This document shows, piece after piece, positions 1 to 57,418 of a stretch of 57,418 bases of DNA; positions within the stretch are counted from its first letter, which is position 1; each line of letters begins with the position of its first letter. Origin of the DNA: Barnesiella sp. WM24 (lineage in GTDB: Bacteria; Bacteroidota; Bacteroidia; Bacteroidales; Muribaculaceae). The position numbers and the translations under genes were made by a program. The notes beneath the pieces are model-generated. The model was given only the letters and a program-made list of their open reading frames with translations. It was not told the origin of the DNA and did not search any database. Location: assembly GCF_004570975.1 (NCBI RefSeq), contig NZ_SPPC01000017.1:1-57418 (forward strand), in the 5' to 3' direction.

Positions 1-11
1 GTTTCCTAAAC
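1..11. repeat. Left attachment core (att)
   Basis: GTTTCCTAAAC is repeated exactly at 57408-57418 and at 130-140 inside the tRNA-Arg gene. It has partial dyad symmetry (GTTT-CCT-AAAC), matching the anticodon stem-loop of tRNA-Arg(CCU). Tyrosine integrases commonly use such tRNA segments as crossover sites. I infer that copies 1-11 and 57408-57418 are the two ends of the integrated element. Confidence 0.75.
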
Positions 12-100
12 GTATGAGCTATTCAAGGGCATAAAATTGAAGCTCAAAGCCGTTTACTAAGTGAACAACTGAGCCAACAGATATTGATAATTCGTCATAA

Positions 101-172
101 AGCCTTGTAGTTCAACGGATAGAATAGTGGTTTCCTAAACCATAGATTGGGGTTCGATTCCCCACAGGGCTA
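101..172 (+). tRNA. tRNA-Arg (anticodon CCU)
   Basis: A full cloverleaf can be drawn: a 7-bp acceptor stem (AGCCTTG with CAGGGCT, one G-U pair), a D arm, an anticodon stem GTGGT/ACCAT with loop TTCCTAA (anticodon CCT, reads AGG), and a T arm TGGGG-TTCGATT-CCCCA. The discriminator is A and CCA is not encoded. The loop and inner stem contain the 11-bp att core. No Bacteroidota-type promoter is visible in the 100 bases upstream, so transcription may enter from the flanking host tRNA promoter. An intact tRNA inside the element would replace the host gene split by integration. Confidence 0.93.
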
Positions 173-180
173 CAAAATAT

Positions 181-210
181 CGCCTCACTCATACAGAGTG
201 GGGCGTTTTT
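181..210 (+). terminator. Rho-independent terminator after tRNA-Arg
   Basis: Stem arms at 181-190 and 196-205 pair with one G-U, the loop is ATACA, and five T follow. It ends the tRNA transcript and insulates the integrase promoter. Confidence 0.8.
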
Positions 211-237
211 ATTTCCTCACTTTCCGCAGAATTTAGC

Positions 238-245
238 TATATTTG
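238..245 (+). promoter_or_regulatory. Integrase promoter -7 box
   Basis: TATATTTG matches the Bacteroidota -7 consensus TAnnTTTG and lies 38 bases before the integrase ATG. No clear TTTG is seen at the -33 position, where the preceding terminator ends. Confidence 0.55.
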
Positions 246-255
246 CGGTGGAAAG

Positions 256-276
256 TTCTACAATAGTTCTACAAGA
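256..276. repeat. End repeat, left copy (possible integrase arm site)
   Basis: A 21-bp stretch containing TTCTACAA twice (11 bases apart) recurs identically at 57340-57360 near the right end, in the same orientation. Paired copies near both att cores suggest arm-type integrase binding sites. The left copy lies between the integrase promoter and its start codon, so binding could also repress the integrase. Confidence 0.6.
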
Positions 277-282
277 AAAGAC

Positions 283-1563
283 ATGGCTACATTCAAGGCT
301 GAGATTTACGCTCATCAAAAGAGAGCGGACGGCACTTATAATATCAAAATCCGCGTTACGCATAAGCAACGCAAGAAGTATCTCTCTACTCCGTGGTATG
401 TGGGTAAAGAGGATTTGACCCGTGCCCTCAAACTGAAAAACCAAAAGTACATCGACATGGTAGAGGACACATTGCGCCGCTATCGCGCCATTTGCAATAA
501 CGTGGGCGAGGGGCTTGATGATATGACCGTGGAGCAAGTCGTTGAACTTATAACACGCAAGACAACTGAGCAGCCTTTTGATTTGGATATTGTGGCATAT
601 ACTGAGGCTTTCATTGTCAAGCTGGAAAAAGAGGGTCGTGGCGGCACCGCCAAAGCCTACCAAGTTGCCATTAACAGCCTCAAGCGATTTGCCGAGCGTG
701 ATGTTGTAAGCATTAAGGAAATCACGGTGCAATTTCTCAACGATTGGATAGATTGGATTGGTAAGCAGCCACCACGGAGAAACTGCAAGAAAGGCGACCG
801 AGCGCAAGGCTTATATCTCGCTCAACTCCGGGCAATGTATAATCGTGCAAAATTGGAGTTCAACGATGAAGAGGCCGGCATAATTCGCATACCATTCTCT
901 CCATTCAATAAGATTACCATTCCTAAGCCCACGCTATCGCGCAAACGCGCTTTGACAGTGGAGCAGATGAGGGCATTGGCGAAAGTGCCTTACACGACCA
1001 TTCTACAACCCGGTGTTAATCGCTTCAACTTTGCCAAAGACTTATTCCTTTTGAGTTTCTTTCTGGTGGGTATGAATGAGGCCGACCTATACGCCGCCAC
1101 CGATTACAAGGACGGTCGAATTACATACCAACGCCAAAAGACGCGCAACCGCCGAGCTGACAAAGCCGAAATCTCTATTAAGATAGAGCCGGAGGCGCAA
1201 GCTCTCGTAGAAAAGTATCGGGACCCGACAGGGCAAAGGGTGTTCAATTTCTATAAGCTCTATTCCTCGACTGACACTTTTTGCGCAGCAATCAATAAGG
1301 GGCTGAAAAGGATTGGTGCTATTATCGGTGTTGATGATTTGGAGTTTTACGCAGCCCGGCATAGTTGGGCTACGATAGCCAACAATGATGCTGATATAGA
1401 CAAATACACCGTCCACTCTGCACTCAACCATGTAGATGAGAGTATGCGCGTAACCGACATCTACATTCGTAAGAGTTGGGATAAGATAGATAAGGCAAAC
1501 CGTGCCGTACTTGACTTGTTGGCATTGGATTTACCAAGTGTAGATGAGCCTAAAATTAGATAG
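283..1563 (+). CDS. int: Tyrosine recombinase / phage integrase
   Basis: A 426-residue protein with the layout of Bacteroidota integrases: an N-terminal arm-binding part, a SAM-like core-binding domain (about 100-200) and a C-terminal catalytic domain. Visible active-site elements are K286 (QKTRN), R359-H360 in AARHSW, H383 in ALNH and the nucleophile Y394 in TDIYIRKSW. The first catalytic arginine, normally in a TGLRxSE-like box, is absent: the box reads VGMNEAD with N264. Similar substitutions occur in other Bacteroidota integrases. It catalyses integration at the tRNA-Arg core. The gene sits just inside the left att site and is followed by a terminator hairpin at 1623-1651. Confidence 0.93.
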   Translation: MATFKAEIYAHQKRADGTYNIKIRVTHKQRKKYLSTPWYVGKEDLTRALKLKNQKYIDMVEDTLRRYRAICNNVGEGLDDMTVEQVVELITRKTTEQPFDLDIVAYTEAFIVKLEKEGRGGTAKAYQVAINSLKRFAERDVVSIKEITVQFLNDWIDWIGKQPPRRNCKKGDRAQGLYLAQLRAMYNRAKLEFNDEEAGIIRIPFSPFNKITIPKPTLSRKRALTVEQMRALAKVPYTTILQPGVNRFNFAKDLFLLSFFLVGMNEADLYAATDYKDGRITYQRQKTRNRRADKAEISIKIEPEAQALVEKYRDPTGQRVFNFYKLYSSTDTFCAAINKGLKRIGAIIGVDDLEFYAARHSWATIANNDADIDKYTVHSALNHVDESMRVTDIYIRKSWDKIDKANRAVLDLLALDLPSVDEPKIR

Positions 1564-1975
1564 TTTTGCTTAGGCAAAATGAAATTTTTGCTTAGGCAAA
1601 AGTTCGTAACGTACTGATATATAAGGGCAATTTTTCAAAGTTGCCTTTTTAATTTTGCTTAGGCAAAATGTTCCACGGAGAAAACGCCCCTAAAAATAGG
1701 CTCTCAAACACACTTTTTTAAGGTCGTTTTGCTTAGGCAAAATTTTACAACACAATTAAAATCAATGCTTTAATGATTTTATTTTGCTTAGGCAAAATGT
1801 TCCACGCCTTTTCATTTTGCTTAGGCAAAACATATAACACGTTGAATTATAGTGAAATACAAAATTTGCTTAGGCAAAATCTTTCGTTTGCCGTTTTGCT
1901 TAGGCAAAAGTTTGTAACGCATTGAATATCAAGCGCAATTTTTAAAATTTTGGATAAAATTTTGCTTAGGCAAAA
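1564..1975 (+). repeat. Array of nine 16-bp hairpin repeats (TTTTGC-TTAG-GCAAAA)
   Basis: Copies start at 1564, 1586, 1653, 1727, 1782, 1815, 1864 (first base changed), 1894 and 1960. Each is an imperfect palindrome: 6-bp arms TTTTGC/GCAAAA around a TTAG centre. All nine are in the same orientation. Flanks repeat too: AAAATGTTCCACG follows two copies, and a GTAACG...TGA...ATAT...GCAATTTTT unit follows two others. Spacing is irregular (22 to 74 bp). Function unknown; candidates are protein-binding iterons or centromere sites, a replication or transfer site, or a host-type intergenic repeat. Confidence 0.9.
1623..1651 (+). terminator. Probable integrase terminator
   Basis: GGCAA and TTGCC arms surround an A/T-rich loop and are followed by TTTTT. 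It lies 60 bases after the integrase stop codon, inside the hairpin-repeat array. Confidence 0.55.
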
Positions 1976-2092
1976 AAATCTCCCTCGCGCCTGCGCGCAT
2001 TATGCGCCTGCGCGCGTAAAAATATATACTCTATATAGAGAGTATAAGTAAAGTGTTAGTATATGAAATAGGGGGTGTGGGGGAAAGAACAA
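1976..2092. other. Non-coding stretch with GC-rich repeat and inverted repeat
   Basis: No gene is seen. GCGCCTGCGCGC occurs twice (1987-1998, 2004-2015), giving a GC-rich block in AT-rich DNA. It is followed by an inverted repeat TATACTCT (2025-2032) / AGAGTATA (2039-2046) and a G-rich stretch (2071-2083). With the hairpin array this completes a 563-bp gene-free region between the integrase and lysogeny operons. Confidence 0.6.
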
Positions 2093-2125
2093 AACAGGGC
2101 AACACTCCGAAAGTGCTGCCCTGTT
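2093..2125 (-). terminator. Terminator of the leftward lysogeny operon
   Basis: Arms 2093-2106 and 2112-2125 pair over 14 bp with one mismatch or G-U. Read leftward, the hairpin is followed by a T-rich tract (TTTTGTTCTTT). It starts directly after the last leftward stop codon. Confidence 0.8.
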
Positions 2126-2126
2126 C

Positions 2127-2381
2127 TTATTCATCGAACATCTTGCCGGTGCCGGTCAAGAGCCATTTGGCATTAACGCCATAGTCGATTATCATAGGCT
2201 GGAGCCACGACACTTGAAACCAACCTCTATCCAAGTCTTTGCGATTTGCGATAAGATTCCGGCGGTCTATCTCGTATAGCCGGCAATAGGTGTTTACACC
2301 CCTAATTCTTTTCATCGCTACAATCGCGTCCAAAGCGCAATAAAAACGCTCCATGATTTGCTTGCTTACTGGGGTGTTCAT
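2127..2381 (-). CDS. Small XRE-like regulator remnant or repressor partner
   Basis: An 84-residue protein. Its C-terminus, AKWLLTGTGKMF, matches the segment that follows the helix-turn-helix in many Bacteroidota phage repressors (WLLTGEGEM type). The first part (VSKQIMERFYCALDAIV, then YEIDRRNL) could form a helix-turn-helix with low similarity. It is the last gene of the leftward lysogeny operon and overlaps the lipoprotein gene by 4 bases (ATGA). It may modulate the main repressor encoded by the first gene. The function is inferred from the C-terminal motif and the position only. Confidence 0.7.
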   Translation of the reverse strand: MNTPVSKQIMERFYCALDAIVAMKRIRGVNTYCRLYEIDRRNLIANRKDLDRGWFQVSWLQPMIIDYGVNAKWLLTGTGKMFDE

Positions 2382-2785
2382 TCCGGCTCTGTTCTTATTA
2401 CTTTTGTTAAATCATCGTTGAGATACCATTTCTCTTTTCGGAGTATCTTTGCCCCCATAGCATTGTTGGCTCTGTATGTATGGCTAACATAACGGAAAAG
2501 CACCGCGTCCGGGTCATCACCATGCTCAATAAGATACGGGCGCAGCTCCATTGTCTTGTTGAAAATGGAATCGGGCGTCCACCCCTCGGCTTCGCCTTTT
2601 GCTCTTACTTGCTCCATTGCATAAAGCACAACGGTACATTCTTGAGGCTTTCCAAGCTCGACACACTCATAGCTATTTGGGTCGTTGAAACTTTCCTTGA
2701 CGTAGTTCTCAACAGCTTTCTCGTATGGCTTTTGGCAAGCAGAGAGTAAGATTGCCATCGCAATAATTGTGAGTATCTTTCTCAT
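2378..2785 (-). CDS. Putative lipoprotein of the lysogeny operon
   Basis: A 135-residue protein with a clear lipoprotein signal: MRK, a hydrophobic stretch, then lipobox LSAC with the acceptor cysteine at residue 17. The mature part is charged and mostly helical by appearance (YEKAVENYVKESFNDPNSYE). No enzymatic motif is seen. It is co-transcribed with the repressor, so it should be made in the lysogen and placed in the cell envelope. Prophage lipoproteins in this position often alter the host surface or exclude superinfecting phage, but that role is only inferred here. Confidence 0.75.
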   Translation of the reverse strand: MRKILTIIAMAILLSACQKPYEKAVENYVKESFNDPNSYECVELGKPQECTVVLYAMEQVRAKGEAEGWTPDSIFNKTMELRPYLIEHGDDPDAVLFRYVSHTYRANNAMGAKILRKEKWYLNDDLTKVIRTEPE

Positions 2786-2789
2786 CGGC

Positions 2790-2990
2790 TTATTCGTTCA
2801 ATGCCCGGATAAGCTCAACGTCCGCTTTAAGTTGGTAAAGCTCATCGAGGGGCTGGTTGGTTATCTTTGCAGTCGTTATCGCCTTTTCAAGCTCGGTAAG
2901 CACTCTAAGGCTCTCATCGGGATTTACCCGGTTTACACTGGTGAGGCTTTCCTTGTAAAGCTCCAACACCATACGGTAGTATTTATTCAT
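2790..2990 (-). CDS. Small helical protein of unknown function
   Basis: A 66-residue, charged, probably all-helical protein (LTELEKAITTAK...LYQLKADVELI). It overlaps the repressor stop by 4 bases (ATGA) and ends 4 bases before the lipoprotein gene, so translation is probably coupled. I do not recognise the family. Confidence 0.65.
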   Translation of the reverse strand: MNKYYRMVLELYKESLTSVNRVNPDESLRVLTELEKAITTAKITNQPLDELYQLKADVELIRALNE

Positions 2991-3511
2991 GCCATATCAA
3001 TATTTAGTTTTTGTTCGATTATAGACAATAGGCGGTTCATCTGTTGTTGCGCCACATCAACTTGTGCTTGTGCGCGGTCTACTTGGTCTTGCGCTCTACG
3101 GGTTAACTCGTGAGCCTCTTTTGTGAGGTCTGCTTGAGCAGTCATGGCAGCAATGATTTTGTCTATCTCCGCTCCAAAGGAGCATGGTGGATTATTAGTA
3201 AAATCGTGACCGGCAAACTGAGGGTTGGGTCCCGTTATTGGCCCGTGGAAATGCTGGCCGCCACCGTGATTGTCTTGTGAGCCTATGAGCATAGCTCCCT
3301 CGCCTGTTTCAAGCCACTCACTATTGATTTGTGCGCTAAGTTTACTTAACTTGTTTATAAAATCCGGGCTTGTGGCTCTGCCATTAACGAGCTGTGATAG
3401 GTAGCTTTTGTTTGAGATACCCAATTTTTCACCCAAATCTTGTTGTGATGAAATTATGCCTTGACTTATTAGCCAGTGGACTATTGTCTTAATTCGCGTA
3501 TTTTCAGCCAT
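2987..3511 (-). CDS. XRE-family phage repressor (CI-like)
   Basis: A 174-residue protein. Residues about 8-60 form an XRE helix-turn-helix: QDLGEKLGISNKSYLSQLVNGRATSPDFINKL, followed by EWLETGEGAML, typical of Bacteroidota phage repressors. The C-terminal 60 residues are a Q/A-rich heptad region (RRAQDQVDRAQAQVDVAQQQ) likely to oligomerise as a coiled coil. There is no peptidase domain, so it is not a self-cleaving LexA/CI type. It heads the leftward lysogeny operon and faces a Cro-like gene. It is the best candidate for the protein that binds the dispersed 17-bp palindromes, one of which overlaps its own promoter. Confidence 0.85.
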   Translation of the reverse strand: MAENTRIKTIVHWLISQGIISSQQDLGEKLGISNKSYLSQLVNGRATSPDFINKLSKLSAQINSEWLETGEGAMLIGSQDNHGGGQHFHGPITGPNPQFAGHDFTNNPPCSFGAEIDKIIAAMTAQADLTKEAHELTRRAQDQVDRAQAQVDVAQQQMNRLLSIIEQKLNIDMA

Positions 3512-3557
3512 TTAGCGTTTTAATGGAAAAAATTCTTATAAAATAGTTTACTAAACA

Positions 3558-3589
3558 TTTGGCGATTCGGATAAACTTGTTTATCTTTG
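3558..3589 (+). promoter_or_regulatory. Rightward early promoter
   Basis: TTTG (3558-3561), a 20-nt spacer and TATCTTTG (3582-3589) give a perfect Bacteroidota promoter, with a start near 3596. A 16-bp palindrome, GATAAAC-TT-GTTTATC, overlaps the -7 box and may be an operator. The promoter precedes the Cro-like gene and probably the whole early operon. Confidence 0.75.
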
Positions 3590-3614
3590 CACCATAATAA
3601 GTTTTGTAGTGGCG

Positions 3615-3647
3615 CAAAGATACAAAAATTTGTGCTTACTGAACACA
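3615..3647 (-). promoter_or_regulatory. Leftward repressor promoter with palindromic operator
   Basis: On the minus strand a -7 box TATCTTTG (3615-3622) follows, by 8 nt, a 17-bp palindrome TGTGTTC-AGT-AAGCACA (3631-3647). This matches the layout of the promoters at 17077 and 51288. The palindrome occupies the -33 position and no TTTG is present. TATCTTTGC plus neighbouring bases form a 12-bp inverted repeat (one mismatch) with the rightward -7 box at 3582-3593. The two start sites face each other, so the transcripts overlap by about 10 nt. Confidence 0.65.
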
Positions 3648-3666
3648 TAACACTATAAGTTTTATA

Positions 3667-3891
3667 ATGGAGAACAATAAAAAAACTAAGTTTCGACAAT
3701 TCTATGACGCACTGCCACCAAAGGCCGATATAGCCCCTAAAACGGCATTCGTCAAGAAAATCGCGGCTATGTGCAAAGTGCATGAGGTAACGGTGCGCTG
3801 CTGGATAGCCGGCACCCAAAAGCCGGACGCACTTAAAACCTCTATTATAGCCAAAGAGTTAGGTATTTCCGAACAAGAATTATTCACCTAA
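3667..3891 (+). CDS. Cro-like small DNA-binding protein
   Basis: A 74-residue basic protein in which residues 25-70 resemble a helix-turn-helix: AFVKKIAAMCKVHEVTVRCWIAG, then AKELGISEQELFT. It is transcribed divergently from the repressor, directly downstream of the early promoter, which is the usual place of a Cro-type antirepressor or lytic regulator. The family assignment rests on motif shape and position, not on a firm match. Confidence 0.75.
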   Translation: MENNKKTKFRQFYDALPPKADIAPKTAFVKKIAAMCKVHEVTVRCWIAGTQKPDALKTSIIAKELGISEQELFT

Positions 3892-3904
3892 AAACGCAAC
3901 ACCG

Positions 3905-4117
3905 ATGACAGGAATACAAATCTTTAACACCGTTTGGCTTTTCATTTGGCTCTTATGTCTTGTGGGGGCAATCTGGGGAGTTTGCGCCGGCAATCCGGCA
4001 CATTGGCTATCCGTGGTCGCTTCTCTCTACTTTTCTGGTTTGCTCTTTCTTGATAATGAGGACGGAGAAAGCCTCAAGGATTTACTAATTCGCAAATTGA
4101 AAGCGCATAGAAAATAG
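3905..4117 (+). CDS. Small membrane protein
   Basis: A 70-residue protein with two hydrophobic segments (about 6-27 and 32-49) and a charged C-terminus (LLIRKLKAHRK), so probably an inner-membrane hairpin with a cytoplasmic tail. It lies 13 bases after the Cro-like gene and 3 bases before the excisionase-like gene. Early phage membrane proteins of this size can act in superinfection exclusion, but nothing in the sequence fixes its role. Confidence 0.65.
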   Translation: MTGIQIFNTVWLFIWLLCLVGAIWGVCAGNPAHWLSVVASLYFSGLLFLDNEDGESLKDLLIRKLKAHRK

Positions 4118-4120
4118 GCT

Positions 4121-4405
4121 ATGACAATCACTATGGAATTGTACGAACTCAAAACGCTGTGCGCGAATATGGCGGCTCTGGGTGTTGCTACTTACCAAAA
4201 GGAAGCGGCTCCGGCAACTGACCTCATTTCCCAACGGGAAGCGTATCGCCAATTCCAAGAGGTGAGGGTTAAACGCTGGGTCGAAAATGGATTGATAACA
4301 CCCCAACGCAACGGGGCTGCACAAAATTCCAAACGCTACTATTCACGCGCAGAGCTTATGGCTCTTAATCAAGCCGAAAGGTTAAACACAATAATTCACA
4401 AATAA
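4121..4405 (+). CDS. MerR/excisionase-like helix-turn-helix protein
   Basis: A 94-residue protein. Residues 35-80 carry a winged helix pattern seen in Bacteroidota excisionase-like proteins: LISQREAYRQFQEVRVKRWVENGLITPQR, then KRYYSRAELMAL. It may start at 4121 or at the internal ATG 4133. It could be the recombination directionality factor for the integrase, although it is far from int, or an early regulator. It is followed 2 bases later by the SMC-like ATPase gene. Confidence 0.75.
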   Translation: MTITMELYELKTLCANMAALGVATYQKEAAPATDLISQREAYRQFQEVRVKRWVENGLITPQRNGAAQNSKRYYSRAELMALNQAERLNTIIHK

Positions 4406-4407
4406 GC

Positions 4408-6363
4408 ATGAAAAAGATTTTTCTAAAATCCCTTACACTGGTAAACTTTAAGGGTGTGCGCGAGTTTCATGCCGATTTCTCCAATGCAGTAACGCTGGTA
4501 TCTGGCGAAAATGGCACGGGCAAAACCACGCTCTATGATGGTTATCTGTGGCTGCTATTCGGAAAGGATAGCGCAGGGCGTAGCGATTTCAACATTAAGA
4601 CGCTCGATGAGAACGGCAAGCCTATCTATCGTCTGGAACACTCGGTAACAGGTGTGTTTGTAATAGACGGCCGAGAGGTAAAACTGCAACGCTGCCTTGT
4701 TGAGAAATGGAACAAGGTTAACGGCTCCACCGAGGAAACGATGAAAGATGAAACCCAATTTTTCATCAATGATGTACGTTGCGGCACCAAAAAGGAATAT
4801 CAAGCCGAAATATCCGAGATTATACCCGAAGATGTGTTTAGGCTTATAACCAATCCCTATCTTTTCCCCCGTCTTTCAGCCGAGGACCAGAAAGATATGT
4901 TGCTTGAAATCGTAGGCAACATAGATGATAATGAGGTGGCCGCGCTCAACCCGGAATTTATGGCATTGCTCGACCATATCAACGGCACTTCTCTTGCAAA
5001 ATACGCTACCGAGGTAGCCGCCAAGAAAAAAGGGTGTAATGACGCGCTAACTACCATTCCGGCGGCAATCGAAACAGCCCAAAAGTTTTTGAACGACATA
5101 GAAGACTGGGCCGCGCTTGAAAGTGAGCTTACAACCAAGAAAGCGAGCCTCGCCAACATTGACGCTCAACTCGCCGATGTGAACAATGCGGCTATGGCTG
5201 CAAATCAGCGCAAGACCGAGATTGTGCGTATGTGCGGTGAAAAGCGAATTGCGTTAGGTAATCGTGAAAATGAAATCCGAGTGCAAGCCAGCTCTGACCG
5301 AAACAAGGCTATGGCAGATGTTCAAGCTATGGAGAGTGAGCTTGCGACCATACAGCGCAATATCGAATCCAAGCGTAACGAACTGACGGCATTAAAAGCC
5401 ACTATCGCCAAGACCGACACCGAGATTGTAGAACTCCGTGCGCAATTTAAGGCCGTGGCTCTTGAAACCTACAAAGAGCCGGCACATGACAATCTCGTAT
5501 GCCCTACTTGCGGAGAACCGCTTAGGGGCGAAAACCTCAAAAAGCAGCTTGAAACACTCCGTGGTAACTTTGAGCAGCACAAAGCCAAACGCCAAAAGGA
5601 AATCCAAGCCCGCGGCATACCTATGGGGCAAGCCTTAGAAGCCGCCAAAGCCAATGAAACACGCCTTACGGGGCAAATCTCGACCTTAGAGGATAGGGCG
5701 TTGGAACTCAAAGGTAAAATCGAATACGCCAAAGCTCATATTCCTGCCGCGCTCAACGCCGAGGAAATAATCAGCAAGGACGCACAATGTATTGCTCTTA
5801 CCAACGAAATCCAAGAGCTTAACAACCAACTCAACGCCGATGTAAAGCCGGCCGACACAAGCGAACTGCAAGAGGCAAAGGCTATGCTTGCCGATAGTAT
5901 CGCAGAACTCAATCAGCGACTGGGTAAGCGAGCCGCCGTTGACCGCGCCCAAAAGGAACTCGCCGAGTTAGAGGAAAAGCGCATAGCCAATAACCAAGCC
6001 ATTGCCGATTTGGAGCGTTGGGAGGACACCTATACCCGTTTCCTCAAAGCCAAAGATGAATTGCTCTATCAGCGTATCAACGGCCTTTTCAGCTATGTTT
6101 CTTTCTCTTTCATCAAAGAGCAAAAGAACGGTGGCGAGAAAATCACTTGTGTATGCACCGTGGACGGCACCCCCTATCCCGATGTTAACGCCGCCGGAAA
6201 GCTCAACGCAGGTCTTGACATCATCAACGCCCTATGTAAAGCCAAAGGCTACTCCGCGCCAATATTCATTGACAACCGCGAGAGCGTTAACGAGGCTATC
6301 CCCACAATCTCGCAGGTTATCAATCTCCGCGTGAGCTACGACAAAGCATTAACAATCCAATAA
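4408..6363 (+). CDS. SMC/Rad50-like ATPase (SbcC-type)
   Basis: A 651-residue protein. The N-terminal P-loop GENGTGKTT is at 33-41. Long coiled coils flank a CPTC zinc-hook motif (C365, C368), and the C-terminal half ends in an APIFIDNRESVNE Walker B-like segment around 618-628. This is the architecture of Rad50/SbcC/RecF-like ATPases that process DNA ends. No SbcD-type nuclease is next to it, but a RecT annealase gene follows within 10 bases and an MBL-fold protein after that. I infer a phage recombination or end-processing module. Confidence 0.88.
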   Translation: MKKIFLKSLTLVNFKGVREFHADFSNAVTLVSGENGTGKTTLYDGYLWLLFGKDSAGRSDFNIKTLDENGKPIYRLEHSVTGVFVIDGREVKLQRCLVEKWNKVNGSTEETMKDETQFFINDVRCGTKKEYQAEISEIIPEDVFRLITNPYLFPRLSAEDQKDMLLEIVGNIDDNEVAALNPEFMALLDHINGTSLAKYATEVAAKKKGCNDALTTIPAAIETAQKFLNDIEDWAALESELTTKKASLANIDAQLADVNNAAMAANQRKTEIVRMCGEKRIALGNRENEIRVQASSDRNKAMADVQAMESELATIQRNIESKRNELTALKATIAKTDTEIVELRAQFKAVALETYKEPAHDNLVCPTCGEPLRGENLKKQLETLRGNFEQHKAKRQKEIQARGIPMGQALEAAKANETRLTGQISTLEDRALELKGKIEYAKAHIPAALNAEEIISKDAQCIALTNEIQELNNQLNADVKPADTSELQEAKAMLADSIAELNQRLGKRAAVDRAQKELAELEEKRIANNQAIADLERWEDTYTRFLKAKDELLYQRINGLFSYVSFSFIKEQKNGGEKITCVCTVDGTPYPDVNAAGKLNAGLDIINALCKAKGYSAPIFIDNRESVNEAIPTISQVINLRVSYDKALTIQ

Positions 6364-6372
6364 GTTACTACA

Positions 6373-7350
6373 ATGACGCAACAGACACAAAGGACTGCAC
6401 CGGCCGTTGCTCCACAGCCGACAGCAACACAAGTCCAGAAAACGCCGGTCAATATGCTTAATGACTTACTCAACAATAGAGCAATGCGCAAGCAGTTTGA
6501 CAATGCCCTCGGAGCGGGCGCACCGACATTCATAGCAGGCATATTGGAGCTTTTCAGCAGCGATAGCAAGCTCCAGCTTTGTGACCCTACCCTCGTAGTA
6601 AAAGAGGCTCTCAAAGCGGCCGTATTGCGCTTGCCTATCAACAAATCGCTCGGACAGGCTTTTATTATAGCCTACAACAACACCGTGAAAGATGAACACG
6701 GAAACAAGCGCAAGCAGTATGAGCCTACTTTCCAGATAGGCTATAAAGGCTTGTATCAGCTTGCAATGCGCACCGGCCAATATCGTATCATCAACGCCGA
6801 TGTGGTGTATGAGGGCGAACTCCAAAAGAAATCAAAGCTCACCGGCGAAATCGACTTAGAGGGTGATAAAAAGAGCGATACCGTTATTGGCTACTTTGCC
6901 TATATCGAATTGCTCAACGGCTATCACAAGGCTCTCTACATGAGCGTAGAGGACGTTGCGAAACACGCAAAACGCTACTCAAAGGCTCTTATGTATTCCA
7001 AAGATGTTACCGTGGAATCCCTTATGGAGCTTGCAAAGCTCCCCGTGGTAGCAGATAGTGGCTCTCTGGGCTGGCTTGGCAACTTTCATGGCATGGCTAT
7101 TAAGACAGCACTAAGAAATCTACTTAGTAAATATGGCTACCTCTCGGTTGAACTCCAAAAGGCTTTGGCGAGTGATGACATCACCGATGATGCTAAATTG
7201 GCATTATCGGCCGCTCAATCCATGCCGGCTATTGCTTCCACGACCGCGCCGCAGGCTATTGACGTTACCACGGTGGATTATGAGGACGTAGGCATGACTC
7301 CAGCCGATGAGTCAGAATTACCCACGGACAATATTGAATGTGGCTTTTAA
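6373..7350 (+). CDS. recT: RecT-family single-strand annealing protein
   Basis: A 325-residue protein. Residues about 40-260 show the RecT pattern: PTFIAGILELF, CDPTLVVKEALKAAVLRLPINKSLGQAFIIAYNN, FQIGYKGLYQLAMRTGQYR, then VEDVAKHAKRYSKA. RecT proteins anneal single strands and promote strand exchange in phage replication and recombination. The N-terminus is a Q/P-rich tail and the C-terminus is acidic. It lies between the SMC-like ATPase and an MBL-fold protein that may be its nuclease partner. Confidence 0.93.
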   Translation: MTQQTQRTAPAVAPQPTATQVQKTPVNMLNDLLNNRAMRKQFDNALGAGAPTFIAGILELFSSDSKLQLCDPTLVVKEALKAAVLRLPINKSLGQAFIIAYNNTVKDEHGNKRKQYEPTFQIGYKGLYQLAMRTGQYRIINADVVYEGELQKKSKLTGEIDLEGDKKSDTVIGYFAYIELLNGYHKALYMSVEDVAKHAKRYSKALMYSKDVTVESLMELAKLPVVADSGSLGWLGNFHGMAIKTALRNLLSKYGYLSVELQKALASDDITDDAKLALSAAQSMPAIASTTAPQAIDVTTVDYEDVGMTPADESELPTDNIECGF

Positions 7351-7362
7351 TTCGCTCGACTA

Positions 7363-8091
7363 ATGAAATTGAAAGTATTAGGTAGCTCGTCCGCTGGAAA
7401 TTGCTATGTTCTTGACAATGGCAATGAGGCTTTGATACTTGAGGCTGGTGTGGCTTTTGCGAAAGTCAAAAAGGCTTTGGGCTTTAATCTCCGCAAGGTG
7501 GCGGGCTGCCTAATTACACATCAGCATAACGACCACGCCAAGTACATACGCAATGTGGTGGAGTGTGGTATAACAACACTGGCACTCCCGGAGGTATGGA
7601 CTGCAAAGCAAATCGAAAGTTCACGGGCCGTTGCTGTCCAGCCATACAAAGGCTACAAGCTGGGGCGTTTTAAGGTGCTACCTTTCCCTGCCTGCCACGA
7701 TGTGCCCTGTGTGGGTTATCACATTATCCACCCCGATTGCGGACGTATGTTATTCTTGACCGATAGCTGCGATTGTTTGCAAATATTCCCACAACTCAAT
7801 CATTTGCTTATAGAGTGCAACTATTCCACGTTCAACTTGCTTGAGGCGGTGAATAAGGGTTACACACTCAAAAGCCAGATTGAGCGACTACCAAACTCTC
7901 ACATGGAGCTTGACACTTGCAAGCGAGTTATCCGTGAACATGACCTTACCGATGTACAAGAGATTGTATTGCTCCACCTCTCTGCTCACAATAGCGACCG
8001 TGAGCATTTCATAAGCGAGATAGAGCGACATACGGGTAAGGTTGTGTATGCCGCAAGTCCGGGTTTAACCATTGACATTACTAAGTATTGA
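7363..8091 (+). CDS. MBL-fold metallo-hydrolase (likely nuclease)
   Basis: A 242-residue beta-lactamase-fold protein with the zinc motif HQHNDH (H53, H55, D57, H58) and further ligands in PACHD and LTDSCD. It resembles the YycJ/WalJ group of phage and bacterial MBL proteins, several of which are exonucleases. It is encoded directly after RecT, where phages usually place the exonuclease partner, so I infer a 5'-3' exonuclease or related DNA-processing role. Confidence 0.85.
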   Translation: MKLKVLGSSSAGNCYVLDNGNEALILEAGVAFAKVKKALGFNLRKVAGCLITHQHNDHAKYIRNVVECGITTLALPEVWTAKQIESSRAVAVQPYKGYKLGRFKVLPFPACHDVPCVGYHIIHPDCGRMLFLTDSCDCLQIFPQLNHLLIECNYSTFNLLEAVNKGYTLKSQIERLPNSHMELDTCKRVIREHDLTDVQEIVLLHLSAHNSDREHFISEIERHTGKVVYAASPGLTIDITKY

Positions 8092-8092
8092 C

Positions 8093-8524
8093 ATGGCAAA
8101 GGTGATGGTTGAAAAGATTAACGGGCTATTCAATCTCCGGCCCCTGTATGAGTGGTTTGCGCAGGTATGCGATGGGCTTTATCTCATTGAGGTAAAGAAA
8201 ATCCGCAAGCCGCGCACCAACGACCAAAACGGTTGGCTCTGGGGCTGTATTTACCCAATGCTCTTAGACGGGCTTTTAGAGGCTGGTTGGGAGTTTACAA
8301 CGGTGGAGCAAGTGCATGAGTTTTTCAAGGCTCTCATTGCGAAAGATAGCGTTGTAAACCGACACACGGGCGAAATCGTGGAATTTCCAAGCTCGACAGC
8401 CACAATGAATACCGTGCAATTCTCGACATATTGCGAAAAACTAAGAGAGTATGGGCGTGAATTTCTCGGAATCGAAATACCGGACCCGGATAAATATTGG
8501 CGCACGAATGATACAAGTAGCTGA
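8093..8524 (+). CDS. NinB-like recombination protein
   Basis: A 143-residue protein. The signature RTNDQNGWLWGCIYPMLLDGLLEAGWE, TTVEQVHEFFK, TGEIVEFPSSTATMNTVQFSTYCEKLREYG, then GIEIPDPD, matches the NinB/YbcN group (lambda Orf-like ssDNA-binding recombination mediators). The ATG at 8093 follows the MBL-fold stop by 1 base and is preferred over an in-frame upstream start inside that gene. It works with RecT in the same operon. Confidence 0.85.
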   Translation: MAKVMVEKINGLFNLRPLYEWFAQVCDGLYLIEVKKIRKPRTNDQNGWLWGCIYPMLLDGLLEAGWEFTTVEQVHEFFKALIAKDSVVNRHTGEIVEFPSSTATMNTVQFSTYCEKLREYGREFLGIEIPDPDKYWRTNDTSS

Positions 8525-8705
8525 CAACGTAATCTCGGAGTTGGTAAGACACATTCCGATGATATTAGACCTCTTGCCGCCTAACCCTACCAAGAGCCTA
8601 AGAGCGGCAAATGCAATACGAATGACAAAGATAAACCTCAATAAATTAAAACAATTAGACGATGAGAGAAAACAAAGAACTCAAAATCACAACCGCGAAT
8701 TATGA
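8508..8705 (+). CDS. Small basic protein, unknown
   Basis: 65 residues from the ATG at 8508 (MIQVADNVISELVRHIP). It is helical and basic toward the end (RMTKINLNKLKQLDDERKQR). It overlaps the NinB-like gene by 17 bases and the next gene by 44 bases, in different frames. A helical opening and a Lys/Arg-rich tail suggest a small nucleic-acid-associated protein. The family is not recognised, and overlap on both sides lowers certainty. Confidence 0.6.
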   Translation: MIQVADNVISELVRHIPMILDLLPPNPTKSLRAANAIRMTKINLNKLKQLDDERKQRTQNHNREL

Positions 8706-9306
8706 GGCTGCTTATGCAATGGCCGATGACAACACGCGCAAAATTCTCGCCACACTCGTGGGCGATAACGACACAACTGCAACGCCGGCTCGACCGGCAC
8801 CCAGTCTATCCGACTACACCACCATACGCTCCTATGAGGACGCTTGTGAGGCTCTTGGAATAGAGCCAATCCTTAACAAATCACTACTCGTGCGTGATGG
8901 AGAAGGTATAGCAGACCTATTCACTCTCCCCAAGCATATAGTCGCACAGATGAAGTTAGAAATTATTTGCAAAGCTCTTTGGGGTGGAGAGAACAAATGC
9001 CAGCCTACCGCTGACGGGAGCAAAGTATGGTGGTACCCGGTACTTGCACTCTGGACACCCTCAGAGATAGCAGGCATGGAAGATGAGCAGCGCAAAGCCC
9101 TCCTGTCTGCCGGTGCGCACTATGGCGCGACTGCGGGTTTCGGTTGTCTGTCTGCGTCTTATCGTAGCTCGTGGACGACTGCGTATGGGGCGTTCCGCTT
9201 GTGCCTTGACACCGAGGAAAAGGCAGAATACTTTGGCAAGCAATTCGTGGAGCTGTGGGCTGAAGCCTATGCCTACAATTTCACGGTAGGCGGTCATCTT
9301 GAATAA
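8662..9306 (+). CDS. Early-region protein with a DGR variable repeat (C-type-lectin-like)
   Basis: A 214-residue protein with no signal peptide. The N-terminal part is helical (SYEDACEALGIEPILNK, LPKHIVAQMKLEIICKAL), followed by KVWWYPVLALW. Residues 146-180 are the DGR variable repeat: ALLSA, GFG, YRSSW, GAFRL, as in C-type-lectin folds of DGR target proteins. After it comes a tail (TEEKAEYFGKQFVELWAEAY), so unlike the tail target the repeat is internal. It lies in the recombination operon between NinB-like and coiled-coil genes, hence probably cytoplasmic and early. Similar proteins occur in Bacteroidales phages by recollection, without known function. Start: the 8662 ATG. Confidence 0.88.
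   Translation: MRENKELKITTANYEAAYAMADDNTRKILATLVGDNDTTATPARPAPSLSDYTTIRSYEDACEALGIEPILNKSLLVRDGEGIADLFTLPKHIVAQMKLEIICKALWGGENKCQPTADGSKVWWYPVLALWTPSEIAGMEDEQRKALLSAGAHYGATAGFGCLSASYRSSWTTAYGAFRLCLDTEEKAEYFGKQFVELWAEAYAYNFTVGGHLE
9097..9200 (+). other. DGR variable repeat 2 (remote VR)
   Basis: 104 bp aligned without gaps to the template repeat 53128-53231. Of 21 template adenines, 13 differ here (to G, C or T). Every non-adenine position is identical. Substitutions fall in AAY codons and one TAT, leaving GGC, GCG, TTC, TGG and CGT codons intact. This pattern is the hallmark of adenine-directed mutagenic retrohoming. The 3' boundary shares TTGTGCC with the other VR, where the TR has TTTTACC. 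Confidence 0.95.
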
Positions 9307-9338
9307 CTGCAACCAACAATCCCAAAATACATAAGGAT

Positions 9339-9776
9339 ATGCAAGATGTAATGTTTCCCAACGACCCGGTCGAAGCTCGTGAGCAAATGCTACGGGATAA
9401 CTGCGACCAAATAGAGCCGCGTAGTTTTACGCGCTCTTTCTCCCAAGATGAGGTGAATGACCGCCGCGCCGAATTGGAGCAGGTATCAATCCAAATCACT
9501 GAGCTTGAAGATGAACTCGCCCAAGTCCGCGCCGACATAAAAGGGCGTATCAAGCCTTTGCTTGAACGCCGCGGCAAGATACTCGATGAGTTGAAAGCTC
9601 GTGGCGAGTGGGTAACGGCCGACACATTCAAATTTGTAGATGTGGACGAGGGCAAGACTGCCTACTACTCCGCTGAGGGTTACAAGATTGAAGAACGTGC
9701 CATGACACCACAAGAACGACAGCGCAACATCATTCAAGCCACGCGCTTTTTCAATCGCACCGGCACTGATGACTAA
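9339..9776 (+). CDS. Coiled-coil early protein, unknown
   Basis: A 145-residue protein with a strong coiled coil in the middle (about 40-90: RRAELEQVSIQITELEDELAQ, RGKILDELKARGEW) and a C-terminal segment ending in TPQERQRNIIQATRFFNRTG. It is in the early operon between the DGR-target protein and a conserved phage protein. Family not recognised. It may be a structural partner in the replication or recombination complex. Confidence 0.75.
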   Translation: MQDVMFPNDPVEAREQMLRDNCDQIEPRSFTRSFSQDEVNDRRAELEQVSIQITELEDELAQVRADIKGRIKPLLERRGKILDELKARGEWVTADTFKFVDVDEGKTAYYSAEGYKIEERAMTPQERQRNIIQATRFFNRTGTDD

Positions 9777-9804
9777 GTAATAATCACCCATAATTCAAAC
9801 CACA

Positions 9805-10551
9805 ATGGAAGATAACAACAAAATCAATCTGACAATCGAAAACTACACAGGCGAAAAGCCTATTGTGGTGGTTTACCGCGAGGGTATTGCCAGCAAGGTG
9901 CTGGACCAGAAAGCCCCGGAAAAAATCGAAATCGCCGGCGTACTCTCAATTCCGCTTGACTGGCTGGAAAAGCGCGTTGACACAATCAACCAAGCAGAGG
10001 CGTTTATTCTCGTTGAGCGCGACAAATACGCAATCACTCTCACAATCAACGAAAGCGACCCCTACAAAAAAGGCACAATAACCGGCTCCGCTGAACTCTC
10101 CGAGCTTTTTACAAAATTCGGTATTAACAACCCCAATGTGGGCTGGACACCGGCAAAACTGGGGCAATTCATTCGCCTCAATCGCGCAGCCTTTGAAGAT
10201 AAGGAGATTTGTATGAAACTTGTATCTGCCCTCAAGAATTTCAAGGCTAACGCACAATCTCAAATCGAAAAGCAGCATGACCCGTCCGGCTCTCGTGCCG
10301 AGGTGTATCGCCAGACCGTAGAAAGCAATCTCCCCAAGTCGTTCACCGTTAAAATCCCCATTTTCAAGGGGCCGGAAAAAACCACGTTTGACGTGGAATT
10401 TGACCACTACCTCACGGACGGCGAGGTGTTCTTACAGCTTGTTTCTCCGGGCGCAAAGGAACTCACCGACCAATATTGCGATAAGACCATTGACGCGGTG
10501 CTTGACAAAATCCGCGGGGTTGCCCCCGACATTGCCATAATCGAAGCATAA
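9805..10551 (+). CDS. Conserved phage protein (DUF2303-like)
   Basis: A 248-residue soluble protein. The central and C-terminal parts (SELFTKFGINN, WTPAKLGQFIRLNRAAFED, then NLPKSFTVKIPIFKGPEKTTFDVEFD) resemble DUF2303 phage proteins in general shape: an early helical part and a later beta-rich IPVF-like part. The match is from memory and moderate. It is placed just before the replication initiation genes. Confidence 0.7.
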   Translation: MEDNNKINLTIENYTGEKPIVVVYREGIASKVLDQKAPEKIEIAGVLSIPLDWLEKRVDTINQAEAFILVERDKYAITLTINESDPYKKGTITGSAELSELFTKFGINNPNVGWTPAKLGQFIRLNRAAFEDKEICMKLVSALKNFKANAQSQIEKQHDPSGSRAEVYRQTVESNLPKSFTVKIPIFKGPEKTTFDVEFDHYLTDGEVFLQLVSPGAKELTDQYCDKTIDAVLDKIRGVAPDIAIIEA

Positions 10552-10567
10552 CGACTGCAACTCCCCT

Positions 10568-11455
10568 ATGGCAAACAAGCGGATTAAATCCCTAATGCCT
10601 ATTGACACGGGGGAATGGTTAGACAGCCCCCGTGTCAATACTCTCTCTTACGATGTAAGGGGGATATGGCTTACATTGCTTTGCTATATGTGGGAAAGCC
10701 CCACACGGGGAATTATGGCGCACTCTAACGGAAAGCCCTATACAAAGGGGCAAATCCTACGAGAATTGCAAATAGATTCTATCTCGCTTGAAATTCTCAT
10801 TGAGAGCGGATTGTTGGCAATAGACAATCACGGAGTTTACCACTCTCCCGAAATGGTGCGCAAGGAGCGCATAAGTAGTGTAAGGCGCAATGCTGGTCGC
10901 AAAGGTGGAGAGATAACCAAAGGCAAGGTGTTTGCGGTTATACAAGAAATTACCCCCAATCAGCAAGCCTCCGTGGTTGTAGAGCCACCCCCCGAAAGCA
11001 AGCAAGCCACACCAATACCTCAATTATTCAATAATGAGGAAATTCCCGAAATGCCCCCAGAGCTTACGCCCGAACAAAAGGCGAAAGCCGAGAAAAAGAG
11101 AAAATATAAATACGCTGAAAATGTAAGCCTTACAAGAGATGAATACGCCAAGTTGTGTGAGGAACACACCGAGCCAGTAGTAAAGCGTATGATAGAAATT
11201 CTTGACAACTACAAAGGGCAGAATGGCAAGCGATACAGAAGTGATTATAGAGCTATCCTTAATTGGGTAGTAAACAGATATAACGATGAGCAACTAAGAT
11301 ATGGCACTCGACCCCCAACAATTACGACTACCGCAAAACCAGCAGGCGGCATTGGAGCTTTTGCGCCAAATGCAACAAGAGCGGTACAAATTACAACAGG
11401 AACAAGCCCGCAATCTGGTGATGCGCCGGCGAAAGACTATTCTGAAAGGTTTTAA
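10568..11455 (+). CDS. Replication initiation / primosome-like protein
   Basis: A 295-residue protein. The N-terminal winged-helix-like region (SLMPIDTGEWLDSPRVNTLSYDVRGIWLTLLCYMWES) resembles phage replisome organisers. After a P/E-rich linker (about 135-185), the C-terminal half has TRDEYAKLCEE, IEILDNYKG and KRYRSDYRAILNWVVNRY, a motif common in phage DnaD/replication proteins. Directly downstream, overlapping by 155 bases, is a DnaC-like helicase loader, supporting a role in origin recognition and helicase loading. Confidence 0.82.
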   Translation: MANKRIKSLMPIDTGEWLDSPRVNTLSYDVRGIWLTLLCYMWESPTRGIMAHSNGKPYTKGQILRELQIDSISLEILIESGLLAIDNHGVYHSPEMVRKERISSVRRNAGRKGGEITKGKVFAVIQEITPNQQASVVVEPPPESKQATPIPQLFNNEEIPEMPPELTPEQKAKAEKKRKYKYAENVSLTRDEYAKLCEEHTEPVVKRMIEILDNYKGQNGKRYRSDYRAILNWVVNRYNDEQLRYGTRPPTITTTAKPAGGIGAFAPNATRAVQITTGTSPQSGDAPAKDYSERF

Positions 11456-12122
11456 GTATGACCTTACCGACCATGAGGAATACAACGTACACGCCGCTAT
11501 GGTGCTTGAAATGGGTAACAACTATATGCTACGCGAGTTTTCGCAATTCGTAGTAGATGAGCATAATAAGAACGTGTTGCGTTTCTTGCTCTACTACTTC
11601 AACAATTGCCCCCTCGCTGAAACGGTGTTTCCAAATGAGGATTACAAGATTCACAAGAACATACTCTTAATCGGTGAGCCGGGTACGGGTAAGACTATGC
11701 TTATGCAAATTTTCGCTGACTATCTCCAAGCGACTCAGAACGACAACCAGTTTCGCAATATCAGTATGACCCAGCTAATGAACTATCAAAAGGTATTCGG
11801 GCATATTGACAAGTACACCTACAACGAACTTAAAGGAGCGAGCCGCCAAGAGGCTTATGACGGTGTGGACCCGTATAACATTTGTCTTAATGACTTGGGT
11901 ATTGCGACCGAGCAGCAAAAGAGTTTTGGTACGCTTTTAACCCAAGTTACCGATGAATTTCTCTTTGCCCGCTATGAGATATATCAGCAGTATGGTAAAC
12001 GCTATCATATCACAAGCAATCTGACCGTCAAGGAGCTAAAAAAACGCTTTGAGGGGCGTTTGCAAGACCGCTTCAAAGCATTCAACGTGATAGAGCTACA
12101 CGGAGGTAGCCGCCGGCGTTAA
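11301..12122 (+). CDS. DnaC-like helicase loader ATPase
   Basis: A 273-residue AAA+ protein. Walker A GEPGTGKT is at 125-132, an NDLGIAT Walker B-like stretch follows (about 198-204), and there is an arginine-rich end (FEGRLQDRFKAFN) as in DnaC/IstB loaders. It would load the host replicative helicase at the phage origin. The first ATG (11301) gives a 155-base out-of-frame overlap with the upstream replication gene. Internal starts near 11421 would remove most of it, but the N-terminal Q-rich helix looks coding. Confidence 0.85.
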   Translation: MALDPQQLRLPQNQQAALELLRQMQQERYKLQQEQARNLVMRRRKTILKGFKYDLTDHEEYNVHAAMVLEMGNNYMLREFSQFVVDEHNKNVLRFLLYYFNNCPLAETVFPNEDYKIHKNILLIGEPGTGKTMLMQIFADYLQATQNDNQFRNISMTQLMNYQKVFGHIDKYTYNELKGASRQEAYDGVDPYNICLNDLGIATEQQKSFGTLLTQVTDEFLFARYEIYQQYGKRYHITSNLTVKELKKRFEGRLQDRFKAFNVIELHGGSRRR

Positions 12123-12168
12123 TCTTTCTCTCCCTAAAAGTGTGTTCACCGAACAATTACAAAGCAAA

Positions 12169-13220
12169 ATGAAGCATAAATTTAACTACAACTGGACTCT
12201 CAAAGACGCTCATTTCAGCAAAGATAAGGGTGTGGTGTTTTCGTGCTTTGCTTGTGGGGGGGGTCAACAATGGGCTATAAATTAGCTGGTTACGATGTAA
12301 TAGGTTGTAATGAAATTGACCCTCGCGTTATGAGCTTATACGAAACAAATCACCACCCACGCTATCCGTTTCTGGAACCGATACAGACATTCCGAGAGAG
12401 GACTGCATACCCGGACGCACTCTATAATCTTGACATTCTGGACGGGTCCCCGCCATGCTCCGCTTTCTCAATGGCAGGCAGCCGAGAGGAGGCATGGGGC
12501 GTTGAGAAAAAGTTTCGTGAGGGTCAAGCAACCCAAGTGCTTGATACGCTCTTTTTCGATTTCATAGAGGTTGCGCGAAAGCTCCAGCCCAAAGTTGTAA
12601 TCGCTGAGAACGTGAAAGGACTCTTACAAGGAGACGCGAAAAAGTATGTGCAACGTATCTATGCCGAGTTTGACGCAGCGGGCTATTATTGCCAACACTG
12701 GCTACTGGACGGTCAGGATATGGGCGTACCACAAAGGCGTGAGCGTGTCTTTTTCGTGTGCCTTAGAAAAGACCTCATAGACCATGTGCCAGTGCGATAC
12801 AATCTTTTTGACGTGGTACCGCACCTTAATCTCGCTTTCAACGAGCCACGCATAACGTGTGAGGACGCAGAACTTGAATTGGGCGATGAGATAACCACCA
12901 AATGCTATGTTGAGGACTACGGCCGCTTACAGCGTGGAGAGGAAAAGAAATATCAGCAATGTGCATTAGTGCAAAAAACAGACGTACACCCAACGCTCTT
13001 AGCAAGCTATCGTGATAAGGCAAGCCCTATGCCGGCATGGGAGCGCAAATGGCTCTCCAAATCAGACATTTGCAAAGTATCATCTTTCCCTCAAGACTAC
13101 GATTTCGGCTCACAAAAGCCACACTATATATGCGGAATGAGTGTACCGCCAATAATGATTGCTCAAATCGCTACACAAGTTTATGAACAATGGCTATCAA
13201 AAATTAACCAAGTGAAATGA
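12169..13220 (+). CDS. C5-cytosine DNA methyltransferase, frame broken at poly-G
   Basis: A Dcm-type methyltransferase. After the break the frame carries NEIDP, the catalytic motif GSPPCSAFSMAG, AENVKGLL and QRRERVFFVCL, and extends to LSKSDICKVSSFPQDY. The N-terminal part, including motif I (FSCFACGGG), is read from the ATG at 12169 in another frame. The frames meet at eight G (12256-12263). Nine G would give one continuous product of about 350 residues joining CGGG to STMGYKLAG. As it stands the first frame ends shortly after the G tract, and the second has only a GTG at 12243 or an ATG at 12270. Either a sequencing error, a phase-variable tract or a real lesion. Confidence 0.85.
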
Positions 13221-13675
13221 AACGCAAAAAAGTAATATTGACATTGTGCCGAGTATTCCCGGCCACTCATTCCAAAAGAGGGATAAACACCCTGTTTGCG
13301 GTCAAGCTCTTTGCCGGCCGCAAAATCCACACCATACGCGCAGATGAGAAAGAGCAATGGGAGAAAAAGATTGCCGACATCAACGAGGGCAAGAAAATCC
13401 TTTGTGTGCGTGAATGGACGGGCCGCCCCTACAACTCCGAGCAAGCCGACATAAAACAATTCGTGCAAGTAGGACTGCAAGACATCACAATTACCTACGG
13501 GGTTGATGATGAAACGCCTCAAGCATGGGTTGACGGAAAGCCGGTCCCGGTCGAATTACTCGCCAAGAATGACGGCCTCGAACTCTCTGACTTTATAGAG
13601 TGGTTTTTTGGTAGCGTACACAAGGGTAACGTGTTCAAAGGTAAGATTATTCATTTCACCGATTTTCGCTATTGA
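13217..13675 (+). CDS. ASCH-like domain protein
   Basis: A 152-residue basic protein. The segment FAGRKIHTIRADEKEQWEKKI, EGKKILCVREWTGRPYNSEQ, resembles ASCH/PUA-like domains of Bacteroidales phages, which are thought to bind RNA or modified nucleotides. It starts 4 bases before the C5-methyltransferase stop and ends 4 bases into the next methyltransferase gene, so it is translationally linked to both. A role in recognising modified nucleic acid is only suggested by this context. Confidence 0.7.
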   Translation: MKRKKVILTLCRVFPATHSKRGINTLFAVKLFAGRKIHTIRADEKEQWEKKIADINEGKKILCVREWTGRPYNSEQADIKQFVQVGLQDITITYGVDDETPQAWVDGKPVPVELLAKNDGLELSDFIEWFFGSVHKGNVFKGKIIHFTDFRY

Positions 13676-14406
13676 TTATGATTGGCTTAATGGTGGGAGA
13701 TTGCAAATGCTACAATGCCGATTGCGAAAGTGTCATGTGCGATATGCCCGATAACAGCGTGGATTTCATATTGTCAGATATACCCTACGATTTAGACCTT
13801 AACGGTGGTGGCGCACATGGGGATTTCTGCACACGCAAGCAGATACAATCGCGTAAGAATAGCTCTCTATATTTCGTGTCGCAAGGTATTGACTACGACA
13901 AGATTTTTAGCGAGTTTGAGCGGATTTGCAAGCGCGTGAATATATGTGTGTTTTGCTCTAATAAGCAGATAGGGCGCATAATGACATGGTGGGAGCAGCG
14001 AGGCTATGTGGCAACTCTTTTGGTGTGGGATAAGCCTAATCCTATACCATTAGGTAATGGGTGTTACATTAACAATCTGGAATTTATCGTGTATGTGCGC
14101 GAGAAAGGCGTTACCTACAACTCCCTCGGTTATGATATGCAACTGAAAACATTTCGCAATCAACCGCCCCAAGCCGCCCAGCGAATACATGAAACAGAAA
14201 AGCCCGTGAGCCTACTACAACACCTTTTGTTGCTCCATACGAAAGAAGGCGATATTGTCTTTGATGCTTATGCCGGCTCTTTCTCCACCGCGATAGCCTG
14301 CCACAAGGAAAAGCGTAAGTTTATCGGGTGTGAGATACTACAAAAATACTTTGAGCCGGCAATGAGACGCCTCGCTGGTGCTGTCGCTCAACAATCCCTT
14401 TTCTAA
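13672..14406 (+). CDS. N6-adenine / N4-cytosine DNA methyltransferase
   Basis: A 244-residue protein with motif IV SDIPYDL (a DPPY variant with Ile), HETEKPVSLLQHLL (motif X-like) and FDAYAGSFSTAIAC (motif I, AdoMet binding). The order, catalytic motif before the AdoMet motif, indicates a beta-class enzyme that methylates the exocyclic amino group of A or C. No cognate endonuclease is present, so it is probably an orphan methyltransferase protecting phage DNA from host restriction. A likely start alternative is the ATG at 13678. Confidence 0.9.
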   Translation: MIMIGLMVGDCKCYNADCESVMCDMPDNSVDFILSDIPYDLDLNGGGAHGDFCTRKQIQSRKNSSLYFVSQGIDYDKIFSEFERICKRVNICVFCSNKQIGRIMTWWEQRGYVATLLVWDKPNPIPLGNGCYINNLEFIVYVREKGVTYNSLGYDMQLKTFRNQPPQAAQRIHETEKPVSLLQHLLLLHTKEGDIVFDAYAGSFSTAIACHKEKRKFIGCEILQKYFEPAMRRLAGAVAQQSLF

Positions 14407-14428
14407 CGAAATAACTATTAGTTACTAT

Positions 14429-15250
14429 ATGGAAACCAACGTAATAAATGCTACCAAACGCAAGGACATTTTTCTTGTGGACCCGCGTAACATCGTGGTG
14501 ATGGACGGGTTTAACGTGCGCCGAGATTTTGACTTAGACGAACTCAAAGAGCAAATCAAGGCAAAAGGGGTGCTTAATGCCATTACTGTAATAGCTTTCA
14601 AGGATAAGGACGGTTTGGAACGCTACAAGCTGGTGGATGGTGAGCGTCGCTATCGTGCGACTATGCTTGCAATTTCTGAGGGTGCTGATATTCCCTATGT
14701 ACCAGCCCTCAAAGCTCCGAAAGACGCAACCGTTCAAGACCTCTACATTGAGCAGATGATGAGGAATGAGGGTAAGAGGTTTACTGAGCTGGAGTGCGCA
14801 ATCATGTTTCGCCGTTTCAAAGAGGAATTTGGCTTTTCACAGGTGCAAATTGCCGAAACATTCAAGAAATCCCCGGCTTTCATAAGTAAGTGCCTCGCAT
14901 TGCTCGACCTGCCTCAGTATATGCAAGACAAGATAGCGAGTGGGGAGTTGTCGGCTAAGGCGGCCCGTGAACTTGCAAGTAACTATACCGACCCCTACGA
15001 CCAAGTGAGAGCCGCCAAAAGTGCGGTGAGGACTGCAAAAGCGGCTGGACGTGCGACCGCTACCAACAAAGAGGTACAACGCTCCCTCAAGGACGCAAAG
15101 CAGGGTAAAGCAATCGCAGACGCTCTTAGGTGTGTCGCTGCCTATCTGGACGGTGAGCCGACCGTTGAGGTGGACGCTCTCATTAAATTGCTCGACAAGC
15201 ACGGCACTCTATACGCAGCTATGAAAGAATATAAATCATCGCACAAGTAA
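14429..15250 (+). CDS. ParB/KorB-like DNA-binding protein
   Basis: A 273-residue protein starting at ATG 14429 (METNVINATKRKDIF). The N-terminal ParB-type domain (about 20-110) has NVRRDFDLDELKEQIKAKGVLNAITV and DGERRYRATMLA. A central helix-turn-helix follows (FSQVQIAETFKKSPAFISKCLALLDLP). There is no ParA gene nearby, so it may act as a nucleoid-like or transcription factor, or bind the hairpin-repeat array. The C-terminal region is basic and alanine-rich, then acidic. Confidence 0.88.
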   Translation: METNVINATKRKDIFLVDPRNIVVMDGFNVRRDFDLDELKEQIKAKGVLNAITVIAFKDKDGLERYKLVDGERRYRATMLAISEGADIPYVPALKAPKDATVQDLYIEQMMRNEGKRFTELECAIMFRRFKEEFGFSQVQIAETFKKSPAFISKCLALLDLPQYMQDKIASGELSAKAARELASNYTDPYDQVRAAKSAVRTAKAAGRATATNKEVQRSLKDAKQGKAIADALRCVAAYLDGEPTVEVDALIKLLDKHGTLYAAMKEYKSSHK

Positions 15251-15251
15251 C

Positions 15252-15578
15252 ATGGAACTCAACGAATACCAAAAGGCGGCACTCTCCACCGCTATTTACC
15301 CCAACGATAACAATATTAGTTATCTCGCGCTTGCTATTTGTGGCGAAGCCGGAGAGTTAGCCGATAAGGTTAAGAAAGTGATACGCGATAAGAACGGACA
15401 ATTCTACATTGCCGACCTAAGCGCAATCGCGCTTGAATTGGGCGATATACTCTGGTATGCCGCCAATCTCGCTAAGGTGTTGGGGTATGACCTTTCCGAC
15501 ATTGCACAAATGAACATCGAAAAGATAAACGGCCGTGTTGAACGTGGTACAATCCACGGCACCGGCGATAACCGATAA
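15252..15578 (+). CDS. MazG-like nucleotide pyrophosphohydrolase
   Basis: 108 residues with the MazG metal-binding pattern GEAGELADKVKK and ALELGDILWYAANLAKVLG. MazG enzymes hydrolyse NTPs or ppGpp-related nucleotides; phage versions are thought to adjust the host nucleotide pool. It starts 2 bases after the ParB-like gene. Confidence 0.88.
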   Translation: MELNEYQKAALSTAIYPNDNNISYLALAICGEAGELADKVKKVIRDKNGQFYIADLSAIALELGDILWYAANLAKVLGYDLSDIAQMNIEKINGRVERGTIHGTGDNR

Positions 15579-15582
15579 AGAT

Positions 15583-15846
15583 ATGAAACCAATAGAATTT
15601 CCAGAACAGAACGCGCTCGCAACAAGCGAGGACGCGAATGTGCAACCGCTACCCTGTCGCATATCTGAGGACGGCACCCAAGTAATCTCTTGTTGGGAGC
15701 TTACCGAGGCAGACTTTGAACGCCTCAAGAGAAAGCCGCGGATATATGTATCACAAATGACGTATGGGGGTGCTATCCCACCGCTGTTTCTCACGTCCGA
15801 CAATAACGACCTATTCACATACAACAAAATTCAACCCGAACAATGA
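15583..15846 (+). CDS. Conserved phage protein, unknown
   Basis: 87 residues from ATG 15583 (MKPIEFPEQNALATSED), 5 bases after the MazG stop. An upstream in-frame start inside mazG is less likely. Motifs: CRISEDGTQVISCWELTEADFERLKRKPRIYVSQM, then GAIPPLFLT. Proteins of this kind are common in Bacteroidales phages but lack an assigned function, to my knowledge. Confidence 0.72.
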   Translation: MKPIEFPEQNALATSEDANVQPLPCRISEDGTQVISCWELTEADFERLKRKPRIYVSQMTYGGAIPPLFLTSDNNDLFTYNKIQPEQ

Positions 15847-16034
15847 CACAAGACATCAAAGGGGTATGTGTCCGCACCAAAAGACCCCACAAGCCTATGC
15901 GCCTACCGCGCAAGCTGAAAAAGGACATCATCAAGACATCGGGCCGCGAGGCATACTACGAAATTATGGGCTATATGGCTCTGCAAGTCCTCATGGGAGG
16001 CAATCAGTATCTCTCAATCCGCAAGGTTAAATAA
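15843..16034 (+). CDS. Small basic protein, unknown
   Basis: 63 residues, strongly basic (RTKRPHKPMRLPRKLKKDIIK) with a helical second half (REAYYEIMGYMALQVLMGG). It overlaps the previous stop by 4 bases (ATGA), which supports this frame over a longer overlapping one. The charge suggests nucleic acid binding. Confidence 0.68.
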   Translation: MTQDIKGVCVRTKRPHKPMRLPRKLKKDIIKTSGREAYYEIMGYMALQVLMGGNQYLSIRKVK

Positions 16035-16048
16035 AATAATACAACGAA

Positions 16049-16618
16049 ATGAAACTCTTATTTTTCGACTTAGAAACCACTGGAACGCTGGTAAACAAGC
16101 ACGGAATACACCAAATTTCCGGGGCCGTTGTGATAGACGGCGAAATCAAGGAGAAATTCAATCTCCACGTTCAGCCTAACCCCCAAGCTCTCATTGAGCC
16201 GGCCGCCTTAGAGGTAGCTGATGTTACTGAGGCTCAAATCAAGGCTTACCCGCCTATGGGCGAAATCTACAAGCAATTTGTGGATATGCTCTCAAAGTAC
16301 GTTGACCGCTACAATAAGAAAGACAAGTTTTTTCTTGTGGGCTACAACAACGCCTCTTTCGACAATCAATTTCTCCGCGCATGGTTTATCCAGAACGGGG
16401 ATAAATTCTTTGGCTCATGGTTCTGGGCTAACTGCATTGACGTGATGGTTATGGCAACCCCCTATCTCGCCGACCGCCGCGCTGAAATGGAGAATTTCAA
16501 ACAAGGCACCGTAGCCAAGACCCTCGGCATTGCTATTGATGAAAGCAAGCTCCATGACGCTCTCTACGACATCGAGGTTTGCAAGGCAATCTATGACATC
16601 GTTTGCGCCCGCTACTAA
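16049..16618 (+). CDS. DnaQ-like 3'-5' exonuclease (DEDDh)
   Basis: A 189-residue protein with exonuclease motif I FDLETTG (D7, E9), motif II around NNASFDNQFLR and motif III HDALYDIE. These are the DEDDh catalytic residues of DnaQ-type exonucleases. It likely proofreads or trims 3' ends during phage replication. It precedes a RuvC-like resolvase. Confidence 0.9.
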   Translation: MKLLFFDLETTGTLVNKHGIHQISGAVVIDGEIKEKFNLHVQPNPQALIEPAALEVADVTEAQIKAYPPMGEIYKQFVDMLSKYVDRYNKKDKFFLVGYNNASFDNQFLRAWFIQNGDKFFGSWFWANCIDVMVMATPYLADRRAEMENFKQGTVAKTLGIAIDESKLHDALYDIEVCKAIYDIVCARY

Positions 16619-16621
16619 GGT

Positions 16622-17059
16622 ATGATACACATTGGCATTGATACCGGCACCCACACAGGCATTGCCGTGTGGGATAGCCGGGGCCAGTGTTTCCGAGCCA
16701 TTGAGGATATGGCAATCCACAAGGCTATGGAAATGGTGGCTCACTACAAAGAGATAGCCGACCAAGAGGGGGTAAGGCTTTATGTGCGTGTCGAGGACCC
16801 GCGACAAAGAACGTGGTTTGGCACTGAGCGAATGAGCCGCGAGGAAGAACGAAAGAGACTGCAAGGCGTTGGCTCTGTCAAGCGGGACGCTTCAATCTGG
16901 GAGGGCTTTCTCTCTGATTTGGGCGTGTGGTTTGAAATGGTAGCTCCCAAGCGCAATGTTACCAAGATTTCACACGAAAGTTTTGTGAACATCACCAAGT
17001 GGAAAGGACGCACGAATGAGCATAAACGTGACGCTGCTATGTTGGTTTTTGGGAGATAG
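16622..17059 (+). CDS. RuvC-like Holliday junction resolvase
   Basis: A 145-residue RNase H-fold protein. It begins MIHIGIDTGTHTGIAVWD (first catalytic Asp at D7). An acidic YVRVEDPRQ strand follows and the C-terminus is NEHKRDAAMLVFG with the final acidic residue. This matches phage RuvC-type endonucleases, which cut branched DNA before packaging. It is the last gene of the early operon; a new promoter follows within 20 bases. Confidence 0.83.
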   Translation: MIHIGIDTGTHTGIAVWDSRGQCFRAIEDMAIHKAMEMVAHYKEIADQEGVRLYVRVEDPRQRTWFGTERMSREEERKRLQGVGSVKRDASIWEGFLSDLGVWFEMVAPKRNVTKISHESFVNITKWKGRTNEHKRDAAMLVFGR

Positions 17060-17076
17060 TAAATTTTGTCGCCTAA

Positions 17077-17130
17077 AATGTGTTTAATAAACACATTATT
17101 TTGTATCTTTGCACTATTAACCGAGTTAAT
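17077..17130 (+). promoter_or_regulatory. Promoter with two palindromic operators (ART operon)
   Basis: A perfect 21-bp palindrome (17077-17097, core TGTGTTT-AAT-AAACACA) lies 8 nt before the -7 box TATCTTTG (17104-17111). It occupies the -33 position (GTGT instead of TTTG). A second palindrome, ATTAAC-CGA-GTTAAT (17116-17130), covers the likely start site. The layout is nearly identical to 51288-51342, with 23 of 24 bases the same across the operator/-7 segment. It drives the genes from 17140 to 20183. Confidence 0.8.
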
Positions 17131-17139
17131 TTTTATCGT

Positions 17140-17631
17140 ATGGATATGGCAACTCTCCATATTGGAGATTACATCATGTATGCTTGCGCCGCTGGAGGTG
17201 TTATGGTGGCTTTGGTAGGTTTGTGGCTGTTAGGCGGCCGCGAATGGATAGGCGAAAAGGTGGCAAATCTCTTGCCCCACGATACGCTCTCTAAGGGCGA
17301 TAAAGCGCATATATACCTCAATGGTCGCTATAATCGCACCGCCACACTCACAAGAGTTGTGGCAGACGCGGTGTATATCTACGACAACAAGGTTAAGTTA
17401 CCGCTTGACTATCGCGCCCGCTTTTATGGCATAGGCGTTGATAGCAACGATGGTAGCCGGCTTATCTATCTTTCCAATCGTGGCTATTACCGCCTTATCC
17501 GGGTGGCTGAACTGATACGCAAGGTGTTTAATCTGGTTGAGGACGAAAGCAACCTCAATCCCGATTATGCCGATGATGAGCAACTTTTAACCGAGGTGGC
17601 CGAGGAGGGCGCAGAGGAAGATGAAAAGTGA
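17140..17631 (+). CDS. Membrane-anchored protein, unknown
   Basis: 164 residues from ATG 17140, which lies just after the promoter; upstream in-frame codons overlap the promoter itself. One transmembrane segment (about 10-32: IMYACAAGGVMVALVGLWLLGG) is followed by a soluble, beta-rich domain (ARIYLNGRYNRTATLTRV-like region) and an acidic C-terminus (TEVAEEGAEEDE). It is the first gene of the operon that also encodes the ADP-ribosyltransferase and protease. Function unknown. Confidence 0.75.
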   Translation: MDMATLHIGDYIMYACAAGGVMVALVGLWLLGGREWIGEKVANLLPHDTLSKGDKAHIYLNGRYNRTATLTRVVADAVYIYDNKVKLPLDYRARFYGIGVDSNDGSRLIYLSNRGYYRLIRVAELIRKVFNLVEDESNLNPDYADDEQLLTEVAEEGAEEDEK

Positions 17632-18736
17632 GCCTATGAAATACCGCAAGGCTGCTGACTTGCACCCTCTGCCTAACAATCCACGCACTATCGACAAAGC
17701 AGGGCTGGACCGTGTTGTTGAGTCTATCAAGCTCAATGGGTTTTGGGAACACCGACCTATGGCGTTAGAGGAACAGGACGGCCGCCTTGTTGTTCTGGAC
17801 GGGAACCAACGCCTCAAGGCTGTAAAGCGACTTAAAATTAAAGAGGTCCCGACCGTGCTTTATTCCGAGCTTTCGGACGATGAGCGCAACGACCTTATCC
17901 TACGCTCCAACATCAACAACGGAGAGTGGGATTTTGGCGCATTACAGACTGACCCCGCTTTTGGCGATGTTGATTTTGGCTTTATCGGGCTGGACTTTCC
18001 GAAAGAGAAAGGCAAGAAAGCCAGTGCCAATACTGCAACCGCTGCTCCATTTGACAATTCCGATGATGAGGACGGGACCGATGACAACGATAATGAGCCG
18101 GGCGATGATGACAATTCCGATGACAAAGAGGCTTTCTATCGCTCCATGCTGAAAGATGTGCTGTATGAGAGCGACAACATCTATGAGATTCCCAACTTAT
18201 TGCTGGAAATGCAAGCCGGCAAGGTTGAGTTGCCATTGACCCCGTGGGGCGCAAATAGCCGCCTCCGCAAAGATGTAGCCACTTACCATTTCTATGTAGA
18301 TGACTACCGATTTGAGGCGTTGTTTAAAGACCCAATAAAATTGCTCACAAGCGGTTGCAAAGCCGTGGTTGAGCCTAATTGTAGTTGTCACGACCAAACG
18401 CCAATCGCGTATGGCATAAGCCTTATCTACAAAAAGCGGTGGCTTTGTCGCTATTTGCAAGAGTGTGGCATTAAGGTTTACGCCGACCTCAATGTAGCCC
18501 ACAAGTTTATCGAATACAACAAAATGGGTATTCCGAAAGGTTACAACGCCTTTTTCACTCGTGGACTTGACGGGTGGCTTGAAAGCCTCAAGAGCGATTT
18601 ACAGGTGGCGCAAGAGATAAGCGGGCTTGAACGGCCTAATCTTGTTGTCTATGGTGGTGGCGATGAGATTAAAGAGTTTTGCCGCCAACACGGACTGGTT
18701 TACATTCACGACTTTATCAACTCCAAAAAGAAATAG
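17621..18736 (+). CDS. ParB-domain / DUF4417 fusion protein
   Basis: A 371-residue protein. Residues about 1-110 form a ParB/Srx-type domain (NPRTIDKAGLDRVVESIKLNG, VLDGNQRLKAVKRL). Residues about 130-170 are an acidic low-complexity linker (DDEDGTDDNDNEPGDDDN). Residues about 190-370 match DUF4417 (RFEALFKDPIKLL, GYNAFFTRGLDGWLESL, VVYGGGDEI). ParB-type N-domains can bind CTP or act as nucleases; DUF4417 has no known function. This is a second, different ParB-domain protein besides the one at 14429. Confidence 0.82.
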   Translation: MKSEPMKYRKAADLHPLPNNPRTIDKAGLDRVVESIKLNGFWEHRPMALEEQDGRLVVLDGNQRLKAVKRLKIKEVPTVLYSELSDDERNDLILRSNINNGEWDFGALQTDPAFGDVDFGFIGLDFPKEKGKKASANTATAAPFDNSDDEDGTDDNDNEPGDDDNSDDKEAFYRSMLKDVLYESDNIYEIPNLLLEMQAGKVELPLTPWGANSRLRKDVATYHFYVDDYRFEALFKDPIKLLTSGCKAVVEPNCSCHDQTPIAYGISLIYKKRWLCRYLQECGIKVYADLNVAHKFIEYNKMGIPKGYNAFFTRGLDGWLESLKSDLQVAQEISGLERPNLVVYGGGDEIKEFCRQHGLVYIHDFINSKKK

Positions 18737-18738
18737 CT

Positions 18739-19323
18739 ATGGGAAGAAATAGTGGTGGTGTCCGTGGTGGCGGTGGCTCATTCTCGCAGGCTCAAATTGA
18801 AAATGCGTTAAGCGACTATGTAAACGGCTATTCCTCTGAAATCAACGGCTGGCTACGCTCACCAAGCGACTATACGCTATCGCCGGCCAATAGAGCCAAC
18901 ATAAAGGTGCTGGATTCGATATTGACTGCACCCGTTACCAATGACGTGTTGTATCGTAAAACCGAGGCGAAGTCGATATTTGGCTATCTAAGCCAATCCG
19001 ACTACGATAAACTCTATATGCACGTTGTAGAGGGCGCAGGCGGTGGCGATATGAGAAAATTAATTGCTAAGGCAACAGGACGTACATTTACCGAAAAGGG
19101 CTTTATGAGTACATCAAAAAGCGCGTCCATTGCCGAGGATTTAGACTTTGCGATAAAACCGATTATGCTTAGGATAAGTCCGGGCAAAAAAGCAAGAGGA
19201 ATGGATTTAGACAAACATTCTATCGGCGAGGAAGAAGTTTTGTTGAAACGCAATACCAGATACAAAGTTAAGTCTGTCTATGGTAAGCGCGGCTCAATAT
19301 ATGTAGATGTTGATATTGTATAA
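18739..19323 (+). CDS. ADP-ribosyltransferase (R-S-E class)
   Basis: 194 residues from ATG 18739, directly after the upstream stop. It has the three ART signatures: R73 in VLYRK, the S-T-S motif in GFMSTSKSA (about 124-126) and a GEEEVLL motif (164-166) giving the E-x-E pair. Such enzymes transfer ADP-ribose from NAD to proteins, RNA or small molecules. No secretion signal is present, so the target is in the host cell. The N-terminus MGRNSGGVRGGGG is shared with the next gene's product and may be a sorting or packaging tag. Confidence 0.85.
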   Translation: MGRNSGGVRGGGGSFSQAQIENALSDYVNGYSSEINGWLRSPSDYTLSPANRANIKVLDSILTAPVTNDVLYRKTEAKSIFGYLSQSDYDKLYMHVVEGAGGGDMRKLIAKATGRTFTEKGFMSTSKSASIAEDLDFAIKPIMLRISPGKKARGMDLDKHSIGEEEVLLKRNTRYKVKSVYGKRGSIYVDVDIV

Positions 19324-19341
19324 TCTGTAAAGCATAATAAT

Positions 19342-19941
19342 ATGGGTAGAAACTCCGGCTCCAATCGCGGCACAAAAGACGGTGGCGGCGATTACAAGGG
19401 CAAAATTACCAATGTCGGCTCTCTCGTGGAAATGACAGACCCGCAGATGTATAAGGCAACCAAACAAGCCATATCACGCTATCACGCTGTTTTGGGTGTT
19501 AGACAAAGAGAGGTTAAGCTGGCAGACTTTCCGGGTGCCTATGGTGTTCATGTTACCGCTGGTGGCGCGTCTAAGGCTGTTTATCTCAATCGCACACATT
19601 TCAATCAAGGCGCAAAGGCCGTTGGTAGGGCGCACTCTGACAATTATACAAGCGGTTGGAGTACGCGCACCAATAAACCCGTGGCTCACACCGTTACACA
19701 TGAGCTTGCACACGCTACATGGAACGAACATCTAAGCGGTGCCAATCAAAGAGCAGCCGGCAAGGAAATCCGCTCTCTTTACCGCTCGTGGATGCGAGAT
19801 AAAAAGAAAACGGGCTATGGCAAATATGCTCGTACCAATGTGAGCGAGTTTTGGGCTGAAACTGTTACTAAGGCAGTACACGGTAAATCCGACAAGTACA
19901 CTCGCCGCGTTAAAGCTATATGCAAGAAATATAAACTCTAA
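19342..19941 (+). CDS. Zincin-like metalloprotease
   Basis: A 199-residue protein with the zinc-binding HELAH motif (H120, E121, H124, in VTHELAHATW) and a downstream SEFWAETV whose glutamate is a plausible third ligand. The N-terminus MGRNSGSNRG...GGG repeats that of the preceding ADP-ribosyltransferase. It is basic throughout (GYGKYARTNV, RRVKAICKKYKL). Possible roles are cleavage of a host protein, or maturation of virion or co-delivered proteins. The target is unknown. Confidence 0.8.
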   Translation: MGRNSGSNRGTKDGGGDYKGKITNVGSLVEMTDPQMYKATKQAISRYHAVLGVRQREVKLADFPGAYGVHVTAGGASKAVYLNRTHFNQGAKAVGRAHSDNYTSGWSTRTNKPVAHTVTHELAHATWNEHLSGANQRAAGKEIRSLYRSWMRDKKKTGYGKYARTNVSEFWAETVTKAVHGKSDKYTRRVKAICKKYKL

Positions 19942-19958
19942 CTACATACAATAAGAAA

Positions 19959-20183
19959 ATGAAAAGAATTGAATTTACAACCGAGGAAAAGGCTGTTATC
20001 CAGCAGCAACTCAACGGCGAGATTGAGGTGTGGAGTGCTACCGATGAGCAGCAGAAACACCTATCAAGCGTGATTGATAAAGCTGAGGCTCGTCTTGATG
20101 AGTACCCCGATGATTACGACTTTGGCGATGACCTTGTAGCGTGGATATGGCGTGAATACCAAGCACAGGAGGCTAACGCCTAA
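19959..20183 (+). CDS. Small acidic protein, unknown
   Basis: A 74-residue acidic, helical protein (EEKAVIQQQLNGEIEVWSATDEQQKHL, DDYDFGDDLVAWIWREYQAQE). It is the last gene of the ART/protease operon before a terminator. Small acidic proteins beside toxin-like enzymes can be inhibitors, but nothing direct supports this. Family not recognised. Confidence 0.68.
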   Translation: MKRIEFTTEEKAVIQQQLNGEIEVWSATDEQQKHLSSVIDKAEARLDEYPDDYDFGDDLVAWIWREYQAQEANA

Positions 20184-20189
20184 CTACAC

Positions 20190-20240
20190 GTTCACCGAGT
20201 AAATGAGCCGGGCAGTTTAACGGCTGTCCGGTTTCTTTTG
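20190..20240 (+). terminator. Terminator preceded by operator-like palindrome
   Basis: GTTCAC-CGA-GTAAAT (20190-20204) resembles the start-site palindromes at 17116 and 32884. Then arms 20208-20215 and 20224-20231 (CCGGGCAG/CTGTCCGG, one G-U) form a hairpin followed by TTTCTTTT. It separates the ART operon from the late genes. Confidence 0.75.
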
Positions 20241-20249
20241 CAGTTTATG

Positions 20250-20266
20250 TGTGTTTGTCAAACACG
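20250..20266 (+). promoter_or_regulatory. Palindromic operator before terminase genes
   Basis: TGTGTTT-GTC-AAACACG is a copy of the dispersed palindrome, lying 28 bases before the terS start. No clear TAnnTTTG is present; TTCTTTTG at 20233-20240 is the nearest -7-like string. Confidence 0.6.
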
Positions 20267-20294
20267 GGAATTAAAAACAACGGAATTACAACGA

Positions 20295-20780
20295 ATGGCA
20301 CTCTTTGAAAAAGGAAATAAGAAAGGCAATCGCTTTACGTCCGAGAACCAGCCCAAGAGAAAGGGGCGTGGCAAGCTCTCCGTGCTTAATTACATACGTC
20401 AGACCACCGGCAAGAAAGTTGACCCCCAGAGCAGCAAAGAGGAAATTCTAAAAGTTATCCAACATATCTACGAAAGCTCACCCGCAGAGCTGGAGCCACT
20501 GTTGAAAGACCCCACGGACCCGCACAAGCCCAATCCCAACACTCCGATGTGGGTATTGAGCATTATATCGGCTATCAACACCGATATGCGCTACGGGCGC
20601 ACGTCCACAATCGAAATGCTCTTTGACCGAGTATTCGGCAAAGCAACGCAGACCATTGAGGGGGAAATCAATGCGCAGGTTACAAATACGGTGGATTTGT
20701 CGGTACTATCCACCGATGAGCTTATACAATACAATGCACTCTTAGACAAAATCAAGGCAGGCAACAATGGCGCGAACTAA
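20295..20780 (+). CDS. terS: Terminase small subunit-like protein
   Basis: 161 residues from ATG 20295 (MALFEKGNKKGNRFTSENQPKRKGRG). The basic N-terminus resembles DUF5681-type small terminase proteins. The central part is helical (VLNYIRQTTGKKVDPQSSKEEILKVIQ) and the C-terminus acidic. It overlaps the large subunit gene by 14 bases. It would recognise the packaging site in phage DNA. A longer in-frame start at 20238 overlaps the operator and is unlikely. Confidence 0.78.
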   Translation: MALFEKGNKKGNRFTSENQPKRKGRGKLSVLNYIRQTTGKKVDPQSSKEEILKVIQHIYESSPAELEPLLKDPTDPHKPNPNTPMWVLSIISAINTDMRYGRTSTIEMLFDRVFGKATQTIEGEINAQVTNTVDLSVLSTDELIQYNALLDKIKAGNNGAN

Positions 20781-22194
20781 GACACTATCCATGCCTTTGT
20801 CGCTTGCAGTCAAAGTTGAATTGTTCAAGCGCGGTTGTTTCGACTTTATCACTTGTCGAGATGGCAAAAGGCACGAAAAGCAAGGGCAAGCTCTCCAGAT
20901 ACTAACCGACAACGAACACGTTGAGGTGCTGTATGGTGGAGCCGCCGGCGGTGCTAAGTCGTGGACGGGTGCCGCGTGGTTGCTTTTTATGTGTCTTGCT
21001 TATCCGGGTACGAAATGGTTTATCGGTCGAGCCGAGTTAAAGCGTATCACACAATCAACCTATATCACGTTCAAAAAAGTTTGCGCGATGTATGGTTGCA
21101 CCGATGACCTTTTCACTTTCAACGGACAACTCAATTACATTCAGTTTTTCAATGGCTCACGCATTGACTTTCTGGACTTGCAATATAAACCCTCTGACCC
21201 TCTATATGAACGCTACGGCTCTATTGAGTTTACCGGCGGTTGGATTGAAGAGGGTGGAGAGGTGAACTTTGGAGCATACGACACACTTAAAACCCGTGTC
21301 GGCCGCCACATGAATTTGGAGTATGGGTTAATGCGAAAAATCTTTATCACTTGCAATCCCAAAAAGAACTGGATGTATGATATTTTCTACAAGCCCTATA
21401 AGACCAATCAGCTTGAGGCGTATCGCTACTATATCGCTTGTTTGGTGCAAGAAAATCCATACATAGACCCCGGCTATATAGAGGGCTTACGCAGCACAAG
21501 CGACAAGGTTAAATTTGAGCGACTGTTTAAGGGTAATTGGGATTACGATGATAACCCCAACGCCCTTTGCTCGTATGATGACATTTGCGCGATATTCGGC
21601 AACAAGCTCTCTATCCGCACGGGCAAGTATTACATAACGGGCGATATTGCGCGTTTCGGTGCCGACTGTGCGCGTTTGGCTGTGTGGGATGGCTATCATA
21701 TCATAGACAAGATTTGTATGCCACAGAGCAAGCTAACGGATATTCAGCTATGGATAACAACCAAGCAGCGCAAGTATCGTGTACCTAATCACCGTTGCAT
21801 TGTCGATGAGGACGGCGTGGGCGGGGGCGTGGTAGATAATTGCGACATTAACGGCTTTGTTAATGGCTCTATCGCTTTCAATGGCGAGAACTACCGAAAC
21901 CTACAAACGCAATGCGGCTACAAGCTGGCTGAACATATTAACGCCAATGAGGTAGGCATTGATGAGGACTTATTGAGCCAAGAGGAACGTGAGCAGATTA
22001 TCCGAGAGCTTGAACAACTGCAAACGTGGAAAGGCGATAGCGATGGCAAGCTCCAATTAAAGCCCAAAGAGGAAATCAAGCTCGATATTGGTTGCTCCCC
22101 GGACTGGCGCGATATGTTTCTAATGCGCTGTTGGTTTGACTACAACGAAATAGAGATACCCGATAACATAGAACAAATATTAAACCCCCAATAA
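20767..22194 (+). CDS. terL: Terminase large subunit
   Basis: A 475-residue protein. Walker A-like GGAAGGAKS is around 57-65, followed by YPGTKWFIGRAELKRITQSTYITFKKV and a Walker B region (SIEFTGGWIEEGGEV). The C-terminal RNase H-like nuclease starts at YITGDIARFGADCARLAVWDG, with a second acidic motif (CIVDEDGVGGGVVDN). It pumps and cuts DNA during headful or site-specific packaging. It precedes the portal gene by 1 base. Confidence 0.94.
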   Translation: MARTKTLSMPLSLAVKVELFKRGCFDFITCRDGKRHEKQGQALQILTDNEHVEVLYGGAAGGAKSWTGAAWLLFMCLAYPGTKWFIGRAELKRITQSTYITFKKVCAMYGCTDDLFTFNGQLNYIQFFNGSRIDFLDLQYKPSDPLYERYGSIEFTGGWIEEGGEVNFGAYDTLKTRVGRHMNLEYGLMRKIFITCNPKKNWMYDIFYKPYKTNQLEAYRYYIACLVQENPYIDPGYIEGLRSTSDKVKFERLFKGNWDYDDNPNALCSYDDICAIFGNKLSIRTGKYYITGDIARFGADCARLAVWDGYHIIDKICMPQSKLTDIQLWITTKQRKYRVPNHRCIVDEDGVGGGVVDNCDINGFVNGSIAFNGENYRNLQTQCGYKLAEHINANEVGIDEDLLSQEEREQIIRELEQLQTWKGDSDGKLQLKPKEEIKLDIGCSPDWRDMFLMRCWFDYNEIEIPDNIEQILNPQ

Positions 22195-22195
22195 T

Positions 22196-23623
22196 ATGAG
22201 TATCATTCAATCAATCACGAACAATATTAAAGCCGCTGTTGGCTATCAACAGAGCTTTGATGAATTGCTTACGTCAAAAGATGTAACGCGAGCAGTGGCA
22301 ATGATGACCCTTCACTCTGAAAAGGCTTTGTGTCACTTGAAAGAGTATGAGGTGAGCAGCCACAAGGTAATGGAGCGTGAGGATAGGGCTGTTTATGACA
22401 AAAAAGGCAAATTCTTACGTTGGAGCAGGCGCAACAAAATTCCTATCCCCTACCAAAAATTTATCAACGAAATTGCGTTGGTGTTTCTCTACGGCCGCCC
22501 TGTAAAGTGGACGCAACAATCTGACAGCACCGATTACTCATACAACTACTACAAAGAGTTGATGAGCGAAATTCGCTTTGATAGTGCCGTGCGTGAAGCC
22601 AAGCGCACCGCTGGCGCGGAGGGTGTGTCGGCTATTCTTTACCACGTTTACCGAGAGGAAGCCACCCAAACGCCTAAGCTCTTGCTTAACGTATTGAGCA
22701 AGAAAAACGGTGATGACATTTACACTATCAAAGACCAATACAAGCGTCTTAGGGCGTTTGCGTGGGGCTACTATCTCACTGAGCAGGGCAATCGCACTGT
22801 ACACCATATCGACATTTACACGGCCGACACAATCTATCTGTGTAAGCGTGGGGCTGTCGGCTGGGACGTGGACGCACGACCTAATCCAATAGGCAAAATC
22901 CCCGTATTGCTCTTTGAGCAGGAGCCAGAACACGCCGATGTGCAACCGCTCATTGAAAAGATTGAGAACTCCGAAAGCGTGGAGGCTGATGTTATCGACC
23001 GCTTTGCTAATCCTACAATGGTTGCAACGTCCGAAATTCTCAACTCCTTACCTAAGCAAGAGGAAGAGGCAAAGTTGCTTATTCTCAAAAATGGCGGCAA
23101 CGTGTCTTACCTAACATGGAACGAGGCAAGCGAGAGCAAGCGCAACCAGTTTGAGCGCATGGATAAGCACATTCTTTCCAAGTCGTTCACTCCTAATATT
23201 GATTTTGACAACATGAAAAGCCTCGGCAATCTGTCGGCTAAGGCAATTCGCAAAGTAATGTTGTTGGCCGTTATCAAGGCAGAACGCCACAAGGACAAAC
23301 ACGATGGCTATATGAGCCGACACGCCTCGCTTATGAAAGCGATAATGGGTAACGTGTTGGACTATGCGCACCGTGCCGAACATGAAGCCCTCAAGTTAGG
23401 GCATGAATTTCAAGAGCCGTTTGGCGATGACGTGAGCGAGTTGCTTGCTGATTGCTCCAAGCAATACAATGACGGCGCAATGAGCCGAGAAACCTATGTG
23501 GAGCTTTCCTACTTAATCAAGGACGCACAAGCCGAGATAGCGCGTATCAAAGCCGAGCAGCAAGAGAATTTAAAGCAACAAATGGCTCTACAAAGAATGG
23601 ACGCTTTTGAACCAACTGACTAA
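22196..23623 (+). CDS. Portal protein (SPP1 gp6-like)
   Basis: A 475-residue protein placed right after TerL. It has the portal features KIPIPYQKFINEIALVFLYGRPVKW, NPIGKIPVLLFEQEPEHADVQPLIEKIE and a C-terminal helical region (LIKDAQAEIARIKAEQQENLKQQ). It forms the dodecameric ring through which DNA enters the capsid and to which the connector proteins bind. Confidence 0.9.
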   Translation: MSIIQSITNNIKAAVGYQQSFDELLTSKDVTRAVAMMTLHSEKALCHLKEYEVSSHKVMEREDRAVYDKKGKFLRWSRRNKIPIPYQKFINEIALVFLYGRPVKWTQQSDSTDYSYNYYKELMSEIRFDSAVREAKRTAGAEGVSAILYHVYREEATQTPKLLLNVLSKKNGDDIYTIKDQYKRLRAFAWGYYLTEQGNRTVHHIDIYTADTIYLCKRGAVGWDVDARPNPIGKIPVLLFEQEPEHADVQPLIEKIENSESVEADVIDRFANPTMVATSEILNSLPKQEEEAKLLILKNGGNVSYLTWNEASESKRNQFERMDKHILSKSFTPNIDFDNMKSLGNLSAKAIRKVMLLAVIKAERHKDKHDGYMSRHASLMKAIMGNVLDYAHRAEHEALKLGHEFQEPFGDDVSELLADCSKQYNDGAMSRETYVELSYLIKDAQAEIARIKAEQQENLKQQMALQRMDAFEPTD

Positions 23624-23633
23624 TGGAACACCA

Positions 23634-23936
23634 ATGACTAAAATTAAATTAGTATCTGGCACACGCGGCATCTACTCTTTCTTTTGCCCCGGCTGCGGCA
23701 AGTATCACACTATTAACACAAAGGACGAGGGCTATAAGCAACCTATATGGGGCTTTAACGGGGACGTGGATAAACCAACATTCACGCCCTCTTTGGCTGT
23801 CCTATCGGTAACAAACATTGCAAATGAGTATAGGGAAATGCGTTGTCACTCATTTATCCGAGATGGCAAAATTCAATACTTATCTGATTGCGACCATGCT
23901 CTTGCTGGGCAAACTATTGACATGATAGATGAATAA
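23634..23936 (+). CDS. DUF6527-like protein
   Basis: 100 residues from ATG 23634, 10 bases after the portal stop. A zinc-ribbon-like CPGCGKYHTI is followed by WGFNGDVDKPTFTPSLAV and CHSFIRDGKIQYLSDCDHALAGQTIDM. This is the recurrent pattern of DUF6527 proteins found in many phages. The function is unknown. Confidence 0.82.
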   Translation: MTKIKLVSGTRGIYSFFCPGCGKYHTINTKDEGYKQPIWGFNGDVDKPTFTPSLAVLSVTNIANEYREMRCHSFIRDGKIQYLSDCDHALAGQTIDMIDE

Positions 23937-23938
23937 CT

Positions 23939-24115
23939 ATGGCTAAGAAAGCACTGAAAGCAGAGCGGCCCGCCTACACCTGTAAGGACTGCAAACACTC
24001 GACAGACTGGCACAACAAAGGGGCTGACGGCAACATGATATTTTGCCGGTGCCAATTCCAGAAATATTGCAAATTTCTCAAATACGATTATTGCGACCAT
24101 TTTCAAAAGCGATGA
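23939..24115 (+). CDS. Short cysteine-rich (zinc-finger-like) protein
   Basis: A 58-residue protein, MAKKALKAERPAYTC..., with a CKDCKH pair and later cysteines (FCRCQF, YCKF, YCDHF). The cysteine spacing suggests one or two zinc sites. It starts 2 bases after the DUF6527 gene and overlaps the next gene by 4 bases (ATGA), which supports translation. Several similar Cys-rich miniproteins are in the leftward cassette (29938, 30971, 31941). Confidence 0.75.
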   Translation: MAKKALKAERPAYTCKDCKHSTDWHNKGADGNMIFCRCQFQKYCKFLKYDYCDHFQKR

Positions 24116-24366
24116 ATATAACAACAAAATTCGATGTGGGGCAACGTGTATGGATAATGCACGATAATGAGCCTCAAGAGTGGATAGTTGAGGTTATCCA
24201 CTTAGGCGATGTAGAAGGTAATCACCGACCAATGCCGACTTATGACCTACGCACTACCGACCCACAGCCCCTCCGTGGAGTATTCCATGAGAAAAATGTA
24301 TGGGAGAATAAGATTAAGGCGACTAAACGAGAGTTATGCCTATCATTCTTAACTGATAAAGACTAA
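24112..24366 (+). CDS. Small protein with SH3-like region, unknown
   Basis: 84 residues starting at ATG 24112 inside the previous stop (ATGA). FDVGQRVWIMHDNEPQEWIVEVIHLG looks like a KOW/SH3-type beta barrel, followed by TYDLRTTDPQPLRGVFHEKNVWENK. It overlaps the next start by 1 base. No function is recognised; it is similar in style to the protein at 32104. Confidence 0.72.
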   Translation: MNITTKFDVGQRVWIMHDNEPQEWIVEVIHLGDVEGNHRPMPTYDLRTTDPQPLRGVFHEKNVWENKIKATKRELCLSFLTDKD

Positions 24367-26696
24367 TGGCAAAGCGAAAATACATAGACTACAAAAAGCA
24401 GCAAGCCGAGCTATTCAAGCGCACTGAAAGCTATGCTGCCAATGTGGGCGCGGCTTATCGTTCTGCGTTGACCGAAATAATTAACTTGGTAAAAGGCACC
24501 GAACTTGAGGCGGGCAAACCGTTCTCATTTGCCGAGTATGGCTATTCCGATGAGGTTACGCCAATACTCCGCTCTATGTATTCTCGCGTGTACCAGATTA
24601 TCCGAGGGGGCGTAGAGAAAGAATGGCTCAACGCCAACGAGCATAACGATAGACTTGTCAAGGCGATATTTGGCGAACACTCAATAGAGGATAACCACTT
24701 TGCCCGATTCTTTCAACGCAACATGGACGCAATGAACGCCTTTTTTGCGCGTAAGACCGGCACGGGGCTTAATCTCTCGCAAAAGGTATGGAAATACACG
24801 GGAATTTACAAAGATGAGTTAGAGGACGCTTTGGATTTGGCTATTGGAGAGGGAACACCGGCCTACCGACTTGCAACGCAAATTCAAAAGTATCTCAACG
24901 ACCCCGACCGCTTTTATAGGCGTTTCCGTGTCAAGATTGGCGAGAATGAGGACGGCACACCCAAATATGGGCGTATCTGGAAAAGGCGCGTCTATGACGC
25001 TGAAAGCGGGTCCTACAAGTGGATTGATGATGACCCTCGCAAATACCACCCCGGCCGGGGTGTATATCGTAGCTCTTACCGCAACGCTCAACGACTGGCG
25101 CGAACTGAAACCAACATAGCTTATCGCACGGCCGACTATGAGCGTTGGCAACAAATGCCTTTTGTTATCGGCATTGAAATCAAGTTGAGCAATAACCACC
25201 CGGAGCCGGATATTTGTGATGACCTCAAAGGTATCTATCCCAAAAATTTCAAGTGGACGGGCTGGCACCCTAATTGCCGGTGTTATCAAGAGCCGGTGTT
25301 GTCAAGCCCTGCCGAGCTTGATAAGATGTTGGATAATATTCTTGATGGGGCCGACCCCGCAAGCGTGGATTGCGCTGGAGAGGTAACGGCACCGCCGCCG
25401 ACATTCAAGGCGTGGGTTAAGGACAATGAGGAACGCATGGAGAAAGCAGTGGCCGCCGGCACATTACCCTACTTTGTCAAGGATAACCAAAGCACCATTC
25501 AAAAGATACTCCACGGATTGACCCCGGAGCAACAAGCGGCAAGGGCTATGGGAGATTTACTTGATGACCCTATGGGTTTGCTTGCTCAACACGGCATGGA
25601 TAGCCTCAAGCAACTTTACTCCGCTGTGCAATCAAAGTTGGGGCAAATGCTCAATGGCTCACTTGAACACCAAGCCGACACCCTCAAGTTTGAGATTGAC
25701 TGGGTAACAAAGTACAAGAAATATCCAACATGGGAGGGCGCGGCCAATGCTTATAAAAAAGCCCTGCGAAATGTTGAGCTACAAATGCGCCGAGAGCGCA
25801 TAGCGGCCGACATTCAAGGCGTGGAGGCTTTTGTTGCGTCTAATAGCGTGGATAAGGTCAATGCTCTCTTTCCACAACTGAAAGCAGCCTATGACGCTGG
25901 CGATGTAGATACGGCCCTGCGATTATTGAGCGAGGCTCAAAAGGCTATCGAGGAATATAAAGCCGAATTAATGAAACAAGGCTTGAATAGTACCACCAAA
26001 CTTGAAAAGTATTGCGACAAACACCGCACCTTTGATAGCAAGGTTAAGAGCGATAAAACTTTTGTGCCATTCCAAGATAGAATGATTACCGATAGCTCCC
26101 CGGCATGGCAAGCAGCCACGGACGAGGCAAAGAAAGCCGTGAGTGCCTACACAAACGGTACCTATGACACAATCAACCGCTCCTACTGGCAGCACAAGCG
26201 CACACACGCAGACGGTACGCTTATGGATAGTATTCTTGACGGTTGCGCACTCTCAAAGGACACAGTGCTTAGGCGTGGGTGTGATATGGCAGAAATGGGG
26301 TCTATTTTTGGCGATGAATTTTTGCGCATGGTAAGAGCCTGTGATATTGACGGCCTTAATGCAGTCGCTGGTTGTCGAGGTATCAACGAGGGCTTCATTT
26401 CAACCTCTTTCGATATGAGCGGTGGTTTCTGGAAAAGCGTAGATTTGCGTATCTATGCGCCAAAAGGCACACAAGCCCTCTACGCTAAACCAATTTCCGG
26501 GTATGGCGATAGGCACGGCGCAGGCTGGGACGGGTCCACCGCAAGCAGAATATTTGACAAAGGGCGAGAGAATGAGGTTATCGTTCATCGAGGTTATGAG
26601 TATCGCTTTATCAAGGCTGAAGCAGGGGGCAAAAAGGGCAGCTCAATAACTATCTATGTTGAGTTATTGAGCCGCGATAAGAGATTGGTTAAGTGA
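24366..26696 (+). CDS. MuF-like minor head protein fused to ADP-ribosyltransferase
   Basis: A 776-residue protein. Residues about 1-330 form a MuF/SPP1 gp7-like head morphogenesis domain (RNAQRLARTETNIAYRTADYERW, then WTGWHPNCRCYQEP). Helical linkers (about 400-560) follow. The C-terminal ART domain has R636 in VLRRGCD, the STS motif in GFISTSFDM (about 679) and ENEVIVHRGYEYRF (E735, E737). MuF proteins are virion components that can be ejected with the DNA, so the ART may act on the host at infection, like T4 Alt. It converges with the leftward cassette after only 6 bases. Confidence 0.9.
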   Translation: MAKRKYIDYKKQQAELFKRTESYAANVGAAYRSALTEIINLVKGTELEAGKPFSFAEYGYSDEVTPILRSMYSRVYQIIRGGVEKEWLNANEHNDRLVKAIFGEHSIEDNHFARFFQRNMDAMNAFFARKTGTGLNLSQKVWKYTGIYKDELEDALDLAIGEGTPAYRLATQIQKYLNDPDRFYRRFRVKIGENEDGTPKYGRIWKRRVYDAESGSYKWIDDDPRKYHPGRGVYRSSYRNAQRLARTETNIAYRTADYERWQQMPFVIGIEIKLSNNHPEPDICDDLKGIYPKNFKWTGWHPNCRCYQEPVLSSPAELDKMLDNILDGADPASVDCAGEVTAPPPTFKAWVKDNEERMEKAVAAGTLPYFVKDNQSTIQKILHGLTPEQQAARAMGDLLDDPMGLLAQHGMDSLKQLYSAVQSKLGQMLNGSLEHQADTLKFEIDWVTKYKKYPTWEGAANAYKKALRNVELQMRRERIAADIQGVEAFVASNSVDKVNALFPQLKAAYDAGDVDTALRLLSEAQKAIEEYKAELMKQGLNSTTKLEKYCDKHRTFDSKVKSDKTFVPFQDRMITDSSPAWQAATDEAKKAVSAYTNGTYDTINRSYWQHKRTHADGTLMDSILDGCALSKDTVLRRGCDMAEMGSIFGDEFLRMVRACDIDGLNAVAGCRGINEGFISTSFDMSGGFWKSVDLRIYAPKGTQALYAKPISGYGDRHGAGWDGSTASRIFDKGRENEVIVHRGYEYRFIKAEAGGKKGSSITIYVELLSRDKRLVK

Positions 26697-26702
26697 TAGG
26701 GC

Positions 26703-27023
26703 TTAGAGCGCGAAATACATTGCTTGAAAGTCTATATCATCGCGTTTCATCTTTTGGAGCTTGTCGAAGATTGCGAGTTTGTAAACCTCCTCCGCTTTCT
26801 CCGCCTTATTGGCAAGCTCTTTGGGGCGCGTCCGTTTCCAAGTGTCGTACCACCATTCAAAACCGCGTACAACTGAATACTCCGCGTCCCAAATTTGGAA
26901 TTTGAGGTATTCGTTAGCCCACTCCGATTGCTCCACACTATCGGGGTTGTAGGGGTTTTTCTCACCGCCTTTGTAGAGCTTGCAAAGGCTCTTTACCATT
27001 TCAATTATATTGCTTTGTGCCAT
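26703..27023 (-). CDS. Cargo protein, unknown
   Basis: A 106-residue helical protein rich in Trp, Tyr and Lys (WANEYLKFQIWDAEYSVVRGFEWWYDTWKRT, then ANKAEKAEEVYKLAIFDKLQKMK). It is the last gene of the leftward cassette, sits downstream of the ADP-ribosylglycohydrolase and abuts the MuF-ART gene tail to tail. Family not recognised. Confidence 0.68.
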   Translation of the reverse strand: MAQSNIIEMVKSLCKLYKGGEKNPYNPDSVEQSEWANEYLKFQIWDAEYSVVRGFEWWYDTWKRTRPKELANKAEKAEEVYKLAIFDKLQKMKRDDIDFQAMYFAL

Positions 27024-27028
27024 AGTTA

Positions 27029-27196
27029 TTATAATTTTATTACGATGAACGGGCCGCGCAAGATGTAGATATTTCCATTGTCATCACATTGCCAAGTATG
27101 CCCTTTGCTGACGGTCTTGTTGAGAACTGGCACGAGTGCTTTTGCCACCTCTCGTTTATCCAAAGCCTCGAAGAATTTGCGTCTATCAAAATTCAT
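27029..27196 (-). CDS. Small cargo protein, unknown
   Basis: 55 residues from the ATG at 27196 (MNFDRRKFFEALDKREVAKALVPVLNK), which overlaps the glycohydrolase stop (ATGA). A longer in-frame start would lie deep inside that gene. The C-terminus GHTWQCDDNGNIYILRGPF looks beta-rich. Function unknown. Confidence 0.62.
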   Translation of the reverse strand: MNFDRRKFFEALDKREVAKALVPVLNKTVSKGHTWQCDDNGNIYILRGPFIVIKL

Positions 27197-27939
27197 AATC
27201 CGTAGAATAAGCGGATAACACTTTGCATTGATTGGGGTAAATAACTCAATGCCTTTTCTCCGATATGCCACGGAATACCCCACCGAGCCTCCGCAAGAGA
27301 GCCGACAATGGCCGCGATTGTGTCGCTATCGCCACCCCATGCCACAGCTTTTCTTATTGCCTCTTCAAAAGAATTACTCTGATAGAATATTTTGAACGCC
27401 AACGGGACCGTACCCATGCACGTTTCATCAAATTTACCCCGCGTAAATTCTTGTAAGTCGGGATAATATGAATCGACAATATCAATAAAGCCGGTCATGT
27501 CATCAAACAAGCGCAGGTGGTTGATAGCGTGAGCCACCGCTACCGCTCCCTTAATACCCTCCGGGTGATTGTGTGTCGGCAATGCAGTCTTTTCGGCCTC
27601 GTCCAACACATCAACGAGATTGTCGAAAGCCCATGCCACCGGGCTAACTCTCATCGCGGACCCGTTGCCATAGCTATTGTAGGGTTGGGGATTGCTGGAG
27701 GCTACCCATTGACCGAAACGGCCGCCATAACCGCCCATAGGGTTAGGGTATGACCGACACCAACGCAATAGGCTCTCTTGATAGCTACATTTGCGCAATA
27801 TCGCGTCCGCAATAGCCACGGTGCATATTGTATCATCTGTAAAGCTACAAGCCTTATGGAATAGCTCAAAATCGCTCCTATGCGTATTGTTGAACTCAAA
27901 GCGTGAGCCAACTATATCTCCTACGATTGCGCCTAACAT
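27193..27939 (-). CDS. ADP-ribosylglycohydrolase (ARH/DraG family)
   Basis: A 248-residue protein with the family hallmarks: GAIVGDIVGSRFE at the start, SFTDDT (Mg-binding), NGSAMRVSP, HNHPEGIKGAVAVA and the second metal motif GGDSDTIAAIVGSLAEA. DraG/ARH enzymes remove ADP-ribose from modified targets. It is encoded about 0.5 kb from the head-protein ART and under a leftward promoter. I infer that it reverses phage-made or host-made ADP-ribosylation, possibly protecting the lysogen. Length is typical for the family. Confidence 0.92.
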   Translation of the reverse strand: MLGAIVGDIVGSRFEFNNTHRSDFELFHKACSFTDDTICTVAIADAILRKCSYQESLLRWCRSYPNPMGGYGGRFGQWVASSNPQPYNSYGNGSAMRVSPVAWAFDNLVDVLDEAEKTALPTHNHPEGIKGAVAVAHAINHLRLFDDMTGFIDIVDSYYPDLQEFTRGKFDETCMGTVPLAFKIFYQSNSFEEAIRKAVAWGGDSDTIAAIVGSLAEARWGIPWHIGEKALSYLPQSMQSVIRLFYGL

Positions 27940-27949
27940 ATTATTCGTT

Positions 27950-28270
27950 TTATAAAGTTATATACCCCCTATCTAAGCACCATATGCAAAGAGAATAAAG
28001 TGCGTCTATAAGCTCATTAGCGGAATAATCAACAATTACATCATCATCTTTATCATAATCCAGATATTGAGCAACCCACTTATGGCCGGCAAGCTCAAAA
28101 TATAGGTTTAGATAAAGTTCCGCGTTAGCAAATGATTTCTGTGTAGGCACAAGTGCAAGCAACTCGGTGAGAGTAAAACAAGGCTCTCCCAAAAACGTAC
28201 TTGCTTCGGAGGCTTTTACACCTCTCACCATAAGATTTAGTGATTGTTCAAGGGTGAGTCTGGTTTTCAT
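27950..28270 (-). CDS. Cargo protein, unknown
   Basis: A 106-residue, mostly helical acidic protein (LTLEQSLNLMVRGVKASEASTFLGEPCFTLTELLALV, DYDKDDDVIVDYSANELIDALYSLCIWCLDRGY). It overlaps the upstream gene by 23 bases and precedes the glycohydrolase by 10. Not recognised. Confidence 0.68.
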   Translation of the reverse strand: MKTRLTLEQSLNLMVRGVKASEASTFLGEPCFTLTELLALVPTQKSFANAELYLNLYFELAGHKWVAQYLDYDKDDDVIVDYSANELIDALYSLCIWCLDRGYITL

Positions 28271-28505
28271 TTCTCTTTCCTCTATTGGTTGGTGTTGTGG
28301 TTAAATCTCTTTTTCGGATTGTCGCAAGTGAACCGGTGTAAGTATTTGACTTGCTAAACCAATTCCAGAGTGAGCCTAAACCAATACCCACTATCTCCGT
28401 GGGTAGAGTGTTGTATATGGCTTTTGCGCTCCCAAAATAGTAGTTACGCCGGCCGTTGTATGGCTCTTTAAGCTCAACGTGGATTACTTTACGCGCCTTT
28501 GTCAT
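28248..28505 (-). CDS. Small basic cargo protein, unknown
   Basis: An 85-residue basic protein with an N-terminal beta-like part (KVIHVELKEPYNGRRNYYFGSAKAIYNTLPTEIVGIG) and a charged, probably disordered C-terminus (RKRDLTTTPTNRGKRNENQ). The start ATG overlaps the previous stop by 4 bases. The N-terminal pattern recalls small DNA-associated phage proteins common in Bacteroidales, but I cannot assign a role. Confidence 0.68.
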   Translation of the reverse strand: MTKARKVIHVELKEPYNGRRNYYFGSAKAIYNTLPTEIVGIGLGSLWNWFSKSNTYTGSLATIRKRDLTTTPTNRGKRNENQTHP

Positions 28506-28786
28506 TGTAAACCGAAACAGCGTTTTATTAAAACGGTGATTGCATACTCTAATGTTGGACAGCTACAACTCATGCCTACCCCATAGATAGGGTTGCAATC
28601 AGCAAACCAATCGCCATTTTCATACTGGGATATTCTGCCTAAATTATCATAGCCAATAGATATTACATAGGCATCACCATCATTCCGAACACTTACGCTG
28701 GGGTTATCCTCCCACGGGCGTAATTTTATGGATAGTTTTTGTGTCGTGCTTTCTATTTGGGCGAGTATCAAATTTGTATCTCTCAT
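28502..28786 (-). CDS. Cargo protein, unknown
   Basis: A 94-residue protein, with strands and turns around RPWEDNPSVSVRNDGDAYVISIGYDNLGRISQYENGDWF and a Cys pair in MSCSCPTLEYAI. It is the first gene after the internal promoter at 28794-28839. Not recognised. Confidence 0.68.
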   Translation of the reverse strand: MRDTNLILAQIESTTQKLSIKLRPWEDNPSVSVRNDGDAYVISIGYDNLGRISQYENGDWFADCNPIYGVGMSCSCPTLEYAITVLIKRCFGLQ

Positions 28787-28793
28787 TGTTAGT

Positions 28794-28839
28794 TGTGTTT
28801 ATTGAACGCAAATATATGAATTATATTTAATATAACAAA
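28794..28839 (-). promoter_or_regulatory. Internal leftward promoter with palindromic operator
   Basis: On the minus strand TTTG (28836-28839), a 19-nt spacer and TATATTTG (28809-28816) form a good Bacteroidota promoter. The palindrome (plus strand TGTGTTT-ATT-GAACGCA, 28794-28810) covers the predicted start. It drives genes 28786 to 26703, including the glycohydrolase. Confidence 0.75.
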
Positions 28840-29082
28840 CTATTTTTGCACTTTTCTTTTATTGGTCTTGTTGTTTTGTGGTGCTAACAAGGTTTTGAGG
28901 CGTGTTATTTCCTCTCTAAGCCTTTTGTTCTCTCGTTGGAGCTTGTCTATTTGCTCCGGGTAGGACAGCGGGGCTTTGCAAGTGCATTGCGATAAATCGC
29001 CACTTACCGCCACCGCCATACACCCCGGAATGAGGACACGCCCAACATCGGGGACGTTTATGTAATGGCACTTATCGCTCAT
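28840..29082 (-). CDS. Coiled-coil cargo protein
   Basis: An 80-residue protein. The first half is Cys/Pro-rich (VPDVGRVLIPGCMAVAVSG, CTCKAPLSYPEQ). The second half is a basic coiled coil (IDKLQRENKRLREEITRLKTLL) with a leucine-zipper heptad, ending in a Lys/Asn-rich tail. It could be a small DNA-binding or dimerising adaptor. Not recognised. Confidence 0.68.
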   Translation of the reverse strand: MSDKCHYINVPDVGRVLIPGCMAVAVSGDLSQCTCKAPLSYPEQIDKLQRENKRLREEITRLKTLLAPQNNKTNKRKVQK

Positions 29083-29281
29083 CTACTCCCATTGCTCGTT
29101 TTACATCTGGGCGTTTAGCGTATTCTTGTTGCCGCTGTCGGCAATCATTGACACTATCTAAAAATTCATCACTCATTGGAATGTCGTATTCCAAACACTC
29201 ATCGAAGATTATCAAATCCTCGTGGCAGTTGGTGCAAATGCCGTTATACATCTTGCACCCGCAATCCGGACAGTAACTCAT
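29072..29281 (-). CDS. Small zinc-ribbon protein
   Basis: 69 residues beginning MSYCPDCGCKMYNGICTNCHEDL: two CxxC-type knuckles that form a typical zinc ribbon. The rest is acidic then basic (DECLEYDIPMSDEF, QEYAKRPDVKRAMG). Overlaps neighbours by a few bases on both sides. Function unknown; zinc ribbons often bind nucleic acids or proteins. Confidence 0.75.
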   Translation of the reverse strand: MSYCPDCGCKMYNGICTNCHEDLIIFDECLEYDIPMSDEFLDSVNDCRQRQQEYAKRPDVKRAMGVDER

Positions 29282-29481
29282 TTTATTATATTTACTTGGT
29301 TAATGATTACCCACGCACCGCCTAAGCAGAACGCCACCTGTGCGGCCTCAAGCTCTTTTGCAGTCAATTCCTCGCGGCTGTAATTGAGCATTTCGTGTGC
29401 TGCGGCATTTAGTCGCTTTATCGTTTCGGGGTTGGCTTTGGCAAAGCCGCTAACCATAGCCGTTATTTCGGTTTCATTCAT
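29278..29481 (-). CDS. Small helical cargo protein
   Basis: A 67-residue helical protein (ITAMVSGFAKANPETIKRLNAAAHEML, AKELEAAQVAFCLGGAWVIINQ). The C-terminal 20 residues are hydrophobic and could touch the membrane. ATGA overlap with the upstream stop. Not recognised. Confidence 0.65.
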   Translation of the reverse strand: MNETEITAMVSGFAKANPETIKRLNAAAHEMLNYSREELTAKELEAAQVAFCLGGAWVIINQVNIIK

Positions 29482-29726
29482 TGGTCTTTTTCATAATAGC
29501 GTCTTACTGTATCATTTAGTAACTCGCGCATTTCTTTCTTGGTTTGCTCCAAGGTGTACCCGTCAAGAGGCACCGCGCACGAGTATATCACCTTACGCAC
29601 TCTGCGTTTAAGTATGCGTGTGGTACGCATATAGTAGATTTCGCCCAATACATTAGGCTCAACTTGATTGGTTTGGAGATTGTGAACGTGGATTACACCC
29701 ACGGCTGAAATTAGTTGTTGTTTCAT
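29478..29726 (-). CDS. Small cargo protein, unknown
   Basis: An 82-residue protein with an N-terminal hydrophobic/beta stretch (LISAVGVIHVHNLQ), a basic centre (RTTRILKRRVRKVIYSCAVPLDG) and a helical end (QTKKEMRELLNDTVRRYYE). Overlaps both neighbours by 4 bases, showing coupled translation. Confidence 0.65.
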   Translation of the reverse strand: MKQQLISAVGVIHVHNLQTNQVEPNVLGEIYYMRTTRILKRRVRKVIYSCAVPLDGYTLEQTKKEMRELLNDTVRRYYEKDQ

Positions 29727-29941
29727 CTTTTGGTATGTTTTTTGTTTCTGAATTTGTCAAATATCGCATAGGGAGAATGGTAGTGCTTGCGTTTTCTTGA
29801 GGGAGAGTTTACACTATTGATAATCTTACTCATTCTCTCCATGATTTTATCCAATTCAAAGGCCGTAATGCAAAACTCTCTAAAAGCATTATTTAGGTTG
29901 TCAAGAGCCTCTTTAAGGGTTGTTGGGCTTTCCTCTCTCAT
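29723..29941 (-). CDS. Small helical basic cargo protein
   Basis: 72 residues. A helical first part (TLKEALDNLNNAFREFCITAFELDKIMERM) is followed by a strongly basic tail (SPSRKRKHYHSPYAIFDKFRNKKHTKR). The tail suggests nucleic-acid contact. Function unknown. Confidence 0.65.
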   Translation of the reverse strand: MREESPTTLKEALDNLNNAFREFCITAFELDKIMERMSKIINSVNSPSRKRKHYHSPYAIFDKFRNKKHTKR

Positions 29942-30237
29942 CTTTCTTTATAATGTTTGCATGGTCGCTTACGAGCTGTTATGCGCTTTTGGAGTTTAGA
30001 GCAATACATCGTATCACCTATATTGTCGTAGTGTTCGCATTGAGAGCAATGCGGTGTGAGTATCTGGGGGATTGTATCATAGTCGCTTGGGGTTGCGGTT
30101 CTTAATTCAGTCCACCCTATCCCTACATATTGCATCACCTTTCCATTGGCGATAACGCAATAGTCGGCATCTATAACGCATTGTGGCGGGTTAACGCTCA
30201 TCTTAATACTGTTGATTTCGGATTGCTTGACTATCAT
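29938..30237 (-). CDS. Cys-rich cargo protein
   Basis: A 99-residue protein. After an N-terminal beta-like part (DADYCVIANGKVMQYVGIGWTELRTA), the end has CSQCEHYDNIGDTMYCSKLQKR...CKHY, a CxxC...C...C pattern resembling the small zinc proteins at 23939, 30971 and 31941. A recurring Cys-rich module in this phage. Confidence 0.68.
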   Translation of the reverse strand: MIVKQSEINSIKMSVNPPQCVIDADYCVIANGKVMQYVGIGWTELRTATPSDYDTIPQILTPHCSQCEHYDNIGDTMYCSKLQKRITARKRPCKHYKER

Positions 30238-30767
30238 AGTTTGTAAATTCCATTAAATATTACACATATAGTTTTCTCATCTATATTGTGAAAATTAAAC
30301 ACATAAATTTTATCCTCCCAGTCAGAGCATACGGGTATGTGGTAATCCTCTTGTTCCCAACCCGGATGTTCTTTGTCATGTAGTCTTGCCTTATATGATT
30401 CGGATATTTCTTTGACTATCTTATCGTAGGACGTGAATGTTTCGGGGTATCTTTGCTCATAGTCGCTAATATGTTCCTTGAGGCTATCATATCCCTCTAT
30501 AAATACATTGTAATCCACCGGCATTGCTGCTATTGTGGAAATATTGATTATCTCTTTATCAATATTATCAAGATACCGTTCTATAATAGGCAAAAGGTCG
30601 GTTGGTTCAATCGGTATGTTAATAGTCTTTTTGTTGCCAAAACCATCTACACAAGCATAAAATAGCGAGGGCTTTTGGGTATAGCATTTGATAGCCATTG
30701 CGGCGTAGTTCAATTTGCTACGTCCATCAAAAAAACTTTGCAATTCGGAAATAAGGGCTTTATCCAT
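30234..30767 (-). CDS. Cargo protein, unknown
   Basis: 177 residues from the ATG at 30767 (MDKALISELQSFFDGRSKLNYAAMAIKCY), chosen because a longer start lies inside the upstream gene. Contents: ACVDGFGNKKTINIPIEPTDLLPIIERYLD, SDYEQRYPETFTSYDKIVKEIS and a C-terminal DKIYVFNFHNIDEKTICVIFNG. It looks like a globular alpha/beta protein. Not recognised. Confidence 0.68.
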   Translation of the reverse strand: MDKALISELQSFFDGRSKLNYAAMAIKCYTQKPSLFYACVDGFGNKKTINIPIEPTDLLPIIERYLDNIDKEIINISTIAAMPVDYNVFIEGYDSLKEHISDYEQRYPETFTSYDKIVKEISESYKARLHDKEHPGWEQEDYHIPVCSDWEDKIYVFNFHNIDEKTICVIFNGIYKL

Positions 30768-30990
30768 TGTCGTTTGGGAGTTGTGGCAAGCGTTGCCAGT
30801 GTGTAACATCTGTATCTCTTACAACTTGGCTCCAGTGCCAACGTGGGTTATTAGGGTCGGTTGTATCGTGAGGTATGCGCTTTCCGATAATAATACTTTG
30901 ACGTGCCATTTTAGGTTCTTTTATGCACATTAACACACGCGCACCCATTGGGGGTAAGCACTCACTTACTTTAATCCATTCGTTTCCCAT
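30760..30990 (-). CDS. DUF551-like protein
   Basis: 76 residues from ATG 30990 (MGNEWIKVSECLPPMGARVLMCI), ending in DTDVTHWQRLPQLP. The WIKVSECLPP...THWxPLP pattern is the signature of DUF551, a frequent small protein of phages and prophages with unknown role. Confidence 0.82.
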   Translation of the reverse strand: MGNEWIKVSECLPPMGARVLMCIKEPKMARQSIIIGKRIPHDTTDPNNPRWHWSQVVRDTDVTHWQRLPQLPNDNG

Positions 30991-31138
30991 TTGCGTTGGT
31001 TGTTGTGGGTTTGGTGCAATAGTCAGCACATTTATATTTGTTGTTTGTCATTGTGCGCCCACGATAGCTACAAAAGTAACCATAACCGTAACGCATACCA
31101 TGTTTACATTGGGCGCATAGGGATTTACTTGTTGCCAT
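30971..31138 (-). CDS. Cys-rich small protein
   Basis: 55 residues from ATG 31138 (MATSKSLCAQCKHGMRYGYG). It has CAQCKHG, then FCSYRGRTMTNNKYKCADYC, again the CxxC...C...C pattern. Overlaps the DUF551 start by 20 bases. Confidence 0.62.
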   Translation of the reverse strand: MATSKSLCAQCKHGMRYGYGYFCSYRGRTMTNNKYKCADYCTKPTTTNANGKRMD

Positions 31139-31328
31139 TTGCAGCCTCCTTTCTTGCGTTGTGAACGCCTTGAACATATCCACGTTCAACACGGCGAATA
31201 TCGTTATACTTGGCTTGTGCCGGAGTTTCAATTACTTGTGTGGGGCTGTCGATAAAGCGAATATCGCGGCCCGTGCGCTGTGCTTCCTCGGTCAACACTT
31301 TGCGTATAGCGTCTTTGATTATTCCCAT
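31125..31328 (-). CDS. Small basic cargo protein
   Basis: A 67-residue helical basic protein (MGIIKDAIRKVLTEEAQRTGRDIRF, RRVERGYVQGVHNARKEAANGNK). Not recognised. The gap to the next upstream gene is 9 bases. Confidence 0.62.
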   Translation of the reverse strand: MGIIKDAIRKVLTEEAQRTGRDIRFIDSPTQVIETPAQAKYNDIRRVERGYVQGVHNARKEAANGNK

Positions 31329-31337
31329 AGTTGTAGG

Positions 31338-31547
31338 TTATTTGTTTATTTCGGAATTTGGTACGTTGGCGAGATTGAGCAGAAAACTTATCTTAAAACA
31401 GGGTCTAAGCGCATCAAATCCCCAACGGTTGATTATGTTTATAATGGTTTCAAAAGCACTGGTGCCAGCGGGGTTATATTTGGCAATAATAGGAGCAAAT
31501 TTTAATCGCTCCGTTGGTGATAGAGCCATAAAGTCGGATATATCCAT
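31338..31547 (-). CDS. Small cargo protein, unknown
   Basis: 69 residues with a helical start (ISDFMALSPTERLKFAPIIAKY) and hydrophobic centre (ETIINIINRWGFDALRPCFKISFLLNL). Not recognised. Confidence 0.6.
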   Translation of the reverse strand: MDISDFMALSPTERLKFAPIIAKYNPAGTSAFETIINIINRWGFDALRPCFKISFLLNLANVPNSEINK

Positions 31548-31558
31548 TTCGGTAGCGT

Positions 31559-31918
31559 TTAGTCGGTGATACGATAGTAGTATTGCAATTCCTCGCCTTT
31601 CAAGTTGTCATAGGCGTAGTCATTGACTTGCTCCCACAACGCGCTATACAAGGCGGCTATGCGGTTGCAACGTGCGTCCATAGGTTTGTTCTGGTCGTAG
31701 AAATAGCCTATCTTGTGGTTCAGTACCATTGAAAGCTCGGTGAGGTACTTGTAGTTATCTTTCCACTCGCGGAAAGCGCGTGTGAATGTGGATTTGATTC
31801 CGTTTACACCGAAACGGTCGGCAATAGAAAAGTCTTGCCAAAAGGTAGTGAAAGGCTTGTAGCCGGTCATTTGCTCAACCGGCCAAGCGGGGATTGTGAA
31901 TTTGATTTGTTGTACCAT
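31559..31918 (-). CDS. Conserved Bacteroidales phage protein, unknown
   Basis: 119 residues from ATG 31918 (MVQQIKFTIPAWPVEQMTGYKPFTTFWQDFSIADRFG). The segment VNGIKSTFTRAFREWKDNYKYLTELSMVLNHKI, then NRIAALYSALWEQVNDYAYDNL, is distinctive and, from memory, recurs in Bacteroidales phage and mobile-element genes. Function unknown. Confidence 0.75.
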   Translation of the reverse strand: MVQQIKFTIPAWPVEQMTGYKPFTTFWQDFSIADRFGVNGIKSTFTRAFREWKDNYKYLTELSMVLNHKIGYFYDQNKPMDARCNRIAALYSALWEQVNDYAYDNLKGEELQYYYRITD

Positions 31919-31940
31919 AATTCTTGTTGGTGTTGCGATA

Positions 31941-32099
31941 TTATTTCTTGGGTTGATATGAGGTACAAGCTCTACCATTGGCAAGCCAGCGACACTCACA
32001 ATCGTATTTCTTATTGGCTACGGGGCATTTGCCAACTTTGGGATTGTCTAAATTCGGCTCAAATAATTTACACGTTGAGCAGCGTTTGAATTTTGCCAT
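31941..32099 (-). CDS. Cys-rich small protein
   Basis: 52 residues from ATG 32099 (MAKFKRCSTCKLFEPNLDN). Cysteines in CSTCKLF, GKCPVANKKYDCECRW and ACTSYQ suggest zinc binding. Similar in style to the proteins at 30971 and 23939. Confidence 0.62.
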   Translation of the reverse strand: MAKFKRCSTCKLFEPNLDNPKVGKCPVANKKYDCECRWLANGRACTSYQPKK

Positions 32100-32103
32100 A
32101 CTA

Positions 32104-32304
32104 TTATTGATTAAGGGCGATAGCTGTTTGTGGAACACATATTATGGTAAATTTTTTCCCATCTCTGGGATAGTCCACGCTATACTCTACATCAAAGGTG
32201 CATACATTGTAATCCCAATCGGATATTGTGCCAGATACTTTCTCACCGTTGCGTCTGGTAACTATTACCTTATCGCCTTTCTTGAATGTATTGAGAGTTG
32301 CCAT
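32104..32304 (-). CDS. SH3/KOW-like small protein
   Basis: 66 residues. FKKGDKVIVTRRNGEKVSGTISDWDYN is a typical KOW/SH3-type beta-barrel opening. RNA- or protein-binding is plausible. Not further assignable. Confidence 0.65.
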   Translation of the reverse strand: MATLNTFKKGDKVIVTRRNGEKVSGTISDWDYNVCTFDVEYSVDYPRDGKKFTIICVPQTAIALNQ

Positions 32305-32326
32305 TTTCTTGTAGTTGTAGAGTTAG

Positions 32327-32761
32327 TTAATAAATTTCCAGAGTGTCAAGTCCGCAAGCATGAGCTGTGTAGAGTGAGCGATTGAAACGGGGGTTATTCC
32401 AAAGACCGATAAAGAACCATTTGAGATTGTCGGAATACACGTTGAGAATGATAGCAAGCTCAACAGAGATACCTCTAAGGCTATAAACCTCTTTGCAAAG
32501 TTCATTGGCGGTCGCTCTTGCGTCTTGAATACGCTTAGTAAGATAAAGTATCGTTGCTATAATTGCGGCGCGTCTTTCGGCTGTTGGTTTGTGTCCTATG
32601 CTATTAAAAAGCTCAAAGTGAGTTTCCGAACAATCGGGAGTATTCTTTTGCTCATCATTAAGCGTTTCGGCGTAGTCATTAAGTTCTGCCTTTTCCTCAT
32701 TGTTGAGGTTGTAGGCTTTTGCTATTTTAGCGAGGTCGGCTTTTGTGAGTAACTTTTTCAT
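32327..32761 (-). CDS. First protein of the leftward cassette, unknown
   Basis: A 144-residue helical protein (KLLTKADLAKIAKAYNLNNEEKAELNDYAETL, RRAAIIATILYLTKRIQDARATANELCKEVYSL). It is the first gene after the leftward promoter at 32826-32857, starting 58 bases after the predicted start site. Not recognised. Confidence 0.7.
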   Translation of the reverse strand: MKKLLTKADLAKIAKAYNLNNEEKAELNDYAETLNDEQKNTPDCSETHFELFNSIGHKPTAERRAAIIATILYLTKRIQDARATANELCKEVYSLRGISVELAIILNVYSDNLKWFFIGLWNNPRFNRSLYTAHACGLDTLEIY

Positions 32762-32805
32762 ATTTCTTGTAGTTTTATTCGGTGTTGCAATCGGTTTGAG
32801 CTATC

Positions 32806-32857
32806 TGTGTTTCTCAAACACATTGCAAAGTTAATGTGTTGTATTGAATATACCAAA
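32806..32857 (-). promoter_or_regulatory. Leftward cassette promoter with palindromic operator
   Basis: On the minus strand TTTG (32854-32857), exactly 20 nt, then TAACTTTG (32826-32833) give a perfect promoter. The palindrome TGTGTTT-CTC-AAACACA (32806-32822) covers the start site, a repressor-type position. Confidence 0.82.
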
Positions 32858-32883
32858 TATTTTGGCAAATATTTTTCGGTAAA

Positions 32884-32935
32884 ATTTACCAAGTAAATAT
32901 AATGAGCTGAAATATAATGAATTTACCAAGTAAAA
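32884..32935. promoter_or_regulatory. Two ATTTAC-CAA-GTAAA palindromes
   Basis: ATTTAC-CAA-GTAAAT (32884-32898) and ATTTAC-CAA-GTAAAA (32921-32935), 37 bp apart, lie between the two divergent promoters. They resemble the start-site palindromes at 17116 and 51328 and may bind a second regulator. Confidence 0.6.
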
Positions 32936-32941
32936 TTTTAG

Positions 32942-32982
32942 TGTGTTTTATAAACACATATCATAAAATTTAGCTATCTTTG
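32942..32982 (+). promoter_or_regulatory. Rightward late promoter with palindromic operator
   Basis: TGTGTTT-TAT-AAACACA (32942-32958) lies 16 nt before the -7 box TATCTTTG (32975-32982). This promoter restarts rightward transcription of scaffold, capsid and tail genes after the leftward cassette. A leader hairpin GCCCC-TTTGTC-GGGGC (33013-33028) precedes the scaffold ATG. Confidence 0.72.
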
Positions 32983-33042
32983 CGCTTAATAATAGATAAG
33001 CCAATCATTAACGCCCCTTTGTCGGGGCAAATAACTATTAAT

Positions 33043-33678
33043 ATGAACAAAGCACTTTACGAAAAGGTCAAGGACAAAACCAAAGACACCCGCCTATCGG
33101 AGAAGTACCTCAAAGCGATAACCGAAAAGCTCGGTGGTAGCGTTGAAGATGATTCTACCGATGAGGAGGAAATCGAAAAGACTGCGACCCTTATCGCAGA
33201 GGTAGCAACCGAAAGTCAAGGTGAGGCTACCCGCTGGGCGCAGAAAGCTAAGGGCAACGCCAAAACCAAGCCCGCCAAAGATGACGATGACACGGACGAT
33301 GACACCGACACGGACGATGACACCGACACCAAAGGCAAAGGTAAGGGTAAAAGCAAGTCCAGTGATAACTCCACAAATGAGCGCATTGCAACACTTGAAA
33401 AGGAATTAGCAGAGGCTAAGGCAGAGCGCACCCGTGAGGCGCGTACCTCGGAAATCAATGCCATTCTTGACAAGCACAAAGTCCCCGCGTATCTCCGTGA
33501 AACTCTCCGCAAGTCTATTGCCGATGATGAGGACGCGGAAACCGTTGTGGCGGCGTTCAAACAGGATTGTATCACAAACGGTCTTATGTCCGACCAGCCG
33601 CAGGGTGCAAAGGCCGCAAGCGAAAAGCAGATTGACGAAGCCGCTGACGCTTTGCTGGACACAATAACCGCTAAATAA
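33043..33678 (+). CDS. Capsid scaffold-like protein
   Basis: 211 residues from ATG 33043 (MNKALYEKVKDKTKDTR), downstream of the leader hairpin. It has an acidic Thr/Asp repeat (DDDTDDDTDTDDDTDTKGKGK, shortened here to the repeat type) around residues 80-105, a coiled coil (ERIATLEKELAEAKAERTREA) and a helical C-terminus (AYLRETLRKSIADDEDAETV). Acidic, helical proteins just before the capsid gene usually act as assembly scaffolds. The Asp/Thr codons are near-tandem DNA repeats. Confidence 0.75.
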   Translation: MNKALYEKVKDKTKDTRLSEKYLKAITEKLGGSVEDDSTDEEEIEKTATLIAEVATESQGEATRWAQKAKGNAKTKPAKDDDDTDDDTDTDDDTDTKGKGKGKSKSSDNSTNERIATLEKELAEAKAERTREARTSEINAILDKHKVPAYLRETLRKSIADDEDAETVVAAFKQDCITNGLMSDQPQGAKAASEKQIDEAADALLDTITAK

Positions 33679-33689
33679 ATTTTTCAACA

Positions 33690-34328
33690 ATGAAACGCAA
33701 GAAAGCCTCTTTTGTAGGTACGCGCCCGATTTTCACGGGTAGCCCCTCGATTGTACCCGGTGGCTTTAATCTCGACAAAGAGAGCGGCAATTTCTCAGTG
33801 GACGATGTAATCCCCGCTGGAACACTCGCAATCCGCGATGAGGAAACCCGCAAGGTACAGGTCATTAAGACTGCAAAAATCTCAGACGTTGACCCCGAAG
33901 ATAGCAAAATTCTCACTCTCTATGTAGATGAGTTTTATGCTCCTTTCTTTGCGGTTGGCGATAAGGTGCTTAAAGCTGATGCCGTTTCTGGCACATTCGC
34001 AGCCGCTCCCGCTATCACAAAGGTAGAGGAAAAGGGCAATGTCTATCGTATCACGCTCGACAAGGCAATCACAGGCGCAGCTAAGGGCGATGTCATTGTG
34101 GAGGTAGTGAAAAGCGGAGAGAACGCCGCAGAGCGCGGTCTCGCCAATTCCACCACCATTAAGGACGTAACCGTTAGCGAGTTTGAAACCGCTATTGACG
34201 TTACGGCCGACACCATGCAATACGCACTCTTTGAGAGGCGCGTTGCTCCTATCCCCGCCAGCCAGAAAGACGAAACCGGCTCTTTCCTTAAAGCCAATCC
34301 CCACGTCAAGCTGACAAAATCCATGTAA
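33690..34328 (+). CDS. Head structural/decoration-like protein
   Basis: A 212-residue beta-rich protein (FVGTRPIFTGSPSIVPGGFNLDKESGNFSV, AVGDKVLKADAVSGTF, GNVYRITLDKAITGAAKGDVIVEVV), ending LKANPHVKLTKSM. Placed between scaffold and major capsid, where Bacteroidales siphophages encode a capsid decoration or head-fibre protein. The assignment is by position and composition. Confidence 0.68.
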   Translation: MKRKKASFVGTRPIFTGSPSIVPGGFNLDKESGNFSVDDVIPAGTLAIRDEETRKVQVIKTAKISDVDPEDSKILTLYVDEFYAPFFAVGDKVLKADAVSGTFAAAPAITKVEEKGNVYRITLDKAITGAAKGDVIVEVVKSGENAAERGLANSTTIKDVTVSEFETAIDVTADTMQYALFERRVAPIPASQKDETGSFLKANPHVKLTKSM

Positions 34329-34352
34329 GTATCACTCTAAAATCAACGATTA

Positions 34353-35594
34353 ATGCCTAAGTCAATTTACACTACTTTCAAAGGCTTGCACAAGAACGGC
34401 TCCCCGCTCGAACTGCTTGCAACGTGGCGTAAGACCTTTGACAAAGCCTCAGAGCGAGAGGTAGCTCTTTTCCAGAAGATGTATACCGATAGTTGGTTTA
34501 CCTACAATACACCTCAAATGTCGCTGACTGCTGAGGCTATTGTCGGAAAATACAACATTCGTTTTATGGCTACGCTCATAGGCGATGAATCCCCCACACC
34601 CCTGCGCCGCTCTGATGGCTTCGATGTCTGGACCAAAGAAATCCCTCGTGTCGGCCACAAATTCGTGATGTTTGCCCGTGATTATCGTAAACTCATGGAG
34701 GTTTACGAAAATCCCCGCCTCAAGGAAGCCGACAAGGTGAAACAGATTGAAAAGACACTCACGCACGATATACAGGACGCCTACCTCGGCTGTAAGGACG
34801 TTATGGACTTTATCGTGCTGATGGCTTTCTCCAACTGGGGTGTAGCTCAATTCAAGCCCACTCTCAACAATCCCGGTGGACGCGAATATGAGGTGGATTA
34901 TTCCATGCCCGAGGCTAATAAACTTGTTTCGCTCGTCAACTGGACCACTGCAAACACCAAGGCCGGCAAGCTCATTCCAATCCTTTTTCTCGCCGCCCTT
35001 TGCTCCAATCTCCGCGACCGCGGCATAGAGCCGGGTGAAATCCTCATGTCGCAGGAACTCTACACATGGCTGCGTATGGATAGCACCACTCGCCTCCTCG
35101 CTCATGGTAGCGACAAGCAGGCACAGGTCGTAACCAAGTCAGAGCTTAACGCCATTCTGGAAGAAAACGAAATCCCCACTATCACGGTCATAAAACGTAA
35201 AATGGGTATTGCGCCCGATGGCAAAAACAAGGTTATCAACCCGTGGAATCCCAACTTTATTGCTATCAAGCCTGCCGGCGTTATCGGTGAAATCCAGCCC
35301 TCAATTGAGGACTCCGAGCTTATCGAAGAAGATGACGTGGATTATATCAACGCTGGTAATGGTGTTCGTATCTCCAAGTGGCGCACTGGTGCCTCTACGG
35401 GCCAGACCGCTGGCGAGTACACCGAAGGTGCGGCTCGCTTGCTGCCCCTTATCACCGAGATAGGGCAGATTGTGTGCTTACAGGTACGCGGCATTACTGA
35501 GAAAGCGGTTGAAACAACCGATGAAAACGGTGTTGCCAACTACTACCTAACAAAAGCCGAGTATGACGCTGAAACCGAGCTTGCAACCGTATAA
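34353..35594 (+). CDS. Major capsid protein
   Basis: A 413-residue protein with HK97-fold-like features: a long helix region early (LLATWRKTFDKASEREVALFQKMYTD), a central alpha/beta part (GIEPGEILMSQELYTWL) and ending beta strands (NPNFIAIKPAGVIGEI, QIVCLQVRGITEKAVE). It sits between the scaffold and connector genes. Length is typical for a major capsid protein. It forms the icosahedral shell. Confidence 0.85.
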   Translation: MPKSIYTTFKGLHKNGSPLELLATWRKTFDKASEREVALFQKMYTDSWFTYNTPQMSLTAEAIVGKYNIRFMATLIGDESPTPLRRSDGFDVWTKEIPRVGHKFVMFARDYRKLMEVYENPRLKEADKVKQIEKTLTHDIQDAYLGCKDVMDFIVLMAFSNWGVAQFKPTLNNPGGREYEVDYSMPEANKLVSLVNWTTANTKAGKLIPILFLAALCSNLRDRGIEPGEILMSQELYTWLRMDSTTRLLAHGSDKQAQVVTKSELNAILEENEIPTITVIKRKMGIAPDGKNKVINPWNPNFIAIKPAGVIGEIQPSIEDSELIEEDDVDYINAGNGVRISKWRTGASTGQTAGEYTEGAARLLPLITEIGQIVCLQVRGITEKAVETTDENGVANYYLTKAEYDAETELATV

Positions 35595-35608
35595 TCTAAT
35601 GCTTTGCT

Positions 35609-36007
35609 ATGGAACTTAAAGTAATCAAGACATTCAACGGCAAAGCAGAGGGTCGAATTATGCGCCCCGGCGATGTTATCCAGAGCAACGATGTTGAACG
35701 CATTAACACACTCGTTTCGGGTGGGTTTTGCGTAATCGTTGCGCTGGATAGCCCCACGGCCGCCACTACTCCCGACCCTGCCGATGAAATCGCGGAGAGC
35801 AACACCACGGTTGAATTTCAAGGCAAGCGTTACCATATCGAAACCGTTAAGGCCGCGTTAGGCGTTATCGGTGTTCGCGTGGCTCACAATGCCAAAGAAA
35901 AGGCCGTAAACAATGCTCTCGCCGCTCTTTCCGATGAGCAGGCGCAGACACTCACGGAAGCACTCGACAACAACGACACATCCGACCCCAACACCGCAAC
36001 TGATTAA
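35609..36007 (+). CDS. Head-region structural protein, unknown
   Basis: 132 residues. MELKVIKTFNGKAEGRIMRPGDVIQSNDVERINTLV is a small beta domain seen in phage head-associated proteins; the C-terminal helix pair (YHIETVKAALGVIGV...KEKAVNNALAALS) resembles a HeH/LEM-type fold. Position suggests a head or connector role. Confidence 0.7.
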   Translation: MELKVIKTFNGKAEGRIMRPGDVIQSNDVERINTLVSGGFCVIVALDSPTAATTPDPADEIAESNTTVEFQGKRYHIETVKAALGVIGVRVAHNAKEKAVNNALAALSDEQAQTLTEALDNNDTSDPNTATD

Positions 36008-36010
36008 GCT

Positions 36011-36346
36011 ATGGAGATAACCATTCTTGAGGCACTTATGGCCGAGCTGGAGCCTTACACCGCTGCGCAAGTGGTGTGTAAGAAAGCTCTCATAGACGCG
36101 GGGCTTGATGACTTTACCAACGATACACCCTACACCAAAGACTGCAAGCGATATGTAACTATCGCCGCAATCAAGGTGCTTAAAAAATTTCTGCCTTTGA
36201 GCAGCGATAGCGTGGGTAAATCCTCACAGTCTTACGATACAAAGGAGCTTAGAAAGCGTATCAAAGACTTGTGCGCCGAGGCTGGGCTTGATGCTGATGA
36301 GATATTGGAAATTTCCTCAATCACGGACGGCTCAATGTATTGGTAG
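36011..36346 (+). CDS. Head-tail connector adaptor
   Basis: 111 residues, helical (ILEALMAELEPYTAAQVVCKKALIDAGLD, KRYVTIAAIKVLKKFL, DTKELRKRIKDLCAEAG), ending in DGSMYW. The shape and position match DUF6706-like adaptors that dock under the portal. Confidence 0.75.
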   Translation: MEITILEALMAELEPYTAAQVVCKKALIDAGLDDFTNDTPYTKDCKRYVTIAAIKVLKKFLPLSSDSVGKSSQSYDTKELRKRIKDLCAEAGLDADEILEISSITDGSMYW

Positions 36347-36349
36347 GAT

Positions 36350-36679
36350 ATGAAATACAACGGCTCATTCAACTATTGGCATGGTGGTACGGTCATAACC
36401 GACCCAACAACCGGCTTTATCGTTCAAAGCGACACAGCGACCTTTGAGCATGGTTGCGAGTGCCAGATTGATGTTTCTATTCCTGCCAAACATTTCATAG
36501 GCACAGACGGGCAAGAATACACCTACACATACGATGTTTTCATTCCAAAGTATTTCCGGGGTGAAATTAGTGTGGGCGATACGATTCAGCTTGTAGGTGC
36601 TGACCATTCCGTGATAGCAGAGTTTAAGGCGCAGGGCGTTGATACGTTAAACCGCAAACACATTGAGGTATGGGGATAA
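36350..36679 (+). CDS. Head closure-like protein
   Basis: A 109-residue beta-rich protein (FEHGCECQIDVSIPAKHFIGTDGQEYTYTYDVFIPK, then ISVGDTIQLVGADHSVIAEFKAQGVDTLNRKHIEVW). The fold pattern fits head-completion (stopper) proteins between adaptor and tail genes. It overlaps the next gene by 10 bases. Confidence 0.7.
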   Translation: MKYNGSFNYWHGGTVITDPTTGFIVQSDTATFEHGCECQIDVSIPAKHFIGTDGQEYTYTYDVFIPKYFRGEISVGDTIQLVGADHSVIAEFKAQGVDTLNRKHIEVWG

Positions 36680-37134
36680 CACCGATGTTTGGTAGTGGGT
36701 TGATAGCAGCACAAGCCGCCGCGTTTCAAAAGCGCGTTGAGCAAGCCGCTATTTTCCTCATGCAATACTTAGGCGAGGAACTTGTCAAGTATGCAAAGGA
36801 CAAACACAACTACACTGACCGTACCGGCAATCTTACAAACTCAATTAGTTATGTGGTAGTGCGCAACAAAGAGATAGTTTTCGGTCCAGACCAATCAAGC
36901 ACAGGGCAAGCAGCGGCATTGCAAGCAGCTCTAAAAATGATTGACACGTTGCCTGATTGCATTTCTCTTATAATCGTTGCTGGTATGAACTATGCCGCCT
37001 ATGTGGAGGCAAAGGGATATAACGTGATACTCCCCGCCGAGCTGAAAGCCAAAACCGACTTTCCGCAAGCGATGAAAAAGCTAATGGATAAGGCGAAAGC
37101 CAAAGCAAATGAAATGTTTGGAACGACAATATGA
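36670..37134 (+). CDS. HK97 gp10-like tail/connector protein
   Basis: 154 residues: a long N-terminal helix (AAAFQKRVEQAAIFLMQYLGEELVKYAKD), NYTDRTGNLTNSISYVVV and AGMNYAAYVEAKGYNVI. The TGNLxxSI and YAxYVE motifs are typical of the gp10-like family, which joins tail to head. Confidence 0.83.
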   Translation: MGITPMFGSGLIAAQAAAFQKRVEQAAIFLMQYLGEELVKYAKDKHNYTDRTGNLTNSISYVVVRNKEIVFGPDQSSTGQAAALQAALKMIDTLPDCISLIIVAGMNYAAYVEAKGYNVILPAELKAKTDFPQAMKKLMDKAKAKANEMFGTTI

Positions 37135-37559
37135 TAACGACCGAAGAAATAGCTGTTAGGGTTTACCAAGTGCTCCAAGAAAGCGAGGTAAAGACCATGA
37201 TAAGCGGTGTAATCGACTACGAAAGGAACGACTACACCAAAGAGGACGTAATTATTGTGCCTCACACGATAGACGGTGAGGGTAGTGTTCGTTTCGGGCA
37301 AATCAATGTGAATATCCATGTGCCGGACATTGCAAAACCCGTTGGGTGCGGCAAATCCGTCTTTCGTATCAATCACTCACGGTTGATAGCCATCCGAGCC
37401 AAAGCTATAGAAGTACTGCAAAACCATTATGAAATCGGGCAAGGCTACAACTGGAATGTAGGGCTTATAAATCCCCCAATCAAAGAGCCAGACCACGATG
37501 AGCATTTTGTTTCGTTTGCGCTGGAATTGACCGTGAGAGATAAGAAAAGTAACCAATAA
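37131..37559 (+). CDS. Tail completion/terminator-like protein
   Basis: 142 residues: ITTEEIAVRVYQVLQESEVKTMISGVIDYE, VNIHVPDIAKP and HFVSFALELTVRDK. Position between gp10-like and the major tail protein, with a late beta strand, fits a tail terminator that caps the tube. Overlaps the previous stop by 4 bases. Confidence 0.75.
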   Translation: MITTEEIAVRVYQVLQESEVKTMISGVIDYERNDYTKEDVIIVPHTIDGEGSVRFGQINVNIHVPDIAKPVGCGKSVFRINHSRLIAIRAKAIEVLQNHYEIGQGYNWNVGLINPPIKEPDHDEHFVSFALELTVRDKKSNQ

Positions 37560-37579
37560 TAATTTTAACTCATATAGCT

Positions 37580-38098
37580 ATGCCTATTTTATCTACAATG
37601 GGGTTGAAAAAAATCTACATCACCCCTGCCGGCACAACCCCCGGCGAAATGCCCGCCAACGGCCCCGCATGGCTCGATTTAGGCGATGTTTACAAAGACA
37701 CCTGCCAACTCGTAGATGATGACGTAGAGCAGACCAAGCACGAAAGTGAAACGTCCGCAAAGGTTATCACTCTCATGGGCAAGTATGTAACAGCCGTAAA
37801 TCTCACGCTTATGGACCCGGACATGGAGTTGCTCGCCCGCTATTTCGGTGGCACACTCTCCGGGACCAAGGGCAAACGCAAGTGGCTACGCCCCCTCAAG
37901 CCCGTTTACAAGGAATGGGCTATCTGGCTTATGCCAGAAGAGGGCTTTTTCGTGGGCTGCCCCAATGTGGTAGTTGTGCCTAAGTTTGAAATCACCTATT
38001 CAGCCAAGGGTATCTGCCTCGTGCCTATGAAAATCAATTTCCAAGACCAGCTCACGACCCAAGAGGGCATAACCGACCCCACTAAAGCCGGAGCGTAA
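37580..38098 (+). CDS. Major tail tube protein
   Basis: 172 residues: MPILSTMGLKKIYITPAGTTPGEMP, then KDTCQLVDDDVEQTKHESETSAKVITLMGKYVTAVNLTLMDPDMELL, and GCPNVVVVPKFEITYSAKGICLVPMKINF. The beta-rich pattern, length and position before the chaperone and tape measure genes mark the tail tube subunit. A strong hairpin after the gene may set its high expression. Confidence 0.85.
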   Translation: MPILSTMGLKKIYITPAGTTPGEMPANGPAWLDLGDVYKDTCQLVDDDVEQTKHESETSAKVITLMGKYVTAVNLTLMDPDMELLARYFGGTLSGTKGKRKWLRPLKPVYKEWAIWLMPEEGFFVGCPNVVVVPKFEITYSAKGICLVPMKINFQDQLTTQEGITDPTKAGA

Positions 38099-38120
38099 AC
38101 CGGGCAACACCAACCAACCC

Positions 38121-38152
38121 AAGCCCCCTATCCCTATTCGGTTAGGGGGCTT
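38121..38152 (+). terminator. Hairpin after major tail gene (partial terminator)
   Basis: Perfect 10-bp arms AAGCCCCCTA (38121-38130) and TAGGGGGCTT (38143-38152). No full T tract follows (GATTATATC), so it probably attenuates rather than stops transcription. Confidence 0.7.
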
Positions 38153-38169
38153 GATTATATCTATTGACA

Positions 38170-38814
38170 ATGGAACAACAGGAACAGGAACTCACGCGAG
38201 AACAGCGTTTAGAGTTAGAGGATAAGGCGATACAGGCTCTCTTGTCAATGGGGGCTAAATTCTCCGTACCTTTGAAAATTAACCCGGTTAAGCCGTCCAA
38301 ATGGTTTAACCTCAAAAAACGCATATTTCGCAACCGCACAGTTGTATGGCGCGATGAGCAGATACCCAAAGGCTGGGACGTTACGCTTACCGAGATACCC
38401 GATGTTGAGTTGGGAAAGATGAAAGAGGTGTATATGCGCAACTTTCATATCAAGCCGCTCTATTTGGGTACTATTGACCGCCTACGCCAACTCTATATTC
38501 TCATAGAATATGATGAGGAAACTGTGCAAGAGCAGCCAATCCAAGAAAGCAAAAGGCTATTCAAGTACATACCCCAAATGGCAGAGATAGCCGCCGTTGC
38601 AGTCATTAACGACCCAACTGTTGTTGACCCGAAAAATAAAGCCGTCCGGGAACTTAAACAATTCTTTATGGAACACCTTACTGTGGCGCGTTTACGCAAG
38701 CTCGCTGAGGTGATTAACCAAATGATGAATCCCGCGGGTTTTACGTCCTCTATTCGATTGATACGGGAGATGGGAACGACCCGACCCAAGACCGAAAACG
38801 AGCGAATAGAGTAA
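38170..38814 (+). CDS. Tail assembly chaperone, short form (G)
   Basis: 214 residues from ATG 38170 (MEQQEQELTREQRLELEDKAIQALLSMG). Helical C-terminus (VRELKQFFMEHLTVARLRKLAEVINQMMNPAG). In siphophages the gene between tail tube and tape measure encodes a chaperone, often made in two forms by ribosomal frameshifting; a matching -1 site is at 38736-38742. Confidence 0.82.
   Translation: MEQQEQELTREQRLELEDKAIQALLSMGAKFSVPLKINPVKPSKWFNLKKRIFRNRTVVWRDEQIPKGWDVTLTEIPDVELGKMKEVYMRNFHIKPLYLGTIDRLRQLYILIEYDEETVQEQPIQESKRLFKYIPQMAEIAAVAVINDPTVVDPKNKAVRELKQFFMEHLTVARLRKLAEVINQMMNPAGFTSSIRLIREMGTTRPKTENERIE
38736..38742 (+). promoter_or_regulatory. Programmed -1 ribosomal frameshift site GGGTTTT
   Basis: G-GGT-TTT lies in the reading frame as X-XXY-YYZ. 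Slipping back one base after codon TTT (Phe) enters a frame that stays open from 38742 through 39053. The extended frame encodes RKRANRVIGL, WGNRGELLRNFGWSYDYLLW and ends KNYLKGYM. No suitable start exists at its beginning, so it is best read as the C-terminal part of a G-T fusion. Confidence 0.82.
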
Positions 38815-39053
38815 TCGGGTTAAACTCTCCGTGGGGCAACCGTGGTGAACTATTGCGAAACTTTGGATGGAGCTATGATTATTTGCTATGGGGCATTTCA
38901 TGGCTCAATCTCCAATTAATGATTGCAGACGGCCCACGCACAAAAGATTTACCAACAGACGAGGACGGCAACCCTATTGATGAAAACGAAATAGTGGAAC
39001 AGGAACTCACGACAAAAGAAGATATTAAAAATTACCTCAAAGGTTATATGTAA
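38742..39053 (+). CDS. Tail assembly chaperone extension (T), via -1 frameshift
   Basis: About 103 codons open in the -1 frame after GGGTTTT. The longest stretch with an initiator-like codon begins at 38853 (TTG), but coding character starts upstream (NRVIGLNSPWGNRGELL). Contents: SYDYLLWGISWLNLQLMIADGP and an acidic end (DEDGNPIDENEIVEQEL). The GT product (about 295 residues) would bind tape measure protein, as in lambda gpGT. The stop overlaps the next ATG by 1 base. Confidence 0.8.
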   Translation, partial: YVLYSIDTGDGNDPTQDRKRANRVIGLNSPWGNRGELLRNFGWSYDYLLWGISWLNLQLMIADGPRTKDLPTDEDGNPIDENEIVEQELTTKEDIKNYLKGYM

Positions 39054-39745
39054 TGGAAAATATAGGCGGCAGCTTAGGTTTTAGGGCAACGCTCAACATA
39101 GACGATTTTAATGTGTCGGCACTTGCTATGGAACGACAGATTAAGAATTTTTCCGATAACGCTATTAGCGAGGTTGGACAGGTTGAGGACTCTTTTAGGC
39201 ACATGGCTGAAAAAGCAGGGCAATACATATCCTACTATCTTGTAGGACAAGGTATGCACGGCCTTTTAAATTCCGTCATACAGACTCGCGGACAGTTTCA
39301 ACAGTTAGAGATTGCCTTTGAAACAATGCTGGGTGATGGCTCAAAGGCGCATACTCTTATGTTGCAAATGATTGACACCGCAGCCAAAACTCCATTTGAC
39401 CTTTTGGGTGTTGCCGAGGGTGCAAAGCAGCTTATGGCGTATGGTGTTAGTGCTGAAAAAGTCAATGACACCCTTGTAAGGCTTGGAAATATCGCCAGCG
39501 GCCTCTCTATCCCTCTTAATGATATTGTCTATCTCTATGGTACTACAATGGTACAGGGTAGGCTCTACGCCCAAGATGTGCGCCAGTTTACAGGTCGTGG
39601 TATTCCGCTTGTAAAAGAGCTTGCGGAGAAATACCATAAAACGACCGATGAGATAAATGCAATGGTATCGGCCGGCAAAGTTGGCTTTAAAGATGTTGAG
39701 GAAGTCTTAAATAAAAATGACAAATGCCGGCGGTCAATTCTATAA
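39053..39745 (+). CDS. Tape measure protein, N-terminal part (frameshifted)
   Basis: 230 residues with tape-measure features: a helical start and the conserved region FQQLEIAFETMLGDGSKAHTLMLQMIDTAAKTPFDLLGVAEGAKQLMAYG (excerpt of pattern), ARDVRQFTGRGIPLVKEL-like YAQDVRQFTGRGIP and GFKDVEEVLNK. The frame then runs into NDKCRRSIL and stops. The continuation (MTNAGGQFYNLMEKQS) is in the +1 frame from 39717. Removing one A from the A5 run at 39712-39716 would join both parts. Confidence 0.82.
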   Translation: MENIGGSLGFRATLNIDDFNVSALAMERQIKNFSDNAISEVGQVEDSFRHMAEKAGQYISYYLVGQGMHGLLNSVIQTRGQFQQLEIAFETMLGDGSKAHTLMLQMIDTAAKTPFDLLGVAEGAKQLMAYGVSAEKVNDTLVRLGNIASGLSIPLNDIVYLYGTTMVQGRLYAQDVRQFTGRGIPLVKELAEKYHKTTDEINAMVSAGKVGFKDVEEVLNKNDKCRRSIL

Positions 39746-42700
39746 CCTCATGGAAAAACAATCTGCCTCTCTTACGGGACAGATTGCCAACTTAGAGGAC
39801 GCATGGGATACGGTGCTTAATGATTTTGGCAAGTCCGGGCAAGATATTTTTGCCGCTGGCATATCTGGAGCAACCTACTTTGTTGAACACATGGACGATG
39901 TGCTTCGCATTGTGAAAGCCATTACCATTGCCTACGGCTCCTATAAAGCTGCGATGATACTTACCAGCGTAGCAATGAAAGGGCAGACCGGCATTGCAGT
40001 GCTTGACAATACCGTAAGAGCCGCCAAAGTTGCATTGCTCCAAAAGGAAATCATTTTGAACGGCAAGTTAGCTGTATCGCAAAACGCTGAAACTGTTTCT
40101 ACACAAGCAACAACCGCCGCACTTGAGGCAATGTTGAGCGCAGAGGAACGTGTGAATGTTGCCAAACAAGTACGTTTAGGGGCTATTGTAAGCCTTTTGA
40201 CCGCTCAACAGCAAGAGTATCTATCAACTTTGGGGCTTACTGTTGCAAGTGCGGGCTACGAGGCTGCGGCTATTGGTGTGATGAACGCAGACCAAAGAGA
40301 GGCATTGTCGAAAATCAACCTTACAACTCAGAGTGCCGCCTATCGTGCCGCTCTGACCCAAGAGGTAGCCGCAAAGCGTACAAATCAAGCCGCCTCATTG
40401 GAATCAATGCGCCTATCTGTAAAAGAGGCCGCCGCCAAAGCTGAATCGGCCCGTATGGACGCAATAAAAGCCAAGAGCGCACTTGAAGCCGCACAAATGG
40501 AACTCCACCGAGCCACTGTAACGGCCGGAGTGGACTCATACCTTATAGCCCAAAAGAAACTTGAAGCGGCTGAGGATAATGCCGCACTTACTCGCAAAGC
40601 AGCCTTAGCAGCGCAAGCGGATTTTTATGCCAAGAAAAAAGCCCTTGAAACAGCCGCCACACAAGCCTCGCGTAATGCGTCTGTGGCAGACACCGCGGCA
40701 AAGACTGCACAAGCGGCAAGCACCAATATTCTTGCACTTGCCACAAGCAAGCTGACTGGAATGTTCAAAGCTCTATGGGCTACACTTAAAGCAAATCCGT
40801 TAGGTTGGGTACTAACTATTGCCGGCGCAGTATATAGCATTATTACCATGCTATCCTCAAAGACAGAGAAAACCAATGATGTAATGGAGGAGTTTGCTGA
40901 GGGTACTAAAAAGGTAAATGATAGGCTTGATTTATATTACGCTATTCTCCAAAAATCCGATAAGGAGTCAAAAACTTATAAGGAAATGCTGGAGAAAATC
41001 AATGCTATATGCAAAGAATATAATGTAACATTACTTGATGAAAACGCGACTCTCAAAGAGCAAGAGGCTCGTTATCTCGAAGTTAAAGCAGCCGTTCAAG
41101 CTACAACCGCAGAGAAAATAAAAGCCAAGCGTATTGAGGAAGAATTAAACAAGCTCAATGAAAAAGGCGATACAAACTATGGTGGCTTTGAAACCCGTAT
41201 AAATAATCTTACCTACAATACGGGTGAAAAACGAACTGTAAACGATAAACAGCATGGAGAATCCTATGAGGTAGATATTCAGGCGGCCGCTGAAAATATA
41301 CGCAGTATGGCACCGGAAGTAAAGGAGGCCGTGCGTACTTTGGTAGAAAGTGGTGCTAAGGAACTCTCAAAGTTAAGTGGCGATGAATACACAAAGAAAT
41401 ACAATGCTATTGTTAGCCAAATAGTAGCAGGTGTAAAAGGTGGAACAAAAGCCACTGAACGCGAAATGCAGGCTTTCCAGACACAATTGACTCTTTATTT
41501 GGATAACCAGATACGCGACATTCAAGTATATGACAGAGCCATTGCATTAGTTGATGAGCGTCTAAATAATTTTCTTTCTCCAAAAGATACAAGCGGAGCT
41601 GAGAGTGTCACCGACTACGCTAAAATGTCTTTTGAGGAATTGGATAAATTGGTTGTAGAAACACAAAAAGAAATAGATGCAATCAATGGAAAAACCGTCA
41701 AGGTTGACGCTGACAACACCATGCTTAATGAGTTGTTAAGCAAGCTCAAAGAAATTAAAAGTACAATCTCCACAAAAGAAACCAACCTCAATACCGAGGA
41801 GGGCATATCTAATCGTATAAAGCAACTAAAAGAGGAACGCTCGACTACGGATATGACAACAGCCCGATATAAAGAGCTAAACAAAGAGATTGCAAAACTT
41901 GAAGGCCGCCTACCAAAACATACCAATGCGCAAACGGAAGCAAAAAGTGCTGAACGCCATGCAGAAACCTTACGTCAAAAAAGGCTTGAAGCCGATAGGC
42001 GTTTGGAAGAGGCTCGTATTACGGTAATGGAAGATGGTTATGCCAAACGCAAGGCTCTGTTGGATTTGCAATTTAAGCAGGAGATTGACCGCATAAATAA
42101 GGAGGAACGCGAACTTGCCAAAGCCAAAAAGGAAGCTGGACAGGGTGGATTGTCCGCTACTGAAACAAAGCAATTTCAGCAGCGACGCGATTACGCCCAA
42201 CAGAATTACAATCGTGATAGTGCCAAACTCTTTGACGATGAACTTGACTACAAGCGTAAGCAATATGAATTATATTGGCGTTGGGTTGAGAATATGGGTA
42301 AGGACGTGGCCGACAAACAATTTGCATCTTTGCTCCAGTCCGGCGGCTCATTCAAAGAATATCTTGAAAAGCAGATAGCCGAACTTACTAACAAGCAAAA
42401 GAATGGCATGGAACTATCCGAAGGTGAGGGCAATTTCCTTATCACGCTTAAAGCACAATACGATGAGATTACTGGTGCAAAAACCGCTCTTGAGGCGTTT
42501 AAGGAGCAAGTGGAGCAGACAGTAGGACGCGCCCAGACTTTAGCCGAAAAGATAGAAGCAGTCGCAAAAGCAAAAGAGAAATTAGAGAATGGCAAAAGTG
42601 GCATTGTCAATGATGATGACAGAGCCGCCGCCGCTCTCGACCTTGAAAGGCGTAACATCGAACTGCAAAAGGAACTTAGAGAAACCGTATTGAATGATTA

Positions 42701-44537
42701 TAGCACCTTTGAGGAACAAAAAAGTCGCATAATCAACAAGCACATACTTTTGCGAGAAGAAGTTGAGCGACAGGCCGCGGCCGACTTGAAAGCAGCCGAG
42801 GAAAGCGGTAATCAAGAGCGCATTAACATCGTAAAGAGTACACGCGAGGAACGCCTACGCCTTATCAAAATGAGCGAAACCGAGGAACTGTCAACTCTCA
42901 ATACATCGTTTCTCCAGCAGACCGATAGCTGGAAAAAGTTGTTTAGCGACCTTGACACCCTTTCAGTAGGGCAAATCTCCAAGCTGATTAGCGATGTCGA
43001 AAAGCAACTCAATTCCGGCAATCTCCAGCTTTCGCCTATTGATTTCAAAGCGGTAATCGACAGCCTTTCACAAGCAAAGGAACGTATTCAGCAGCTCAAC
43101 CCCTTTGCCGCCTTAGATACATTCTTTAATGACTACCTAAAAGCCAAAGACAAGTTGGCAAAAGCAAAGGCCGCGCTTGCAAGGGGCGAGGGTAGCAAAG
43201 AAGATGTTGAGAGTGCCGAGCGTGAGGTGAAATCGGCCGCCAATGGTATTACAGAATCCGTAGAAAAGGTAACGGATATTACCACAGAGTGCGCATCTTC
43301 GCTACAAAGTATGTTTGACGCACTGGGCATGGACGGTGTGGCTGACGGGCTGGGAACTGCAATAGAACTCATGGGGCAGTTGGGTAATGCCGCTGCCTCG
43401 GTCGGCAAGTTTATGAGTGGCGATATTATAGGTGGAGTTACTGGCATGATTTCATCTATAACATCTGTTATAGGTATATTTTCCAAGCTCCATGATGCAA
43501 AGTATGAGAAACGAATACAAAACCTACAAAAGCAGATTGACGCGCTGGAACGCTCATACAATAGACTTGAACGGGCCTTTAACAACACCTATTGGGTGTT
43601 TAATGATGAGGAACGTGCTGGTTTTGAGCAAAACATTAAGCTCATAGAAGACCAAATAGCCGCATTGGAGAAACAACGCGAAACTGCCCGTCGCTCATGG
43701 GATTTTGCTCAGTATGCAAAGTTGACAGCCCAAATTAAGGACTTAAACGGCCAGTTGTCAAAAGCCAAAGAGGGTGATGATATGCTGGGCTTATATGAGC
43801 AGCAAAAAAAATCTCTCCGTGAGCAACAGGATTTGATGCGCCAACAGATAGACGCAGAACGCTCAAAGAAAAAGACCGACAACGACAAAATCCAACAGTG
43901 GAATGACGCAATAGAGCAGATTGAACAGCAGATTGAGGACTTAGACCGGCAAATGATGGAAACCTTTGCCGGGACCACAACCCAAGAAGCTCTCGACCAA
44001 TACGCAGACGCTATTGTTGACGCATATTGCGCCGGAGAGGACGCGGCAAAGGCTCTTGGTGATACCACGAGAGAGGTATTGAAAAAGGCTGTAATAGATG
44101 CGCTCAAACGCCAATTCTTAGCTAAGGCTATGGACGAAGCCGTGAAATATCTTGGAGAGGCAATGTCGGACGGTGTTTTGACTGACCGCGAGAAAGAAAC
44201 ATTTGAATTGATGACAAAAAGAGCCGGTGAAACATTCACTAATGCTCTTGACGCGGTAGGCGATTGGATTAAAGATGTTGAAGATGTCGCAACAGACCCC
44301 TTGACGGGTGCCGTTACCTCAATGAGTGAGGAAACAGGCGGTGTGATTGCGGGCCGTCTTAACGCTTTCATCATAAACCAGACCGAGCAAACAAGTGTGT
44401 TGCGTGAACAGCTTTTGGCACAATCGGCAATCGCTCAAAACACTGCAACCGCCAACACTATTCTCTCCGAGGTACGCGATACTCTCAAACGGATAGAAAC
44501 CAAAGACAACTCTTTACTCTCACAAGGAATATCGTAA
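39717..44537 (+). CDS. Tape measure protein, main part
   Basis: A 1606-residue protein that begins at ATG 39717, overlapping the N-terminal part by 29 bases. It starts TNAGGQFYNLMEKQSASLTGQ, then hydrophobic segments near 50 and 350 (NPLGWVLTIAGAVYSIITML), then long coiled coils (LDLERRNIELQKEL, IRDLNGQLSK-type). Near 1180-1240 are small hydrophobic residues (GTAIELMGQLGNAAASVGKF, GGVTGMISSITSVIGIF). It sets tail length and leaves the tail at DNA ejection. Length with the N-terminal part is about 1830 residues. Confidence 0.87.
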   Translation: MTNAGGQFYNLMEKQSASLTGQIANLEDAWDTVLNDFGKSGQDIFAAGISGATYFVEHMDDVLRIVKAITIAYGSYKAAMILTSVAMKGQTGIAVLDNTVRAAKVALLQKEIILNGKLAVSQNAETVSTQATTAALEAMLSAEERVNVAKQVRLGAIVSLLTAQQQEYLSTLGLTVASAGYEAAAIGVMNADQREALSKINLTTQSAAYRAALTQEVAAKRTNQAASLESMRLSVKEAAAKAESARMDAIKAKSALEAAQMELHRATVTAGVDSYLIAQKKLEAAEDNAALTRKAALAAQADFYAKKKALETAATQASRNASVADTAAKTAQAASTNILALATSKLTGMFKALWATLKANPLGWVLTIAGAVYSIITMLSSKTEKTNDVMEEFAEGTKKVNDRLDLYYAILQKSDKESKTYKEMLEKINAICKEYNVTLLDENATLKEQEARYLEVKAAVQATTAEKIKAKRIEEELNKLNEKGDTNYGGFETRINNLTYNTGEKRTVNDKQHGESYEVDIQAAAENIRSMAPEVKEAVRTLVESGAKELSKLSGDEYTKKYNAIVSQIVAGVKGGTKATEREMQAFQTQLTLYLDNQIRDIQVYDRAIALVDERLNNFLSPKDTSGAESVTDYAKMSFEELDKLVVETQKEIDAINGKTVKVDADNTMLNELLSKLKEIKSTISTKETNLNTEEGISNRIKQLKEERSTTDMTTARYKELNKEIAKLEGRLPKHTNAQTEAKSAERHAETLRQKRLEADRRLEEARITVMEDGYAKRKALLDLQFKQEIDRINKEERELAKAKKEAGQGGLSATETKQFQQRRDYAQQNYNRDSAKLFDDELDYKRKQYELYWRWVENMGKDVADKQFASLLQSGGSFKEYLEKQIAELTNKQKNGMELSEGEGNFLITLKAQYDEITGAKTALEAFKEQVEQTVGRAQTLAEKIEAVAKAKEKLENGKSGIVNDDDRAAAALDLERRNIELQKELRETVLNDYSTFEEQKSRIINKHILLREEVERQAAADLKAAEESGNQERINIVKSTREERLRLIKMSETEELSTLNTSFLQQTDSWKKLFSDLDTLSVGQISKLISDVEKQLNSGNLQLSPIDFKAVIDSLSQAKERIQQLNPFAALDTFFNDYLKAKDKLAKAKAALARGEGSKEDVESAEREVKSAANGITESVEKVTDITTECASSLQSMFDALGMDGVADGLGTAIELMGQLGNAAASVGKFMSGDIIGGVTGMISSITSVIGIFSKLHDAKYEKRIQNLQKQIDALERSYNRLERAFNNTYWVFNDEERAGFEQNIKLIEDQIAALEKQRETARRSWDFAQYAKLTAQIKDLNGQLSKAKEGDDMLGLYEQQKKSLREQQDLMRQQIDAERSKKKTDNDKIQQWNDAIEQIEQQIEDLDRQMMETFAGTTTQEALDQYADAIVDAYCAGEDAAKALGDTTREVLKKAVIDALKRQFLAKAMDEAVKYLGEAMSDGVLTDREKETFELMTKRAGETFTNALDAVGDWIKDVEDVATDPLTGAVTSMSEETGGVIAGRLNAFIINQTEQTSVLREQLLAQSAIAQNTATANTILSEVRDTLKRIETKDNSLLSQGIS

Positions 44538-44541
44538 GGCT

Positions 44542-45066
44542 ATGGAACTGATTCAACAACTCAAACAAGACGGCATAGACAAAGGGCTATGCCGCCTATG
44601 GCAAGGGAAACTCCGAGCTGGGCTTTCAACCGAGGAACTTGCAAAGCTCTACATTAAGGGCATTGACTTTTGTATTTCCGAGGATTACCCTACGCTCAAT
44701 TTTCTCCGGGAGCATTTCAAGGGCAAGTGTGAGCCTTTCGGGGTGTATGTCGATGATGAGATACCCTCGACCGCCAACAAGCCCGATATGGTGCTTAACG
44801 GGGCTTGCAAAGCCATGTTGGAGTATGACGATTTTTCTGTTTCGCGTCTATATATGCGCCATGATAGCGAGGCGGCCGTGATTGTTTCCAACAATGCCAT
44901 TGTTACCATTGACCTATTCGATAATGCGAAAATACATATCTCCGTAATAGGCACCGAGGCGCGTGTCAACATCAATGCCTATGGTCGTAATACCACGGTA
45001 GATTATATCGGCATTTCATCGTTTGCGAGAATTAAAACAATATTTCACGATAAACCCACATACTGA
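44542..45066 (+). CDS. Tail-region protein, unknown
   Basis: 174 residues. The N-terminal part is helical (LIQQLKQDGIDKGLCRLWQGKLRAG). The second half is beta-strand-rich with N/I repeats (AAVIVSNNAIVTIDLFDNAKIHISVIGTEARVNINAYGRN), resembling a short beta-solenoid. Such proteins follow the tape measure in many Bacteroidales phages, from memory. A tail-tip component is plausible. Confidence 0.75.
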   Translation: MELIQQLKQDGIDKGLCRLWQGKLRAGLSTEELAKLYIKGIDFCISEDYPTLNFLREHFKGKCEPFGVYVDDEIPSTANKPDMVLNGACKAMLEYDDFSVSRLYMRHDSEAAVIVSNNAIVTIDLFDNAKIHISVIGTEARVNINAYGRNTTVDYIGISSFARIKTIFHDKPTY

Positions 45067-45067
45067 T

Positions 45068-46252
45068 ATGGTTGATAAAAATTTAATCTTGTATCTGCCT
45101 TTTGATGACCCGGACGGCTCAAAGGCTTACGACTACTCCGCGGGTCGCCATGACGCAACACTTTCTGGTGGAGCGATGTTTACCAAACAAGCAAAGGCCG
45201 GTAAGGCTCTTGACTTGTGCGGTGGAGAGGTAAACACTGAGCAGAATATTCCATTTACGGGCGATTTTACCGTATCACTCTATGTTCAGATTCAGCAGAG
45301 GCGTTTGGGCTGGCTCTTGAATTTACCCGGTATAGAGCAGCACAAAGAGCAATGGGTCGATGTGGTGCCGGGTGAGTGGTATTTTATTTCTTTTGTGCGC
45401 TCTGGTTCTACGTTCAAAGTCTTTCTCAATGCTGATTGTACATACGTTGGCAATCTGGCCGCTAATCCCACGGGGCTTGCTCTCTGCACCGAGGAACTGT
45501 TAACCACGACTGCAAAGCTCGATGAGGTGCGAGTGTTCAACGTGGCAAAGACCGAGAAAGAAATCCTCAAAATGCAAGCCAACAACGATGTTGAATACTA
45601 TGTTGACGGTCACAATTTCAAGGACTACGGCGTGTATGTGTCGGCCTCTGACGGGCTTGTTGGCAGGCTGGCGCAGAAAGAAAGCCTATCGGTAGACTAC
45701 GACAACTACCACGGTGTTGTGCGCGACCGCAAGCGCAAGCGTTTCAAAGAGCGCACAATATCGCTCAAATGTTTCATTGAAGCCTCAAGCCGTAGTGCGT
45801 TTGTAGAGTGGCTTAACCGCTTTCTCGCACTCTTTGACGGCGACCATACGCGCCGCCTTACCGTAGAGTATGACGGCAAGGCAAAGCCCCTTGTGTATGA
45901 GGTGGATTTGCTTGATGATGTGGCAGTTGATAAAAAGTGGGGCAGCTACAACGAGGAACTAATGGTAGGCACATTCACACTCAAACTAACAGAGGACGAG
46001 CCGGTGAAAAAGGTACTACGCCATATCTCCAACAACAATAACTCAAAAGCCACTATCACCGTGTCAACCTACAAGTACCTTAACATCTACTGGGGTGATG
46101 GCACTCACACATTCAACGTGGGGGGCAATGATACTACCGTGGAGCATACCTACGCTCTCCCCGGCGAGTATGACATTATCGTAACGGGGGTGATAGAAGA
46201 TATTGAAAAGTTTGAAACCAACGCCATAATGGTATGGGAATTACTCAAATAA
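45068..46252 (+). CDS. Distal tail-like protein with LamG and PKD-like domains
   Basis: 394 residues from ATG 45068, 1 base after the previous stop. Residues about 5-170 look like a concanavalin/LamG fold (LILYLPFDDPDGSKAYDYSAGRHDATLSGGA, FTVSLYVQI, LDEVRVFNVAKTEKEI). A Dit-like core follows (FKDYGVYVSASDGLV, RTISLKCFIEASSRSAFVEWLNRFLALFDG). The end carries a PKD-like domain (IYWGDGTHTFNV, HTYALPGEYDIIVTG). It likely forms the tail hub, with added carbohydrate-binding modules. Confidence 0.78.
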   Translation: MVDKNLILYLPFDDPDGSKAYDYSAGRHDATLSGGAMFTKQAKAGKALDLCGGEVNTEQNIPFTGDFTVSLYVQIQQRRLGWLLNLPGIEQHKEQWVDVVPGEWYFISFVRSGSTFKVFLNADCTYVGNLAANPTGLALCTEELLTTTAKLDEVRVFNVAKTEKEILKMQANNDVEYYVDGHNFKDYGVYVSASDGLVGRLAQKESLSVDYDNYHGVVRDRKRKRFKERTISLKCFIEASSRSAFVEWLNRFLALFDGDHTRRLTVEYDGKAKPLVYEVDLLDDVAVDKKWGSYNEELMVGTFTLKLTEDEPVKKVLRHISNNNNSKATITVSTYKYLNIYWGDGTHTFNVGGNDTTVEHTYALPGEYDIIVTGVIEDIEKFETNAIMVWELLK

Positions 46253-49200
46253 TCAAACGCAACGGCGAGATTATCAAGCTCAATACAAAGGAGCCGTTTT
46301 GCGTAGTCAAGCAGGCTACGCAAAATAGCTCCCTTATGGGCGATGACAATATCACATTACAAATCGTTTCCTCCGAAATGCTCTCTTTCAGCAAGGGGGA
46401 TAAAATCGTTGTGGACGGATTCGACTACACCATAAGGACTACAACAACTCGTGAAATTCAAGGCGAGGATTACAACATCTTTGAACCTGTTTTCTACGGC
46501 CCGATGTACGACCTTATGAAAACCATATATCGAAATTGCGACAAAGACGGAAAATCCGACCGCTCGACATTCGATTTGACCTACACAATTAAGGAATTTG
46601 TGCAGGTGCTTATATACAACCTTAACCGCGATTATCCGGGTATGTGGGCTTTCGATGAGCTTAATTGCCCCGAAACCGAGGCTATCACAATCCAATTCTC
46701 CGGGGTGAATTGCTTGCAAGTGTTACAGACGCTTTGCAACAAAGACAATTTCAATCTGGAATTTCTTATATCCCAAAACGGGAATGTAAGAACAATCCAT
46801 ATCGGTAAATTCGGGCAACGTGTCAATCCCCCCGGCGGAGCAGAATACTTTGAGTGGGGCAAGGGCAACGGTCTATACAAGCTCAAAGAGCAAAAGGTTG
46901 ATGACAAGGCTGTGATTACTCGCTTGTGGGTAGAGGGTGGCACAACCAATATCCGCACAAACTACCGTGAGTATGCCGAGAGATTGCAACTGCCATATCC
47001 ACGCCGTTACAATCGTAAAAGGCACGTCCTTAGTGACGGCACTGTGGTTGAGCCAAACACCGAACTTATAGGCATAACAAACGACAATGACCGCTTTTTA
47101 GAGGACGTGGCATTGCGCGACAAAATAGGCAGCGAGGAAGATTGCAAGACCTATGACAAAATTTTTCCTACACGCACGGGGCGCGTGACTGCACTGGTGG
47201 CCGGCGATATTAACGCTTTCATTGATGACACTATGGATTTTGACCTTTGCAAGAAAGATGACAAAGGCACCGTTTACTTAGTGAATGAGGTTAGCGCGAA
47301 AATCACTTTTACCAGCGGCCGACTTGCTGGGCAGCAATTTGAGCTTGAGGCTAAGAATGGCTATGACCATACGACAAAGAAATTCCGATTGATTCCTTTT
47401 ACCGACAATCGCGGCCTAACTACTCCGACTGTACCATTTGAGCAAGGTGGCGCATACCCTATTGAGGTAGGAGCGACCTACAAAATTACCGACATATTTT
47501 TGCCCGAAAGCTACGAGGAAAATGCTGAGGAAGATTTATGGTATGCCGCTATGGACGATTTCAAGCAGGCTACACAAGCTAAGGCTCAATACAGCCTAAC
47601 ACTGGACCGTTTGTATTTCCTTGAGGCGTTGGAGCGAGGCGTTGATGTTTGCCTTTTCAAAGTGGGCGATTATGCACCTGTGCGTGATACTCGCTTTGGC
47701 ATAGAGAAACAAATACGCATACAAAAGATTACCCGCAATCTACTTTTGGAGCAGGATTATCAGCTCACGCTCTCCGATACGACTGCAATTTCAATCTCGA
47801 CCCAGACCGTTCTCTCTGTTATCGACCATGAGCGGATTATAAATAACAACCGCCTACGGGACCTTAACAAAGCTCGCCGCGGGTGGCGCACCACCGAGGA
47901 CTTACGCAATATGGTGTATGACACGGACGGCTTTTTTGATGTTGATAACATTCGCCCCAACTCTATTGACACAAATATGCTCACTGTCGGCTCAAAGAGC
48001 CAGCAGTTTGTGTTGACGGGTGTAATACTCCAAGCCAATGTAAACGGCAACCCAAATAACTTTGCCGCCTCCGCCGGCATTTTATCACACCTTACGATTG
48101 ACCCAAGCCGAATAAGGGCATGGCAAATGGGCGCACTCACATTTGAATTGCCAAGCAATGCCGGATATTATCTCTTTGCCAAATGCTCTAAGACTGGAGA
48201 GAGTGGCACATGGATAATGACCCAGACGCAATATAAGTTTGAGCCGACCGATGACCCAAACAATTACTATTTCCTTGTGGGTATTCTTTCAACGCTCTAC
48301 GCAGATGACAACTTCCGTGATTTCACAACCACTTATGGATTTACGCGCATAAACGGCAATACTATAACCACGGGGCGCATTATTACGAGTGATGGAGAGT
48401 GCTATCTGGACTTAGACGGTAATAAATTCCGCATAGGCGATAGGTCAAGTTCTATTGATTGGAATGTGAGCCGAAACAACACTATAACTCTCAAAAACGT
48501 AAGTGTTATTAGTGAGAGTGGCGATGTTGCACCGTTGGGCGTATATCGTGGCGTATGGAACGTCAATTACACATACTACAAGAATGATGAGGTAAGCTAT
48601 ACCGATGAGAAAGGCGCGATTGCAACCTATCGTTACATTCACAATACACCGACAAAAGGTCACAAGCCTACTGAATCTGTGTATTGGGGAGTTGTGGCAA
48701 AGGGCATAGACGGGGTTAATGGCGCGGGTAATAAATTGGTATACCGCTATGGATATGATAAGCCAGCAAAGCCAACAGGAATAGACCCTAACCCCACGGG
48801 CTGGAGTGATACCCCAGATAATGACACAATCAAAGTCACACATGGCACAGCTTTCACCCTCAAGGATGGCTATTATAAATCTCCGGCTGTCGCGGCCAAT
48901 GGCATATCGACAAACAGGCTTACATTTACCACAAGCAAACCAAACCAGCTACTCGCAATTGAGCTATGGGCTTCAAGTGAAAGTGGCTTTGACTTCGTGC
49001 TTGTTGGCAAACTTGACACCGAGGGGCTTACCAGAACTGCAAACTATTTCGACCGCATTAGTGGTGATGAGGTTAAGAAAGTTGTATATCTACCTATCCC
49101 CACAGCCGGCACACATTTCGTTGATGTAGCTTACGCCAAAGACAGCTCCAATGAGAGATTTAATGATTGCGGACGTTATCGCATTGTCACCCCTCAAAAT

Positions 49201-51066
49201 TGCTGGATGTCGGTTGGAACAATCGGCTCTGATGGAAAAATCGTATCTTGGAGCGACCCTGTGCCATTCTCTATTGACACTCCAGATGTGGAGCGCATAT
49301 ATCGCCTTATGGGTAGCGAAACGACCCCTACAACTCCGGGTAGTGATGCTTATGTTGATGACTATGTACCACCGCTTACTACCGAAACACACATTGTCGG
49401 CAAGGAGTACAAGCGTGGCGATGTCGTTATTGGTGCTGATGGTAATTATTATGAATGTGTTGTAACCACAACAACCGAAACTCCAATAGCCAAGAGCGGC
49501 CAGTTTTGGATTATATCTGTGGATTGGAGTATTCGCAAGGGTTGGTCTGATAACCCAACAGGAGTAACAAATGCCTACCGATACGAATATGAAAGTGTTC
49601 GTAAAAAGAAAGATGGTAAATGGGGCGCGTTTTCTACACCTGTGTTATGGATGGTGTTGCCATTGAACGGAGAAAAAGGCGATGACGGAAAGAATGGCGA
49701 TTTTACCGAATATCGCTATGCTGTGAGTGGCGGCAAGTTATCGCATGGAAAGGCATTTACCGCCAGCGATAGAAACCCCGGCAGTGACTGGACAACTGTA
49801 ATGCCCTCTGTTGGCAGCTTGCAATATCTTTGGCTCACTACTGCAAAAATCAATGGAGAAACCAATGCCTTGAGGGCGAATTGGACTACTCCGATTCGTG
49901 TAACCCCCTATGATGGTGTGGACGGTACTCCGGGTAAAGATGGTGATGTTGGTCCCGCTCTTGTATTTCGTGGCATATATAGTAGTTCAAAATCATACGT
50001 TGGCTCTGATAAACGTGTTGATGTCGTAAAGTACAATAATCATTATTATGTTGCTCGTACTGATGCGGGAACATTTTATAACGTATTGCCAACAAACACA
50101 GCGAAATGGAATGATTTTGGAGCGGAGTTTGAAACAATAGCTACCGGGTTCTTATTTGCTGAAAATGCCAATATCGCAAATCTTATTTTTCGCAATGAAA
50201 GACTTGAAAGCCAAAGCCAGACAAACGGTGTTCCTAATTTCTTTCTTGACGGATTAAAGAATATCGCCTCATTTGGAGCAGGAAGCGCAGTCTTTGACGG
50301 AGCAAGTGCAAAACTTGGTTGGCTAAATATCGTAGGTCGAGAATTGCTCGGTTTTGATGATGACGGTATTCAACGATTAAGACTTACTCCAAGCTCTTTG
50401 CCAAGTGTCGGTGGTGCTTCCAGTCATGAAGATGTAATTATCAAAGCTACTGGAGGTGATGCAACATATACAGGCACAACTAATTGGGAGGTGAGCTTTG
50501 AGGAAGATGTCTGGTGCTATTATGGGCGTGATGACCATGAAGATGATATGCACGATTCCATATACGCCTATATTGAATTTGATATAGCCGAAGATAACAC
50601 ATTGTTAGACCTAAGTAGTATTCAATTCGGTTGTGGTGTAAAACGCACAAATTCCACACAATACGAATGGTTAGATTGCTCTTTATCGGCAACGGCTTTT
50701 CTAAAAGTAGGTACTCAATGGCAAACAATTGGCAGTGTTTCTCTCAAAGATAGTAGCACGGCAAAGATAACCATACCCAAGAAAGGTCGTATAAAAGTGT
50801 CGTTCAATGGAACAATAGACCAAACGCTATATACCGATTATAGCGGTAAATTTACCTTTGCGACACAAGCTATTTGGGCTATCACGGCTAAAACCGAAAT
50901 GATTATTGCTAAAGATGGCTTCATGGCAATATACAACGCTAATTATCTACGAATGCACTCTACCGATGGATTAGCGGTGAAAATAGGTAACTACCACTTT
51001 CGAGTAACGAGTAGTGATATTTCCGTTTCCAAAAACGGGACAAGTTGGACTAAACTAATAACGTAA
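46234..51066 (+). CDS. Tail tip / host-specificity protein
   Basis: A 1610-residue protein overlapping the distal tail gene by 19 bases. The N-terminal 400 residues resemble Tal/gp27-type hub proteins (GDKIVVDGFDYTIRTTTTREIQGEDYNIFEPVFYG is the pattern region). After about 560 come repeated receptor-type modules with collagen-like Gly-x-y patches (GEKGDDGKNGDF, DGVDGTPGKDGDVGP) and carbohydrate-module-like beta segments (VWNVNYTYYKNDEV). It probably forms the central tip fibre and contacts the host surface. Confidence 0.83.
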   Translation: MGITQIIKRNGEIIKLNTKEPFCVVKQATQNSSLMGDDNITLQIVSSEMLSFSKGDKIVVDGFDYTIRTTTTREIQGEDYNIFEPVFYGPMYDLMKTIYRNCDKDGKSDRSTFDLTYTIKEFVQVLIYNLNRDYPGMWAFDELNCPETEAITIQFSGVNCLQVLQTLCNKDNFNLEFLISQNGNVRTIHIGKFGQRVNPPGGAEYFEWGKGNGLYKLKEQKVDDKAVITRLWVEGGTTNIRTNYREYAERLQLPYPRRYNRKRHVLSDGTVVEPNTELIGITNDNDRFLEDVALRDKIGSEEDCKTYDKIFPTRTGRVTALVAGDINAFIDDTMDFDLCKKDDKGTVYLVNEVSAKITFTSGRLAGQQFELEAKNGYDHTTKKFRLIPFTDNRGLTTPTVPFEQGGAYPIEVGATYKITDIFLPESYEENAEEDLWYAAMDDFKQATQAKAQYSLTLDRLYFLEALERGVDVCLFKVGDYAPVRDTRFGIEKQIRIQKITRNLLLEQDYQLTLSDTTAISISTQTVLSVIDHERIINNNRLRDLNKARRGWRTTEDLRNMVYDTDGFFDVDNIRPNSIDTNMLTVGSKSQQFVLTGVILQANVNGNPNNFAASAGILSHLTIDPSRIRAWQMGALTFELPSNAGYYLFAKCSKTGESGTWIMTQTQYKFEPTDDPNNYYFLVGILSTLYADDNFRDFTTTYGFTRINGNTITTGRIITSDGECYLDLDGNKFRIGDRSSSIDWNVSRNNTITLKNVSVISESGDVAPLGVYRGVWNVNYTYYKNDEVSYTDEKGAIATYRYIHNTPTKGHKPTESVYWGVVAKGIDGVNGAGNKLVYRYGYDKPAKPTGIDPNPTGWSDTPDNDTIKVTHGTAFTLKDGYYKSPAVAANGISTNRLTFTTSKPNQLLAIELWASSESGFDFVLVGKLDTEGLTRTANYFDRISGDEVKKVVYLPIPTAGTHFVDVAYAKDSSNERFNDCGRYRIVTPQNCWMSVGTIGSDGKIVSWSDPVPFSIDTPDVERIYRLMGSETTPTTPGSDAYVDDYVPPLTTETHIVGKEYKRGDVVIGADGNYYECVVTTTTETPIAKSGQFWIISVDWSIRKGWSDNPTGVTNAYRYEYESVRKKKDGKWGAFSTPVLWMVLPLNGEKGDDGKNGDFTEYRYAVSGGKLSHGKAFTASDRNPGSDWTTVMPSVGSLQYLWLTTAKINGETNALRANWTTPIRVTPYDGVDGTPGKDGDVGPALVFRGIYSSSKSYVGSDKRVDVVKYNNHYYVARTDAGTFYNVLPTNTAKWNDFGAEFETIATGFLFAENANIANLIFRNERLESQSQTNGVPNFFLDGLKNIASFGAGSAVFDGASAKLGWLNIVGRELLGFDDDGIQRLRLTPSSLPSVGGASSHEDVIIKATGGDATYTGTTNWEVSFEEDVWCYYGRDDHEDDMHDSIYAYIEFDIAEDNTLLDLSSIQFGCGVKRTNSTQYEWLDCSLSATAFLKVGTQWQTIGSVSLKDSSTAKITIPKKGRIKVSFNGTIDQTLYTDYSGKFTFATQAIWAITAKTEMIIAKDGFMAIYNANYLRMHSTDGLAVKIGNYHFRVTSSDISVSKNGTSWTKLIT

Positions 51067-51068
51067 CA

Positions 51069-51299
51069 ATGAGCTGGATTACTGAAAGCAACCGCCTCAA
51101 GCATTTTCTTTACGCTATACCATGCGCTATTATCCTCACTATTCTCTTTGTCGGTGGACTTGCCGCCGGCATGGAGTTTAAGGATAAGGCGCATGGTGGA
51201 GTGTGGGATTGGCTTGACCTCTTAGCCACAATATTAGGCGGTATTGTGGGACAAATGCTTCAAATGGCAATTATTTATATCTTAATATGTGTTCTATGA
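51069..51299 (+). CDS. Small two-helix membrane protein (holin-like)
   Basis: 76 residues with two hydrophobic segments (about 12-34: FLYAIPCAIILTILFVGGLAAG; about 48-74: LLATILGGIVGQMLQMAIIYIL). MEFKDKAHGGVWDWLDLLA between them is a recurrent Bacteroidales phage motif. Two TM helices and position near lysis genes suggest a holin, not proven. Its last codons overlap the operator of the DGR promoter. Confidence 0.75.
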   Translation: MSWITESNRLKHFLYAIPCAIILTILFVGGLAAGMEFKDKAHGGVWDWLDLLATILGGIVGQMLQMAIIYILICVL

Positions 51300-51342
51300 A
51301 CACATTATTTTGTATATTTGCAGTTGAATTTACCCAGTTAAC
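51288..51342 (+). promoter_or_regulatory. DGR-cassette promoter with two palindromic operators
   Basis: TGTGTTC-TAT-GAACACA (51288-51304), 8 nt, then -7 box TATATTTG (51313-51320), then ATTTAC-CCA-GTTAAC (51328-51342) over or just after the start. Same layout and spacing as the ART-operon promoter at 17077. GTGT of the palindrome sits at the -33 position. It gives genes from 51346 onward, including the DGR, their own control apart from late transcription. Confidence 0.8.
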
Positions 51343-51345
51343 AAT

Positions 51346-51627
51346 ATGGAAGATGTAAGAATAGTAGCAAAGGGTCGTATAAAAGACCTCTCCAAAGGCT
51401 TTCGACTACCCGAAAGTCTGCCATTCTCTATCTACCTACGTTCCAAAACGGGTGTTGTTGAGAATGATACTCTCATACAATGCCGCCTTATTTGTGACAA
51501 GGAGATAGGCGATTTCCCCGTGCCTGTGGGTGATTGGACTCCCGGTAAGATTGTGGCTTTGCCCCCCAACGCAATCGACACCGACAAATATGAGATTTAT
51601 TGGGGTGCAAGCGATAACCCCTATTAA
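51346..51627 (+). CDS. Small protein upstream of the DGR target
   Basis: A 93-residue beta-rich protein (VRIVAKGRIKDLSKGFRLPESLPFSIYLRSKTG, FPVPVGDWTPGKIVALPPNAI, YEIYWGASDNPY). It is the first gene of the DGR operon, 12 bases before the variable tail protein. Possibly a partner or chaperone for that protein. Family not recognised. Confidence 0.72.
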   Translation: MEDVRIVAKGRIKDLSKGFRLPESLPFSIYLRSKTGVVENDTLIQCRLICDKEIGDFPVPVGDWTPGKIVALPPNAIDTDKYEIYWGASDNPY

Positions 51628-51638
51628 ACCGTAACACT

Positions 51639-53012
51639 ATGGGCTTAATCTTAGGCAGCGGCTCCACTAAGCCGCAATACCCCTACGATATGTGGTATGG
51701 TGTGCAAGGCGATTTTACCAGCAAGGACTATAAGCTCACTCGCATTGGTAATATGGACTTGCACCGCACACTACCTATCCAGAAAAAGCTGAGGCGTTTC
51801 GTGGAAAACACGGACGGCTCCGTTAAATACTATCTCCACCAGAACGATTCCCGTAAAAAGGATTCTGGTGCAACTGCAAAGCTCGACACCACGGATGGAA
51901 ACGTGATGTTGGAAAAGCCCGAATACTTTTGCCGCTTTGAAGTTGAGGGTACAAGGTGGGCTATGTGCATTTCAGAATATGCTTTGCCCGGATTTGTGCG
52001 CATGAGTCGTAAAACACTATCGCCGTGGTGTGCCACAATCAACATTGCTAACTCTATTGCTGTTTCCGGCTGCTGGCTCCAGTGGGGCGCAGACGATGAG
52101 CTTTTGCGTGATGCGAATGGCTTCATTTCCTTACTCCCCAACGCGGCTAATTTCCGCGGTGGTAGTGGAGCCTCGGACGCAAACAAAGACGGCACATTCT
52201 GCTCCCAGCTCGGTATGCCCCGCACCTCTATTTCTAAGGCCGGCGCACGTCCATTCTGTAAGAATGGTACACACTTAGGTGTAGCTCGTGCCTATATGGA
52301 AATAGCATGGCTCCAGCGTATCGAATATGCCTCGCTCCATTGCCAAGAGGCATACAACGAAACGCTCACGGCCGATGGTTTTCATCAAGGCGGCTTAGGA
52401 AGCGGTCCTGCGGTGGACGGCGGTCAGTGGAATACATGGGGGGGCTATCGCCCGTTTGTGCCTTGTGGAGTTACTGCACCGCTCGGTAACAACACCGGCC
52501 GCATATCCTATACTATCAAGGGCTGGACCGGCGGCGATAAGGTGGTACAGTGCCTCTCTTATCGCGGGCTTGAATTGCCCTATGAATATCTATGGCTACT
52601 TGCTGATGACTTGCTCGTTCACTGTTCACCCGAAACTGCCGATGACCCCGGACATTGCACTGCTTACGGTTGCACAGACCCTGCGAAATTCGCCTCACCA
52701 AGCGATACGGCAACCTCTATTCCAGATGGATATGTTCCTATCACAGAGTTACCTACTACTGAGGGCTATATTTGGAATTTTGGTTTTTCGTATGATGGAT
52801 TTACACTGCCTACAAGCGTAGGGGGTGCTTCAAATCAAGGAATGTGCGATTATTTTTGGCGTGTAGCAAAAGCAACCGCAAATGGTTGGTACGGTGCCCT
52901 CCTGTCTGCCGTTGCGGACGCTGGCGCGGTTGCGGGTTTCGGTTATCTGCTTGCGTATTATCGTAGCTCGTGGACGAAGGCGGATGGGGCGTTCCGCTTG
53001 TGCCGTTTTTAA
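51639..53012 (+). CDS. DGR target: variable tail tip/adhesin protein
   Basis: A 457-residue protein. N-terminal part: DMWYGVQGDFTSKDYKLTRIGNMDLHRTLPIQKKLRRFV; middle: beta-rich segments (WCATINIANSIAVSGCWLQWG). The C-terminal C-type-lectin-like domain (about 370-457) ends in the variable repeat, residues 420-454 (GALLSAVADAG, GFGYLL, YRSSWT, GAFRL), with only CRF after it. In phage DGRs such proteins sit at the tail tip and bind host receptors. The template repeat and reverse transcriptase follow directly. Confidence 0.9.
   Translation: MGLILGSGSTKPQYPYDMWYGVQGDFTSKDYKLTRIGNMDLHRTLPIQKKLRRFVENTDGSVKYYLHQNDSRKKDSGATAKLDTTDGNVMLEKPEYFCRFEVEGTRWAMCISEYALPGFVRMSRKTLSPWCATINIANSIAVSGCWLQWGADDELLRDANGFISLLPNAANFRGGSGASDANKDGTFCSQLGMPRTSISKAGARPFCKNGTHLGVARAYMEIAWLQRIEYASLHCQEAYNETLTADGFHQGGLGSGPAVDGGQWNTWGGYRPFVPCGVTAPLGNNTGRISYTIKGWTGGDKVVQCLSYRGLELPYEYLWLLADDLLVHCSPETADDPGHCTAYGCTDPAKFASPSDTATSIPDGYVPITELPTTEGYIWNFGFSYDGFTLPTSVGGASNQGMCDYFWRVAKATANGWYGALLSAVADAGAVAGFGYLLAYYRSSWTKADGAFRLCRF
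52896..52999 (+). other. DGR variable repeat 1 (VR, near the RT)
   Basis: 104 bp, gap-free alignment to the template 53128-53231. 12 of 21 template adenines differ. One non-adenine change exists: T to G in the codon giving Lys (AAG for AAT). Homology extends 3 more bases upstream (GGT). Downstream, TTGTGCC replaces the TR's TTTTACC (IMH versus IMH*), then a CCGTT-TTT-AACGG hairpin follows, a typical element after DGR variable repeats. Confidence 0.95.
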
Positions 53013-53108
53013 CGGACTGCAAACCAACGGTACACGGAGCAACGAAAATATTATCAATTAAACACATAAGACAATGGAATAAAACGAATTAACGCAAAAC
53101 GAAATACG

Positions 53109-53289
53109 GGTGTCGGCGGTCAGGGGTGCCCTCCTGTCTGCCAATGCGAACAATGGCGCGAATGCGGGTTTCGGTTATCTGAATGCGAATAATCGTAGCT
53201 CGTGGACGAATGCGAATGGGGCGTTCCGCTTTTACCGTGGTTTCGACTTTCTTGAATAAGATATTTCCAGACTGTTGACCGCCGACACC
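53109..53289 (+). ncRNA. DGR template RNA region, bounded by 14-bp inverted repeat
   Basis: The template repeat itself is 53128-53231 and holds nine AAY codons. Arms GGTGTCGGCGGTCA (53109-53122) and its exact complement (53276-53289) enclose it, with a possible G-U pair at each end. RNA from this region would close into a long stem with the TR in the loop. No gene is seen in 53013-53324 apart from this; an ORF-like frame through the TR has a stop at its third codon (53080-53082). The transcript ends are inferred. Confidence 0.82.
53128..53231 (+). other. DGR template repeat (TR)
   Basis: 104 bp with high AAY-codon content; its non-adenine bases match both variable repeats except for one T-to-G difference in VR1. 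It lies between the variable protein and the reverse transcriptase, the common DGR order. The end GGGGCGTTCCGCTT is shared by all three copies. Confidence 0.95.
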
Positions 53290-53324
53290 TTACCTCTTGG
53301 TAAAAAAATAGTGATTAAGACAGT

Positions 53325-54548
53325 GTGAGTAGGAAATCCAAAGCTCTGTTTTTGACTAACGGCACAATGAGCGACAAACCGCATACATACCTCTCCCAAT
53401 ACTCCGACTTTGAGGATTGCGGGCTTTATATTGGTAACACAAGCAAACTCTTTTGCTCGCCGACCAAAAAGCTACGCAATGTATACTGGCTGCTTTATAC
53501 CAATGACAACCTTTGCTCTGCACAATACAAGGCACAGAAAGGCAAAGGCGACCATTCCGACATAAAGCGATTCAATGGAAACATATTGGAGAATATGTAC
53601 GCTCTTTGGTATATGTTAAGATATGAAACGTATAAGCCGGGCGAATATCGCATAAAGAAAATCCACGACCCGAAAGAGCGCGAAATTATGATTGCGCCGT
53701 TCTTTCCAGATAGGATTATACATCATTGCATTATAAACGTGTTGGGGCAACACTGGACCCACATTTTTATAAAGAATACATATTCTTGCATTAAGGGGCG
53801 CGGCACCCACAAATGTATGCTTGACGTGCGACACGCCCTTATGCGTGATAAGAAAGGCACTCGAATGTGCCTCAAGACGGACATTAAGAAATGTTACGAC
53901 AACATAGACCATGCCGCGCTCAAATTGATTATCCGCATAACCATTGCAGATGAGCAACTTTTGAGGCTGTTAGATAAGATTATTGATAGCAACGGTAAAG
54001 AAAAAGGTTTGCCAATCGGCAACTACACAAGCCAATATCTCGCTAATCTCTATTTCGCATATTTCGACCACTGGGTTGTTGAGGAGTTGGCGGTGTTGGT
54101 TAGGCGGCTTTTCGGGTGCAAGCTCTATTATTTCCGCTACATGGACGATATGGTGTTTCTCTCTGAAAGTTCGGAGGCACTGCATTTCGTTCTCGATATG
54201 GCAGGGCTTTATCTGGCGGCCGAGTTAAAAGTGGAGTTCAAAAAGAATTGGCAGATTTTCCCGGTTGATGATAGGAGCATTGACTATGTGGGTTTCAAAC
54301 AAAATCACCACGGAGTTTTGATGCGCAAGAGCATACTTTTGAGATTTTATAAGAAATCTATCAAGGTTGCACGAAACAATCCTATCCACAACGAAACGGA
54401 CATAAAACATCTGTTCCCGTCTGAATATGGCTGGGCGTTAAGATGTAGTGAGCAACATAAACAAAACATCTTTAATACCGTAATTCAAAATGGACAAAAG
54501 TATTTTATCAATCGGGCTGCTCTCGCAGACGCGCCCGCAAGTAATTGA
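53325..54548 (+). CDS. DGR reverse transcriptase
   Basis: A 407-residue protein from GTG 53325, or 393 from ATG 53367 (MSDKPHTYLSQYSDFEDCGL). Motifs: KTDIKKCYDNIDH (motif A, D186), GLPIGNYTSQYLANLY (about 228-240; the I/L-G-x3-SQ form typical of DGR and group II-like RTs) and FRYMDDMVF (Y272-M-D-D275). It copies the TR RNA with adenine-directed errors for mutagenic homing. No Avd-like accessory gene is adjacent. Its 3' end overlaps the next gene by 59 bases. Confidence 0.93.
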   Translation: MSRKSKALFLTNGTMSDKPHTYLSQYSDFEDCGLYIGNTSKLFCSPTKKLRNVYWLLYTNDNLCSAQYKAQKGKGDHSDIKRFNGNILENMYALWYMLRYETYKPGEYRIKKIHDPKEREIMIAPFFPDRIIHHCIINVLGQHWTHIFIKNTYSCIKGRGTHKCMLDVRHALMRDKKGTRMCLKTDIKKCYDNIDHAALKLIIRITIADEQLLRLLDKIIDSNGKEKGLPIGNYTSQYLANLYFAYFDHWVVEELAVLVRRLFGCKLYYFRYMDDMVFLSESSEALHFVLDMAGLYLAAELKVEFKKNWQIFPVDDRSIDYVGFKQNHHGVLMRKSILLRFYKKSIKVARNNPIHNETDIKHLFPSEYGWALRCSEQHKQNIFNTVIQNGQKYFINRAALADAPASN

Positions 54549-54918
54549 CCCCTACAACAACGGTCAAGGTACAGTTCTCTACAACCACAACATTGTTGAG
54601 GTTGATGTGGTCGAAGATGAAATGGGTGGTGTAACCGTTACCGATGACCCAAAGACTGCAACCGGCAAACGCTATCAGTATGACAGCCTCCGCGTGGAAT
54701 ATCCTACCACAGCCGACAACATTTTCAGCACCTTGCTTTCGGCAAAGTACCCCGCCAACACTGAGAGCAAACTGGTAAACGAATACCAAAGCGCAGTGCT
54801 GGGGCTACTCCCCGATGATTACAAAAAGCCCTACGAGGCTTTCCTCAAAGACCGCCTTGCTATCCGCAATATGGTGGATAGCGATTGTAGCACCCTTAAT
54901 ATCCCGATAGACTTATGA
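54490..54918 (+). CDS. Late phage protein, unknown
   Basis: 142 residues starting inside the RT gene's end. Contains VIDPYNNGQGTVLYNHNIVEVDVVEDEMGGV, YQYDSLRVEYPTTADNIFSTLLSAKYPANTE and a helical end (KLVNEYQSAVLGLLP...YEAFLKDRLAIRNMV). A short version of this pattern occurs downstream of tail genes in other Bacteroidales phages, from memory. Function unknown. Confidence 0.75.
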   Translation: MDKSILSIGLLSQTRPQVIDPYNNGQGTVLYNHNIVEVDVVEDEMGGVTVTDDPKTATGKRYQYDSLRVEYPTTADNIFSTLLSAKYPANTESKLVNEYQSAVLGLLPDDYKKPYEAFLKDRLAIRNMVDSDCSTLNIPIDL

Positions 54919-55301
54919 ACGATGAGTATGTAGAGGATTTCGTTGAGGACGAATCCGCCGCCGGCTCCGACCTTTTCGATTGCGACTATACCCCGATTGA
55001 CGCAGTTATCAACGAGGTAACGGTGTTCACCGGGTGTAAGACAATGGCAACCGAGAATGGCGACCGCCTACTTATTGCCTATGGTGAGGGCGCGGCTAAA
55101 TCCGCGTTTTTCATCGATAGCAAAAAGCTAAGGAATGTATTTTGTAATACAAACCGTCGTTTCCCTTTTCGCGCAGTTATCAAGGTGGTAAGCTATGGCA
55201 ATATGTTTGGTTTTAACGTGTTTGCCCCTAACACGGAGATAACCACCGCTGACCGAGATAATTTCTCTTTCTACAAACGAGGTAAAAAGCGAAGCCGATG
55301 A
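54915..55301 (+). CDS. Late phage protein, unknown
   Basis: 128 residues with an acidic N-terminus (MNDEYVEDFVEDESAAGSDLFDCD) and a beta-rich core (VINEVTVFTGCKTMATENGDRLLIAYGEGAAKSAFFIDSKKL), ending in a basic tail (YKRGKKRSR). Overlaps both neighbours by 4 bases. The core resembles small nucleic-acid-binding or tail accessory domains; no firm match. Confidence 0.7.
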   Translation: MNDEYVEDFVEDESAAGSDLFDCDYTPIDAVINEVTVFTGCKTMATENGDRLLIAYGEGAAKSAFFIDSKKLRNVFCNTNRRFPFRAVIKVVSYGNMFGFNVFAPNTEITTADRDNFSFYKRGKKRSR

Positions 55302-55897
55302 CAGACGAAGCAATGACAGTAGCCCACGGCATAAGCGAATTAGGCATGATGGCTATCACTGCCGCCTTTTTCCTTTTGCTCTCCGCTCTATTATGGGTGG
55401 CTTGTTTCCGTTGGTTTAAGTCTATCATCGACAACATGATTAAGGGCAATACTCAAATGGTAAACGACCTACTTGTAGAAACCCGGAAACAAAATGATAT
55501 GCTCACAGACATATCCGAGGGCTTGCGTCCCGAAACGCAGCTTAGAATAAAGCACACAACCGGCGTGTTCTTTGACCTTGCCATTGAAAAGGTGTGTCGC
55601 ATAATAAAGAAAGTGCGTGAGGAAAACCACATTATAGATAAGGACGCTACACGCACCAAAATACACACGCTCATACTTAATATCCATGAGGACAGGAATA
55701 GTCGCTTTGACTGTTTCAACTATCGTGGGAAAAAGCTATCCTCATACATAAACCCGGATTGGGTGGAATGGGTGGCTGAGGTTGTAGAGCGTGAAGTATA
55801 TAGCGACACCATAAATCACGGACGCGCCTACACCAATGTGCAAGCTGTTTATGAGAGAATAAAAATTGATTTTTACCACAGAATGAATCACGAATGA
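55298..55897 (+). CDS. Membrane protein of the lysis region
   Basis: 199 residues. One strong transmembrane segment (about 18-40: MAITAAFFLLLSALLWVACFRW), a short helical stretch (IDNMIKGNTQMVNDLLVETRKQ), then a soluble helical domain (FDLAIEKVCRIIKKVREENHII, HTLILNIHEDRNSRFD). It overlaps the amidase start by 4 bases. It could be a holin-like or regulatory membrane protein; the soluble domain is larger than in typical holins. Confidence 0.72.
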   Translation: MTDEAMTVAHGISELGMMAITAAFFLLLSALLWVACFRWFKSIIDNMIKGNTQMVNDLLVETRKQNDMLTDISEGLRPETQLRIKHTTGVFFDLAIEKVCRIIKKVREENHIIDKDATRTKIHTLILNIHEDRNSRFDCFNYRGKKLSSYINPDWVEWVAEVVEREVYSDTINHGRAYTNVQAVYERIKIDFYHRMNHE

Positions 55898-56544
55898 AAA
55901 TCTTAATAGACAACGGCCACGGTGCCGACACAAAAGGCAAGCGTAGCCCCGATGGGCGATTGCTTGAATACAAGTATGCCCGCGAGATTGCGACCAGCAT
56001 AGAAAGCGAGCTTAAAGCGCGTGGGTATGACGCGCAGCGCATAGTAACCGAGGAATCTGACATAGCCCTCGCTGAACGCGCCCGCCGAGTGAATGAAGTA
56101 TGCGGCAAGTTTGGTGCCGCCAATGTTATCCTTATATCCGTACACTGCAACGCCGCCGGCAATGGTTCTTGGCTAAAAGCTGGTGGCTGGTGTGCTTACA
56201 CAAGTAAAGGACAGACAAAGGCCGACCCCCTCGCGACCGCTCTCTACAATGCTGCCAACGAAGCTCTTGCAGACTACATAGCGGACTTCCCAAATCGTAA
56301 GGCCGCCGGTGATTATGACGGCAAGCAGCGTCCTATCCGTACTGACATGACGGACGGAGACCCGGATTTTGAGGAGGCTTTTTACATTCTCCAAAAGACC
56401 AAATGCCCTGCCGTCCTTACAGAGAATCTTTTCCAAGACAACAAGGCCGATGTGGACTACTTGCTATCCGAGAATGGCAAAAGCTCTATCGTTGCGCTCC
56501 ACGTTGAGGGCGTAGTAAACTACCTTAAATCCATAGGCCGATGA
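55894..56544 (+). CDS. N-acetylmuramoyl-L-alanine amidase (endolysin)
   Basis: A 216-residue Amidase_3-type enzyme. Zinc ligands: H9 in IDNGHG, a Glu in LLEYKYARE, and H84 in ISVHCNA. The catalytic Glu is E177 in LTENLF. The domain fills the whole protein, with no signal peptide or cell-wall-binding domain, so it needs a holin for access to peptidoglycan. It cuts the bond between muramic acid and the peptide at lysis. Confidence 0.92.
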   Translation: MKILIDNGHGADTKGKRSPDGRLLEYKYAREIATSIESELKARGYDAQRIVTEESDIALAERARRVNEVCGKFGAANVILISVHCNAAGNGSWLKAGGWCAYTSKGQTKADPLATALYNAANEALADYIADFPNRKAAGDYDGKQRPIRTDMTDGDPDFEEAFYILQKTKCPAVLTENLFQDNKADVDYLLSENGKSSIVALHVEGVVNYLKSIGR

Positions 56545-57131
56545 AAGGGTGGATAGCAGCCATTATAATGGGGTTGTGTCTTATGCTAATTTCCGTATGC
56601 GCTACCAACAAAAAGCTCACAAGCGAAAATGAGCGATTGACCGCCAACAACACGTCCCTAATGGAAAGAGCCGACTACTACGAAACCGAGGCCGGCAAGT
56701 CTGCCGCCTCAGTTCAAAAGTTGGAGCTTACCTATTCCGAGCTGGAGCGCAACTATCAAGACGTTTGCCAGACGGCACACGACTTGAATATAAAAGTAAA
56801 ACGCTTGCAAGCCGCCGCCACGACTGCAACGCAGACCGAGGTTAAGGTTGTTACTGAAATCCGGGACAGCATTGTATATCGTGATGGATTGCTTGATAGC
56901 CTCAAGGTGCTAAGGTGGCAAGACCCGTGGGTTAGCGTTGCTGGAGAAATCCGGGGGCGTGAGGTTGAGCTTGATGTTGTTTCTTGTGACACTATTAAGC
57001 AGATTATCCACCGGGTACCGAAAAAGTTTTGGTTTATCAAGTGGGGGTGCAAAGCTATCCGACAAGAAGTAGTAAGCACCAATCCACATACCAAAATAAC
57101 TTATACTGAATATATCGAATTAAAAAAATAA
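56541..57131 (+). CDS. Rz/spanin-like protein
   Basis: 196 residues: an N-terminal membrane anchor (about 3-22: GWIAAIIMGLCLMLISVCA), a long coiled coil (about 23-95: LTSENERLTANNTSL...LERNYQDVCQ) and a C-terminal beta-like domain (VVTEIRDSIVYRD, VAGEIRGREVELDVV). It directly follows the amidase with a 4-base overlap. An anchor plus periplasmic coiled coil fits an Rz-type spanin for outer membrane disruption. A TNKK sequence after the cysteine (VCATNKK) could even allow lipidation. Confidence 0.8.
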   Translation: MKGWIAAIIMGLCLMLISVCATNKKLTSENERLTANNTSLMERADYYETEAGKSAASVQKLELTYSELERNYQDVCQTAHDLNIKVKRLQAAATTATQTEVKVVTEIRDSIVYRDGLLDSLKVLRWQDPWVSVAGEIRGREVELDVVSCDTIKQIIHRVPKKFWFIKWGCKAIRQEVVSTNPHTKITYTEYIELKK

Positions 57132-57162
57132 TTTTCTTGTAGTAACATTTATAGTTAGAGAT

Positions 57163-57199
57163 AGGGGGAGGCCGTGAGGTTGCCCCTTATTTTTTTTGA
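57163..57199 (+). terminator. Terminator of the late operon
   Basis: AGGGG (57163-57167) pairs with CCCCT (57183-57187), followed by TATTTTTTTT. It lies 31 bases after the spanin-like stop. Confidence 0.65.
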
Positions 57200-57223
57200 T
57201 ACCATTATAAAATATATAATGCG

Positions 57224-57255
57224 TTTGGTCGTTACAAAAATAAGAGCTAACTTTG
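57224..57255 (+). promoter_or_regulatory. Promoter of right-end small RNA
   Basis: TTTG (57224-57227), a 20-nt spacer and TAACTTTG (57248-57255) match the Bacteroidota promoter exactly. No coding frame follows before the att core. Confidence 0.8.
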
Positions 57256-57260
57256 CACTA

Positions 57261-57328
57261 CCGATTCTTGTAATCGGTGTTGCAAAATAATCCCCGTTAG
57301 CTCCAAAAAGGCGCGGGGATTTTAGAAT
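57261..57328 (+). ncRNA. Predicted small RNA next to the right att site
   Basis: Starting near 57261, the transcript would begin with a hairpin ACCGATT (57260-57266) / AATCGGT (57272-57278), loop CTTGT. After a short linker (GTTGCAAAAT) it ends in an 8-bp hairpin AATCCCCG (57289-57296) / CGGGGATT (57314-57321) followed by T-rich sequence. About 65-70 nt, non-coding. It lies between the late terminator and the right end repeat. Possible roles: lysogen-expressed regulator or antisense RNA. Start and end are inferred. Confidence 0.68.
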
Positions 57329-57339
57329 TTAAGCACAAA

Positions 57340-57360
57340 TTCTACAATAGTTCTACAAGA
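57340..57360. repeat. End repeat, right copy (possible integrase arm site)
   Basis: Identical to 256-276, containing TTCTACAA twice. It lies 47 bases inside the right att core. Confidence 0.6.
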
Positions 57361-57407
57361 TGCCAATTTAACCTCGTATCTGGTTGATAGTCAAAGTTGA
57401 GTTAGGA

Positions 57408-57418
57408 GTTTCCTAAAC
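57408..57418. repeat. Right attachment core (att)
   Basis: GTTTCCTAAAC, identical to 1-11 and to the anticodon arm at 130-140. Immediately upstream TTAGGA (57402-57407) pairs with TCCTAA of the core, giving a local inverted repeat that may help integrase binding. Confidence 0.75.

Follow-up and report, generated by a model that had tools for sequence, protein, structure and literature searches.

A remote second target of a phage diversity-generating retroelement in an early recombination operon and its unannotated family in Bacteroidota phages

A gene lying between recombination and replication genes in a Bacteroidota genome carries a close copy of the template of a diversity-generating retroelement (DGR), and the reverse transcriptase (RT) of that retroelement sits beside a tail gene far away. 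Is this copy a second target of the retroelement that is still being rewritten, and what might a diversified protein encoded in such a place recognize? The window, i.e., the whole stretch of DNA analysed here, comprises 57,418 nt of Barnesiella sp. WM24 (GCF_004570975.1, NZ_SPPC01000017.1, positions 1 to 57,418, forward strand). An integrase (283-1560) and a 25-bp near-repeat found beside it (252-276) and near the right end (about 57337-57361) suggest that the window is a prophage. The near-repeat is a candidate attachment core and is itself internally repetitive. The remote target gene P0001 (8662..9306, 214 aa, phrog_11581 at E 1.4e-53) lies on the plus strand, as do the genes around it. The same gene run contains an SbcC-like gene (4408..6363, phrog_77 at E 4.1e-79), a RecT-like annealing protein (6373..7350, phrog_148 at E 8.3e-62), a metallo-beta-lactamase (MBL)-fold hydrolase (7363..8091, phrog_392 at E 2.9e-68, PF00753 at E 1.9e-6) and a NinB/Orf-like recombination mediator (8072..8524, phrog_72 at E 1.6e-19). 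Downstream of P0001 lie a replisome organizer (10568..11455, phrog_13246 at E 2.6e-59), a DnaC-like helicase loader (11301..12122, phrog_50 at E 2.7e-11) and, as the fifth gene, a C-5 cytosine DNA methylase (12243..13220, PF00145 at E 4.7e-43). The hydrolase shows a weak, sub-threshold match to the anti-Pycsar protein Apyc1 (E 0.0083) and is often found a short way upstream of the target.

The remote variable repeat (VR2, 9097..9200, plus strand) aligns without gaps to the template repeat common to both targets (TR, 53128..53231, plus strand), with 91 of 104 positions identical. All 13 mismatches fall on the 21 template adenines and none on the 83 other sites, for which the chance is 1.7e-11 if 13 mismatches are placed at random. 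This bears out the match described in an earlier sequence-only reading of this DNA, as does the distance from VR2 to the template of 43,928 bp (43.9 kb linear), or about 13 kb across the joined ends if the prophage is circular. The local variable repeat (VR1, 52896..52999, plus strand) likewise matches the template at 91/104 positions, differing at 12 of 21 adenines and at one other site. Besides VR1 and VR2, nothing on either strand of the window matches the template at 60 or more of 104 positions. Both variable repeats run into GTGCC (9201..9205, plus strand, after VR2) and the template runs into TTACC; the 3' end of VR2 is thus of the recipient type, which we take to be what is called IMH in BPP-1, with the template version called IMH*. 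VR2 as a second template is excluded by this recipient-type end. Each variable repeat begins at a codon boundary of its own gene. VR2 is in frame within P0001 and is followed by 34 codons, which agrees with the earlier description of an internal repeat here as opposed to a terminal one in the tail target. A small hairpin, CCGTT-TTT-AACGG (53003..53015, plus strand; sequence and fold), with a 5-bp stem directly follows VR1, and a hairpin also follows the VR in the DGR of BPP-1. VR2 lacks that hairpin and is followed by a different 6-bp stem, as seen in the window.

The local target gene P0002 (51639..53012, plus strand) encodes a tail protein of 457 residues (phrog_5302 at E 3.3e-105) that ends with VR1 and adjoins the RT. 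The DGR-type RT P0003 (53325..54548, plus strand; PF00078 at E 1.4e-17, phrog_1423 at E 1.3e-109) has the motifs GNYTSQ and YMDD as read from its sequence, and the former fits the GxxxSQ motif given for DGR-type RTs in the consulted part of PMC12386605. The accessory protein Avd was sought among four small open reading frames flanking the cassette, none of which has a Pfam match at E 0.01. The host genome contains two further RT matches, both within DGRs. In one of these DGRs (L136, G000:C11), the local target is of the tail family, with 16/16 mismatches at adenines. The other DGR again has a remote family member, at G000:C2:48209-48625, with 9/9 mismatches at adenines and the RT at G000:C2:63819-64589.

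Phages with the same gene order were sought in an isolate record (Bacteroides phage Versailles), bacterial genomes and viral contigs. Both template and VR2 are available for six phages, with the duplicate G409 counted once. Measured against its own template, VR2 is changed at 13/21 adenines in the window, 14/21 in G222, 12/23 in G405, 14/22 in Versailles, 12/21 in G090 and 14/23 in G407/G409, which sums to 79 of 131 adenines and 0 of 493 other sites. A seventh phage, G406, has 14/23 adenines and 2/81 other sites changed, so that the seven distinct phages together show changes at 93 of 154 adenines and 2 of 574 non-adenine sites, both of the latter in G406. The six templates show as many as 17 non-adenine differences from one another, and VR2 tracks its own template at every non-adenine template difference (19 of 19 differing pairs, of 21 pairs listed). 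Since VR2 follows its own diverged template at all such sites, it is not a copy made once. VR1 shows 0 to 2 non-adenine changes against its own template across the compared phages. In Versailles, 14/22 adenines are changed in the remote and 11/22 in the local repeat, with no non-adenine change. Two contigs of one metagenome, which we infer to be one phage, carry a template identical to that of the window and a VR2 with 16 adenine changes and no others. For G398-G404 and G408, VR2 is available without a template. At the first codon, usually AAT, the template of G090 (L060) has GG in place of both adenines and has itself lost these mutable positions. The 115-kb viral contig of G406 (L065 and L075) contains a pair of distinct DGRs that have a template and a local VR each.

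Close pairs of phages show where recent changes have accumulated. The window and G222 differ at 38 positions over 3,642 bp. VR2 accounts for 15 of these, every one at a template adenine, and the P0001 gene is identical between the two outside VR2. Between the window and G397 there are 41 differences (12 in VR2, 12 at template adenines), and between G222 and G397 there are 21 (14 in VR2, 14 at adenines). A fourth pair, G402 and G403, has 19 differences, 16 of them in VR2; 15 of the 16 are at adenines of the template of G090, which was used in place of their own. The sequence-only reading had proposed comparing VR2 between related phages, and the VR2s of the window, G222 and G397 differ on nearly identical backgrounds rather than being one shared sequence. 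A different pattern is seen in G399 (L131, G399:1-6000), where the RT is mostly deleted and a template remnant remains. Measured against the template of the window, non-adenine changes number 17 in VR1 and 2 in VR2 of G399, as drift without retrohoming would give. By comparison of sequences, one template thus appears to serve two recipients that are both continually rewritten, and we consider it nearly certain that VR2 is a real target still being rewritten in this lineage.

The protein family of P0001 is a recurrent DGR target elsewhere. Matches occur in 25 of 397 genomes sampled from the family of the host, and distant members share 24-34% identity (alignment A2). Of 27 places with distant members, 17 have a cognate template next to an RT of the same genome, and 222 of 233 mismatches summed over the 17 are at template adenines. 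Among the 17, G037 and G130 have the same target sequence, G197 has its template next door, and in G252 and G012 the template is on another contig. No cognate template was found at the other 10 places, five of them in genomes without an RT match at E 1e-8. A broader search retrieved 79 loci from Bacteroidota and a few genomes labelled otherwise, from which 26 genomes without a local RT were chosen, one being a duplicate of G222. A cognate template beside an RT was found in 19 of the 25 non-duplicate genomes, with 264 of 281 mismatches at template adenines. Three of the 25 have no RT match at E 1e-8, and three of the 22 compared gave no template. Identity between the RTs associated with these family targets and that of the window falls to about 27-30% over the matched part. 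LoVEphage has a remote target that belongs to phrog_11581, as P0001 does (tblastn, about 35% over 92%), with 19/19 mismatches to its template at adenines. Pairwise comparison of six LoVEphage-type records gives 15 pairs, of which one is identical, and the OY731433 template has an adenine wherever the VRs of a pair disagree; two of the records have 20 differences, all in the VR at template adenines, and 0/472 outside. The crAss-like phage cr56_1 (NC_055890; L265, L267) encodes a 135-residue member about 55 kb from the copy beside its RT, with 15/15 mismatches at adenines, and no template match was found for cr60_1. The crAss-like DGR papers, as far as their consulted sections go, speak of tail targets. 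Phrog_11581 is an unannotated family spread through Bacteroidota phages. In four distant members (L033, L040, L041, L042), the helical N-terminus reads like it has been replaced by a putative small SH3-like barrel, and the variable part of the family may be carried by different adaptors.

Cassettes and family members are arranged in either of two ways. The window shows the first, with a cassette in the tail module and a small target at a distance. In the second, the cassette is local: a template-like copy lies within the fetched stretch at 15 of the 79 loci by hand count, and 10 of the 15 also have an RT (L225, L234, L236, L237, L240, L245, L247, L248, L253 and L256). Such local cassettes often have two or more small family members in a row before the template-like copy. 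At L249, an RT is present but just 7/13 mismatches are at adenines. The cassette of L253 neighbours a transposase-like protein (a sub-threshold match) and a phage transposition protein, those of L247 and L240 neighbour DnaG-type primases, and that of L237 a family A DNA polymerase. With such neighbours, these four cassettes appear to be placed in early regions, which speaks for the small protein as an independent target rather than an accident of a tail cassette.

The position next to genome-processing genes also recurs. Within nine genes of the target at 35 loci, an SbcC-like protein was found at 21, a RecT-like protein at 18, an MBL-fold hydrolase at 21, a replisome organizer at 26 and a DnaC-like loader at 23, with gene names taken from the members in the window and with several of the loci being close relatives, hence not independent. 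At L111, the target lies between a phrog_3657 protein, by our own reading RecT-like, and a RecE-like exonuclease; L117 has the same two clusters around the target plus one small open reading frame between. The target of LoVEphage neighbours a DUF2400/TIGR02757 gene, methyltransferases and a tRNA ligase. The recombination-replication operon is absent around the target at other loci, such as L109, L113, L119, L123 and L124.

The protein itself gives few clues. P0001 has no Pfam or NCBIfam match up to E 0.1 and no convincing sequence match in the PDB, and lambda Gam/Red-type nuclease inhibitors are among the proteins that it does not match in these searches. P0001 recalls such inhibitors in its recombination-operon position only. 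Hydropathy alone reveals no hydrophobic segment suggestive of a signal peptide or membrane anchor, consistent with the earlier statement that a signal peptide is missing. Two structure models reach mean pLDDT values of 65.6 and 73.0, and in both the greater part of the VR scores below 50; a fold comparison against the PDB gave no useful match. Residues 135-183 match the tail family phrog_5302. At the profile level, the similarity between P0001 and the tail target is confined to the surroundings of the VR (41 columns), and the parts before the VR do not match. The orthologue of P0001 in Versailles is annotated as "tail protein", a label made unsafe by the low confidence of the VR in both models and by a tail similarity ending at the VR edges. 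In six divergent gene pairs, pN/pS outside VR2 is 0.24-0.32, which indicates purifying selection on the constant part of P0001. The three closest pairs have too few changes outside the VR for such an estimate (none in one pair; one synonymous and two nonsynonymous, i.e., 0.57, in each of the other two). The sequence-only reading thus holds for a second, remote, non-tail target in an early recombination operon with a signature of continued rewriting; the C-type-lectin fold and the particular ligands that it proposed (defence proteins or nucleoprotein complexes) are conjectural.

A remote target outside the tail is less unusual than that reading implied, as precedents date from 2021 (PMC8008677) and 2025 (PMC12629997). 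Benler 2021 described for Quimbyvirus a second, non-structural hypervariable DGR target near defence-related genes, assigned it a C-type-lectin domain and, in the part of the article consulted, counted it among unprecedented features (PMC8008677). As in the window, a single phage DGR of Quimbyvirus has two VRs, and the second is remote from the structural genes; its surroundings are described as including a MutY-like nuclease, methyltransferases and a tRNA ligase (PMC8008677). In contrast, the target in the window lies in a run from SbcC, RecT and NinB to the replisome organizer, and the RT is one frame. The RT of LoVEphage matches in two separate pieces, and its identity to that of the window is about 30%. 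The two-piece match and the neighbourhood of its target make LoVEphage probably the same kind of phage as Quimbyvirus, and judging from the neighbourhood the remote target of Quimbyvirus is probably a relative. The 2025 study reported second distal VRs in four gut prophage species near counter-defence genes and suggested an arms-race role (PMC12629997). These prophages are likened to the window by description only, and the sections consulted define no protein family (PMC12629997). The Bacuni phages of Bacteroides uniformis (2021) also have two VRs, one remote from the RT, but both targets are described as fimbrial-tip-like adhesion proteins with the VR at the 3' end in the excerpted text (PMC8143477). 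Tentaclin two-target DGRs (2023) share with the window one template for two different targets; according to the consulted text, both of their targets have C-type-lectin domains in one cassette, and tentaclins are receptor-binding proteins (PMC10743442). Bacteroides phage Versailles (ON453897) has the gene order of the window with remote and local VRs. The available text of the Versailles paper mentions polymorphism hotspots in the prophage of the host without stating their places, and the term DGR has no occurrence in its main text (PMC10197239). The authors of a 2021 DGR survey note, in the passages seen, that their own approach would miss remote targets (PMC8144416). Our literature search found no paper uniting such remote targets into one family. 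A single remote non-structural target is therefore a further case of a known kind; what is new is how widely the family is targeted, its repeated occurrence in this operon position and the existence of local cassettes directed at phrog_11581.

We suggest, with moderate confidence, that the observations as a whole are best explained by one DGR acting on two genes in trans, with P0001 as a cytoplasmic early binder of a varying partner. The RT beside the tail gene would make cDNA from the TR RNA, erring at adenines, and this cDNA would replace VR1 in the tail protein and, in trans, VR2 in P0001 44 kb off. Integration would occur where there is enough matching sequence and the right 3' end. The dependence on the RT and the cDNA step are presumed by analogy with known DGRs. 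From its location and the lack of a secretion-like segment, P0001 is most likely produced early, together with the recombination and replication proteins, and stays in the cytoplasm. Its variable segment of roughly 35 residues would be re-drawn to fit a binding partner that varies between hosts or competing phages. That this partner is to be found foremost among host defence or nuclease complexes, or else among proteins of rival phages, is close to an even call. We put defence and nuclease complexes first, since operons of this kind are where phages keep inhibitors of host nucleases.

Several other explanations share parts of this evidence. Diversity in P0001 could instead track competing phages and not host defences if the protein acted on recombination or replication complexes of its own phage or of a competitor, for instance as an exclusion factor. 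The many loci with the gene between recombination genes and the replisome organizer, and the arrangement at L111 and L117, fit this; a partner from the same phage, though, would need no constant re-diversification, and we regard the explanation as unlikely while giving it more weight than the remaining ones. P0001 might also be made early and then be virion-associated or injected, with its variable segment used in adsorption or entry like that of the tail target. The annotation of the Versailles orthologue and the match of residues 135-183 to phrog_5302 speak for such a role, which becomes distinctly improbable given that the tail similarity surrounds only the VR and leaves the preceding parts unmatched, that the gene accompanies recombination and replication genes in many divergent phages and that no secretion-like segment is present.

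Two further explanations deny any benefit of the diversity or its continued generation. VR2 might be a bystander, rewritten by virtue of a suitable sequence and 3' end, as a single template for both targets means that a homologous site gets rewritten regardless of its use. Targeting of the family by many divergent RTs, some local cassettes aimed at such proteins in regions that seem to be early, and purifying selection on the constant parts make this very unlikely. A frozen copy from a single recombination event is scarcely conceivable. Phages with an intact RT offer nothing in its favour except the two non-adenine changes of G406, and only G399, without most of its RT, looks like one. For this lineage, a frozen copy is refuted by the 0 changes at 493 non-adenine sites in six phages despite diverged templates, and differences between near-twin VR2s are almost only at template adenines.

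A cytoplasmic early protein with a changing partner, as we favour for P0001, could extend to its relatives. Across many phages whose RTs are divergent, remote targets come from one unannotated family, frequently encoded beside genome-processing genes. We tentatively propose, at somewhat less than even confidence, that phrog_11581 comprises dedicated intracellular DGR-diversified recognition proteins of Bacteroidota phages. These might be made early with the recombination machinery, be re-drawn lineage after lineage and bind fast-changing factors of host defence or rival phages, in which case one retroelement would tune both entry and the intracellular fight. Versailles, which shares the layout of the window and is inducible, is available in a defined laboratory community. 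The rewriting of P0001 relatives in many phages hints at a fast-changing contest inside the cell, and makes it a testable question what inside a bacterial cell changes fast enough to need a phage mutator.
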